Counted from the stretch's first letter, positions 1 to 43,745 are shown. The stretch is 43,745 bases of DNA from Candidatus Kapaibacterium sp. (GCA_017882165.1 JADGPZ010000007.1:1-43745), one strand, 5' to 3'. Made by a program: numbers and translations. Notes: generated from the sequence alone by a model not told the origin.

Positions 1-173
1 TTGAGTTTCCCGGTGCGGCCGTCGATGGCGAAGAGACCGCCCAACCCTGAGGGGCCGCCCGCCAGCACCGTGGTGCCGGCCACCGTGGCGGGACCCCAGT
101 CGCGGACGCCGGCGTTGACGAGGAACTCCTGCGTCGGCGCCTTCCGGATCGACCGCTGGAGGCGGGTACCCAT
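1..173 (-). other. Out-of-frame, high-GC coding fragment at the left edge (PQQ-like beta-propeller repeat)
   Basis: Read on the minus strand from the ATG at 173, this piece encodes about 57 residues containing WGPATVAGTTVLAGG and ending in LFAIDGRTGKL. The ending is the kind of repeat seen in PQQ-type and related beta-propeller proteins. Its frame differs from that of the long phospholipase-like gene that enters from the right. By hand count the first 170 bases are about 73% G+C, while 241-300 is about 50%. The fragment is cut by the window edge. It may be the start of a separate gene, the second half of a frameshifted fusion, or foreign sequence joined during assembly. Only the propeller-like motif and the composition step are directly visible. 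Confidence 0.45.
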
Positions 174-2715
174 GGAGCATCCCATCCTGGTGCGAGGTAT
201 CGCCCGGAACCGGATTCGTCCGAGTCCAATCCCAGCAAAGATAACCGTATCCCCGATCGGCGTCGAGATTGAAGTTCGAGAGGAACTTCGGGTTATTTGC
301 GATCTGGCCGATGAGGTACGTCGAAAAGATCACAGGATCGCCGAGCGGATTGGTGCCGCCGTAGTTTGCTTCGCCGAGACTTCCATTGCCCTGGTGGAGT
401 ACAAAGGCGTTTGAGTATTGGTCAGTCGCCTCCGGACACTGAGACAGTTCATAGAGCACTCGCGCCTGATTGCTAACTGGGGAAGCGCTGTAGAGCAGGT
501 CATGCGGCATGGTATCGGTCGGATACGGGCCGGCGACTGTCAGAGGTGTCTCGAGATAGTTGCCATTTTGCCTCGGATTGTTATCGTTGATCCGGTCCGG
601 GAATCCCCAGGGCCGGAGATACTCCACGACATCATCACCCAACGCAAGGATACCCGGCGGTTTCTGGCCTTTCATCACCCGGACGGGCAACCACGGATTC
701 TTGGCGCCGAGCACATCGCGCATGCCTGCATTTGTGAGCGCAGGATCCTTGTCGAGATTGCCGAGTATATCCCAGGCCGCCGCCAACGCTTGTTGGAATG
801 CCCCGTCGACGGTGTGACCGAGCTTGATCAACTCTTCGTCAATCTCATTCGGCCGTTTGAGATTACCATCAGGATAAAACTGCTGGGACTGCGGCATCAT
901 GTAGGCCAGATGAACCAGAATCATTCGGATATTCTCCGCAGCTTGCCAGAGCGGAAGCGTCACGCCTTCATAGATTGCTTCGCGCGGCAGCAACGTCGCA
1001 CCGGAGGCGGCGCTCTTCGCAAGGTCGTAGAGGAGTTGCGCGGCCTTCTCGAGGGACTTGAATACCCAGTCGAGTAATGCGAGTACCGCTCCGCATGCTT
1101 CGGAAGCCGGATCGTCACTGGAACTGACGCCGCCAAAATCCGGCGGGCCAAAATCGAAATCCGAAGCGGGAGGCGTGAACCATGTGGGTGGCTTCGGCCG
1201 GTCCATGTCCGCCGTTGCAACGAACTGCCGCTTGAACCACGAGAGCATGAAGCGATATGCCGTCATGATTTCCCATGGGAATGGGAAGCCTTGCGGGATC
1301 GTGCCATTCCCGATGGTTGTCGGTGCGTCCGGCGCGATGATCTTTCGAAGGTCTTCGAGCGCGATACCGACGTTGTCGACCCCGAAGATTCCCAGCCATT
1401 TGCCGATCAACGAGTCGGCCACATGCAAGCCGTCCTGGAAAGGCTGGCCCATCAAGTTGCGCGGATGTGGCACCGGACCTTCGCCAAGCGCGGCCTGAAC
1501 AGCCTCATTGCCACCTTCAGTCTTGGGGTCGGCGTACACTTCGACGAACACCCGGGCGATTGTCTCCGCAAGCCAGAGCGGAAGCTCGCCATCGGTATCG
1601 AGTAGCGCAGTCCGCGCATCGCGCGACGCCTGGTCTACGGCATCGGGAAGCGGTTGGCGTAAGGCGCCCTGTTTCTCGGCGTCGGGAAGTCCATCGATTC
1701 CTTGCGGGATTTGAACGGCGAAGTAAAGCGCGGAATCCGCCAGCGAAGGATATGTGTCCTTGTAGCCGACAAATTCATCGGCGGGCAAGATGCCATTACC
1801 AGAACATTGGTAATTCCACGCGTCGATGTGGTTTTCGATCAGATGGTGACGTTGCCAGTGCGTGCGGAATGGGCCACCGCACTGCTCGTTGACGAAAGAA
1901 TGCTCGACGACATCGGTGCCGACATGCGTCACCCAACCGAGCGCAAAAGCCAGCAACTGCTCGCCGTGTTCCTTCGTCAGCGGGTCCGTGCTGTGTAGCA
2001 TCTCGCGTGCGTGAAAAATAAGCCGGCCCGGGACCTCGCTCGTCCGGCGATAATGCATCATGTCACTCCACAGGAACGACTGCTCGTCGTACCCCTTTCG
2101 CATTTTGAGCGAGAACCAATTGAAGATATCGCCCTCGGTTACAAGCTCCTTTTCGGCAAGGTCCATGAGCGCATTCGAGAATTCCGAAATCGCATCGCCA
2201 AGCTCGCTGAGCAATCCCCCGGTGAGGTCGTCGATGACCTGGCCAGCTTTGTCCACAATCGGTCCGATTGTCGCGTCCCAAACTTTCAGAAAGTCCTTCC
2301 AAATCGTGTCGAGCTTAATGATAAACGAAAGAATGGATGCCCACGTATCATTGACCTCTCCGAGAATTGCAACCAAGCCAGAATACGGATCGTCGAGCCT
2401 CCCCTGATCGTCGAGATAGTAAAGGAGGCTCATCGCAAGCATGATCTCGTCGCACGGGATCGCAATGTTATTGTAATCCTGCAGGAAGAAGAAGAGATCG
2501 GGGCCGACGGCGCCCACAGCCGTGAACTTCGGCCAGGTGTTCATCGCATTGGCACACTCGGCGCGGCCTAATTGCTCGAGCAATGCTGGAGAGAGCAATT
2601 GATTGTCAAGCAGTCCGGGATCGTGGGGGCGGATGAAATGGGTCGTCACGTCACTCGTCGTCAGAAAATCGGCGACACGCCGCGCCGTATAGATGTGGGT
2701 CAGGGGTCCTGGCAT
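1..2715 (-). CDS. Zinc-dependent phospholipase C-like protein, 3' end beyond window or disrupted near position 170
   Basis: A long uninterrupted minus-strand frame starts at the ATG at 2715 (MPGPLTHIYTARRVADFL) and has no stop before position 1. The N-terminus, with GPLTHI and then FTAVGAVGPDLFFFLQDY around residue 80, followed by a central FALGWVTHVGTDVVEHSF and the GGPFRTHWQRHHLIENHIDAW segment, matches the His/Asp/Glu zinc-ligand pattern of the zinc-dependent phospholipase C family (PF00882 type). No signal peptide is seen. The frame reads convincingly to about GYLCWDWTRTNPVPG (near 195-240) and then turns Arg/Pro/His-rich, so the natural C-terminus probably lies at or before about 170 and the rest is read out of frame. 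An upstream ATG at 2778 is possible, but the family normally begins close to the chosen start. Substrate unknown; it follows the DUF2589 cluster in the same direction. Confidence 0.7.
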   Translation of the reverse strand, partial: MPGPLTHIYTARRVADFLTTSDVTTHFIRPHDPGLLDNQLLSPALLEQLGRAECANAMNTWPKFTAVGAVGPDLFFFLQDYNNIAIPCDEIMLAMSLLYYLDDQGRLDDPYSGLVAILGEVNDTWASILSFIIKLDTIWKDFLKVWDATIGPIVDKAGQVIDDLTGGLLSELGDAISEFSNALMDLAEKELVTEGDIFNWFSLKMRKGYDEQSFLWSDMMHYRRTSEVPGRLIFHAREMLHSTDPLTKEHGEQLLAFALGWVTHVGTDVVEHSFVNEQCGGPFRTHWQRHHLIENHIDAWNYQCSGNGILPADEFVGYKDTYPSLADSALYFAVQIPQGIDGLPDAEKQGALRQPLPDAVDQASRDARTALLDTDGELPLWLAETIARVFVEVYADPKTEGGNEAVQAALGEGPVPHPRNLMGQPFQDGLHVADSLIGKWLGIFGVDNVGIALEDLRKIIAPDAPTTIGNGTIPQGFPFPWEIMTAYRFMLSWFKRQFVATADMDRPKPPTWFTPPASDFDFGPPDFGGVSSSDDPASEACGAVLALLDWVFKSLEKAAQLLYDLAKSAASGATLLPREAIYEGVTLPLWQAAENIRMILVHLAYMMPQSQQFYPDGNLKRPNEIDEELIKLGHTVDGAFQQALAAAWDILGNLDKDPALTNAGMRDVLGAKNPWLPVRVMKGQKPPGILALGDDVVEYLRPWGFPDRINDNNPRQNGNYLETPLTVAGPYPTDTMPHDLLYSASPVSNQARVLYELSQCPEATDQYSNAFVLHQGNGSLGEANYGGTNPLGDPVIFSTYLIGQIANNPKFLSNFNLDADRGYGYLCWDWTRTNPVPGDTSHQDGMLHGYPPPAVDPEGADAGVPRQRRRPRLGSRHGGRHHGAGGRPLRVGRSLRHRRPHRETQ

Positions 2716-2842
2716 GGTGGAATGGGTTTTGGTGGCAAGGATCGGACTGTTCGGATGGTTGGCAGCCGCTCCTCGCATCGCCGGCCAACTCCGTTCAGGC
2801 AAGTGCCCGAAAGTGTTGCAATCTACGAAGCCAACGCACGCT

Positions 2843-2876
2843 CCCACCCAGACAAAACCACGACAATCGGGGCAGG
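2843..2876 (-). repeat. 34-bp repeat copy A, upstream of the phospholipase-like gene
   Basis: This 34-bp segment matches 5497-5530 with only three differences; the core is ACAAAACCACGACAATCGGG. It lies 128 bp upstream of the ATG at 2715. The other copy lies 106 bp upstream of the first DUF2589 gene, in the same orientation. It may be a shared operator or promoter element, or a relic of duplication. The rest of the 2716-3032 gap shows no convincing gene. Confidence 0.7.
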
Positions 2877-3032
2877 CGCTTCGTCGGCGATGCGGTCAAA
2901 CTAAAATCTGGAACAAGCGGTAATCCGGAATCCTGAGAACGGCGTAGCGGACATGCGACATGCGCCGCTTAGACGGGGAATCCGGGGCGAAGACCCAGGG
3001 TCTCTACGATGCAGATTATCGTTGTTCTCGAT

Positions 3033-3554
3033 TCAGGTTGTGACGACGAGTTTTGCATTTCCCAAATCTCCCACGAACAACTCAGCGGTCACATGCTCTT
3101 GCCCCGTGAGTCTTATTAATGCGGGCTGAGTATCCTTCGAATGTGCATCAAATGAGACAATGCGGAATCGCGATCTCCTACGATACGTTCGCCTGCCCTC
3201 CGGCGCAAGAGCGAATGTTATCGCCAATTCGGAGATTTTATACCTTCGAAACGAAACCATGCTAGAAAATGGCAACACCGAAGAATTGTCGGATGCTCTT
3301 TCAGATGTTTGAATGATTCGATCATTCTCGAGCGAGAACCCGAACGGTCCAAGTTCATCAAAAGCGCGTCCAGCGTCAAGACTCCTCTGATTGAGTTCTC
3401 GCTGCGCCTGCTCGAACAACGTCACGAGTCTGTGCAAAAGAGTCTCGACTGGAATGGGGCCAAAGAGTATCTTCTCTGGCTTCCGAGCGCGCCACTGCAG
3501 CGATCCTAACACTTTTGACCCGAATGCCGGTAACCCTTTAGGGATGTGTTTCAT
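3033..3554 (-). CDS. Hypothetical protein, 173 aa, last gene of the DUF2589 operon
   Basis: Not recognised. The start at 3554 (MKHIPKGLPAFG) is chosen because its ATG overlaps the TGA of the preceding gene by four bases (ATGA), a typical sign of translational coupling; an earlier start at 3623 would overlap that gene by 73 bases. The protein has a basic N-terminal part, an amphipathic stretch around residues 35-60 and a C-terminal part ending in LFVGDLGNAKLVVTT. No signal peptide, membrane segment or known catalytic motif is visible. Its place behind two DUF2589 genes suggests a joint role, but nothing in the sequence says which. Confidence 0.55.
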   Translation of the reverse strand: MKHIPKGLPAFGSKVLGSLQWRARKPEKILFGPIPVETLLHRLVTLFEQAQRELNQRSLDAGRAFDELGPFGFSLENDRIIQTSERASDNSSVLPFSSMVSFRRYKISELAITFALAPEGRRTYRRRSRFRIVSFDAHSKDTQPALIRLTGQEHVTAELFVGDLGNAKLVVTT

Positions 3555-3826
3555 TGCCCGCCAGCCTGCTGTTCGTCCAGCCAATATGGCTGGCGTGGGA
3601 AGCCAATGTGATAGGTGATCCACTGCAGAACGACATTGTGCTCGCCTACTTGCAGAATGTTGAAGCTCTTCTCCATCCCAATTATTTTCCCCTTCGGAGA
3701 CTCGCTGAGACAGCGATTGAGCAAGGCCATTGCCTCGGCGATCTTCTCCTCACTTTGGAGGTCGGTAGCGTTATTGCTACCGACCACAATGCGTTTTACG
3801 AAACTGACGTCAGAGAGGTCAATCAT
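3551..3826 (-). CDS. Hypothetical protein, 91 aa, translationally coupled
   Basis: A small protein (MIDLSDVSFVKRIVVGSNNA...) whose start overlaps the stop of the upstream DUF2589 gene (ATGA at 3823-3826) and whose own stop overlaps the next start (3551-3554). This double coupling is the main reason to call it real. It is soluble-looking, with a predicted helix around residues 25-40 and a Trp/Tyr-containing C-terminus (LQWITYHIGFPRQPYW). No family was recognised. It is probably made in fixed ratio with its neighbours. Confidence 0.6.
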   Translation of the reverse strand: MIDLSDVSFVKRIVVGSNNATDLQSEEKIAEAMALLNRCLSESPKGKIIGMEKSFNILQVGEHNVVLQWITYHIGFPRQPYWLDEQQAGGQ

Positions 3827-4857
3827 GCTGCCTTCGGAAGTGCTGCTTGAGTTGCGCCGAGTCCTGCGGCTGATGCGGGGATCGCTGAGCTAACTCCAAT
3901 AGGTGAGATTGCTTTCTGCAGCATATCCAATACACGCGACAGACCTTCTGGCATCCCGTCGTCTCTTGCGCTAACGGACACATGATACTTTGCAGAGCGA
4001 TCGGTGCTGCGTGTATTTTCTTGGTGCGCCGAAAGTGCGGCATGGACCTTAACTTCGGCGCTGATAAAACCCAGGTCAAGTTTTACCGTTGCGTCAATAG
4101 CGACTTCTTCACTCAGATCGTCCTTGTGCGATTCGGACGATTTCACTTCCATGTCAAAGGTAATATCGACGTTCTTGACCATCAGCGATGGTATATTTAC
4201 TATCGCCAGGAATGGAACGGATAGCACGACCTTTTGAACTTGCGCATCACCCCCTTCATCCGTTCCACCAGCGAACGTTCCTTGTACGTATTTCAGTGCT
4301 CCGGTAGTCGTGATATCAACGGTACAACTGTTCACGGATGTGCCACTCCCCGAAGGTGCGGTCAAGCTTAGACTTGTACCGCTTGCTGAAGCGGTGTATC
4401 CGCCAGCGAGCGGACCCTTGCTGTTAATTGCACTTGCAAGAAGTGTTGCCGTTGCACTATCATCAGTGGTCCACGGGATAGGAGCGAGGAAGGTAATGAC
4501 CTCCATATCACCCGCAATGTTCTTAATCTTGACTCCAGTAATCGTGTTACCGCTTACCCCAGGAACAAAAACAGCCAGAGTTGCCGTGGCGCCGACACCC
4601 AATGTGTTCATCGCTACGGGTTTCCAGAACGAAAAATCGACCTGCCTCGGAACAAGCTTGGAGAGAGGTCGACCGGCTGCGTCTTTCAGGCGTGTGCCGT
4701 CCGGGGCCAACGAAGGTTCCGTATTGAAGCCGATATTATTGATGAAACTCGCCGTCGCGTTTGCGAGACGGATTTGAGCATCGCACGCTGCCTTGAGTGG
4801 TGCACCGATGAGATCGGCGATTGGCAATCCACTAAATTCATTTCCGATTACTGACAT
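3823..4857 (-). CDS. DUF2589 domain protein with a large inserted beta-rich segment
   Basis: The N-terminal helix (LIGAPLKAACDAQIRLANATASFINNIGF, residues 16-44, split across the family signature), the central VPFLAIVNIPSLMVKNVDITFDMEV (about 214-238) and the C-terminal STDRSAKYHVSVSARDDGMPEGL...VLDML (284-313) are characteristic of DUF2589, a family of unknown function. Residues about 88-200, between the N-terminal and central blocks, are an added Ser/Thr/Gly-rich beta-type segment (LLASAINSKG, YTASASGTSLSLTAPSGSG) that resembles repeats found in phage-tail and adhesin-like proteins. A good ribosome site (AAAGGTAAG) precedes the ATG. It is the second gene of the cluster, 33 bp after another DUF2589-like gene, and overlaps the next start by four bases. 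No signal peptide, so it is probably cytoplasmic. Confidence 0.75.
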   Translation of the reverse strand: MSVIGNEFSGLPIADLIGAPLKAACDAQIRLANATASFINNIGFNTEPSLAPDGTRLKDAAGRPLSKLVPRQVDFSFWKPVAMNTLGVGATATLAVFVPGVSGNTITGVKIKNIAGDMEVITFLAPIPWTTDDSATATLLASAINSKGPLAGGYTASASGTSLSLTAPSGSGTSVNSCTVDITTTGALKYVQGTFAGGTDEGGDAQVQKVVLSVPFLAIVNIPSLMVKNVDITFDMEVKSSESHKDDLSEEVAIDATVKLDLGFISAEVKVHAALSAHQENTRSTDRSAKYHVSVSARDDGMPEGLSRVLDMLQKAISPIGVSSAIPASAAGLGATQAALPKAA

Positions 4858-4890
4858 GACTTACCTTTCTTGTTGTGTTTGGTGATTGAG

Positions 4891-5391
4891 TTAAAGACTC
4901 TTGTTTAGGTGATCAAGTAGTTTCGACAAGGCCTCTGGAGGATCTACAGCCTCGACGATCAAAACGACTTGAGCCGTGCCCGACTGGCCCGCCTGCTTAC
5001 CAGATGCGGTCGAAGCCATTACGGCTGGGTTATAGACCGATCGTTTCCATTCGTAGCTTACTGGCGTAGCCGTCGCTTTCGGTGATTTTGCCAGTTGCTG
5101 CTTGGTTGTGTCGAGAATATCGTTCAAGTCAAGCTGCATCGTAACCTGCATCTGCTTGATAGCCAGTTGGCTCGGATTGATCAAGCTAATGAGAGGCACA
5201 TTGACTCGAACGGGCTCACCCTGCTGGCCAGTACTATGGTCAAAACGCGGTATTTGTAGCTCTGTGGAGACCGGCGACCCATCCTTGAAGTATCTCCAAA
5301 GGTCACTAATATGAGTCTGTTTTACCTGGTTGCTTGCCTCGACCACCGCACCGGCAAGAGCGCCTACAAGTTTGTCAAATGAGATAGCCAT
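4891..5391 (-). CDS. Short DUF2589-like protein, 166 aa
   Basis: The protein begins MAISFDKLVGALAGAVVEAS. It has the same order as its larger neighbour: an N-terminal helix, a central VPLISLINPSQLAIKQMQVTMQLDL (the family's 'PLxxIxxPSxLxI' core) and a C-terminal VVLIVEAVDPPEALSKLLDHLNK, which parallels the end of DUF2589 proteins. It lacks the inserted beta-rich part. It is the first gene of the minus-strand series 4891-3033 and lies downstream of a LuxR-type regulator. A 34-bp repeat sits about 105 bp upstream of its start. Two DUF2589 forms in one operon suggest they assemble together; that is inference. Confidence 0.7.
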   Translation of the reverse strand: MAISFDKLVGALAGAVVEASNQVKQTHISDLWRYFKDGSPVSTELQIPRFDHSTGQQGEPVRVNVPLISLINPSQLAIKQMQVTMQLDLNDILDTTKQQLAKSPKATATPVSYEWKRSVYNPAVMASTASGKQAGQSGTAQVVLIVEAVDPPEALSKLLDHLNKSL

Positions 5392-5496
5392 CTTAGTCTA
5401 CGAATGTCATTAGGTTGCCGTTCGGATATTCATGATGCTCTGTTCAGGACCGAGCCCCGAGAGAACTACTACAAACTTAGGCCCCCGTCCACCGCA

Positions 5497-5530
5497 TCCA
5501 CCCGGACAAAACCACGACAATCGGGGTAGG
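5497..5530 (-). repeat. 34-bp repeat copy B, upstream of the DUF2589 operon
   Basis: Matches 2843-2876 with three mismatches in 34 bases. It lies in the 142-bp gap after the LuxR-type gene and upstream of the first DUF2589 gene, in the same orientation as copy A relative to the gene that follows. It contains the near-palindrome CGACAATCG. It is a candidate site for the adjacent regulator, or a duplication scar. Confidence 0.7.
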
Positions 5531-5533
5531 ACG

Positions 5534-5824
5534 TCAGATTGTTGCGAGATGCTCCTGGAGCCAGCCGCCGTGCAACCCAAGTTTGCGGCGGATGCGGCAG
5601 CGGTAGCGTTCGACGGTCTCTTCGCGGATGCAGAGGATCTCGGCGATCTTCCAGCTTGGCAGCATTGCCATGACGAGCGCGGCCACGCGGCGCTCCATCG
5701 GGGTGAGCGTCGGGTAGCGGACTGAGACCTCGTGAAAATTCTGGGCGTAGAAACCTCCCGAAGCAAGTTCGGCCTGTTCCCATGCGATATGCCGCTTTGC
5801 GCGGCTGCGTCTGATTCTGTTCAT
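5534..5824 (-). CDS. Small LuxR-type HTH transcriptional regulator
   Basis: The C-terminal two thirds (LTPMERRVAALVMAMLPSWKIAEIL...REETVERYRCRIRRKLGL) is a LuxR/GerE-type helix-turn-helix: 'LTPxE' opener, a sensing helix and the 'TVxxYxxxIRxKLG' recognition helix. There is no room for a receiver or ligand domain (about 96 aa), so it belongs to the single-domain class. The ATG at 5824 is preferred over the GTG at 5833 because GGTGGGAG lies just before it. It is probably the regulator of the DUF2589 cluster that follows in the same direction. The upstream region has phased A-tracts. Confidence 0.8.
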   Translation of the reverse strand: MNRIRRSRAKRHIAWEQAELASGGFYAQNFHEVSVRYPTLTPMERRVAALVMAMLPSWKIAEILCIREETVERYRCRIRRKLGLHGGWLQEHLATI

Positions 5825-5902
5825 TTCTCCCACCTCAATTTCGTTTATCTCAGGCGGGCGACATGCGCATGAGGATCGCTACGAAAATAATGAATAACTC
5901 AG

Positions 5903-5952
5903 AAAAACAACCCCACGAAAAACTCACAAAAAACTCACAAAAATTGACAAAA
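5903..5952 (-). promoter_or_regulatory. Phased A-tracts upstream of the LuxR-type gene
   Basis: Runs of four to six A residues are centred near 5905, 5920, 5930, 5940 and 5950, and three near-identical ten-to-eleven-base units (AAAAACTCAC type) follow one another at 5918-5948. A-tracts repeated about once per helical turn bend DNA. The block is 79-128 bp upstream of the regulator start, a usual place for a curved activating region or nucleoid-protein site. No gene is supported in 5834-6226. Confidence 0.45.
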
Positions 5953-6011
5953 TAGGTTGCGCCGAGAAACAAACGGGTTACCAGCAGGGAATCGCATGCC
6001 GAGGTGTTATA

Positions 6012-6182
6012 TTGTGCTTCAGGTTATGGGCACCAACCTTCGGGAGAAGGATGGGGGCTGAGGGCTGAGGTATGAAGTGGCTGCCAAGATGGCATGTGGC
6101 CTTGATGATTTTAAGATGGTGTCGGATAGCAAGAATGTCAAATGCGATTGATGGTGGCCACAGTTCATGAAGCACAAACGTA
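6012..6182. repeat. Two short dispersed repeats shared with the 26.4-26.6 kb gap
   Basis: The 23-mer at 6012-6034 (TTGTGCTTCAGGTTATGGGCACC type) recurs at 26587-26609 with two mismatches. The 21-mer at 6162-6182 is identical, inverted, to 26361-26381. Both repeats occur as a pair only at these two gaps, which suggests fragments of one element. No coding role is evident. Confidence 0.55.
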
Positions 6183-6226
6183 CATGCACCCGTTGAGCAT
6201 ATTGTGCAAAAGAAAGGTATGACATA

Positions 6227-7183
6227 ATGAAGGCACGCGCATTGCGTCAAGGAGATGTGATCGGGATCGTCGCGCCGGCGAGTCCGCCGAGATCGGCGGA
6301 GCGCGTCGAGCGGTCGGTGCGGTATTTCGAGCAGCTGGGGTATCGCGTCGAGGTGGGGAAGCACGTGGGCGGCGGAGTCGCCGCCCACCACGCGGATTAT
6401 CTCACCGCGTCCGATAAAGACCGCGCCGCCGATTTGCACGCGATGTTCCGCGCCAAGCGGGTGAAGGCGATCTTCTACCATCGCGGCGGGTACGGGTCAA
6501 TACGATTGCTGGACTCGATCGACTACGATCTCGTGCGGCGGAATCCGAAGATCATCGTCGGTTATTCGGATGCGACCGCGCTCCTTGCCGCGCTGCATAA
6601 GAAGGCCGGTTTAGCATCGTGCTTTTTCGGTCCGATGCCAGGCGTTGATCTGTGGGACGAGATCGACCCATTCACCGAAGAAAATTTCTGGCGCGCAATG
6701 ACGAGCGCGGAGCCACTTGGTGAGTTGCCAATGACTGAAGGGGAGGGCAACGCGCTCAATAAAGTGAAGACAATTGCTGAAGGCCGAATGATTGGTGGGA
6801 ATCTCACCGTCTTTTGCAGTCTGATGGGGACGCCGTATCAGCCGAGTTTTCGAAACGCGATTCCATTTTTTGAAGAGATCGACGAGAAGCCGCGTAGAGT
6901 CGACGCGCATTTCGCGCAACTTCGTCTGGGGGGTTTATGGCAGCAGTCGAAGGCAGTGCTGCTCGGTCAGTTCACCAACTGCGACACCGATCCGGATGCG
7001 CCGACTCGGACGCTGGACGAAATCTTTGCGGATTATTTTGGTAAGCTGAAGGTACCGGTAGTTAGCGGACTACCGTTCGGTCACGAGGCGCGGAAGTGGA
7101 CGCTGCCGTTAGGTGCGAAGCTACGTGTCGCGCAAGTACGAGGGCGAAGTGTAGTTTCGGTTTTGGAGAGTGGGCTTTGGTAG
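6227..7183 (+). CDS. LD-carboxypeptidase, peptidase family S66
   Basis: At 318 residues this is the normal length for S66 muramoyl-tetrapeptide LD-carboxypeptidases, which remove the terminal D-Ala from peptidoglycan tetrapeptides during wall recycling. The N-terminal GDVIGIVAPASP, the nucleophile block IIVGYSDATAL (Ser114), the glutamate block FFEEIDEKPRRVD (around 216-217) and the His block GLPFGHEARKWTLPLG (His286) give the Ser-Glu-His triad in the right order. No signal peptide is seen, consistent with cytoplasmic action. It is monocistronic, with a REP-like hairpin array directly after its stop. MccF-like immunity proteins share this fold, so the substrate is not certain. Confidence 0.88.
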   Translation: MKARALRQGDVIGIVAPASPPRSAERVERSVRYFEQLGYRVEVGKHVGGGVAAHHADYLTASDKDRAADLHAMFRAKRVKAIFYHRGGYGSIRLLDSIDYDLVRRNPKIIVGYSDATALLAALHKKAGLASCFFGPMPGVDLWDEIDPFTEENFWRAMTSAEPLGELPMTEGEGNALNKVKTIAEGRMIGGNLTVFCSLMGTPYQPSFRNAIPFFEEIDEKPRRVDAHFAQLRLGGLWQQSKAVLLGQFTNCDTDPDAPTRTLDEIFADYFGKLKVPVVSGLPFGHEARKWTLPLGAKLRVAQVRGRSVVSVLESGLW

Positions 7184-7253
7184 GCGCAGGCTTCAGCCTG
7201 CGTTTTGCCGGAAGGCGATTACCGCCTCGCGCAGCCTAAAGGCTGCGGCTACC
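7180..7253. repeat. REP/BIME-like hairpin pair between convergent genes
   Basis: Two strong hairpins, CGCAGGCT-TC-AGCCTGCG (7185-7202) and CGCAGCC-TAAA-GGCTGCG (7230-7247), face each other with a weaker AGGCG/CGCCT stem between them and outer ends GTAGGCGCAGG and CTGCGGCTACC. This is the layout of bacterial interspersed mosaic elements made of two inverted REP sequences. It overlaps the ends of both convergent genes and may also act as a terminator. A related pair lies at 38110-38182. Confidence 0.7.
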
Positions 7254-8070
7254 GTTCCGCATGCGTCATGTCACCGATCGGGATTCTGGCATGTGGCAGG
7301 CGCTCGAAGCGGTCGCGGCGCGGGACATACTGCCAGCTACGTTCGGGCCGGATAGTAGTCGCGAGGCCGACCTGATATTCCTGATCGCTGGCGCTCAGCG
7401 TGAGATGCGAATCGGTTTGGGTCAGCGAGATCGCGGAACCGTACAACGGACGGAATGGAAAATGCGTAAAGGCACGGAGCCATGGAAGCGAAGGTGTCAG
7501 ATCGTTGATGACGAGTCCTTCGGGCTTGTTCTGAAACGTGAAGACGCTTGCGAGACTGAACTCATCCGGTGCGCCACCTTCCTGAAACAGAATGACGGCA
7601 CGGCGAGCAACGCTCGCCGTTTTGAAATCAAGATGGCTGTAAGTTGCTTCCCACGGTTTCGACCGCCATACCTGATTCGGCGCGCCGCCTTCGATACGAT
7701 ACGCTGCGAAGACGTTGGTGGAAAGCTTCCTGCCAGCGCCCACGCTTGGCGTCCATTCGGCGGTGAAGCCAACGAGCACAAATCGGGTGCCATCTTGCTC
7801 GACGACCGTATAGACCGCTTGCCGAGAAAATGGCGCGGTCGATTTGTGTTCCATGCGCCGCATCGTCCGGATCGGGAAAACCGCCGAGAGGAAACGCTCA
7901 ATGCGCTTACCTTCGCGCTCCGAGAGGACAACGCCCGTGCCCGTGACGGCCGACTGGAGCCGAGTGAACTGGACGTGCGGCATCGCCCCCGATGCAGAGT
8001 GAACGGCTACTGTGCCGCTCAGAACGCAGAGCGCCAAAATCAGAATGTATGAGAATCTAAATCTAAACAT
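7249..8070 (-). CDS. Secreted hypothetical protein, 273 aa
   Basis: The chosen start (8070, MFRFRFSYILILALCVLSGTVAVHSASG) gives a clear signal peptide; the frame is open further upstream but that part has no protein-like character. The mature protein is of unknown family, with blocks such as YTVVEQDGTRFVLVGFTAEW and RRAVILFQEGGAPDEFS that suggest a beta-rich periplasmic or exported protein. At residues about 107-113 the stretch TPSVGAG is encoded by a copy of the 19-bp dispersed palindrome, apparently inserted in frame. Its stop codon lies within the REP-like array at 7180-7253. Confidence 0.6.
   Translation of the reverse strand: MFRFRFSYILILALCVLSGTVAVHSASGAMPHVQFTRLQSAVTGTGVVLSEREGKRIERFLSAVFPIRTMRRMEHKSTAPFSRQAVYTVVEQDGTRFVLVGFTAEWTPSVGAGRKLSTNVFAAYRIEGGAPNQVWRSKPWEATYSHLDFKTASVARRAVILFQEGGAPDEFSLASVFTFQNKPEGLVINDLTPSLPWLRAFTHFPFRPLYGSAISLTQTDSHLTLSASDQEYQVGLATTIRPERSWQYVPRRDRFERLPHARIPIGDMTHAER
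7732..7750 (-). repeat. 19-bp palindromic repeat, copy 1 (inside a gene)
   Basis: GCCAAGCGTGGGCGCTGGC on the minus strand, able to fold as GCC(A)AGCG / CGCTGGC with a TGGG loop. It lies in frame within the secreted-protein gene and encodes PSVGAG. Other exact copies are at 12665, 14866 and 16800, and a one-mismatch copy at 24974. Confidence 0.75.
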
Positions 8071-8261
8071 AGCACATAAACTTACGCATTTTTTTTGTAG
8101 AATGCAAGTCCGGGGTCGATATATGGCGAATTCAGCGCAAATTGAGCACATAGGAACATCTGCAGGCAGTAGGCTGGAACACATTCTCACCCTCAAGCGT
8201 GAACTTGTCAGGCGAGATATTGATTCCTAATAAGAGTCTTCACCTCTTTTTCATCATCCAA

Positions 8262-8918
8262 ATGAGAACATTCAAAATTCTGGTAGCCGGTCTTCTTTCA
8301 GCGGTTCTGATATCGTGCAATCACAGTACGGAGACGACGGGTGGTTCGAGCGTCGCATGGACGACCCCGACACCGGGCACGATGTTCGTCTATCGCTATA
8401 CTAACCGAGATTTAACGTATCGGTTCGACACGCTGATCATTATCGAAGTTGGCAAGAACATCGGTGGAAAATCTAACGTGGTCCGCTTGAAGTCTGGCAA
8501 CAGTTCCGGCTTCTATTCCTTCGAAGCAAACGGCGATATTTCTTTTGGCGATTCATCTTCGAAAGGATTTTCATGGAATACTTTCCCGACGGGTAGCCGA
8601 CAGGCAATCAGCGATCCATTGATCGATACCTTCTATGGTACTGACCACTATATTAAGACGAGTGTTAGAAGTTTTGTTGATGCCGAAACCATTACGGAAG
8701 CCGGAATGAGCTTAAGTGTTCTTAAATGCAGTGAGAGTTGGAGGCAAACTTCGAGCGGTGGTCCTTACACCGATAGCAGCTTCGAGACGACTGATTTCTG
8801 GTTTGCACCAACCATCGGTCTGTTCGCTAAGTCCAGCGATGTGTCCACGGACATCTATAGTGGCGTTGGAGATAGCAGCAGCTATGTTTCGGAACTGGTG
8901 CTTTTTTCTCGGCCTTAG
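8262..8918 (+). CDS. Lipoprotein, hypothetical
   Basis: From the ATG at 8262 the protein starts MRTFKILVAGLLSAVLISCNHS, a signal peptide with a lipobox (LISC) for lipidation. The mature part is about 200 residues and Ser/Thr-rich, and carries the block TTDFWFAPTIGLFAKSS near the end. The same arrangement (YWYSPEVGLFLRTSF) occurs in the next protein encoded on the opposite strand, so both may belong to one family of small envelope proteins. No enzymatic motif is seen. An alternative upstream start at 8199 would add a non-signal-like leader and is less likely. Confidence 0.65.
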   Translation: MRTFKILVAGLLSAVLISCNHSTETTGGSSVAWTTPTPGTMFVYRYTNRDLTYRFDTLIIIEVGKNIGGKSNVVRLKSGNSSGFYSFEANGDISFGDSSSKGFSWNTFPTGSRQAISDPLIDTFYGTDHYIKTSVRSFVDAETITEAGMSLSVLKCSESWRQTSSGGPYTDSSFETTDFWFAPTIGLFAKSSDVSTDIYSGVGDSSSYVSELVLFSRP

Positions 8919-8933
8919 AGAGAAGTTGGTCAC

Positions 8934-9644
8934 CTACCGCCGTGGAGTCACAATCTCCGTCACCTGCTGATACATGAAGTAGGGTCCGTTCCAGCCGAAG
9001 CTCGTGCGGAGGAAGAGGCCAACCTCTGGTGAGTACCAGTAGGTGTAGGCGTTCTTGTAATCCACACCATCTTCCGTACGGATCTCGACGGAGACAAGTT
9101 TAACACAATCGTAAACTTTACCCGAAACCGTCACGGTATCGTGACCCATGACGGTGATCTCGCGGCGGTGCATGAGTACCCAGGGTTCAGCGGATTTCTT
9201 GAAGTAGACCTCACGGGTGGGCTTGGTCTTCAGCAACTTTCCCGGTTGCAGGGTGAATGGGAGCCAGTCCCACGTCGGTGGGCTTGTCGCATCGATGCGG
9301 TGGAGCACATAGAGATCGCCGTTCTTCGCAAACGAGATGAAGGTGGTGTCGGGATGCGAGGGACCGAACGTGGAGATGCAGTTCGAGCGCCCATAGGCCT
9401 TGACGCCGGTCGCGAGGACGATCTGCCCATCGGGGACCATCGGCGACTTGACCACACTATCCGCCAAAAGATTGCCAGCAGAATCGGTGACGTAGTAATT
9501 GTTGAGGAACTTCGTCCCGGCCGCAGGAATGTTGAAATGGATGCCGGAACCCGTAGCTCGCACCTGTGCATGTGCCAGCGACGCGAGGGCTGCCACGATC
9601 GTTACGAGGACTATGAAACGCGAGAGTCGTTTGCCGTTTGTCAT
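8934..9644 (-). CDS. Secreted hypothetical protein, 236 aa
   Basis: The start at 9644 (MTNGKRLSRFIVLVTIVAALASLAHAQ) gives a signal peptide with cleavage expected after AHA. The mature protein has a repeated beta-strand look (FISFAKNGDLYVLHRID, VYDCVKLVSVEIRTEDG) and ends with YWYSPEVGLFLRTSFGWNG, similar in position and pattern to the lipoprotein at 8262-8918. Function unknown. It lies 45 bp downstream of the sugar-nucleotide gene on the same strand and could be cotranscribed with it. Confidence 0.65.
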   Translation of the reverse strand: MTNGKRLSRFIVLVTIVAALASLAHAQVRATGSGIHFNIPAAGTKFLNNYYVTDSAGNLLADSVVKSPMVPDGQIVLATGVKAYGRSNCISTFGPSHPDTTFISFAKNGDLYVLHRIDATSPPTWDWLPFTLQPGKLLKTKPTREVYFKKSAEPWVLMHRREITVMGHDTVTVSGKVYDCVKLVSVEIRTEDGVDYKNAYTYWYSPEVGLFLRTSFGWNGPYFMYQQVTEIVTPRR

Positions 9645-9689
9645 ATGCTGACTACGAAAGCAGAAAGGTGCTGTTTCGGGTTCCAATAG

Positions 9690-12212
9690 CTACTCCGTTG
9701 CATCCCTCCACTTTTCGACCAAACCGGTGTATTTGACTGAGAGGCTCTTCGCAACTTTTTCGGTTTCAGCATCGGCGAGAATGGAGCAATAGGGCCGTTC
9801 TCTTTCGGGCAAGAGGAGGACCCATGAGTTGTCATCGTGTTGGGGATAGAACTTGATGCCATCAATGAGGACTTTCTTCATCGCGTGCGCATGATTCATT
9901 GCACGTCGCATGATCTTTCCTAGCTCCTCCGGCTTGCAGAACACTTGCGAGCGCGATTGCGCTCGATGCGGCATGTCGCGGGCGACTTCGCCCAAGTTCT
10001 TGCCGAGGACGGCGAGCATCTCGAGCGTTTTGGCGACGGTGAACATGCCATCAACTGCAAAAAAGTAGTTGGTGAAGATCGCTCCGCCGAGCGTTCCGCC
10101 GACGTATGCAACCCGTTCTTCGCTGGCAGCGCGCATCATGTCGGCATGGGTATTCTTCGTGTAGAGTACCTCGATGCCGTGCCGCTCAGCCAATTCTTCC
10201 ACTTCACTTGTGGCGGAGATTGGCACGGCGATCGTTTGCACTTTTCGGCCTCGTTTCGCTTCGCTCTCAAGGAAGAGTTTTGTCAGAAGCGTCAGCAGCG
10301 AGTTGTTGGTGTATGTCTGTCCGTCCTCATCAACCATTCCGACGCGCTCGCCGCCGGCGTCCAGAATGAAGCCTATCTGATAACCAAGCGACTTGACGAC
10401 GTTGGCCAGATGTCGCATGGAACGATCGAACTCCTCACGGCCTCGCGTCAGGCGAGTCGGCTCCAGATAGGCGTTGATCGAGACGACTTCACTGCCCAAA
10501 GTCCCCAGGATATTCGGAAAGATTGTCGAGGCGATGCCATAGGCATAATCGATCGCAAGCTTGAAGTGCGAACGCGAAATCAACTCGACATCAAGCGCGC
10601 TTGTGAATCGCTTCGTGTAGATTTCGCCGGTGTGCGCCGGGAATTCGATCGTGCCGACTTTGTCGTGTGGCGCACGAGGAAAGTCCTCGCCAAAGAAATG
10701 GCGTTCGATCGCCTTGCCTTTGTTCGACGGCAGATCGTAGCCGCCGGAATCGAAAAAGATCATGTCCGAACGGCGGCGGTCCATCGGGTTTTTGCGAACA
10801 TGAATGCCAGCCGAGTGCCGGGCATCACGAAGATGATGTCGCGTAAGCGGAATCGGAGTCTGCTGCATATCGACGACAATCACGCCGGCGCTCATGACGC
10901 CACTTGTGAGCGCTCGCGAAAGGACACGGGAGCCGGGATCGGAGTCGCGGCTGATCACGATGCGCTGCCCGAGTCCGGCCAGCGCCCCGAGTGAAGCGCC
11001 AATTTTCGCGGCAAGCTCGGGTATCAGCTCAATGTTCGAAGTCCCGCTGACGCGCGAGTTCGTGAACAACTCGCGATTCCACTCCTCCTCCCAGACGAGA
11101 CTCGTCGCGAGCTTCGCACCGGCCTCGACGCGCTTTCCAGGCCAGAGCTTCACGTTGGGCTTGATCTCTGCGCCATCTCCGATTTGTGTGCCTTCGCCGA
11201 TAAAGACATTTTCCTGAACGGTGGCCATCGCGCCGATGGCAACATTATTGCACGCGACCGAATGGCTGACGTGCGCCCTTCGTCCAACGCGCACGCCATC
11301 CCATAGCACCGAGTTCTCGATCACCGCGCCGGCCTCGATGTGGCAGTTCGCACCGACGATCGCGTTCGTCAGCCGTGCGCCAGGCTCGATCTGACTGCCA
11401 TGTGCGACAAGATTCGAGCCTCGAAAGGTCGCGCCTTCGGTGAGTGCTCCTTTCTCCGCGACCAGACTGTCATGGGGCTCGCCGGGGAAGTCGAGCTGTA
11501 CCAGCCCAGCCAGCGCGTCCATGTGCGCTTCGTGGTACTCATTGAGATTGCCAACATCCCGCCAGTAGCCACTCGCGATATATCCGGCAAGTGCGCCTTT
11601 GCGTGGCAGGAGCGCCGGAAACAGCTCCTTGCTGAAATCAAACTCGCGCTTGTAAGGAATCTCGGAACAAGCTTCTGGTTCGAGAATGTAGATGCCCGTG
11701 TTGATTGTGTCGGAGAACACTTCACCGAGCGATGGCTTTTCAAGGAATCGGACAATGTCCTGATCGGCATTCGTCATCACAATGCCGTAGTGTAGCGGAT
11801 TCTTCACGTGCGTCAGCACGATCGTGGCCAGCGCGCGCTTCTTCTCGTGAAACGCGATCGCAGCCGTCAGATCGAAATCGGTCAGCACATCGCCGGAGAT
11901 AACGAGGACTTGGTCCGTGATGCCAAGCTGCTCTGTCGCGTTGCGAACCGAGCCCGCCGTACCAAAATCCGCTTCCGCGCGGATGTAGTCCATCGAAACT
12001 CCGAACTCTGAACCATCGCCGAAGTATGACGTGATCGCGTCCGGATGATAATAGAGCAGCGACGTGATGTCAGTCATTCCGTGCTTGCGCAACAGCCGGA
12101 CGATGTGCTCCATCATGGGCCGGTTCATCATTGGGACCATCGGTTTGGGCAAATTCATCGTCAGCGGCCTCAGTCGCGTCCCGAACCCCCCTGCCATGAT
12201 GATTGCTTTCAC
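9690..12212 (-). CDS. Mannose-1-phosphate guanylyltransferase / phosphomannomutase-like fusion
   Basis: Three parts in order. Residues 1-240 are a nucleotidyltransferase with AGGFGTRLRPLT (7-18) and substrate lysines at LPKP and LEKPS. Residues about 255-375 are a left-handed beta-helix of hexapeptide repeats. Residues about 385-830 are a phosphohexomutase-like region. The first part should make GDP-mannose or a related nucleotide sugar for surface polysaccharide. In the mutase part the usual phosphoserine loop (TASHNP type) reads DARHSAGIHVRKNP, without the canonical motif, so mutase activity is doubtful; this divergence is common in such fusions. The GTG at 12212 is the start. Confidence 0.85.
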   Translation of the reverse strand: MKAIIMAGGFGTRLRPLTMNLPKPMVPMMNRPMMEHIVRLLRKHGMTDITSLLYYHPDAITSYFGDGSEFGVSMDYIRAEADFGTAGSVRNATEQLGITDQVLVISGDVLTDFDLTAAIAFHEKKRALATIVLTHVKNPLHYGIVMTNADQDIVRFLEKPSLGEVFSDTINTGIYILEPEACSEIPYKREFDFSKELFPALLPRKGALAGYIASGYWRDVGNLNEYHEAHMDALAGLVQLDFPGEPHDSLVAEKGALTEGATFRGSNLVAHGSQIEPGARLTNAIVGANCHIEAGAVIENSVLWDGVRVGRRAHVSHSVACNNVAIGAMATVQENVFIGEGTQIGDGAEIKPNVKLWPGKRVEAGAKLATSLVWEEEWNRELFTNSRVSGTSNIELIPELAAKIGASLGALAGLGQRIVISRDSDPGSRVLSRALTSGVMSAGVIVVDMQQTPIPLTRHHLRDARHSAGIHVRKNPMDRRRSDMIFFDSGGYDLPSNKGKAIERHFFGEDFPRAPHDKVGTIEFPAHTGEIYTKRFTSALDVELISRSHFKLAIDYAYGIASTIFPNILGTLGSEVVSINAYLEPTRLTRGREEFDRSMRHLANVVKSLGYQIGFILDAGGERVGMVDEDGQTYTNNSLLTLLTKLFLESEAKRGRKVQTIAVPISATSEVEELAERHGIEVLYTKNTHADMMRAASEERVAYVGGTLGGAIFTNYFFAVDGMFTVAKTLEMLAVLGKNLGEVARDMPHRAQSRSQVFCKPEELGKIMRRAMNHAHAMKKVLIDGIKFYPQHDDNSWVLLLPERERPYCSILADAETEKVAKSLSVKYTGLVEKWRDATE

Positions 12213-12368
12213 TTCGTGTTTTCCGCCAAAGTTAACATATTGCCACTAATAAACAGAACAAACAAAACGGAAGAATGAATGAATTGTCATCGGTGATAAT
12301 ACGGTGGATTACATTTTGTTTCCGGGGGAGTGTAACATTCCCGGCTGAACGAAGTTATATATAGTGAA

Positions 12369-12395
12369 GGGAGCGCAGCACAAAGTGGCGCTCCC
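12369..12395 (+). promoter_or_regulatory. Hairpin in the leader of a small lipoprotein gene
   Basis: The arms GGGAGCGC and GCGCTCCC flank an 11-base loop, 18 bases before the ATG at 12413. There is no following T-run, so it is not a classical terminator. It could affect translation or mRNA stability. Confidence 0.4.
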
Positions 12396-12412
12396 GATAG
12401 ATAGGTGATGAT

Positions 12413-12640
12413 ATGGATAAAAGGTCAATATCGCAGTTTTTTCCACGCTTGTTGGTTTCCGTTCTGTTGCTCGCCGGGCCGCTCGTGAGTTGCTCGTCCG
12501 ATCCCGAATCGGCTCAGGTAGTTCGAGCCATGTCTGTGCCGGACGATGGCTACAAGCCGCCCGCGAAGAATTCAAAGAAGCTCGAAAAGCCGAAGAACAA
12601 AGTCGTCTCATTCCGAACGAATGACCCGCTGGACATTTGA
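12413..12640 (+). CDS. Small lipoprotein, 75 aa
   Basis: The first 27 residues (MDKRSISQFFPRLLVSVLLLAGPLVSC) form a lipoprotein signal ending in the lipobox LVSC. The mature part is about 49 residues, charged and Lys/Pro-rich (YKPPAKNSKKLEKPKNK), and should be extended. No family was recognised. It stands alone between a divergent sugar-nucleotide gene and msrA, with a hairpin in its leader. Confidence 0.6.
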   Translation: MDKRSISQFFPRLLVSVLLLAGPLVSCSSDPESAQVVRAMSVPDDGYKPPAKNSKKLEKPKNKVVSFRTNDPLDI

Positions 12641-12664
12641 TGCGCGCTCATTCCGAAACCAATG

Positions 12665-12683
12665 GCCAGCGCCCACGCTTGGC
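12665..12683 (+). repeat. 19-bp palindromic repeat, copy 2 (intergenic)
   Basis: An exact copy of the dispersed palindrome (complement orientation GCCAGCGCCCACGCTTGGC) in the 77-bp gap between the lipoprotein gene and msrA. Confidence 0.75.
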
Positions 12684-12717
12684 AGCAAGCTATAACGTAA
12701 TTTGATCGGGAATCGGA

Positions 12718-13382
12718 ATGAACAAACGCCTTCGAAAGTCAGCGAGTATCTTCGGCATCGTAGCATTTGTGCTTGCCGTCATGTTCTTCAGAATGTGCCG
12801 GCATGTTGCTCGCGCGGAGACTGAGCTTCAGACCGTTAGCGACACAACCCTCCAGCACGCAACGTTTGCGATGGGATGTTTCTGGCATTCCGAAGAAATC
12901 TTCCTCGAAATCAAGGGGGTCAAAGATGCGCTGCCGGGTTACTGTGGTGGTTCAGAGCCAAATCCCTCTTACGAAATAGTCGGTAGCGGCTCGACGCGCT
13001 ACGCGGAGTCGGTCGATGTTGCGTTCGATCCGAAGGAGATCAGCTATGCGAAGCTTCTCGAAGTCTTCTTCTGCGAGCATGACCCAACCACGCACGATCG
13101 GCAAGGACCGGATGAAGGACCGCACAGTACCGCTCCGCGATCTTCTATCACACCGCGCAGCAGAAGTGGGAGGCTGATGTATACATCGCAGAGCTGACTG
13201 CCTCGCATAGATTCTCTTCACCAATCGTAACGCAGCTTGCGCCGTTCAGCCGATTCTATCACGCTGAGGACTGCCACATTCGCTATTTCCGAAAGCATCC
13301 AGATCAGCCTTACGTCGCGAGCGTGACGCGGCCGGAGGTCGAGCATTTCAGACGCGATTTTCCGGATCTGCTCAACCAATAG
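12718..13382 (+). pseudogene. msrA: Peptide methionine sulfoxide reductase A, frameshifted
   Basis: The first frame has an N-terminal membrane or signal segment (residues 8-33), then the catalytic GCFWHSEEIF and the family blocks GYCGGSEPNPSYEIV and FFCEHDPTTHDRQGPDEG. After GPDEGP the frame is lost: the sequence holds an extra CA (CGCACAG at 13121-13127), and translation stops at 13197. In another frame the expected continuation is intact (QYRSAIFYHTAQQKWEAD...HPDQPYVASVTRPEVEHFRRDFP) to a stop at 13380-13382. The enzyme repairs oxidised methionine in exported proteins. A two-base duplication, either a real inactivating change or a sequencing error, explains the break. Confidence 0.85.
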
Positions 13383-13383
13383 C

Positions 13384-14235
13384 CTATCTCGGCGGCACCA
13401 CGAACTTCGCCACCTGATCGCCAAGCCGGGCAAAGTAGCAGCCAGGAGGGAGATGATAGACGGGGAGGTCGAGAGTTGAACTCGTGCATGGAATGAGATA
13501 TTTCAGATCACTCTTTCCGAGAAAATCAAAAATTTCAAATGATCGAGTATAGGGAGATGCCGAGAACATCGTTTCTAATGTTCTGCCCCCATCTGTGACC
13601 GTTACCGTTAGGCTCCCACGCGGATCAGTCGGTTTAATAACGCTTGCAGGGATGATCTTGTCCATCTCCAGAAACACGCTATCATAAATTATTCCGGATG
13701 TATCCCATCCTCCCATCTCAGACCCTCCAGCGTGCTTTATGGAAACCATGACGTATGCATTCAAGGCAGTCGCATGGCGGTTAGGCTGGACAGAGATCGA
13801 AGACAGCGATCTATTGAATGGGATTGAGTCGAAAGTCAAGAGATAATGTGACACACTCTGGCCGCTTGGCGCGCCATTCAGTGGAATGCCCGTTGGAACG
13901 TACGCTGCTATCACGAATTTCCTCAGAAGGTTTGCAGTGGAATCAATGATGAAGCCAAAGCCTGGTGCTGAGTAAGGATTCGGGGCGGTGCCAACTGTGT
14001 CTGTGTGCGGGACCATCTGATTCACAACGAAGTCAATCGGTATGGTCCCCGTGTATATCTTGTGGGTTACGTTTGTGTCCCAATCATTCGAAACGGTGGT
14101 TGTAACCACCCAGTGAATCGGTTCAGCATGAACTCTGAAGCGCAGCATCATACTATCATTCTGCCCACTTACTCTCCCTGCAATGAACAAGAGAATGATA
14201 ACGGTAACACATCCGGCAAAAGACAGCGTCTTCAT
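13384..14235 (-). CDS. Secreted protein with type IX-like C-terminal tail
   Basis: A signal peptide (MKTLSFAGCVTVIILLFIAGRVSGQ) is followed by a beta-rich body of about 200 residues with no recognised domain. The last 75 residues (FEIFDFLGKSDLKYLI...LDLPVYHLPPGCYFARLGDQVAKFVV) follow the pattern of type A sorting domains used by the type IX secretion system: 'LPxGxYFxR' then a short Lys-containing final strand. It converges tail to tail with msrA, with one base between the stops. Export across the outer membrane is inferred only from the tail. Confidence 0.65.
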   Translation of the reverse strand: MKTLSFAGCVTVIILLFIAGRVSGQNDSMMLRFRVHAEPIHWVVTTTVSNDWDTNVTHKIYTGTIPIDFVVNQMVPHTDTVGTAPNPYSAPGFGFIIDSTANLLRKFVIAAYVPTGIPLNGAPSGQSVSHYLLTFDSIPFNRSLSSISVQPNRHATALNAYVMVSIKHAGGSEMGGWDTSGIIYDSVFLEMDKIIPASVIKPTDPRGSLTVTVTDGGRTLETMFSASPYTRSFEIFDFLGKSDLKYLIPCTSSTLDLPVYHLPPGCYFARLGDQVAKFVVPPR

Positions 14236-14289
14236 AGCTTCTCATAACAGTCACAGTATTCTTTCATTCCTAAGGCACGGAGAATTGAC

Positions 14290-14862
14290 CTAATCCGAAA
14301 GCTCCCGATGCCGGAAGCAGTCAACCGTGTGGTCATTGACCATCCCGACGGCCTGCATAAAGGCGTAGACGATCGTCGGGCCGGCGAAGCGGAAGCCTTC
14401 TTCGCGGAGGGCTTGGCTCATAGCTTCGGATTCTTTGGTGACGGCGGGGAGCTGCTTGATCGTTTTCCAATGATTGTGCTTGGTCTCGTCATCCACAAAC
14501 TTCCAGAGAAAATCATCGAAGTTAACGCCGCGCTCTTTCAGCTTTAGATATGCCTTGGCATTGGAAATTGCAGCTTCAATCTTCTGACGATTGCGGACTA
14601 TTGAAGCGTCCTTCATCAGCCGTTCAATGTCACGCTTGCCGAATCGCGCCATGCGCTCTGCATCGAATCCGTGAAATGCCTTCAGGTATCCTTCGCGCTT
14701 TCGCAGGATCGTGACCCAACTTAGTCCCGCTTGCGCGCCATCGAGTATCAACTTTGCGAGGAGCTTCGACTCATCGTGCTCCGGCACGCCCCAATCCTCG
14801 TCATGATAGGCGATCATGAGCGGATCGGTCACGCTCCAGACGCAACGGATTATCTCAGGCAT
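14290..14862 (-). CDS. tag: DNA-3-methyladenine glycosylase I
   Basis: From the ATG at 14862 the protein reads MPEIIRCVWSVTDPLMIAYHDEDWG, the standard Tag start with its zinc-binding Cys (Cys7) and the YHDEDWG block. It continues with the helix-hairpin-helix-like FDAERMARFGKRDIERLM, IVRNRQKIEAAISNA, FVGPTIVY-like FAGPTIVYAFMQAVGMVNDH and the C-terminal Cys/His zinc ligands (DHTVDCFRH). It removes 3-methyladenine from alkylated DNA. A TTG at 14889 is in frame, but those extra residues derive from the 19-bp repeat, so the ATG is preferred. It follows the Kdp sensor gene by 23 bp and may be read through from it. Confidence 0.92.
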   Translation of the reverse strand: MPEIIRCVWSVTDPLMIAYHDEDWGVPEHDESKLLAKLILDGAQAGLSWVTILRKREGYLKAFHGFDAERMARFGKRDIERLMKDASIVRNRQKIEAAISNAKAYLKLKERGVNFDDFLWKFVDDETKHNHWKTIKQLPAVTKESEAMSQALREEGFRFAGPTIVYAFMQAVGMVNDHTVDCFRHRELSD

Positions 14863-14865
14863 GAC

Positions 14866-14884
14866 GCCAAGCGTGGGCGCTGGC
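14866..14884 (+). repeat. 19-bp palindromic repeat, copy 3 (just before tag)
   Basis: GCCAAGCGTGGGCGCTGGC, an exact copy, occupying nearly all the space between the stop of the KdpD-like gene and the tag start. It takes the place where a ribosome site for tag would be expected. Confidence 0.75.
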
Positions 14885-14885
14885 C

Positions 14886-16550
14886 TCAATTCATCCTTCC
14901 CGTCAGTTCCAGTTTTTGGATCATCTGAAATGCGTCCTCTCCACTCGCAGTCATGGCGATCTCGTGGGTCGTTGTTTTGTCGATGAAAACACGCGCGATG
15001 GCTGCGAGGAATTTGAGGTGGTTTGCCCGGCCAACTTCCGGTGACAAGAACAGGACAACGATATATGCCTTTGCGTCCCGGCCAAGAGAGAGCACGCCTT
15101 GCGGTGTCAGGGCCATGACCGCATGAATGTCGGTGATCTTGTCAAATCCTGCTGAATGCGGAATGGCGATCCCCGTATCGAGGAACGTGCTCATGAGGCG
15201 TTCGCGGCGCAGGATGGTCTCCATGATTTCCGGCCGGTATGGAGCGAGCTTCGGAGTGGTCTGGATGAGGTGATCGATCAGAACCGAGATGGTCTGCTCC
15301 ACCGTCTGGACAGTCTGAAGATTGGCGAGAATGTTCTGCGGCTTAATGTAGTCCGTGAGCCGTACTCTGTGATCGAGCGGAGCAAGGGTAGAGGGAGGTG
15401 CAGCTTGACGCTCTGCCGCTTCGTCTTCGGGCTTCATGGCAACGACAAACACTCCGATTTCCCCGACCTGTTTCAGCAGCTCTCCGACGGTCGAGCGAGC
15501 GAGCGCTCGTTTCCACCACGCGCGATGGGTTGCGCCGATCACGATCTGCGTGATGCCTTCTTCCTCCGCGAACCGAGTGAGGGTTCGTGCGACGTGCTGA
15601 CCCTGCAATTGTACGACGGTCGCGCCCAGCGTGCGAGCCAGTGAGAAGGACTCATGCAATGTGCGTTCGGACTCTTCGCTGAGACTCACACCCGTACGCT
15701 CGACGAACGCCACGATCCACTTTGCGTTGATACGCCCCGCCATTCGCGAACCCTGCCGGATGAGGCGAATCGCATCGCTCGTGGCGGGGACCGCCACCAA
15801 CACTTTTTCTCCTGAATGCGCCGTGCCGGGTGTGTTCGTTTCGTGGCGCGCTTCTTTGTCCTTCTGCTCGACATCGTTGGCCATCTCGCGCAACGCAAGC
15901 TCGCGCAACATGCTGAGATTGCTGCGCGTGAAAAAGTTGGCAAGGGACTTCTCGATCCGTTCGAGCGGATAGATTTTGCCCTGCCGCATTCGCTCCTGCA
16001 GCTCATCGGGCGTGACATCCACGATAATCATTTCCCGGGCAAGGGAGAAGAATGTATCGGGGACACGCTCCTTCACTTCCACACCGGTCATCCGCTCGAC
16101 CATATCGTGGACGCTCTCCAAATGTTGGATGTTGCACGTGCTGAAGACGGCAATGCCGGCGGCCAAAATATCCTCGATGTCCTCATACCGTTTTTGATGC
16201 GAAGAGCCGGGGGCGTTGGTGTGTGCAAGTTCGTCCACAAGCACGACTTGCGGCTTGCGTGCGATCACGGCTTCGGTGTCCATCTCATGTAGCGACACTC
16301 CTCGATACTCGATGACCTTCTGCGGAATGACTTCGAGCGAGCCAATCTGCGCGATCGTGTCTGGACGCTCGTGAGGCTCTACGTATCCGACAACAACATC
16401 GACTCCGCGTGCTTTCAGGGCACTCCCATCCTGCAACATGCGGTAGGTCTTGCCGACGCCGGGCGCTGCGCCGAGATAGATGCGGAGCGGGCTTTCCTTC
16501 GCATATTTGATCTCGTGCAGGAGGTCTTCAACGGAGAGCGCGTCGGTCAT
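14886..16550 (-). CDS. KdpD sensor half fused to a PTS EIIA (type 2) domain
   Basis: Residues 1-230 are the KdpD N-terminal sensor with Walker A GAAPGVGKT (27-35) and VVLVDELAHTNAPGS (102-116). Residues about 249-372 are a universal-stress-protein-like domain (KVLVAVPATSDA, IVIGATHRAWWKR). Instead of the usual four membrane helices and kinase, residues about 395-550 form a PTS EIIA type-2 domain with TGIAIPHS (phosphorylatable His465) and FLSPEVGRANHLKFLAAIAR. It is the last gene of the kdp operon, nine bases after kdpC. The kinase function is presumably supplied by the separate histidine kinase at 21152-22453. In E. coli the EIIA-Ntr protein binds KdpD, so the fusion probably links potassium uptake with PTS state. 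Confidence 0.85.
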   Translation of the reverse strand: MTDALSVEDLLHEIKYAKESPLRIYLGAAPGVGKTYRMLQDGSALKARGVDVVVGYVEPHERPDTIAQIGSLEVIPQKVIEYRGVSLHEMDTEAVIARKPQVVLVDELAHTNAPGSSHQKRYEDIEDILAAGIAVFSTCNIQHLESVHDMVERMTGVEVKERVPDTFFSLAREMIIVDVTPDELQERMRQGKIYPLERIEKSLANFFTRSNLSMLRELALREMANDVEQKDKEARHETNTPGTAHSGEKVLVAVPATSDAIRLIRQGSRMAGRINAKWIVAFVERTGVSLSEESERTLHESFSLARTLGATVVQLQGQHVARTLTRFAEEEGITQIVIGATHRAWWKRALARSTVGELLKQVGEIGVFVVAMKPEDEAAERQAAPPSTLAPLDHRVRLTDYIKPQNILANLQTVQTVEQTISVLIDHLIQTTPKLAPYRPEIMETILRRERLMSTFLDTGIAIPHSAGFDKITDIHAVMALTPQGVLSLGRDAKAYIVVLFLSPEVGRANHLKFLAAIARVFIDKTTTHEIAMTASGEDAFQMIQKLELTGRMN

Positions 16551-16559
16551 ATCATGCGA

Positions 16560-17153
16560 TCACGGATGTTTAAGACGATCGAGCAGCGCAAGGTTGAGTT
16601 CGAGTACATTAACACGTGGCTCCCCGAGGAAGCCCAGATCGCGGCCCTTCACATGCTGTTGAACAAGCGATCGCACACTATCAATCGGCAGTCCGGTCGT
16701 TCTGGAAATCACGTTGGCTTGCAACATGGCGTTTGCCACGCTGATGTCGGGATCAAGCCCGGAGGCCGATGCGGTCAGCATGTCGGCGGGAAGCGCGCCG
16801 CCAGCGCCCACGCTTGGCGTCAACTCGGGATAGAGTTTGCAAAGCGAGTCCCGATCGTGGGCAATCCGGTCCATCAATGCTTTGCTGGTCGGACCAAGAT
16901 TCGATCCGCCAGATGACATTCCGTCGTAGCCTGTGCCCGCCGCCGACGGCCGGCCATGAAAGAACGTTGGCGAACCGAACGATTGTCCGATCAAAGATGA
17001 GCCGATGACTTTGCCGTCGCGCTCGATGAGGCTTCCGTTGGCTTGACTCGGAAAGACTACCTGCGAGATCGCGGTCATGGCAAGCGGGTAGACAATGCCC
17101 AGGAGCACCGTGAGCACGACCGTCATGATGAGTGAAGTAATAATCGTTTTCAT
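16560..17153 (-). CDS. kdpC: KdpC, potassium-transporting ATPase chain C
   Basis: A 197-residue protein with one N-terminal membrane helix (LIMTVVLTVLLGIVYPLAMTAISQVVFP), then GSSLIGQSFGSPTFFHGRPSAAG, LGPTSKAL and the conserved LTASASGLDPDISVANAMLQ and V-region LGFLGEPRVNVLELNLAL. KdpC is the small accessory subunit of the high-affinity K+-importing P-type ATPase. The segment PSVGAGG between the two conserved halves is encoded by a 19-bp palindromic repeat, placed where the family is variable. It sits between kdpB and the sensor fusion in the expected F-A-B-C-D order. Confidence 0.95.
   Translation of the reverse strand: MKTIITSLIMTVVLTVLLGIVYPLAMTAISQVVFPSQANGSLIERDGKVIGSSLIGQSFGSPTFFHGRPSAAGTGYDGMSSGGSNLGPTSKALMDRIAHDRDSLCKLYPELTPSVGAGGALPADMLTASASGLDPDISVANAMLQANVISRTTGLPIDSVRSLVQQHVKGRDLGFLGEPRVNVLELNLALLDRLKHP
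16800..16818 (-). repeat. 19-bp palindromic repeat, copy 4 (inside kdpC)
   Basis: An exact copy on the minus strand, read as (T)PSVGAG, the same frame as copy 1. It lies in a poorly conserved loop of KdpC, so insertion would be tolerated. Confidence 0.75.
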
Positions 17154-17159
17154 ATCGTA

Positions 17160-19238
17160 TTAGAATCCAAAAGCTGAAACCACAAGATCGATTGCCTTGA
17201 TACCGATGAAGGGAATGATCACTCCACCGACGCCATAGACGAGAATATTCCTTCGCAGCACCGCCGCCGCGCCTAATGGGCGGTACTTGATGCCTTTGAG
17301 CGCAAGGGGTATGAGTGCAACGATGATCAGCGCATTAAAAATGACGGCGGACAGAATCGCGCTTTGCGGCGAGTGGAGACCCATGATGTTCAATGCCGCC
17401 AGCTCCGGGAATGCCGCCATGAACATGGCCGGAATGATCGCGAAATACTTGGCGACATCGTTGGCGATGCTGAAGGTCGTCAGCGCGCCACGCGTCATGA
17501 GAAGCTGCTTGCCAATCTCAACCACCTCGATCAACTTTGTCGGGTTGCTATCGAGATCGACCATGTTCGCCGCTTCCTTCGCGGCCATCGTGCCGGTGTT
17601 CATTGCAACGCCGACATCAGCTTGGGCGAGTGCGGGCGCATCGTTCGTGCCATCGCCGGTCATTGCGACGAGTTTACCCATTGCCTGCTCCTTGCGGATC
17701 AGCGCCATCTTTGCTTCCGGAGTTGCTTCGGCAAGGAAATCATCGACTCCGGCTTCCTCGGCAATCGCCCGCGCCGTTAGCGGGTTGTCGCCAGTAATCA
17801 TCACGGTCTTGATCCCCATCGCGCGCAATTGTTCGAAGCGCTCGCGCATTCCGGGTTTTACAATATCTTTAAGGTGGATCACACCGAGCACTCGCCCATC
17901 CTGGGCAACAGCCAGAGGTGTGCCACCCGATTTCGCAATTCGCTCGACTTGTGCTGTGACTTCAGGGGGCATGCCACCCGGACCAGCCAGTCTGGCGATA
18001 GCATCAACCGCCCCCTTGCGAATCGCGCTTCCGCCCATATCAACGCCGCTCATGCGTGTGTGTGCGGAAAATGGGATGAAGGTCTTCGCGGCGGAGAGCA
18101 GTTCGAATGGGAGATCCCTCGTGATCTGTTCGGCAAGCGCGACGATACTCCTTCCTTCGGGTGTCTCATCGCTAAGACTGGAAAGATGCGCCGTCTGCGC
18201 CAACGCTTCGATTGTCACGCCCGGCGCAGGCAGAAACTCCGTCGCCATGCGATTGCCGATGGTGATCGTGCCCGTCTTATCGAGCAGGAGCGTGCTCACA
18301 TCGCCCGCGGCTTCGACGGCGCGGCCCGACATTGCGAGAACATTGCGTTGCAATACGCGGTCGATGCCTGCAATACCGATCGCCGAAAGAAGGCCGCCGA
18401 TGGTCGTCGGAATAAGACAGATCAACAGCGAGACCATCACGACGATCGAAACCGGACTTGCAAGGTAGGTCGCGAAGGACTGCAATGCGACCAATGCGAC
18501 GACGAAGATGATCGTCATGCCCGAGAGGAGGATCGTTAGTGCGATTTCATTCGGAGTCTTTTGCCGCGAAGCGCCTTCGACGAGCCCGATCATTCGGTCG
18601 ATGAAGGTCTCGCCAGGATTCGATGTGATCTTCACCTTGAGCCAATCGGAGATGATGCGCGTGCCGCCTGTCACCGCCGAGCGATCGCCACCGCTCTCGC
18701 GGATGACAGGAGCAGACTCGCCGGTAATCGCCGACTCGTCGATCGAGGCAACCCCTTCGACCGCATCTCCATCACCAGGAATGATGTCTCCCGCCTCAAT
18801 AAGCACGATGTCGCCCTTCCGGAGCATCGTTGCGTTGACCTGAGTGAACTGAACGCCCTTGCCAACGGTATCGCCAGTCACGCGCTTGGCCATGGTCTCG
18901 GTCTTCGTCTTGCGAAGGGCATCGGCCTGTGCCTTACCGCGGCCTTCGGCCATGGCTTCGGCGAACGTCGCAAAGAGGACCGTGAACCAGAGCCACGCGG
19001 AGATGAGGCCGGAGAATACGGCATCACCCGATGAGAAACCAGTAAGCTCGCGCACCCATGATGCGGTGGTCAGCACGGCTCCGATTTCGACGACGAACAT
19101 GACCGGGCTCTTCCACAATAGTCGTGGATCGAGTTTCTTTATCGAATCGACGAGCGCGCGTTTGACGATCGCCGGATCGAACAGACTCTTCTGTTTGTGT
19201 ACTTCGTGTTTTGACATAGTGCTTGGAGTTCGGATCAA
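17160..19238 (-). CDS. kdpB: KdpB, potassium-transporting P-type ATPase catalytic subunit
   Basis: At 692 residues this is full length. The order is N-terminal membrane helices, actuator loop with [17 protein letters not shown], phosphorylation site [10 protein letters not shown], nucleotide-binding domain, [25 protein letters not shown], hinge [21 protein letters not shown] and C-terminal helices. KdpB hydrolyses ATP to drive K+ movement through KdpA. It is six bases upstream of kdpC, and its coding start abuts the kdpA stop, so the operon is tightly packed. Nothing in it looks damaged. Confidence 0.97.
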
Positions 19239-20966
19239 TTAGAAGAGTTTGCCAGCTTGCATGAGCAGGTGTTCGAGGATCGGCCCGAGCGAGAGCGCGG
19301 GGAAGAACGTGAGTCCTCCGACAATGAGGATCACCATCACCAGCAGCGTTCCAAAGAGCGGTGTATTCGTAAGGAACGTACCGTGCGAGACTGGCACTGC
19401 CGTCTTCTTCGCCATGCTTCCTGCAACGGCCAGCATCGGCACGATCACAAAGAAGCGCCCGAAGAGCATTGCAAAGCCGAGCGTCACGTTGAAGAATGGC
19501 GTGTTCGCACTTAAACCTGCAAACGCAGAGCCGTTGTTGGCGGTCGCCGATGTGAATGCGTAGAGGATTTCCGTTAGCCCGTGCGGGCCAGTGTTCGCCA
19601 GACTCTTCAGCGCGTCAGGCCTCACAACCGCCCATGCCGTGAAGCCGAGCATGCAGAAGACGAGCGAGAGCAGTGCAAGCATCGCGAGCTTGACCTCCTT
19701 CGACTCGATCTTCTTCCCGAGATATTCTGGCGTGCGGCCTACCATGAGCCCCGCGATGAACACCGAAATTAACACGAAGACGAACATGCCATAGAGCCCC
19801 GAGCCAACGCCGCCGAAGATCACCTCTCCCAACATCATATTGAAGAGTGGGACCATACCACCAATTGGGGTGAAGCTATCGTGCATTCCGTTAACCGCGC
19901 CGCAGGAGGCATCCGTGGTCACTGTGGCGAAGAGCGCACTCTGCGTGATTCCAAAGCGAACCTCCTTGCCCTCCATGTTACCGCCCGATTGTGTCTCGGT
20001 CGCGGCGCGCTCGATGCCCGCTTTTTCAAGAATCGGGTTGCCGGATTGCTCGGACATATAGCACGTTACAAGCCCCGCGAGGAAGAGGAACATCATCGCG
20101 CCCCAGATCGCCCAGCCCTGCCGTTGGTCCTTTGCCATACGCCCAAACATATACGTCAGACCTGATCCAATCGAGAAGATGAGAAGAACCTGGATGAAGC
20201 TCGTCCATGCCGCTGGGTTCTCGAACGGGTGGGCGGAATTGGCATTGAAGAAGCCGCCGCCGTTCGTCCCGAGCATCTTAATCACTTCCTGGGAGGCGAC
20301 GGGTCCCATCGGGATGATTTGCTTCGCACCTTCGAGCGTGATTGCCGTGACATAGGGCGATAGATTCTGGACCATGCCGCCAGCAACGAAAATCAATCCG
20401 ACCACGATGGAGATCGGCAGAAGCACGTAAAGCGTGGCCCGTACGAGATCGACCCAAAAGTTGCCAAGAGTCTGGGCCGAGGAGCGCACGAGTCCGCGTG
20501 TGACAGCAACGGCGATGGCAATTCCCGTAGCAGCCGACACGAAATTGTGGAAGGCAAGACCAGCCATCTGGGTGAAATAGCTCATCGTCGATTCGCCGCT
20601 GTACGCCTGCCAGTTCGTGTTGGTCACGAAGCTGACTGCCGTATTGAAGCTCAAATCGGGCGCGACCGCTCCGAGCCCTTGCGGGTTCCACGGGAGAATG
20701 TCCTGCAAGCGCATGATCCCATAGAGGACGATGGCGCCCACGACGCTGAACATCAGCATTGCCATGGAATACGTGGTCCACTTCATTTCGGCGTTGGGTT
20801 TAACCCCGCAGAGCCGGTAGATCAGTCGTTCGAGCGGTCCGACGACCGGAGTAAGGAAATTCCGCTCGTTGCTAAACACTCGAGTGAGGAAGATGCCCAG
20901 CGGTTTCGTCACGAGGACGAGAGCGAGCACGAAGGCCAGCAATTGTATGATACCGTTCGTTGTCAT
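19239..20966 (-). CDS. kdpA: KdpA, potassium-binding and channel subunit
   Basis: A 575-residue polytopic membrane protein with the four selectivity-filter-like regions of the SKT superfamily: [48 protein letters not shown] and [13 protein letters not shown]. The N-terminal [14 protein letters not shown] and C-terminal helices are complete. It binds K+ at low concentrations and passes it inward for KdpB-driven uptake. It lies nine bases downstream of kdpF. Confidence 0.97.
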
Positions 20967-20975
20967 CGGTCGTAG

Positions 20976-21059
20976 TTAGAATTTCTCAGGATAGAGGAGC
21001 GCGAACATGAGGTACGCGATCACCCCGAGCACGAGGATTAGGAGAATTGGTCCGAACAT
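20976..21059 (-). CDS. kdpF: KdpF, 27-residue membrane peptide of the Kdp ATPase
   Basis: The ATG at 21059 opens MFGPILLILVLGVIAYLMFA and the peptide ends ALLYPEKF. One helix followed by a short 'LxxPEKF' tail is the KdpF pattern. KdpF stabilises the KdpABC complex in the membrane. It lies directly upstream of kdpA and 12 bases after another tiny membrane gene. Confidence 0.9.
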   Translation of the reverse strand: MFGPILLILVLGVIAYLMFALLYPEKF

Positions 21060-21071
21060 GATGGTGTGTGC

Positions 21072-21155
21072 TTAAATCTTTTCGCAGTAGGCCTGAAACG
21101 CGATAGCGATCAAGAAGAAGACTGCGATGATGCCAATGAATAAGATGTCGTTCAT
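21072..21155 (-). CDS. Second 27-residue membrane peptide upstream of kdpF
   Basis: Starting at 21155, with its ATG overlapping the TGA of the histidine kinase gene, it encodes MNDILFIGIIAVFFLIAIAF and ends QAYCEKI. It is a single helix with a Cys-Glu-Lys tail. The 'AxxxCExL/I' ending resembles short peptides sometimes found before kdpF in other bacteria, but no name is assigned here. Coupling to the kinase and position in the operon support translation. Confidence 0.65.
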   Translation of the reverse strand: MNDILFIGIIAVFFLIAIAFQAYCEKI

Positions 21156-22453
21156 GCTGAATGCTTGTTAAGAGGCAATGCAATTGTGAAAGTCGAGCCG
21201 TGTTCCATCGACGATCCATCGTCAACCGTGCTGGTTGCCCAAATGCGGCCGCCGTGCGCCTGCACGATCTCGCGGGCAATGGCGAGGCCAAGCCCCGAGC
21301 CGGAGCCGATCCCCATCGCGCCTTCTTCCACCTGTGCAAACTTGTCGAAAATGCGCCCGAGGTCTTTCTCGGCGATTCCCTTTCCACGATCGGTCACCGA
21401 TAGCCACACTTCGCGTTCGATCAGACTCGCCCTCGCCTCGATGGAAATGCCAGGCGGCGAATAGCGGATCGCGTTCGAAAGCAAATTCGTAATCGCCCAT
21501 GCCATCTTGTTCGGGTCCACGGAAAGCTCCGGCACATCGGGCATCACGGCGATGTCGATGCCGACGTTTGCGCGATCCGCCCGCATGGCAATCGGCAGAA
21601 TGGCACTCTCGAACAGGGCCTCGACATCAATGGGCGAGCGATGCAGTTCTAACGAGCCGGTCTCGAGCTTCGCGAGATCGAGCAATTCGCGTACAAGATT
21701 GAGCAGCCGGTCGGACTCGGATTGAATGCTGGTAAGCATGTCGGCCTGCTTTGCGCTCAGTGGTCCGGCAATCCCATCGCGGAGCAGCGCGCTTGTCGTC
21801 TTGATCGAACTAAGAGGATTCTTCAGTTCGTGGGCCGCCGTGGCAACGAAGTTGCTCTTGGCGCGGTCCAGCTCCTGAAACTCGGCAAGACTCCTGCGCG
21901 ATACGGCAACCGCGAGCAGGATCGAGATACTAACGAGCAATCCAGTGATAACGAGCGTAGAGGTCCGCGCGACATTCGCTTGCTCGATCATTGCGTCCGA
22001 CCGTGCAAACATGGCGCGCTCGTTCAAGCCGAGCATTCGCTCGAGAGCGTGGATTACCTCTGACCCGCTGGACGATATTTCGCCCGACGAACCGGAGATC
22101 AGAGCCATAGAGAATGTTTTGTAAGCCGCATCGATCGCGCGAGCGGTTTCCAGCTCACCCGTCTCCGTAATATTGTGAAACTCCAGGTCGAGCGCCTTGC
22201 GGAATCGGACGTCGGCATTCTGAAACGCGATCGAGCCTGGTGCAACACGCAGCAGGGCATCTTCGGCCTGCTCCATCGTGTGTGCGTATTGAATGCTGCG
22301 GTAATTCGCAATGAATACGTTCTCTGCCACGCGGCCCAGCGATGTGATGCTGTAATACGACCATCCCGCGATGAGAAGCGTAAGGAAAATAACGAGCGAG
22401 AAGCCCGTGAGAATCCGGATGCGGAGACCTCGTTCAAGGATGCGGTTGGCCAT
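21152..22453 (-). CDS. Membrane sensor histidine kinase of the Kdp cluster
   Basis: From the ATG at 22453 (MANRILERGLRIRILTGFSL) the protein has a first membrane helix, an extracytoplasmic loop of about 130 residues, a second helix (TSTLVITGLLVSISILLAVAVS), the phosphoacceptor block FVATAAHELKNPLSSIKTTSALL (His208 from this start), and the ATPase blocks LLSNAIRYSP, DRGKGIAEKDLGRIFDKF and GSGLGLAIAREIVQAHGG. It is not a KdpD fusion; the KdpD sensor part is encoded separately at the end of the operon. The frame stays open to an ATG at 22690; that extra 79-residue part looks codon-like but matches nothing known, so the long start remains possible. It probably pairs with the NtrC-type regulator at 23597. 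Confidence 0.85.
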   Translation of the reverse strand: MANRILERGLRIRILTGFSLVIFLTLLIAGWSYYSITSLGRVAENVFIANYRSIQYAHTMEQAEDALLRVAPGSIAFQNADVRFRKALDLEFHNITETGELETARAIDAAYKTFSMALISGSSGEISSSGSEVIHALERMLGLNERAMFARSDAMIEQANVARTSTLVITGLLVSISILLAVAVSRRSLAEFQELDRAKSNFVATAAHELKNPLSSIKTTSALLRDGIAGPLSAKQADMLTSIQSESDRLLNLVRELLDLAKLETGSLELHRSPIDVEALFESAILPIAMRADRANVGIDIAVMPDVPELSVDPNKMAWAITNLLSNAIRYSPPGISIEARASLIEREVWLSVTDRGKGIAEKDLGRIFDKFAQVEEGAMGIGSGSGLGLAIAREIVQAHGGRIWATSTVDDGSSMEHGSTFTIALPLNKHSA

Positions 22454-22690
22454 GGGTCGTTTTGGATTATCTCCAAAACTACGGTACTCGCCAATGACTT
22501 GCGCCGGATGGCCGGTTACGAGAACGTCGTCACTTCCACCAACCCACCGCGCGGAGCGCGAGAACGCGGGTTGCTCGCGCATTTCCCGTATGCGCTGCTC
22601 AACAACAGCACGGTCAACCCATCCACGCACCAAGAGGGATGGGGCGAAGATGCTGCCATAGAAGGCTCCGTTGAGAGTGGCCGAGCTCAT

Positions 22691-22736
22691 CTGAAAATCA
22701 ACTAAAAAGTATACTGAAAATCAACTAAAAGGTATA
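22691..22736 (-). repeat. Tandem 23-bp duplication at the end of the outer-membrane gene
   Basis: Two 23-bp units (22691-22713 and 22714-22736) differ by one base. The second contains the gene's last codons and stop (TAG at 22725-22727); the first repeats the same end just downstream. A local slippage or duplication event is the simplest reading. Confidence 0.75.
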
Positions 22737-23420
22737 CCCCACTTCAAATAGATAGCTGTCGCCATCCCGCGAGACGTTCGAAATCTGATAGGCGGGATAG
22801 AATATCCACGTGCCAAACGGATTGACGAATAGGCCAGGTGTGATATAACCAAGGCCGTTCTTGCCGGAGTATCCATCGACGGCGGCAGTCAGCCATCCAT
22901 TAATGGCAAACTCGACGCCGCCGAGCACGCCTATTTCAGTCTCACCTGTGCCCGTGACGGCTTGTGTCGCGGCATACACGCCTCCGCTGAGACGCAATGT
23001 TCCCATCAGCTTATATCCCGTCATCACATACCCGAAGGCGCCAACATCGCGGCCCGACGTGAGCGGGAGATAGACATGGGCACCTTCCGTCAGTGTCCAC
23101 GGGCCAGTGGTGTCAAGTGATTGCCCGTGTTTGAGTGTGAACATGGCGGTCCAGAGCTTGTCGCCTTCATTGATGTATCCGGGAAGGTTTAGACCACCCT
23201 CCAAATTATAGCCAAGTCCGACGACGACGCGTGGAGTTATTGCCACATACTTCGGATCGCTCAGACGGAATGGCCCATCCAGCTCCCCGTAGACTGCGCC
23301 CGGCGCAAGCACGTCCTGGCTCGGCACGTTGAAGACCGTCTCCTGAGCGGTTGCCCGCTGCGGAGGGATGACAATGCCAGCAACGAAAAATGCGATCCCA
23401 AAAACAAATAGAGTTTTCAT
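22725..23420 (-). CDS. Outer-membrane beta-barrel-like protein in the Kdp cluster
   Basis: The start at 23420 gives MKTLFVFGIAFFVAGIVIPPQRATAQ, a signal peptide, and the mature protein is about 205 residues of alternating beta strands (VVVGLGYNLEGGLNLP, GAFGYVMTGYKLMGTLRLSGGVYAAT, GVLGGVEFAINGWLTAAVDGY) with a C-terminal aromatic residue (FEVGYTF), as in outer-membrane barrels. It lies between the response regulator and the kinase. Porin-like genes accompany kdp operons in some Bacteroidota; a role in letting K+ reach the inner membrane is inference. Confidence 0.7.
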   Translation of the reverse strand: MKTLFVFGIAFFVAGIVIPPQRATAQETVFNVPSQDVLAPGAVYGELDGPFRLSDPKYVAITPRVVVGLGYNLEGGLNLPGYINEGDKLWTAMFTLKHGQSLDTTGPWTLTEGAHVYLPLTSGRDVGAFGYVMTGYKLMGTLRLSGGVYAATQAVTGTGETEIGVLGGVEFAINGWLTAAVDGYSGKNGLGYITPGLFVNPFGTWIFYPAYQISNVSRDGDSYLFEVGYTF

Positions 23421-23596
23421 AAGTGTATTCACTCGTCTTTCTCGCGAGTATCCACTCTCTATTGAAGAACCGTGCCGATCTATGAAACTTGCGAAATCTA
23501 TGCGGAATCTCGAACAGGACCAAATAGTATCATAGCGATTCGACATGGCGAGGCATAGCGTTTCGCTACGGTGATCGTGGGCGCGAGTCAGGAGCC

Positions 23597-24949
23597 TTAC
23601 TCAATCCCATACATTCGAAGCTTCCGGTAGAGCGTTGTCGTTGCGATATTAAGCTGCTTCGCGGTCTGGAGTTTATTGCCGCCGTTACGCTGGAGAACTC
23701 CGATAATATACTCGCGCTCCATTTCATCGAGCGGAGCGGTGTCTCGGGTCACACTTGCGGGATGGGACTTTGCAGCGCGGGTAAACAACTCTTCGGGCAA
23801 ATGTTCGAGATCGATTACATCGCCATCGGCAAAAATGAGTGCGCGCTCGATCACGTTCTTCAACTCACGGACGTTTCCGGGCCAATCGTATGCGGTCAGA
23901 GCTTCGAGCGCGTGCGGCGCAATATTTCGGACTTTGCTGCCGATCTTTTGCGTCAGTTCGTGCAGGAGCGCGTTCGCGAGCGCGGGAATATCTTCCTTCC
24001 GCTCGCGCAGCGGCGGAAGATGGATCGACAACACCTTGAGCCGGTAATAGAGGTCTTCTCGGAATTCGTGATTTCGAATGGCCTCCGCAAGATCGCGATT
24101 CGTCGCCGCAATGACTCGTACATTGACTAATCGCGTCTTGGCGCTGCCAACGGGAACAATCTCTCCCTTTTCCAAGAAGCGCAATACCTTCACCTGCGTC
24201 TCAGGAGACATTTCGCCGACTTCATCGAGGAACACGGTCCCCCGATCGGCGGATTCCAGGAGCCCGCGCTTGTCTCGATCGGCGCCGGTAAACGCGCCTC
24301 GTACATAGCCGAACAACTCGCTCTCCTGCAAGTCACGGGGAATTGCACCGCAATTGATCGCTACGAATGGCCCGTTTCTCCGCTCGCTATTCTGATGGAG
24401 CGTTTCGGCAACTAATTCTTTGCCGGTCCCCGACTCACCGGTGATCAGCACACGGGAATCGGTTGGCGCCACACGCCGCAACACCTGTTGCAATTGCACG
24501 ATAGCGGGACTGTTACCGACAATCCTGTGATACTGGTGTCCATCCCCAGCTTGCTTCCGGAGCCGCTCGATCTCGCGTTTGAGCGCCCGCTTTTCAAGCG
24601 CCTTCTCGACGACCAGCATGATCTCCTTGTAGTCTGTATCTTTTGTCAGATAGTCTGCCGCGCCGAGCTTCATGGCCGTGACCGCGTTCTCAAGTTCTGC
24701 GTGGCCCGTGAGGACGACAACCTCCGTCTCGGGTGCGAGCCGTCTGGACTCCCGGAGCATATCGAGACCGCTCTCCGCACCCATCCGCATGTCGGTGATG
24801 ACGAGATCGAATCCGCCGTTTGAGGAGAGCACAGTAACCGCTTCGCGAACATTAGAAGCGAATCGGACCTCATGGCCATAGTGTTCGAGAATCGTTCGAT
24901 AATTCTCGCGGGCCGAGAGTTCGTCGTCAACGAATAAGATGGATGCCAT
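23597..24949 (-). CDS. NtrC-family sigma54-dependent response regulator
   Basis: Residues 1-120 form a receiver with phosphoacceptor Asp53 (LVITDMRMG) and Lys at LTKD. The AAA+ domain has Walker A GESGTGKE (171-178) and the sigma54-contact loop GAFTGAD (218-224), and the C-terminus is a Fis-type HTH (EREYIIGVLQRNGGNKLQTAKQL...TTLYRKLRMYGI). It activates sigma54 promoters when phosphorylated. It heads the kdp gene set, so it replaces the OmpR-type KdpE usual elsewhere. No convincing sigma54 promoter was found in the gap that follows it (23421-23596). Confidence 0.92.
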   Translation of the reverse strand: MASILFVDDELSARENYRTILEHYGHEVRFASNVREAVTVLSSNGGFDLVITDMRMGAESGLDMLRESRRLAPETEVVVLTGHAELENAVTAMKLGAADYLTKDTDYKEIMLVVEKALEKRALKREIERLRKQAGDGHQYHRIVGNSPAIVQLQQVLRRVAPTDSRVLITGESGTGKELVAETLHQNSERRNGPFVAINCGAIPRDLQESELFGYVRGAFTGADRDKRGLLESADRGTVFLDEVGEMSPETQVKVLRFLEKGEIVPVGSAKTRLVNVRVIAATNRDLAEAIRNHEFREDLYYRLKVLSIHLPPLRERKEDIPALANALLHELTQKIGSKVRNIAPHALEALTAYDWPGNVRELKNVIERALIFADGDVIDLEHLPEELFTRAAKSHPASVTRDTAPLDEMEREYIIGVLQRNGGNKLQTAKQLNIATTTLYRKLRMYGIE

Positions 24950-24973
24950 GCACTAAGTGAAGCGGAAAATCGG

Positions 24974-24992
24974 GCCAGCGTCCACGCTTGGC
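24974..24992 (+). repeat. 19-bp palindromic repeat, copy 5 (one mismatch)
   Basis: GCCAGCGTCCACGCTTGGC differs from the other copies at one base of the loop. It is intergenic, between the response regulator start and the ammonium transporter stop. Confidence 0.7.
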
Positions 24993-25010
24993 CTCACGTC
25001 ATGTTTTTCA

Positions 25011-26249
25011 TTAGATCGAGTCCTCCAAGTATGCTGACTCTCCGTGTAACGCGACATCGAGTCCCGTAATTTCATCTCCCTCTTCGACACGGACGGGCGT
25101 GATGAGATTGATGAGCTTCAGCATGATATACGTAAAGCCGAACGCCCAAACGGAAGAGAAGAGGATTGCGACCACTTGTTTACCGAAGAAATGCGTGTTT
25201 CCGAACAAGAGGCCATTGGTGCCAACCGCCGGGTTGAATGCTGAGTCTGCAAAGACCCCGAGCAGCACAATCCCGAGCGCGCCACCAACGCCGTGGACGC
25301 CCCAGACATCAAGCGCATCGTCCCACTTGAGTTTGTTTTTGAGCATGACGGCCATGAAGCAGACAAGCCCAGCGATGATGCCGATCATAACTGCGGCAGT
25401 GGGGGAGACGTAACCTGCCGCCGGAGTGATCGTCGCGAGTCCTGCGACGGCGCCGGTAAGCAGTCCGAGAAATTTTGGCTTGCGCGTTGTCATCCATTCC
25501 ACAATCATCCAGGTAATCGCAGCGAATGAAGCAGCGATGTCCGTATTCAGAAATGCGCTGGCCGTTACTGCATCGACTCGAAATTCGCTGCCGGCGTTGA
25601 AGCCGTACCATCCAAACCACAGGAGTCCCGTGCCGAGCGCGACGAGCGGGATCGAGTGCGGTCCTGCATCTTTGGAGCGCCGCTTGCCGACGATGAGCAC
25701 CGAGGCCAGCGCTGCCATGCCGGCGATATTATGCACGACGATGCCGCCTGCGAAATCGAGCACGCCCCATTGCGCCAGGAATCCACCGCCCCAAATCATG
25801 TGGACGAAGGGGAAGTAGACGAACACCAGCCAGCCGGTAAGGAATAGCATGTAAGCCTTGAACGTCACACGATTCGCGAAGGCGCCGGTGATAAGTGCTG
25901 GCGTGATGATCGCGAACATCATCTGATAGGCGATGAAGACGATCATCGGGATCGTCGGATTGATCGGCGAGGGACTCATCAGGTCCACTCCATTGAGGAA
26001 TGCCTTATCAAGATTGCCGATCACGCCGCCGACATCCCCGCTAAAGCAGAGCGAGTAGCCGAACGCGTACCACAGCACCGTCGTCCAGCCCATGCTAACG
26101 AACGACTGGATCATGATCGCAAGCACATTCTTGCGTCCGACGAGGCCGCCGTAGAAGAAGGCAAGCCCTGGTGTCATCAGCATGACGAGGCTCGTACACA
26201 GCAGCATAAAACCGGTATTACCGGTATCGATCGTCATCGCAGGATGCAT
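25011..26249 (-). CDS. amt: Ammonium transporter Amt
   Basis: A 412-residue membrane protein with about eleven helices. Family marks include MTPGLAFFYGGLVGRKNVL, the aromatic gate and twin-His pore residues in VVHNIAGMAALASV and DVWGVHGVGGALGIVLLG, and WFGWYGFNAGS. It takes up ammonium/ammonia and often responds to PII. No glnB gene is present next to it. A clear ribosome site (TTAGGAGAC) precedes the ATG. It follows in the same direction as the NtrC-like regulator, but lies upstream of it and is likely transcribed separately. Confidence 0.95.
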   Translation of the reverse strand: MHPAMTIDTGNTGFMLLCTSLVMLMTPGLAFFYGGLVGRKNVLAIMIQSFVSMGWTTVLWYAFGYSLCFSGDVGGVIGNLDKAFLNGVDLMSPSPINPTIPMIVFIAYQMMFAIITPALITGAFANRVTFKAYMLFLTGWLVFVYFPFVHMIWGGGFLAQWGVLDFAGGIVVHNIAGMAALASVLIVGKRRSKDAGPHSIPLVALGTGLLWFGWYGFNAGSEFRVDAVTASAFLNTDIAASFAAITWMIVEWMTTRKPKFLGLLTGAVAGLATITPAAGYVSPTAAVMIGIIAGLVCFMAVMLKNKLKWDDALDVWGVHGVGGALGIVLLGVFADSAFNPAVGTNGLLFGNTHFFGKQVVAILFSSVWAFGFTYIMLKLINLITPVRVEEGDEITGLDVALHGESAYLEDSI

Positions 26250-26360
26250 GTTTGTCTCCTAATCAGGTTAGTTGTGGGGAAAGTACGGTTACAAAAATAG
26301 CACATTTGCCAGCCCTCCGCCTTTCTTCCACGCCATGAGTAGTTCTCAGTCGGTCGCAGA

Positions 26361-26609
26361 TACGTTTGTGCTTCATGAACTATTGCGATTCCAAGCTGCA
26401 TTCGAGGATTCAGCAAGACAGCGCAAATCCTTTTGATGTTCGATTTTTGTTCGGAGTTCATGAACGCGCTGCGCTGAGACAAGCCTTGCAAGCGGACAAT
26501 TGGTGCTCATAGTTAGCGTTGCAACTTACATCACGCGATCCCCGAATGCAAGAGCTTTCCAAAAATTCTCGGATTTTTTTCGTAAGTTGTGCTTCAGGTG
26601 ATAGGCACC
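26361..26609. repeat. Dispersed repeats matching the 6.0-6.2 kb gap
   Basis: 26361-26381 is a 21-base exact inverted match to 6162-6182. 26587-26609 matches 6012-6034 at 21 of 23 bases. They sit in the 700-bp gap between amt and the ATPase gene (26250-26951), which has no supported gene apart from a doubtful 33-codon plus-strand frame at 26336-26437. Confidence 0.55.
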
Positions 26610-26627
26610 TGTTCGAGCTGCCGCACT

Positions 26628-26748
26628 GTCATCCCCGCGAAAGCGGGGATCCAGACCCGAGGCAGCATGAACCTGGATTCCCGCTTTCGCGGGAATGACA
26701 TCACCAACCGTCATTGCGAGAAGTGCGAAGCACGACGAAGCAATCCCC
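26628..26748. repeat. Inverted repeat pair plus a second dispersed repeat
   Basis: 26628-26654 (GTCATCCCCGCGAAAGCGGG core) and 26673-26699 (CCCGCTTTCGCGGGAATGAC core) are inverted copies able to form a long stem. 26709-26748 is a sequence of the CGTCATTGCGAG...AAGCAATCCCC type. Both kinds are widespread short intergenic repeats in many bacterial genomes. They mark a junction before the accessory ATPase gene. Confidence 0.75.
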
Positions 26749-26951
26749 ACCACGAAGTCCCGCCCGCACGAAATCACAAACCGCGAAAGCCGCTTCCACG
26801 GGAATGCCCCCGCGCACCCCGCTGTTGCCTTCCCGTTCTAAAAGCCCTCGACTCCCGAGCGCGAGTTCGCATCTGCGAACCCCTCCACTCCCAGCCGATG
26901 AGGGGACGGAGTAGCGAAGTGCGATCATGACGAACCTAGGAGGAGTGAATA

Positions 26952-29702
26952 ATGGCTGCTATTGACGATGTCATCGCTTGGGCCAACACCATACCCGCTT
27001 GGCAAGGTGACGCGGTGCGCAGGTTATTACGAGCTGGCGACATAGAACTCAGCGTTCAGGACTACTCGGAGGTATTATCACTCGCCAAGTCGGAACTAGG
27101 ACTCGCCCCTTTACCGGCAGGCCTAAGTGCGATTCCACCAGCCTCCGGAATGTTCTCTGGCGCACCAGCGGCAAGAACCGCCTTGAAGCTGATTTCGATC
27201 TCCGATATCCATAATGTGAATATTCTCGAATCGGGCCAGACCCTACCGTTTGCGGAGAATGGAATCACTGTAATTTACGGCGATAATGGAGCTGGTAAGT
27301 CTGGATATTCACGGATTCTGAAGCTAGCCTGTCAGGCACGCGATAAGGATGAGCGCATCATTCCTAATGTTTTCGCACCCGTAACCGGATCTGCGAATGC
27401 TCTCCTGGAAGTCAAGGAAGGGAACGCTTCTCGAACGATTCGATGGACCCAAGGCACCGACCCTGATCCTATATTAACCAACATTAGTGTATTTGATGGC
27501 CGATGTTCGCGAGTTATTACGGATGAGCAGAATGAAATAACCTATTTGCCGTATGGATGTGACGTGTTTCCGAAATTGGCAAAGCTCGTTACTAAAGTTA
27601 AGATAGATATTGAGTCTGGAGTCGTAACTTCTCCCACAGTCCAAGATAATGCCGTTCTTGAGGGTACGCCATCAGCGGCATTTCTTAGAGCACTATCAGC
27701 ATCTACTACTGACCAAGACATTGATGCAGCTACGACCTGGACGTTAATCGACGAGCAACTGTTGGCTGAGAAGCTAGAGTTGGCGCGTACTTCAGAACCC
27801 AAAAACGCGCTTGAAGAAGTCAAGCAACTCGAACAATTCGGAAAGCGCGTGAGCGGTGCTGTTAGCAATGCGACCGACCTGTTCGCAGCGTGTTCGCTAC
27901 TCACAAACAATGCGGTTGATTCGGTAATAAACGAATTACAATCCGCAAAGGAAGCGCGCTCAGTCGCTGCATCAATGAGGCAATCGACGGACCCGCTTCC
28001 CGGGGTCGCCTCCACCAACCAATGGGAAATACTTTACCAAGCTGCGAAAAAGTATTCTGAAGAAGTGGCTTATCTAGGCGATACGTTTCCTAAAATCCCA
28101 GATGCCCTTTGTGTGCTTTGTCAACAGCCACTCAGTGTAGCTGCATCCGATCGATTTGCCCGCTTCAAAATCTACATGGAGGATACGACGAGCACAGTCC
28201 TCGCGGCTAAGCGTGCAGCGCTACGCTCCATGCATTCAAAGGTTGAAAGTCTTGGTTGTTATGCTGGAGCAGTATCGTTCGAGGCTTTCTGCGATCAGGT
28301 GGCAACCTATGATGCAAACGCGGGAGAGTCTATACGCTCCTTCCACGCCGCGATTGCTTTGCGTAAGACTGCGATGCTTGGGATGCTCGACGAAAGTGGA
28401 AACTCACTTGATAGTTCATCGATGCCTCCCTGGCCTCATTCTCCCGCCACCTCCCTTGAAGGAGTTGTAAATACTATCGCTCAAAAAGCCGCAACTATTA
28501 CGAAAGCAGCAAAGCCTGAAGAATATCAGAAGCTCCTCACATTGGTCTCCCATCTTAACTCACGGAAGGCATTGAGCTTAAGAAAAGCCGATGTTGTAAA
28601 ATATGTAAATAGAATGAAGCATGATTTAGCAATCAGTCATGCGATCACCACGATTGGAACCACAAGGGACATCACCAGACATGGAACAGCTCTTATCAAA
28701 AATCACCTCACTCCTGAACTTGCGAATGCTCTCAAAGATGAATTGGATAGGCTGGGAGCATCTAAACTGCCAATATCGGTAAAGCCGACGGGCGGAAGTG
28801 GTGAGACCACCCATAAAATGCTTTTAGTCGATGCAACGGTCAGCGCATTGACGTCTCAGGTGCTTAGCGAAGGTGAAGCTCGAGTGATCGGTATTGCTGG
28901 GTTTTTGGCAGAACTTCAGCTTGCTCCGAATGGGAATGCAATTGTCTTAGACGACCCAGTTTCATCATTAGATCACAACTTCGTTGTCAAGATTGCTTCT
29001 CGCCTCGCAACCGAAGCGCTTGCGCGGCAGGTCATCATTTTTACCCACAATATTTCGTTCCTAACGGAGTTAGAGGACGCGTGCAAGAATCTCGCTTTGG
29101 AAGGTACGTCTGCGGAATTTGCGGTCCATACTCTTCGGAGTGATAACAGAACCTCCGGCATTTCAACAAACGGTGCTCCCTGGTATAACCTAAGTGTAAA
29201 GGGTAGAGCACACTATCTAGACCAATGCGTGAATGAGATCAAGCCACTGTATCTCGTCGACAGCCCAAAATACAACAAGGAAGCCGCACACATTTACGGA
29301 TTGCTCCGAGAGTCATGGGAAGCTTGCATTGAAGTTGATCTATTCTATAGCGTGGTGTGCCGCTATCGGAACAGCATTCAGATATCCAAGCTGGACGAGG
29401 TCGCGATTGAAGACAGTGATGTTCATTGTTTCGAGCGCAACTATTCTAACGCGAGCAGATGGATGACAGGACATGACAAAGCTCTAAAGACGAATTATCC
29501 AAGTCCTCAGGACATCTTGAGCGACATTAATGCATTACGCGAATTCTCGGCCTCAATTCGGAAACGCTATGATAAGACAAAGAAGGAACGTAAGAGTAAG
29601 CTCGCACCACAAACAGTAGCAGTTGGCATTCCAACGGTGGCTGATAATCCCGCAACAGTCCAAAGTCTGCCCCAAGCACGCGCCGGCACACGGCACGCGT
29701 GA
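26952..29702 (+). CDS. Rad50/RloC-like ABC ATPase with zinc-hook motif and possible anticodon-nuclease C-terminus
   Basis: A 916-residue protein with Walker A GDNGAGKS (110-117), a long helical middle with a CVLC zinc-hook motif (Cys387, Cys390), an ABC signature LSEGE (638-642), Walker B AIVLDDPVSSLDHN (663-676) and the switch His699 (FTHN). This is the layout of Rad50-like and AAA_13-type ATPases such as PrrC and RloC. The C-terminal part carries LRESWE (R786-x3-E790) and a later His841 (MTGHDK), which fits the Arg-x3-Glu...His triad known for PrrC/RloC tRNA anticodon nucleases. That match is by eye and the function is a hypothesis. A strong ribosome site (AGGAGG) precedes the start. It stands alone between repeats, is A+T-richer than its neighbours, and looks acquired. 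Confidence 0.75.
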   Translation: MAAIDDVIAWANTIPAWQGDAVRRLLRAGDIELSVQDYSEVLSLAKSELGLAPLPAGLSAIPPASGMFSGAPAARTALKLISISDIHNVNILESGQTLPFAENGITVIYGDNGAGKSGYSRILKLACQARDKDERIIPNVFAPVTGSANALLEVKEGNASRTIRWTQGTDPDPILTNISVFDGRCSRVITDEQNEITYLPYGCDVFPKLAKLVTKVKIDIESGVVTSPTVQDNAVLEGTPSAAFLRALSASTTDQDIDAATTWTLIDEQLLAEKLELARTSEPKNALEEVKQLEQFGKRVSGAVSNATDLFAACSLLTNNAVDSVINELQSAKEARSVAASMRQSTDPLPGVASTNQWEILYQAAKKYSEEVAYLGDTFPKIPDALCVLCQQPLSVAASDRFARFKIYMEDTTSTVLAAKRAALRSMHSKVESLGCYAGAVSFEAFCDQVATYDANAGESIRSFHAAIALRKTAMLGMLDESGNSLDSSSMPPWPHSPATSLEGVVNTIAQKAATITKAAKPEEYQKLLTLVSHLNSRKALSLRKADVVKYVNRMKHDLAISHAITTIGTTRDITRHGTALIKNHLTPELANALKDELDRLGASKLPISVKPTGGSGETTHKMLLVDATVSALTSQVLSEGEARVIGIAGFLAELQLAPNGNAIVLDDPVSSLDHNFVVKIASRLATEALARQVIIFTHNISFLTELEDACKNLALEGTSAEFAVHTLRSDNRTSGISTNGAPWYNLSVKGRAHYLDQCVNEIKPLYLVDSPKYNKEAAHIYGLLRESWEACIEVDLFYSVVCRYRNSIQISKLDEVAIEDSDVHCFERNYSNASRWMTGHDKALKTNYPSPQDILSDINALREFSASIRKRYDKTKKERKSKLAPQTVAVGIPTVADNPATVQSLPQARAGTRHA

Positions 29703-29900
29703 TTGAGTGCAGGCAAGTCCTCCACGGCGTGCAGGCTCTGCGCGGCCGCTGAGCGGGTGCGCTGCGCGGGCGGACTTATCTCGCTTGATCCACGTTGAAG
29801 CTACCCAACGTGAAGGATATGGTTGCCAAGCAGTGTAAATTGCAGCAAACCCCTAATCCTAAACGGCTGTAGTCTTGTCGATATCTTAAACACTACCGTG

Positions 29901-30302
29901 ATGAGTCCCAACACCGGAATGACGATGAACGCAAAACTCTCGACCTTGTGGCTCTTTGCCATGCTCAATTATACCTACGGCGATGTTGTAACCTTGATGG
30001 ACCCTGTTAAACACGGGTCGATGCAATTGACCGAAGGTTTCCTGCTCGGCGCTTCCATCTTCATGGAGATTCCGATCGCGATGTTTCTGCTCTCTCGGAT
30101 ATTGAAGTATCGGGCAAGTCGCATGGCGAACATCATCGCCGGCACCATCATGACTGTCGCCCTGACCATGACGCTATTCGTTGCCGTGCCAACGATGTAT
30201 TATGTATTCTTCTCGGTCATAGAAATTGCCAGTACAGCTCTCATCGTCTGGTACGCTTGGAAGTGGCGCGAAGTAGAAGTGGTGCCGCTGGCAACGGCTT
30301 AG
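29901..30302 (+). CDS. DUF6326-family membrane protein
   Basis: From the ATG at 29901 (or 29919) it has four membrane helices. Conserved blocks are LSTLWLFAMLNYTYGDVVTLMDP, MQLTEGFLLGASIFMEIPIAMFLLSRILKYRASRMANIIAG and MYYVFFSVIEIASTALIVWYAWKW, matching the small DUF6326 membrane family of unknown function. The frame is open further upstream, but those residues are not membrane-like. The gap before it (29703-29900) shows a G+C-rich stretch at 29703-29770 and no gene. It is not obviously tied to its neighbours. Confidence 0.75.
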   Translation: MSPNTGMTMNAKLSTLWLFAMLNYTYGDVVTLMDPVKHGSMQLTEGFLLGASIFMEIPIAMFLLSRILKYRASRMANIIAGTIMTVALTMTLFVAVPTMYYVFFSVIEIASTALIVWYAWKWREVEVVPLATA

Positions 30303-30373
30303 ACCAAAGGCCCGTGGGCGGGCGTCCCAGAGTTCCGCTCCGCATCGTGGGCGATGCACTCCACCCTGTGCTA

Positions 30374-30431
30374 TTGACCGCACACATCAAATGTTGATGT
30401 GTGCCGGGAAGGGCCTCCTTCCCGGCGGCGG
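30374..30431 (+). repeat. Hairpin repeat on the left of the toxin-antitoxin pair
   Basis: Contains a perfect 11-bp stem (GCACACATCAA / TTGATGTGTGC, loop ATG, 30380-30404), then a second stem (GGGAAGG-GCCT-CCTTCCC), then CTTCCCGGCGGCGG. The same order of TTGACCGCACACAT, TGTTGATGTGTGCC and CTTCCCGGCGGCGG recurs at 31023-31094 on the other side of the gene pair. Confidence 0.75.
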
Positions 30432-30469
30432 GTGGAAACGTTGCTGCGGCGGTACTGTTGTGAGTTATT

Positions 30470-30703
30470 ATGGAACAGCAGCTAATTCTGAGCGATCCGG
30501 AAATTATGGGTGGCACTCCGGTCTTCCGTGGTACGCGCGTGCCGGTGAAGAACCTCTTCGATTATCTGGAGACGGGCGAAACGATCGAGGCGTTTCTCCA
30601 TTCCTTCCCGTCAGTCTCGCGCGATCAGGTCATGTCTGCGCTGGAGCTTTCCGCGCAATTACTCACTCATTCCAACGCCTCGCTCGATGAAGTTGCTGCT
30701 TGA
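30470..30703 (+). CDS. DUF433 antitoxin-like protein
   Basis: 77 residues starting MEQQLILSDPEIMGGTPVFRGTRVPVKNLFDYLE. The 'DPxIxGGxPVFRGTRVPV' block is diagnostic of DUF433, a winged-helix-like antitoxin family usually paired with PIN-like toxins. The C-terminal part (HSFPSVSRDQVMSALELSAQ) is the usual dimer helix. It overlaps the toxin gene by 17 bases, so the two are coupled. It should neutralise the toxin and repress its own promoter, which would lie in the flanking hairpin region. Confidence 0.9.
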   Translation: MEQQLILSDPEIMGGTPVFRGTRVPVKNLFDYLETGETIEAFLHSFPSVSRDQVMSALELSAQLLTHSNASLDEVAA

Positions 30704-31004
30704 TGAGTGTGTCCCGGAGGACCTGAAGGATTTCATCGCCGGTCACGAGGTCGCGACCACAGGCGAAATGGGCTGGAAAGGAATCAAGAACGGAGACCTG
30801 ATGCTCCGGGCGGTCACGGCAGGATTCGATGTGTTCGTGACTTCGGATAAGAATATCCGTCATCAGCAAAACATCGGCAAGTATCAGATTGCTGTTGTTG
30901 TCTTCGATGTCCTCCGAAACACATTGCCGGAATTGCGCCGGAAACTTCCCAAATTGTATGAGCTTCTCCCCACTGTGGAGAAAGCGAAGCTTTATCTCTG
31001 CTAA
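30687..31004 (+). CDS. DUF5615 PIN-like toxin
   Basis: 105 residues with the N-terminal MKLLLDECVPEDLKDFI and a later VFVTSDKNIRHQQNIG, the acidic and TSDK blocks of the DUF5615 PIN-like nuclease family. The pair DUF433-DUF5615 is a recognised type II toxin-antitoxin arrangement; the toxin is expected to cut RNA. The start overlaps the antitoxin end. Confidence 0.88.
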   Translation: MKLLLDECVPEDLKDFIAGHEVATTGEMGWKGIKNGDLMLRAVTAGFDVFVTSDKNIRHQQNIGKYQIAVVVFDVLRNTLPELRRKLPKLYELLPTVEKAKLYLC

Positions 31005-31022
31005 CTATTTCCCTTACACTGC

Positions 31023-31094
31023 TTGACCGCACACATTGACTGTTGATGTGTGCCAAACCATGACCCATCCTGGGCGCGTGCTTCCCGGCGGCGG
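31023..31094 (+). repeat. Hairpin repeat on the right of the toxin-antitoxin pair
   Basis: Shares its start (TTGACCGCACACAT), centre (TGTTGATGTGTGCC) and end (CTTCCCGGCGGCGG) with 30374-30431, in the same orientation, but with a longer and unrelated middle. The two copies bracket the whole toxin-antitoxin pair. Confidence 0.7.
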
Positions 31095-31133
31095 ATGCCA
31101 CTGATCGCTGTGTGCTTCACTCTTTAAAAAGAA

Positions 31134-31159
31134 AAGAGGCCGCGATTCTGCGGCCTCTT
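31134..31159 (-). terminator. Rho-independent terminator, probably for the RRM gene
   Basis: Arms AAGAGGCCGC and GCGGCCTCTT with a six-base loop, followed on the minus strand by TTTTCTTTTT. It lies 69 bases beyond the stop of the RRM gene. The stem could also stop plus-strand transcripts from the toxin gene. Confidence 0.8.
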
Positions 31160-31227
31160 CTTAAAGCACAAAGCTTATTTGGCTTGACAGACCACGCAGT
31201 CTGCGCGTCTGTTCTTAGCGCGTGGGA

Positions 31228-31617
31228 TTACCAGCGCTTGCCGCCGCCGCCGCCGCTACCGCCGCTGCTACCGCCGCGACCACCGCCGCCGCCATAACCA
31301 CCGCCGCTGCCGCCACGGCTTCCGCCGCCACCGCCGCCACGGTAACCACCGCCGCCGCCACCGGAACGCTGTTCCATCGGGCGAGCTTCGTTCACCGTGA
31401 TCGTGCGACCACCGAGATCGGCTTCATTGAGTTCAGCGATCGCCTTCTTGGCAGCCGCGTCATCGTTCATTTCGACAAAACCGAAGCCTTTGCTGCGTCC
31501 GGTATCGCGATCCATGATGACTCTCGCGCTGGCAATTTCGCCGTAGCTCGAGAAGATTTGGGTAAGCTGGTCGTCATCCGTCTGATACGGAAGGCCACCG
31601 ACATAGATTTTCGTCAT
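31228..31617 (-). CDS. Glycine-rich RNA-binding protein with one RRM
   Basis: Residues 1-80 form a single RNA-recognition motif with RNP2 IYVGGL (4-9) and RNP1 KGFGFVEM (43-50), and residues 84-129 are a Gly/Arg/Ser tail ending GGKRW. Bacterial proteins of this kind bind single-stranded RNA and are often cold-induced. The tail DNA is a GCC/CCG-type low-complexity run (31230-31360), a region prone to length change. The upstream 400 bp has no supported gene and could be a long leader. Confidence 0.9.
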   Translation of the reverse strand: MTKIYVGGLPYQTDDDQLTQIFSSYGEIASARVIMDRDTGRSKGFGFVEMNDDAAAKKAIAELNEADLGGRTITVNEARPMEQRSGGGGGGYRGGGGGGSRGGSGGGYGGGGGRGGSSGGSGGGGGKRW

Positions 31618-31658
31618 TGTTTCTATTGGTCAGAATCCAGTGAATGATGTGCGATCAT

Positions 31659-31689
31659 GCCGAGCGTCGGCGCGTGCCGGGTCGCTGGC
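31659..31689. repeat. Diverged long-loop copy of the palindromic repeat
   Basis: The arms GCC(G)AGCG and CGCTGGC are those of the 19-bp repeat, but the loop is 16 bases instead of 4. It sits about 40 bp upstream of the RRM start. The rest of 31618-32028 holds no gene I can support; a minus-strand frame at 31623-31946 has no protein-like features. Confidence 0.4.
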
Positions 31690-32028
31690 GCTGATCTCAT
31701 GTTCATCCACAAAAAATGCTTTGCGACTACGGGATTTGGGGAAGGTAGAGTATCAATCAGAGAAAAGCAGAGGCGTATAGCGGGCCGGTAGGCAGAGGTG
31801 CTAAGTCGCAGGAGCCGTGTCACTGGATTCAAAACCAAAAATCTCAAAAACTCGAGACCGAAAGCTGTTAATGTACTAATGAGCAGGAGGCGTGTCGATA
31901 ACCGGTTACGATCATCGATGAACCACAGGCTCGGTGCGTAAAACATGAATCTCGGGGATAGGTTCGGTATTCTTAAAGAATGTATTCGAACTCATCCAAT
32001 CTGAATGCGGGTCGCACGTAGCGAGGTC

Positions 32029-32313
32029 TCAATACCTCGCTCGCAACGTTTCGCAGAGCACTTCTAATCGCGATTGCAGCCGGGTATCCGCGACTTTGAG
32101 CGGCTCCCGCAATGGATCGACGCGCTGGAAGGTAATACCTCCCAGCGTATTCGTGCCATGGCTGGCGCACTCGACGTTGGTCAGGCTGCGAGAATGCCCT
32201 TCGCCGAAGCTCATCGCGATCTCGCGAACATCATAATCAAGACGCGAATCACGCCGTGCTCTGGCGGCTGCGGTAACCGAAGCCGCCGGTGCCTCTATCA
32301 TAGAAAGTGCCAT
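32029..32313 (-). CDS. Small hypothetical protein downstream of lexA
   Basis: The ATG at 32313 is preceded by GGGAGG, and the frame gives 94 residues (MALSMIEAPAASVTAAARARRDSRL...LCETLRARY). It lies 34 bases after the lexA stop and is likely cotranscribed. No family was recognised; it is soluble, Arg-rich and probably helical at both ends. Co-transcription with lexA suggests SOS regulation. Confidence 0.55.
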   Translation of the reverse strand: MALSMIEAPAASVTAAARARRDSRLDYDVREIAMSFGEGHSRSLTNVECASHGTNTLGGITFQRVDPLREPLKVADTRLQSRLEVLCETLRARY

Positions 32314-32347
32314 AATGAATCCTCCCAACCTATTGATTCTATGTGAA

Positions 32348-33031
32348 TTAGTGGAATTTGAGTGTAAAGATACCGGGCCGCTTTTCGTCAATCGAGCGGA
32401 GCACGGTCGTCACTTTGCCTAAGATCTGAAAGTCCATGTCTGGCGAGATCCGGATTGGTTTGTACAGTTCGTTGGCCGGCTCGAGTGAGTAGCGGCCGTC
32501 CTTGCTTTTGCGGAAGGTTTTGACCGTCGCCGCATCTTCCAAACGGGCCACGACAATGTCGCCATCGTCAGCCGTTGGTTGCTGCCGGACGATGACGAGG
32601 TCACCATCCAGAATGCCCTTGTTCTTCATGCTCTCACCCTTGACACGAAGACCGAAGACCTTTCGGCTCAGGTCCATCGGCTTGAAGGCGAGCCAGCCTT
32701 CGACGTTCTCGATTGCGAGAATCGGCTCGCCGGCCGTGACGCGGCCAATGATCGGGATGGCGTTCGAATGCCGCTCGCCGCCGACCATGACGGATGGTCG
32801 AGCGACCATGATCGCACGCGAAAGCCCCGGACCACCGCGCATGAGATAGCCTTTCTTCAGCAGCGCGTCGAGGTGCTTGCGCACGCCGAACGTCGAACTG
32901 ACACCGAGAAATTCGGTGATTTCCAAAATCGAGGGCGGATAGCCCGAGATTTCGAGGTACTCTTCGATGTAATCCAGCACTTTATGCTGCTGAGGCGGTA
33001 GTTGATCTCGATCTTTTACGACTTTTGCCAT
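32348..33031 (-). CDS. lexA: LexA repressor
   Basis: 227 residues. The N-terminal winged helix (LPPQQHKVLDYIEEYLEISGYPPSILEITEFLGVSS, split by normal turns) is followed by the self-cleavage site at Ala100-Gly101 (VTAGEPI), the catalytic Ser134 (KGESMKNKGI) and Lys171 (AATVKTFRK), so all autoproteolysis elements are present. It represses SOS genes until RecA filaments trigger cleavage. A long palindrome lies 23-65 bp upstream of its start, the expected place for autoregulation. Confidence 0.95.
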   Translation of the reverse strand: MAKVVKDRDQLPPQQHKVLDYIEEYLEISGYPPSILEITEFLGVSSTFGVRKHLDALLKKGYLMRGGPGLSRAIMVARPSVMVGGERHSNAIPIIGRVTAGEPILAIENVEGWLAFKPMDLSRKVFGLRVKGESMKNKGILDGDLVIVRQQPTADDGDIVVARLEDAATVKTFRKSKDGRYSLEPANELYKPIRISPDMDFQILGKVTTVLRSIDEKRPGIFTLKFH

Positions 33032-33053
33032 GGCGGTATCAGTTTTCGTTGAG

Positions 33054-33096
33054 CGTGGATGATCTTGAGATCATCGATGATCTCAAATCATCCACG
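33054..33096. promoter_or_regulatory. Palindromic operator candidate upstream of lexA
   Basis: The core is a perfect palindrome of two abutting 11-base arms (TTGAGATCATC / GATGATCTCAA, 33065-33086), framed by a second pair of 9-base arms (CGTGGATGA / TCATCCACG) offset by one base. It is unlike the E. coli CTGT-N8-ACAG or Gram-positive GAAC-N4-GTTC boxes. A LexA site is inferred from position and symmetry only. Confidence 0.55.
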
Positions 33097-33376
33097 ACGG
33101 AAGCGTGAATTAATTTCTCTCTTGCATTCAAAGTTCATGAACATCCACTCCTCCCCGGAGGCTGGTGCTTCTCCAAACAGGTGCGGCTGAAGGTAGGTGC
33201 CCATGACAGCATGTGCTAATATACGGAATCAAAAACACGAAGTCAAGTCCCGGAACCATGATTCCATGATATTTTAAAAGATTTTTTAGATTGAGCTTTC
33301 TGTCAGCCAAAACATCTCCAAAATCAGACAAAAACAAGGGCCAGACGTTATCTTTGTACTCGTTCTCCTGTCGAAC

Positions 33377-35125
33377 ATGGCTGACATCTTCATCTCCTAC
33401 TCCTCGAAAGACTGCGCACAGGCGGAGCAACTGACCGAGTTGCTCGCGTCGGCGGGGCTATCGGTGTGGATCGATAAATCGGGAATCGACCTCGCCACGA
33501 GTTGGTCCCGAGAGATCGTGCAGGCGATCGATGGCTGCAAAGCGTTCGTGGTGTTGCTGTCCACGTCGTCCATCGAGTCCATCAATGTCCAGAAAGAGGT
33601 TTCCCTGGCCGCCGAGAAGCGGAAGAAGATTCTGCCGCTCGACTTGGAGCCGGTCACCCTCAGCGAAGAGCTGCAGTACCACCTCGCTGGCATTCAGCGC
33701 GCGCCGATGACGAACATCGACGCCGTTATCCGCTCGCTCGGGAAGCTGGGACTGGAAGCTACCTCGGCTCCAACGCTGAAGCTCGTCAAGGAAACTGATG
33801 GCCGCAAGAGCTTGATGATCGTCCCGTTTGAAGATCTCTCGCCGACCGGCGATAACCAGTGGTTTGCCGATGGTCTTGCGAGTGAGTTGATCTCGGCACT
33901 CTCGAATGTGAAGGCACTCCGTGTTACGGACGCGCAGACCACGAAGGACTTCAAGCGGTATCAGGGCACCCTCCCAAACTACGCCAAAGAGATGGGCATC
34001 CGCTATTTCGTGCAAGGTGACGTTCGGAAGTTCGGGGACAACATCAAGATCACTTCGCGGCTGCTCGATATCGAAACCGGCGACCACCTCTGGCAGGACT
34101 CGATGAAGGGGACAATGGATGACATCTTCGATATTCAGGAGAAGGTAGCGGAGAAAGTTGTCGAGGGGCTGAAAATTCATCTTGCCAGTGATGAGAAGAA
34201 GAAACTCGCCGAGCGCGGTACTGAGAATGCCGAGGCGTATGAACTATTTATGAAGGCGAGCGAGTATTTTGCTCGCCAGACGAAGGAGGGCATCCAGCTT
34301 GCCGTTCAACTCCTGACCGAAGCGATCCGTCTCGATCCTGGCTATGCGCGGGCGTATCAGGTAAAGGCAACCGCACTCGCATCGCTTTATCGCGCGTACG
34401 ACCGGACACCCGCCCTGCTGGATGAAGCGGAAACGCTCTGCAAGGAAGCGCTCCGTATCAAGCCTGATCTGTTCGCGGTCTATAATCCTCTCTCGATGAT
34501 CTATCTGCACCGGGGTCAGCTTGCCGAGGCGGAAGAGGTGGCAAAGGAATTCATCCGGAAAGACCCGCAGAATTTCGGAAGTCATTTCACGCTCGGATTT
34601 TTCTATGACGGAACCGACCAACCTTCCAACGCGATCGCTCCGTATGAGGAAGCGGTCCGTCTGAAGCCGGATCATCTCGCGAGCTTGTTTAATCTTGTGG
34701 TGAACTGCGATGCCGCCGGAGAACGAGAGAAATGCGGACACTGGGCGCGGGTCGCGCTTCCGCACATCGAGCGTCTTCTCAAGCTCCATCCCGATGATGA
34801 AGGCATGCGTGTGCAGCATGCGAACCTGCTCCTCTGGAGCGGCAGAACCGGCGATGGTCATGTCGCGGCGATGAAGCTTACGAATCTGAAGGATGGCAGT
34901 TCACTCTACAACACGGCCTGCATCTTCGGCAAGCTCGGCGACCCATCGGAAGCGATCCGGACATTTCGCAAAGCGATCGAGGCGGGATTTAGAAGTATTC
35001 GCCATCTGAAGGGATTTCTGACCGATGAGAATGAGGGCATTCTCGCGCTTCAAGGCACGCCGGAATACGAGGAAGTGAAGCGGATGGTGGAGGAGATCGA
35101 AATGGAGGCATCTGCCCATGGCTGA
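33377..35125 (+). CDS. TIR + TolB-like + TPR protein, copy 1
   Basis: Residues 1-125 are a TIR domain (MADIFISYSSKD; SVWIDKSGI; SIESINVQKEVSLA with candidate catalytic Glu74; ILPLDL). Residues about 143-270 form a TolB-like/FlgO-like domain (SLMIVPFEDLSP, QWFADGLASELISALSNVKALRV, GIRYFVQGDVRKFGDNIKITSRLLDIETGDHLWQD), the module that follows the cyclase domain in many adenylate cyclase-TPR proteins. About 290-575 is a series of TPR-like repeats (LDPGYARAYQVKATAL, AEAEEVAKEFIRKDP). TIR domains of bacteria commonly cleave NAD+ and act in antiviral defence; activity here is inferred. No signal peptide. The next copy overlaps it by 8 bases. Divergent from lexA. Confidence 0.85.
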   Translation: MADIFISYSSKDCAQAEQLTELLASAGLSVWIDKSGIDLATSWSREIVQAIDGCKAFVVLLSTSSIESINVQKEVSLAAEKRKKILPLDLEPVTLSEELQYHLAGIQRAPMTNIDAVIRSLGKLGLEATSAPTLKLVKETDGRKSLMIVPFEDLSPTGDNQWFADGLASELISALSNVKALRVTDAQTTKDFKRYQGTLPNYAKEMGIRYFVQGDVRKFGDNIKITSRLLDIETGDHLWQDSMKGTMDDIFDIQEKVAEKVVEGLKIHLASDEKKKLAERGTENAEAYELFMKASEYFARQTKEGIQLAVQLLTEAIRLDPGYARAYQVKATALASLYRAYDRTPALLDEAETLCKEALRIKPDLFAVYNPLSMIYLHRGQLAEAEEVAKEFIRKDPQNFGSHFTLGFFYDGTDQPSNAIAPYEEAVRLKPDHLASLFNLVVNCDAAGEREKCGHWARVALPHIERLLKLHPDDEGMRVQHANLLLWSGRTGDGHVAAMKLTNLKDGSSLYNTACIFGKLGDPSEAIRTFRKAIEAGFRSIRHLKGFLTDENEGILALQGTPEYEEVKRMVEEIEMEASAHG

Positions 35126-36827
35126 CATCTTCATTTCCTACTCCTCAAAAGACCGCGAGCAGGCGGAGCAACTGACCGAGTTGCTCGGCTCGGCGGGCCT
35201 ATCTGTCTGGATTGATAGGAGCGGGATTGTGGGTGCCGAACAATGGGCAACGGAGATCGTTGAGGGAATCCGCGCTTGCAATACGTTCATTCTACTGCTA
35301 TCGCCGAACAGCATCCAATCGGAGAATGTGTTGAGAGAGCTATCTCTCGCATCTGAAAAACGGAAGCGCGTGCTGCCGGTAGATCTTGAGCCGACCGTTC
35401 TTCCTTCCTCTTTTGAATATCCGCTCGCGGGATTGCAACGCGTGGCGATCTCGGATTTCGACAGCATCCTGCGTGCGCACCACCACGGTGTCGAGCGGGT
35501 GAGCCAGAAGGACGCTCGCAAGAGTCTGATGATTCTTCCGTTTGAAGACCTCTCTCCCGGACAGGATAACGGCTGGTTCGCCGATGGTATTGTGAGCGAG
35601 ATGATTTCGGCCTTGTCGCACGTCAAGGCTCTCCGGCTTGCCGATAATCAGGCAACGAAAGAGTTCAAGAAGTACACCGGCCAGCTCACGACGTACGCTC
35701 GTGAAATGAACATCCGCTATTTCGTTCAGGGAGACGTTCGCAAGTTCGGGGAGAACATTAAGATCACTTCACGCTTACTCGACATTGAAACCGGCGATCA
35801 CCTCTGGCAGGATACGCTCAAAGGCACAATGCAGGACATCTTTGATATTCAGGAGCAGGTTGCCGTGAAGGTGGTCGATGGTCTGAATATCATATTGACG
35901 AAGGAGGAGAAATCGAAGCTCGAAGAGCGCGGCACGGAGAATGCCGAGGCGTATGAACTGCACATGAAGGCGAGAGAATATTTTTATCGCCAAACGAAAG
36001 AGGGCTTCCAGCTTGCCGTTCAACTCATTACCGAAGCGATTAAGCTTGATCCCGGATATGCGCGGGCGTATGACTTCAAGGCGACTGCGCTCACGTCGCT
36101 CTACCGCAGCTACGACCGGACACCCGCCCTCTTAGATGAAGCGGAATCGCTCTGCAAGGAAGCGCTAAGGCTGATGCCCGATCTGTTCGCGATCTATTAC
36201 CCTCTCTCGCAGATCTACATGCACCGAGGTCAACTTGCTGAAGCGGAGGAGATGGCAAAGGAATTCATCCGGAATGACCCGCAGAATTTAAGCAGTCATT
36301 TCGCGCTCGCCTTTTTCTATAGTGGTACCGGCCAACCCGCCAAAGCGATCGGTCCTTATGAGGAATCGATCCGTCTGAAGCCGGATTATCTCGTGGGCTT
36401 GTTGAATCTTGTGATTGCCTGCGACGATGCCGGAGAACGAGAGAAATGCGCATACTGGGCGATGTTCGCGATTCCCTGTTGCGAGCGTCATCTCAAACTG
36501 CATCCTGATGATGAAGGCATGGGTGTACAGCATGCAGCCATGCTCCTCTTGAGCGGCAGAACGGAGGACGCATACGCGGCGGCGATGAAGCTTACGAATC
36601 TGAAGGATGGCAGTTCACTCTACAACACTGCCTACCTCTTTGGCCAGCTCGGCGACCACTCGGAAGCGCTTCGGACACTCCGCAAAGCGATCGAAGCGGG
36701 CTATAGAAATATTCGCCACCTGAAGGAGTTTCTGGCCGATGAGAGCGTTCTCGCGCTTCAAGGCACGCCGGAATACGAGGAGGTGAAGCGGATGGTGGAG
36801 AAGATAGAGGCAACGAGTAGCACGTAA
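35118..36827 (+). CDS. TIR + TolB-like + TPR protein, copy 2
   Basis: 569 residues with the same three-part layout as copy 1. The TIR part shares the first 35 residues, but then differs (SGIVGAEQWATEIVEGIRACNTFILLLSPNSIQSENVLRELSLA, Glu74 conserved), and the linker 95-140 is unrelated (FEYPLAGLQRVAISDFDSILRAHHHG). The TolB-like and TPR parts are nearly the same as in copy 1, at protein and DNA level. The ATG at 35118 lies inside the end of copy 1, so the two are translated together, possibly as partners. This copy is closer to copy 4 than to copy 1. Confidence 0.85.
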   Translation: MADIFISYSSKDREQAEQLTELLGSAGLSVWIDRSGIVGAEQWATEIVEGIRACNTFILLLSPNSIQSENVLRELSLASEKRKRVLPVDLEPTVLPSSFEYPLAGLQRVAISDFDSILRAHHHGVERVSQKDARKSLMILPFEDLSPGQDNGWFADGIVSEMISALSHVKALRLADNQATKEFKKYTGQLTTYAREMNIRYFVQGDVRKFGENIKITSRLLDIETGDHLWQDTLKGTMQDIFDIQEQVAVKVVDGLNIILTKEEKSKLEERGTENAEAYELHMKAREYFYRQTKEGFQLAVQLITEAIKLDPGYARAYDFKATALTSLYRSYDRTPALLDEAESLCKEALRLMPDLFAIYYPLSQIYMHRGQLAEAEEMAKEFIRNDPQNLSSHFALAFFYSGTGQPAKAIGPYEESIRLKPDYLVGLLNLVIACDDAGEREKCAYWAMFAIPCCERHLKLHPDDEGMGVQHAAMLLLSGRTEDAYAAAMKLTNLKDGSSLYNTAYLFGQLGDHSEALRTLRKAIEAGYRNIRHLKEFLADESVLALQGTPEYEEVKRMVEKIEATSST

Positions 36828-36854
36828 CGAGTAGAGCCCCAACCCGCTCGTTAC
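36824..36854. terminator. Hairpin between convergent genes
   Basis: Arms GTAACGAG and CTCGTTAC with a 15-base loop, starting one base before the copy 2 TAA and ending 12 bases before the convergent aminotransferase stop. No T-run; a stop-and-stabilise role is likely. Confidence 0.4.
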
Positions 36855-36865
36855 CCCTTACTCAT

Positions 36866-38047
36866 TCACTCGTTACCCAGAGCGATCCTGCCCGCACCGG
36901 CAAGATCGACCAACGCTTCCTTCAGAGCATCGAAGTCCGAGCGATCGTTATACACTTGCGACGAGGCCCTGACACATAGCTTCCCGTTCGCAATCATCGC
37001 AGGGACTTCGATTCTATACTCATCAAAAAGAACGTCATGCAAATTGAGAGCACTCTCCTCCGTTGCGTCAGGATCACCCGGGAGCGGTATCGTACATAGA
37101 TTGGCAAGCATCTCTACAGGAGCTGCAAGCGATACGCCGAGCGCTGCACTAATATCGCTCCGCGCGTCCAGGAGCATCCTTTGGGTGTACTCGCGGCTTC
37201 CTTGGGCGGCGAGCGTTCTGTGAAACTCGATTCCTGCCGGGACGCTCAGGAAGGCAGTCGGGTCCAATGTTCCTGTCCAGCCAAATTCCGTTTGATATCC
37301 GCCACCCAGGAAATGGGAGATCACTGTTGGGTGGATCTTCGATTGATGCTTCTTATCCACCCAGAGAAGTGCCGCGCCCTTTGGCGCATACAGCCACTTA
37401 TGACAATTCCCAACGTAGTAGTCGGCACCAAGTGTGTTGAGATCGAGCTCGATCTGCCCTGGCGCATGCGCGCCATCGATGAGCACCGGAATGCCACGCT
37501 CTTTAAAGAGTGCAATGATCTGCTTGAAGGGGAAGATGACACCAGTCGAGCTGGTGATGTGGTCGATCACGGCAAAGGTCGTCCTCGGTGTGATCGCGCG
37601 AGCGATGGCGTCTGTCACCTCGTCGGCATCTGCGATCGGGAAAGGGAGCGCAGCATCGACCACATTTGCACCGCTGAGCCCCGCAACATACACCATCGTT
37701 TGCCGGACGGCGCGGTAGGCCTGGCTCGATGTCAGCAGTTCGTCGCCCGGCTTGAAAGTCGGAAGAAGGGAGCGAAGAACAGCATTCGCGCCATCGGTCG
37801 CGTTTTGTACGAATACCAGATCTTCCGTGCGCGCACCGACGAAGGTTGCAAGTTCGGCTCTTGCCGCATCGAGATGCCCTGGCAATTCGCGCGTCATGAA
37901 GCGCACAGGTTCAGCTTCCATACGCGATTGCCACTCGCGCTGCACGGCAAGCACCGAGCGCGGACACGCCCCGAAGGAACCGTGATTTAGAAAAATTACG
38001 TCTTCATCTAAAAACCACTCACTGCGGATCGCTTTGCCAAATGTCAT
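36866..38047 (-). CDS. PLP-dependent aminotransferase class V (isopenicillin-N epimerase-like)
   Basis: 393 residues. FLNHGSFGACPRSV (19-32), the cofactor-site blocks VLIDGAHAPGQI (Asp191) and GNCHKWLYAPKG (Schiff-base Lys217) and FGWTGTLDPTAFLSVP place it in the class V group that includes isopenicillin-N epimerase-like and cysteine-desulfurase-like enzymes. The substrate cannot be told. It runs against the TIR genes and splits their array, so it is probably not part of that system. Confidence 0.88.
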   Translation of the reverse strand: MTFGKAIRSEWFLDEDVIFLNHGSFGACPRSVLAVQREWQSRMEAEPVRFMTRELPGHLDAARAELATFVGARTEDLVFVQNATDGANAVLRSLLPTFKPGDELLTSSQAYRAVRQTMVYVAGLSGANVVDAALPFPIADADEVTDAIARAITPRTTFAVIDHITSSTGVIFPFKQIIALFKERGIPVLIDGAHAPGQIELDLNTLGADYYVGNCHKWLYAPKGAALLWVDKKHQSKIHPTVISHFLGGGYQTEFGWTGTLDPTAFLSVPAGIEFHRTLAAQGSREYTQRMLLDARSDISAALGVSLAAPVEMLANLCTIPLPGDPDATEESALNLHDVLFDEYRIEVPAMIANGKLCVRASSQVYNDRSDFDALKEALVDLAGAGRIALGNE

Positions 38048-38109
38048 ATTCGATCCTGTAACGCAAAGTTGCTTGGCGATGAATCCCCGGATGCAGCTCA
38101 GTGTCCTTT

Positions 38110-38182
38110 GTAGCCGCGACTTTTAAGCCATGGCGAATGTTCATCGTCGTAAATTCCACCGTGATCTAAAGGTCACGGCTAC
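38110..38182. repeat. REP/BIME-like inverted pair directly before the TIR remnant
   Basis: The outer ends GTAGCCGCGACTTTT and AAAGGTCACGGCTAC are inverted matches (13 of 15), and the right unit folds as CCGTGATC-TAAA-GGTCACGG with the same TAAA loop as the unit at 7230-7247. It ends five bases before the TIR remnant starts. Confidence 0.6.
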
Positions 38183-38187
38183 GAACA

Positions 38188-38352
38188 ATGTCTGACATCT
38201 TCATCTCCTACTCCTCGAAGGACCGCGCGCAGGCGGAGCAACTGACGGAGGTGCTCGCCTCGGCGTGGCTATCGGTGTGGATTGATAAGTCCGGCGTGGA
38301 ATGCGATCGGCCTGCTATTGGGCGAGGCATCATAAGTCGGCACTCTATGTAA
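38188..38352 (+). pseudogene. TIR gene remnant, copy 3
   Basis: The first 38 codons (MSDIFISYSSKDRAQAEQLT...LSVWIDKSGV) are almost the same as the other TIR copies. After VECDRP the sequence diverges completely and stops at 38350-38352 (54 codons in all). The TolB-like and TPR parts are absent. It looks like a broken copy left after recombination; expression as a 54-residue peptide cannot be excluded. Confidence 0.75.
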
Positions 38353-38424
38353 ATCTTTCTCTGGCACTTTCTTCCTTCGTGTGCGGGTTGTACCGACCAA
38401 GCTTGCGATAGTCTTTTGGCATCA

Positions 38425-40452
38425 ATGATTTGCAGATCCGTCATCCTCGGAGTAGCGTTGCTGTGCAGCCTGACATCGGGTTTGGCCGCTCAATTGCGCA
38501 TCGTGTCTCCGAATGGCGGCGAGTCGTTGCGTGTCGGTTCCAAGGTGACCATTATCTGGACCGGCGTCCTTCCGACCGATGTCATCACACTTGAGTACAG
38601 CACGGATAATGGCGCAAGCTGGAACCCGATTACCAACACCGCGAAAGGACTTCAATATACCTGGCGGAACATTCCGAACACAGTCAGCGCGACATGCTTG
38701 CTGCGTGCTACATTCCAAACCGCGACTCCCGCGACACTCCGACTGTTCGGCACCGGCAATTTTGGCAACGCCGATTTTAGCTCCGACGGCAATCTTGTGA
38801 TCAGTGGAAGTGCAGATGGGAACGCGTACATTTGGGATTCTCATTCGGCGCAGTTAATCCACCAGTATCGTACAGAGAGCGGTGCCGGGATTACCCTCAA
38901 GGCACTGAATTCCTGGGGTACGTTCAGCCCGGATATGAAGACCTTCGCAACGGTCTCGCCAACGCCCGACGGACCTGCAAATGGGAACGTGGCGCGCATC
39001 TTTGACGTGGCGACAGGTGCAAAGCTCCACGAATGGACGTTGCTGGACCCATCGAATCTCGCCTCTGCTACAGGACACTGTCAGTTCCACCCCGATGGCA
39101 CTCGCCTCGCGGTGACAGGAGAGGATTCCATTCGAGTATTCGACGTTGCCTCGGAAGCTGTTGTCTCGAAGCTTGCCGGGTTTGTTCGAGAGGATGCATT
39201 TTACACGGAGCATAGTATCGCAAACTATCTGGATTGGAAGCCGGATGGCTCGGATATTATAGCCGGAATCGCAATCAAGAGCGATAGCATCCCCACTTAC
39301 ATTCGCGCGAGCAGTGCGACCGGCGATACGCTTCAGAGTTATCGCCTGAAGTCGAGTTATCCGTATGTGTCCGTCAACACTGGGGTGCATTATTCGCCGG
39401 ATGGCAGCTTGTTTATCGCCTCGACGGAGGATACGTCGGTCCGCGTATGGAACGTGGCGACAGGAGCGATTCTTTTCACGATTCGGCCTGGCCTCCGGGA
39501 ATCAGTCGATGCTGTGTTTTCGCATGACGGCAAAACGATTGCAACGCTCGGTTACGATTCGCTGGGTTTCAATTCGTATAATGTCAAGTTATGGAATGCT
39601 TCCGATGGCTCGTTCATCCGATGGGTGGGTGCCCTCGGGTTTGGATCTGGGACAATCGAGTTTAGTCCCGACGATGCGCGTATCCTTGTCTCTTCTTCCG
39701 GTAACAATGTTATTTTCCAAGTAGCTCAGACCGGTTTAGAAAGTGATATGTCCGATGGCGTGTGGTCCATCGTTCCGAATACTGGCCAGAATGTTGTCGT
39801 GTACACGCCTGATGCGAGCGCGAATGTTAACGATCTCATAGATATTTCGGTCTTCATCGACGATCCCGGAGGAGCGGTTGCCGCGGGCGCCTCGAGTGTT
39901 TCGTTCGATCTCCATTTCAACGAAACGATGCTGGAGCCTATTGGGACAACTCCGAAAGGGACCGTTACAGGATCGGATCGTGTCCTCCATTTTAATTTGC
40001 CGATCGTTGCGACCGACACCGTGCTCACGATGTTGCACTTCCGCGTTGCACTGGGTGATGATTCCGTGACCAGCCTTGCGGTCGCAAAGCCACTTACCAA
40101 TTCGCTTGTTGTCACTGCGAGCAATAACGACGGCACATTCAAGTTGCTGAACGTTTGTACCGCAGGCGGCCCTCGACTCCTGAATCCCGATGGCGTCGTC
40201 GCCATGAGTGTCCCGAATAATCCGGTGCACGACGCCATTCAGGTCAAAGTGAACCTTATCGAGGATGGCCATACCAGCCTCACACTCTTTGATGCATGTG
40301 GACGCGCGGCTGCAACAATCGTCGATGATTACCTGACGCATGGTACACAATTGTTCTCCGTTCCTGCATCAGGCATAGGCTCTGGTGTGTATTATGTCAT
40401 ATTGCAGACGCCGAATAACCGTTTGATGGCACCTGTGGAGGTCGAGAAGTGA
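38425..40452 (+). CDS. Secreted WD40-repeat protein with Ig-like and type IX-like domains
   Basis: From the ATG at 38425: signal peptide (MICRSVILGVALLCSLTSGLAAQ); an Ig-like module (IVSPNGGESLRVGSKVTIIWTG...LEYSTDNGASW); about seven WD40-like repeats (SADGNAYIWD, EDSIRVFDVASE, DTSVRVWNVATG, YNVKLWNASDG); a cohesin-like segment (DISVFIDDPGGAVAAGASSVSFDLHFNETML); and a C-terminal sorting-like tail (LTLFDACGRAAATIVDDYLTHGTQLFSVPASGIGSGVYYVILQT). The tail predicts export by the type IX system. Its stop overlaps the start of the following OmpA-family gene (ATGA), so the two are made together. Such pairs are typical of FCB bacteria. Role unknown, probably cell-surface. Confidence 0.82.
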   Translation: MICRSVILGVALLCSLTSGLAAQLRIVSPNGGESLRVGSKVTIIWTGVLPTDVITLEYSTDNGASWNPITNTAKGLQYTWRNIPNTVSATCLLRATFQTATPATLRLFGTGNFGNADFSSDGNLVISGSADGNAYIWDSHSAQLIHQYRTESGAGITLKALNSWGTFSPDMKTFATVSPTPDGPANGNVARIFDVATGAKLHEWTLLDPSNLASATGHCQFHPDGTRLAVTGEDSIRVFDVASEAVVSKLAGFVREDAFYTEHSIANYLDWKPDGSDIIAGIAIKSDSIPTYIRASSATGDTLQSYRLKSSYPYVSVNTGVHYSPDGSLFIASTEDTSVRVWNVATGAILFTIRPGLRESVDAVFSHDGKTIATLGYDSLGFNSYNVKLWNASDGSFIRWVGALGFGSGTIEFSPDDARILVSSSGNNVIFQVAQTGLESDMSDGVWSIVPNTGQNVVVYTPDASANVNDLIDISVFIDDPGGAVAAGASSVSFDLHFNETMLEPIGTTPKGTVTGSDRVLHFNLPIVATDTVLTMLHFRVALGDDSVTSLAVAKPLTNSLVVTASNNDGTFKLLNVCTAGGPRLLNPDGVVAMSVPNNPVHDAIQVKVNLIEDGHTSLTLFDACGRAAATIVDDYLTHGTQLFSVPASGIGSGVYYVILQTPNNRLMAPVEVEK

Positions 40453-42569
40453 AGTTTGTCCTCGTCCTTGTCCTGAGTCTGTGCTGCATCGCAGTTCACG
40501 CTCAGGACTCACTCCGCGCACGGTATGGTATTGAAGGCGGCGTTTCGGCGAACATGCACGTCGCCGATTTTCGGGCGCTACCCGGCGTACCGAATTGCTG
40601 TCCACAGTTTACGACTGGCTCTGGCACCGGACCGTTCGTCGGCGTTTACGCCGCATATCCGATTGCCGATCGATTCCTGTTCTCTGCGGGACTCAACTAC
40701 GTCGATCAAAGTGCAACCTTGCAGAACGATGAACGCATCGCGATCATCGTGAATGGGATCGGACAAAACGGCACCGACCGGCATACCGTGACTGCTACGC
40801 TTAGGAGTATTGGACTTGAACCTACGGTTGCGTATCGACTCTTCAACGCGGTGTTCCTTGACGCGGGCGCACGCGTGGGGTATACGATGACGAAGCAGTA
40901 CTCACAGGACGAACGAATTGTCAGTGGGGCCGGGACATTTCTCGATTCGCTTGGCAATGACTCGCGCAGCCAAATCCGCAATCAGAACTCGGGTAGTATT
41001 CCGCAAGCGGCCTCGCTCAGTGCGCAGCTTCGTTTCGGCGCTCGCTATGAACTTCCGATGAACGCCAAGCATAGTCTGTTCCTCGTACCGAGTGTGATGT
41101 ATGCCGCATCGTTAACTAATGTATCCCAAGGGATCGACTGGAAGCCGAATGGGCTGGAGATGGGTATCGGCATTACTTTTTCACCCGTTCCTGAGAGGCA
41201 CCGGTTTGTTTTCGATACTATAATATTCAGGGATACCGTATCAAGTCTCGACAGAAGTATTCCAAACCGATTGCTGGTTCGTTCTTCGATCGATCGGAGG
41301 GATACCTCAGTCATTTCGGAGGATGTGACGACGTCAACAACGCTCGTCCGCGAGCACTATCTCCTGCGGATACCTGATCCGCATGATGTCAACGGGAAGG
41401 TGGCAGCCGTTGGGTTGGACGACGATGGAAACGAGCACCCGATCGCCTCGCTTCGCATCGAAGACTTTCTCTCGATGAACGCGAGCCCATTGCTTGGGTA
41501 TGTCTTTTTTGGCGAAGGGGACAGCGTGATCCCTTCTCGATATCATCTACTCGATCATGCGGCGAGTTCGAAGTTCCAACTGCGGTCGCTGTTCTCGCTG
41601 GATGCCATGGGGATCCACCACAACGCGCTTAACATTATTGCCGTAAGACTAAAGGAACATCCTCATGCGCATCTGACAATCACAGGTTGCAACGCAAATG
41701 TGGGGGTCGAGTCCGCCAACACGGTGCTTTCAGAAGTGCGGGCGAGGGCCGTCTACGAGTATTTTCACAGCGTGTGGAATATTCCGCAATCGCAGCTTTC
41801 GGTACTCGCGCGAGACTTGCCCGAGAAGCCGTCCAATCCGAAGACTCCGATCGGGCAGGAGGAGAACCGTCGCGTCGAGCTCACGTGCGATGAACCAGAA
41901 GTCCTCGATGTCTTTCTTGCCAATGACACAACGAGAATACCGGATCCGCCACAATTGCGGATCAAACTGCACACAGGATCGAGCGTCGGGGTGACATCCT
42001 GGAAACTCGAAGTCAACCAGGATGGAAAGATGATTCATCACGCGTTGGGTTTGGGCGAGGCGCCCTCGTCGGATGATTGGGACCTCACGCACGACTATGA
42101 GGCCATTCCACACTACGGGACACCGCTTATGTTTGTACTTACGACAACGAATTCCAAAGGCGATGTTGCAAGGGACACCACCGTGCTTCCCACCGAGATT
42201 ACCACGGTGCAACAAAAGCGAGCGCGACATACGGGCGATGTGATAATCGATCGCTACAATCTCGTGCTCTTCGATTTTGCCCGGTCTGGTATGTTGCCGG
42301 CGCACGAGAGAATTCTACAGATGGTCCGCTCCCGGCTTAAACCGACCTCCTCGATCCTCCTGGAAGGTTACACCGATCGAAGTGGCACCTCTGCCGGGAA
42401 TCTGCGTCTCGCGACAGCCCGCGCAACCGCGTCGGCAAAGTCATTGGGCCGAGCGGACGCCGCTGTCAAAGGAATTGGCGATACTCGCCTGCTCTACCCG
42501 AACGAGACACCGGAGGGTCGATTCCTTTGCAGAACCGTTCAAGTTACTGTCAGGACTCCAGTCGAGTAG
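40449..42569 (+). CDS. OmpA-family outer-membrane protein with N-terminal barrel
   Basis: 706 residues: signal peptide (MKFVLVLVLSLCCIAVHAQ), a beta-barrel-like region to about 250, a middle region, a first OmpA-like domain (around 400-495: LTITGCNANVGVESANTVLSEVRARAVYEYF) and a second at the end (VLFDFARSGMLPAHERILQMV, LEGYTDRSGTSAGNLRLATARATA). OmpA-like domains bind peptidoglycan and anchor the outer membrane. Two domains in one protein, coupled to a secreted WD40 protein, suggest a surface complex. Translational coupling with the upstream gene is seen (40449-40452). Confidence 0.82.
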   Translation: MKFVLVLVLSLCCIAVHAQDSLRARYGIEGGVSANMHVADFRALPGVPNCCPQFTTGSGTGPFVGVYAAYPIADRFLFSAGLNYVDQSATLQNDERIAIIVNGIGQNGTDRHTVTATLRSIGLEPTVAYRLFNAVFLDAGARVGYTMTKQYSQDERIVSGAGTFLDSLGNDSRSQIRNQNSGSIPQAASLSAQLRFGARYELPMNAKHSLFLVPSVMYAASLTNVSQGIDWKPNGLEMGIGITFSPVPERHRFVFDTIIFRDTVSSLDRSIPNRLLVRSSIDRRDTSVISEDVTTSTTLVREHYLLRIPDPHDVNGKVAAVGLDDDGNEHPIASLRIEDFLSMNASPLLGYVFFGEGDSVIPSRYHLLDHAASSKFQLRSLFSLDAMGIHHNALNIIAVRLKEHPHAHLTITGCNANVGVESANTVLSEVRARAVYEYFHSVWNIPQSQLSVLARDLPEKPSNPKTPIGQEENRRVELTCDEPEVLDVFLANDTTRIPDPPQLRIKLHTGSSVGVTSWKLEVNQDGKMIHHALGLGEAPSSDDWDLTHDYEAIPHYGTPLMFVLTTTNSKGDVARDTTVLPTEITTVQQKRARHTGDVIIDRYNLVLFDFARSGMLPAHERILQMVRSRLKPTSSILLEGYTDRSGTSAGNLRLATARATASAKSLGRADAAVKGIGDTRLLYPNETPEGRFLCRTVQVTVRTPVE

Positions 42570-42686
42570 AGTTCGACTGCTCTTTCGTAATCCAGTAGCG
42601 AATGGATGGCAAGCAACATGCTCATTCTGGTTCGTTGGCAACGAATCCTCGCTCCTGATTCGTTACTCTTCGCGCCGTTACTTCCT

Positions 42687-43745
42687 ATGGCCGACATTTT
42701 CATCTCCTATTCCTCGAAAGACCGCGCGCAGGCGGAGCAACTAACCGAACTGCTCGACTCGGCGGGACCCTCCTGCTGGATCGACAAGTCCGGCATTCAC
42801 GGCGCTGAGCAGTGGGCGACGGAGATCGTCGAGGGGATTCGGGGCATGCACCACGTTCATCATCCTACTTTCGCAGAATAGCTTTGCCTCGGACAATGTC
42901 CTGCGAGAGTTGTCGCTCGCATCGGAAAAGCGGAAGCGGGTCCTGCCCGTTGATCTGGAGCCATCGCTGCTTCCGTCGTCATTCGAATACCCGCTTGCCG
43001 GATTGCAGCGCGTCGCGATCACGGATTTCGATAGCATCCTTCGTGCGCACCACCACGGCGTTGAGCGAGTGGGCGCGAAGGACATCCGGAAGAGCCTGAT
43101 GATCCTCCCGTTCGAGGATATCTCTCCGGCGGGAGTCAACCAGTGGTTCGCCGATGGGATTGTGAGTGAGATGATCTCCGCGCTTACTCATGTCAAGGCC
43201 CTTCGCGTTGCTGATACGCAGGCGACGAAGGACTTCAAACGCTATCAAGGGACACTCCCGACGTATGCTCGTGAAATGAACATCCGCTACTTCGTGCAGG
43301 GTGACGTGCTGAAGTTCGGGGATAACATCAAGGTCAATTCTCGCTTACTCGACATCGAAACGGGCGATCACCTCTGGCAGGACACGCTGAAAGGCACGAT
43401 GGAGGATATCTTCGATATTCAGGAGCAGGTTGCCACGAAGGTGGTTGGTGGTTTGGACATCATCTTAACAAGGGAAGAAAAATCGAAGCTCGAAGAACGC
43501 GGCACCGAGAATGCGGAAGCGTATGAACTGTATATGAAGGCGTGGGAGTATAATACTCGTCAGACGAAGGAGGGCTTCCAGTTCGCCGTTCAACTCCTTA
43601 CAGAAGCGATTTGTCTCGATCCCAGCTTTGCGCGGGCGTATCAGGTTAAAGCGACCGCGCTCGCAATGCTCTACCGCGCTTACGACCGGACACCCGCCCT
43701 GCTGGATGAAGCGGAAGCGCTCTCGAAGGAAGCGCTCCGGCTGAA
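42687..43745 (+). pseudogene. TIR + TolB-like + TPR gene, copy 4, frameshifted and cut by the window end
   Basis: The first frame reads MADIFISYSSKDRAQAEQLT...CWIDKSGIHGAEQWATEIVEGIR and is lost at a GGGG run (42841-42844): one extra G leads to a stop at 42879-42881. In the next frame the protein continues without a stop to the window end (TFIILLSQNSFASDNVLRELSLASEKRKRVLPVDLEP..., then the TolB-like domain and first TPR units). The sequence after the shift is well conserved, so the change is recent or is a homopolymer sequencing error. It resembles copy 2 most, including the FEYPLAGLQRVAI linker. Confidence 0.8.

What the first reader, a model, noticed from the sequence alone, without database searches (positions are those of the whole stretch)
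33377..43745. Array of TIR + TolB-like + TPR genes: a possible undescribed defence or signalling family
Two tandem intact genes (overlapping by 8 bases), one remnant and one frameshifted copy share a TIR domain with conserved Glu74, a TolB-like/FlgO-like domain and TPR units. The TolB-TPR part is known behind adenylate cyclase or winged-helix domains. With a TIR in the first position, the protein could couple a peptide/protein sensor (TPR) to NAD+ cleavage. The TIR part varies after residue 35 and the linker 95-140 differs between copies, while the rest is nearly constant, a pattern expected of diversifying sensor-effector families. What is seen: domains, copies, variation. Defence or NADase activity is inference.
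Basis: partly seen in the sequence, partly recalled or inferred. Interest (0 to 1): 0.85.

Follow-up and report, generated by a model that had tools for sequence, protein, structure and literature searches.

The report
Shuffled TIR–CadC-type sensor gene arrays
This bacterial lineage carries a large, fast-changing family of proteins, often in tandem gene arrays, that join a TIR domain with the hallmarks of an NAD+-destroying enzyme to an interchangeable sensor; this is what an innate-immunity receptor family would look like, although neither the enzyme activity nor a role against phages has been tested.

Summary
The window holds two intact, overlapping TIR–TolB-like–TPR genes, a TIR remnant and a frameshifted copy cut by the contig end. 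They belong to a family present in all 13 sampled genomes of this taxonomic family, with arrays of up to 11 tandem genes (G003). Within the class, TIR+TolB was seen only there (12 of 13 genomes, against 0 of 232 others). Elsewhere the same TolB–TPR module sits mostly behind Ser/Thr kinases, also cyclases or winged helices. The model matches SARM1/SPARTA-type TIRs and, over both remaining domains, the CadC sensor. E74 is invariant (72/72).

Family-wide the TIR is the most conserved part and the TPR the most variable, most of all at its ligand-facing positions. No region has dN/dS above 1. TIR, TolB and TPR have conflicting trees (mosaic genes). Non-orthologous copies occupy the same slot beside lexA in related genomes.

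Best reading: a modular sensor–effector family in which a TIR NADase is switched by a CadC-type TolB–TPR sensor, probably for intracellular immunity. NADase activity is inferred and defence is unproven; neighbours are not defence genes. New variant of a known kind.

The parts
33377..35125 (+). Copy A: TIR–TolB-like–TPR protein, 582 aa
   Evidence: Complete ORF; TIR_2 8.9e-21 and TPR families; 72% identical to B
33377..33730 (+). Copy A, TIR domain (aa 1-118), catalytic-type E74, D33, W31
   Evidence: Pfam TIR_2; PDB profile alignment to Cat1/TIR-1/SARM1
33803..34207 (+). Copy A, TolB/FlgO-like domain (about aa 143-277)
   Evidence: Family alignment; FlgO/TolB_N hits in relatives
34208..35122 (+). 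Copy A, TPR superhelix (about aa 278-582)
   Evidence: Pfam TPRs; model helices in copy B
35118..36827 (+). Copy B: TIR–TolB-like–TPR protein, 569 aa, start overlaps the stop of A by 8 bases (ATGGCTGA)
   Evidence: ORF; TIR_2 2.3e-23; AlphaFold2 model pLDDT 91.4
35118..35471 (+). Copy B, TIR domain (aa 1-118)
   Evidence: TIR-only model pLDDT 91.9; Foldseek to SARM1, SPARTA, AbTir
35517..36824 (+). Copy B, CadC-type sensor module: TolB-like (aa 134-268) plus TPR (269-569)
   Evidence: Foldseek CadC periplasmic domain 3ly7, E 1.6e-7, TM 0.64 on the target, 303 columns
38188..38304 (+). Remnant: TIR codons 1-39 only; G001 has an intact TIR gene at the corresponding slot behind the aminotransferase
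   Evidence: tblastn-type hit 1.2e-12; synteny with L145
42687..43745 (+). Copy C: frameshifted (about 42846-42860) and cut by the contig end inside the TPR part
   Evidence: Two frames with TIR and TolB–TPR matches
32348..33031 (-). lexA, divergent neighbour; linked to a TIR gene of this family in 7 genomes, but the linked TIR genes are mostly not orthologous
   Evidence: Pfam LexA/S24; synteny
36866..38047 (-). Class V aminotransferase, syntenic marker (87% identical in G001) flanking the TIR slot

Best explanation
It is a lineage-expanded family of modular intracellular sensor–effector proteins. SHOWN (computed): an N-terminal TIR domain with an invariant catalytic-type Glu and conserved BB-loop residues; a flexible linker; a CadC-type sensor module made of a TolB/FlgO-like domain and a TPR superhelix; tandem arrays with overlapping stop/start codons; exchange of TIR, TolB and TPR segments between copies; rapid turnover at fixed chromosomal slots. 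INFERRED: a ligand bound mainly in the TPR concave face (different in each copy) rearranges or clusters the TolB–TPR module, brings TIR domains together into a composite active site, and switches on NAD+ cleavage, either depleting NAD+ (growth arrest or abortive infection) or making an ADP-ribose messenger. The TIR stands where related proteins carry a kinase, cyclase or DNA-binding output, so it is most likely an enzymatic output domain. The most likely biological role is recognition of varied invaders (phage or other non-self); that last step is the least certain.
For: TIR fold and NADase-type site: Pfam, PDB profile hits to Cat1 1.7e-10 and TIR-1/SARM1 about 1e-8 with E74 on their catalytic Glu, TIR-only model matching SARM1, SPARTA and AbTir, E74, D33, W31 and W43 invariant in 72/72; D33 aligns with Cat1 D33, needed for full Cat1 activity (PMC12162218). 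Sensor: CadC 3ly7 match over both sensor domains. Output swap: the same TolB–TPR behind a kinase (L041, L044, L048), cyclase (L043), Trans_reg_C (L060). Expansion: up to 11 tandem genes in G003. TPR most variable, concave positions 3.24 against 2.80 bits, p=0.0003. Mosaicism: nearest neighbours by TIR and by TPR agree in 11/72; cross-domain likelihood losses 527-1757 against 83-199 for odd/even column controls. Turnover: beside 92%-identical lexA, the TIR genes of G000 and G001 share 48/53/26% (TIR/TolB/TPR); copy A is nearest to a gene in another genus (78%, LexA 64%) and only 51% to sister G001. Precedent for clustering-activated TIR NADases: SpbK (PMC12847820).
Against: No neighbour enrichment for defence genes in the own family (107 proteins) or in Gammaproteobacteria (69 proteins); neighbours include housekeeping genes (lexA, mnmG/gidA, lptF, alanine racemase). 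No dN/dS above 1. Related kinase–TolB–TPR arrays suggest the chassis may serve general signalling. No assay data. No sign of mobility in this window: uniform GC, no phage record covering both domains.
Confidence: 0.55

Rival explanations
1. General signal transduction: each copy senses a nutrient, metabolite or envelope signal through a CadC-like module and answers with a TIR-made nucleotide messenger; expansion reflects a complex soil/sediment lifestyle, not immunity.
For: The same sensor module works in CadC-type regulators and is fused to kinases and cyclases in related bacteria, also in arrays; neighbours are not defence genes; four members carry a transmembrane helix between TIR and TolB, the CadC topology.
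Against: Copies next to the same lexA are non-orthologous, genes are mosaic, ligand-facing TPR positions are the most variable and histories conflict with the species relation: unusual for housekeeping sensing.
Confidence: 0.3
2. The TIR is a non-enzymatic assembly (scaffold) domain and TolB–TPR binds partner proteins; the family builds signalling platforms.
For: Many TIRs act as scaffolds; TPR and FlgO-like domains are binding or oligomerising domains (general knowledge; FlgO ring structures 9yfg).
Against: Glu74 is invariant in 72/72 while the sequence around it varies, and the closest solved relatives by profile are NAD+ hydrolases.
Confidence: 0.1
3. Thoeris-like split system: TIR copies are messenger producers acting on a separate shared effector encoded elsewhere.
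For: Weak ThsB_TIR similarity (1.3e-4; PADLOC ThsB up to 1.4e-8); several TIR producers per locus would fit.
Against: No STALD (ThsA-type SLOG) domain found in 12 genomes of the lineage, although the control did not ring either, so absence is not proven; no conserved co-encoded effector gene.
Confidence: 0.15
4. Neutral repeat family: tandem duplication and gene conversion of a non-essential gene, many copies decaying, no present function.
For: Remnants and a frameshifted copy in the window; partial copies elsewhere, some at contig ends.
Against: Purifying selection (dN/dS 0.05-0.45) in all domains and 72 near-full-length copies with an invariant TIR core.
Confidence: 0.05

Closest known systems
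CadC periplasmic sensor domain (PDB 3ly7) and CadC-type regulators
   Same: TolB-like alpha/beta subdomain followed by a TPR-like helical domain; Foldseek match over 303 columns, E 1.6e-7; NCBIfam CadC weak hit 8.7e-10; a minority of TIR members also have a transmembrane helix between output and sensor
   Different: Output is a TIR, not a winged helix; most members, including window copies A and B, have no transmembrane helix; longer TPR; only 12% identity
TIR NADases SARM1/TIR-1, Cat1, AbTir, SPARTA TIR-APAZ, SpbK
   Same: TIR fold, Glu at the catalytic position, D33 as in Cat1
   Different: Sensor is TolB–TPR, not CARF, APAZ, SAM/ARM or a helical bundle; activity not tested
Kinase–TolB–TPR and cyclase–TolB–TPR proteins of Ignavibacteria, Chloroflexi, Rhizobia
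   Same: Homologous TolB–TPR module, also in tandem arrays
   Different: Ser/Thr kinase or guanylate/adenylate cyclase in place of TIR
Gammaproteobacterial TIR–TolB–TPR proteins (L030, L032-L039, e.g. Thioalkalivibrio sp. XN8)
   Same: Same full architecture, 31-33% identity over the length, catalytic Glu present
   Different: One to three copies per locus seen, no large arrays; other phylum
TPR protein with N-terminal TIR match in PDB 9m0n/9umd (824 aa)
   Same: TIR profile hit 4e-4 in a protein deposited as tetratricopeptide repeat protein
   Different: No TolB hit reported; its paper was not found in the library, so only a lead

Membership tests
Bacterial TIR_2 domain proteins | TIR_2 profile match above curated cut-off | tested here: met
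   75.1 and 83.4 bits against cut-off 28
TIR NADases | TIR fold with Glu at the catalytic position | tested here: met
TIR NADases | NAD+ cleavage that depends on that Glu | not testable with these tools
   needs an assay
CadC-type TolB–TPR sensor module | TolB/FlgO-like alpha/beta domain followed by a TPR-like helical domain, superposable on CadC 3ly7 | tested here: met
   TM 0.64 on target; FlgO 6/24, TolB_N 2/24; CadC 8.7e-10
CadC-type TolB–TPR sensor module | Transmembrane helix placing the sensor outside | tested here: not met
   Absent in A, B and most members; present in 4 of 72
Thoeris (ThsB) | ThsA-type effector (STALD/SLOG) in the genome or next door | tested here: inconclusive
   0 of 12 genomes but the control was silent; no conserved partner gene
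Thoeris (ThsB) | ThsB model as best and strong hit | tested here: not met
   TIR_2 far better than ThsB_TIR; PADLOC ThsB only weak, TIR region only
TIR-NLR / STAND receptors | NTPase (NB-ARC/NACHT) domain between TIR and repeats | tested here: not met
   No NTPase domain in Pfam, NCBIfam or PADLOC scans; the middle domain is TolB/FlgO-like
Anti-phage defence systems (genomic criterion) | Enrichment of known defence genes nearby | tested here: not met
   PADLOC on 107 and 69 neighbours: scattered generic hits only
Anti-phage defence systems (functional criterion) | Protection against phage | not testable with these tools
   needs a phage challenge

The most novel reading that the evidence does not exclude
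A bacterial receptor repertoire built like a combinatorial library: one conserved TIR NADase output joined to a TolB coupling domain and a shuffled, ligand-face-variable TPR sensor, kept in co-translated arrays of up to 11 genes and exchanged as cassettes at fixed chromosomal slots between related species, giving each genome a different set of intracellular non-self receptors.
Probability: 0.35. Interest if true: 0.82.

Novelty: new variant of a known kind. Interest (0 to 1): 0.62.

Why it matters
If the reading holds, this is an NTPase-free route to a diversified immune-receptor repertoire in bacteria: a CadC-type sensor chassis, otherwise found with transcription factors, kinases and cyclases, re-used to control a TIR enzyme and diversified by recombination between tandem copies. 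It gives a defined set of parts for asking how bacteria evolve new recognition specificities, and it could reveal what ligands cytosolic TolB–TPR modules bind, which is unknown for most of them.

Tried and rejected
1) SOS control through lexA: a conserved putative LexA operator (ATGCTKTSATGGGCACCTRC-like) lies in the lexA promoter of seven genomes, but it does not occur upstream of other TIR arrays. The adjacency is therefore kept as a landmark and slot, not as evidence of SOS control.

2) Positive selection: pairwise NG86 by domain shows dN/dS 0.05-0.45 and none above 1, except 1.16 in one 15-codon linker comparison that is too short to use. Rejected.

3) A site-specific recombination anchor at codon 35: within-genome excess similarity at the 5' end is only about 8-12% nt over the first 15 codons, with no sharp common edge.

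4) AU p-values as proof of mosaicism: they also reject odd/even-column controls, so only the size of the likelihood loss against controls is used.

5) Defence island: not found.

6) Thoeris partner: none found, but the control was silent.

7) Prophage or plasmid origin: no phage record covers both domains; among plasmids only one Novosphingobium record covers TIR+TolB, at 25% identity.

8) Literature: no paper found on the TIR–TolB–TPR architecture in the held library; absence there is not proof of absence.

Full report
WHAT IS THERE. The window is one whole contig (G000:C99) of a 3.46 Mb draft genome. Copy A (33377-35125) and copy B (35118-36827) are complete and overlap by 8 bases. The stop of A (TGA) lies inside the start of B (ATGGCTGAC), a layout that suggests translational coupling and recurs in other arrays of the family. 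A remnant of TIR codons 1-39 lies at 38188-38304. A third copy, frameshifted near 42850, begins at 42687 and is cut by the contig end. Other members in the same genome are on contigs C90, C30 and C1, with partial copies at the ends of C146 and C36. Several copies end at contig edges, so arrays are broken in the assembly and copy numbers are lower limits.

DOMAINS. Residues 1-118 are a TIR_2 domain. Residues 134-268 of B have no Pfam hit of their own, but relatives hit FlgO (6 of 24), FlgT_M (4) and TolB_N (2). Residues 269-569 are TPRs. An AlphaFold2 model from 67 family sequences is confident (pLDDT 91.4, pTM 0.70). Its sensor half matches the CadC periplasmic domain (3ly7: E 1.6e-7, TM 0.64 on the target, 303 columns). 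That is the one kind of match among the listed top hits that covers both the TolB-like and the helical part, the rest being TPR proteins (that it covers both parts is inferred from its length against the 322-residue target). A TIR-only model (pLDDT 91.9) matches SARM1, SPARTA TIR-APAZ and AbTir. A profile of the TIRs hits Cat1 (1.7e-10) and TIR-1/SARM1 (about 1e-8), with E74 on their catalytic Glu. Across 72 members F5, S7, Y8, W31, D33, W43, S68 and E74 are invariant; D33 aligns with Cat1 D33, whose mutation lowers Cat1 NADase activity (PMC12162218). NADase activity is therefore likely but not shown.

TOPOLOGY. Copies A and B and most members have no transmembrane segment. Four of 72 (G007_C5_1011642, G008_C106_21640, G001_C7_116064, G008_C74_29756) have a clear one, with preceding basic residues, between TIR and TolB. 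That gives them the CadC layout, output inside and sensor outside. Both kinds sit together in the arrays of G007 and G008.

DISTRIBUTION. Members occur in all 13 sampled genomes of the window's taxonomic family. Named relatives in the public collection are 'Ignavibacteriae bacterium palsa_1295', 'Ki2-D3_bin-1418', 'Candidatus Kapaibacterium sp. CRAIB_MAG116' and others. I collected 75 genes from them. G003:C5:7053-25016 holds 11 head-to-tail genes (the eighth is split between two fetched stretches), and G007 and G008 hold about six at one locus. A TIR+TolB profile finds both domains together in 12 of 13 genomes of the family (the 13th is 67% complete) and in none of 232 other genomes of the class. 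In a 396-genome sample of the phylum it is again seen only in this family. In the other families of the class the matches are to the TolB–TPR part alone, behind other N-termini. Where tested, these were Ser/Thr kinase (L041, L044, L048); outside the class I found guanylate cyclase (L043), winged helix (L060) and BTAD (L062), and some kinase versions are also in tandem. A full-length TIR–TolB–TPR form exists in Gammaproteobacteria (L030, L032-L039). The TIR thus occupies the output slot of a widely used sensor chassis.

For A against B the TIR after residue 35 and the linker do differ most, but synonymous sites there are saturated and dN/dS is low, while the TPR half is simply younger (pS 0.20-0.45). 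Across 72 members the TIR is the most conserved part (mean entropy mostly 1.2-1.6 bits) and the TPR the most variable (2.1-2.8). Within five TPR units the ligand-facing concave positions (2, 5, 9, 12, 13) are more variable than other exposed positions: 3.24 against 2.80 bits, permutation p=0.0003. The identity of those positions is general TPR knowledge; the result suggests that copies bind different ligands. No domain shows dN/dS above 1: TIR about 0.1-0.4, TolB 0.05-0.2, TPR mostly 0.22-0.45.

MOSAIC GENES AND TURNOVER. TIR, TolB and TPR segments have different histories. G008_C106_23477 and G001_C8_144975 share 86% of the TIR but 23% of the TPR. Adjacent genes G007_C5_1011642 and 1013467 share 75%, 32% and 16% (TIR, TolB, TPR). 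The nearest neighbour by TIR and by TPR agree for 11 of 72 genes. Likelihood losses when one domain is forced on another domain's tree are 527-1757, against 83-199 for odd/even columns of the same domain and 212 between the two halves of the TPR. AU p-values reject the controls too, so the argument rests on the size of the loss. In seven genomes a TIR gene of this family lies at or near lexA, but the seven genes are mostly not orthologous. Between G000 and G001 LexA is 92% and the flanking aminotransferase 87% identical, while the TIR genes next to lexA share 48/53/26%. Behind the aminotransferase G001 has an intact TIR gene where the window has only the remnant. Copy A is closest to a gene of another genus (78% identity; LexA 64%) and only 51% identical to the best gene of sister G001. 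These are signs of cassette replacement, loss and probably horizontal exchange.

WHAT DOES NOT SUPPORT DEFENCE. Neighbours are ordinary genes (LexA, MnmG, LptF, alanine racemase, secreted proteins with type IX sorting tails). PADLOC gives only scattered generic hits among 107 neighbours in the family and 69 in Gammaproteobacteria. GC content across the window is even. No ThsA-type partner was found, although that search had no positive control. A putative LexA operator exists only in the lexA promoter and not at other arrays, so SOS control is not supported.

MOST LIKELY MECHANISM. Ligand binding to the TPR concave face changes the arrangement of TolB–TPR modules, clusters the TIR domains into a composite active site and switches on NAD+ cleavage. 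Clustering-dependent NADase activity is established for other bacterial TIRs such as SpbK (PMC12847820) and Cat1 (PMC12162218). Co-translated copies might form mixed oligomers. A conserved effector, a diversified and shuffled sensor and rapid turnover at fixed sites argue for recognition of variable foreign ligands, with immunity the leading guess (about 0.55). General signalling remains a serious rival (0.3).

NOVELTY. The parts are known; the combination of a TIR output with a CadC-type TolB–TPR sensor, its expansion into arrays and its domain shuffling were not found described in the papers held. I class it as a new variant of a known kind.

Noticed in passing
L118:6053-19999 and L119:1-5172 (G003:C5:7053-25016): Eleven consecutive TIR–TolB–TPR genes on one strand, the longest array seen.
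   Followed up: partly
L122:5642-7471, L121:2640-4481, L147:6064-7884, L153:4756-6621: Subclade with a transmembrane helix between TIR and TolB, giving CadC topology, mixed with soluble copies in the arrays of G007 and G008.
   Followed up: partly
L041, L044, L046-L050, G108:C19, G135:C61: TolB–TPR proteins of Ignavibacteria and relatives also lie in tandem arrays; those tested carry a Ser/Thr kinase output. Their variation was not analysed.
   Followed up: partly
window:33031-33377 and the lexA upstream regions of L131, L139, L141, L145, L149, L154: Conserved element in the lexA promoter (TTGACT, TATATT, then an ATGC/GTGC-N8-GCAC palindrome followed by CTRC): a putative LexA operator of this lineage.
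   Followed up: partly
L120:15232-17115 and L122:12773-14599: Orthologous secreted protein with a C-terminal sorting-type tail, inserted inside the TIR arrays of two genera (G008, G007).
   Followed up: no
L145:10245-10625: Degenerate TIR start fused in frame to a type IX secretion-type C-terminal tail, apparently a pseudogene junction.
   Followed up: no
L038:533-4718: Thioalkalivibrio sp. XN8 carries two divergent TIR–TolB–TPR genes head to head plus a third 5 kb away.
   Followed up: no
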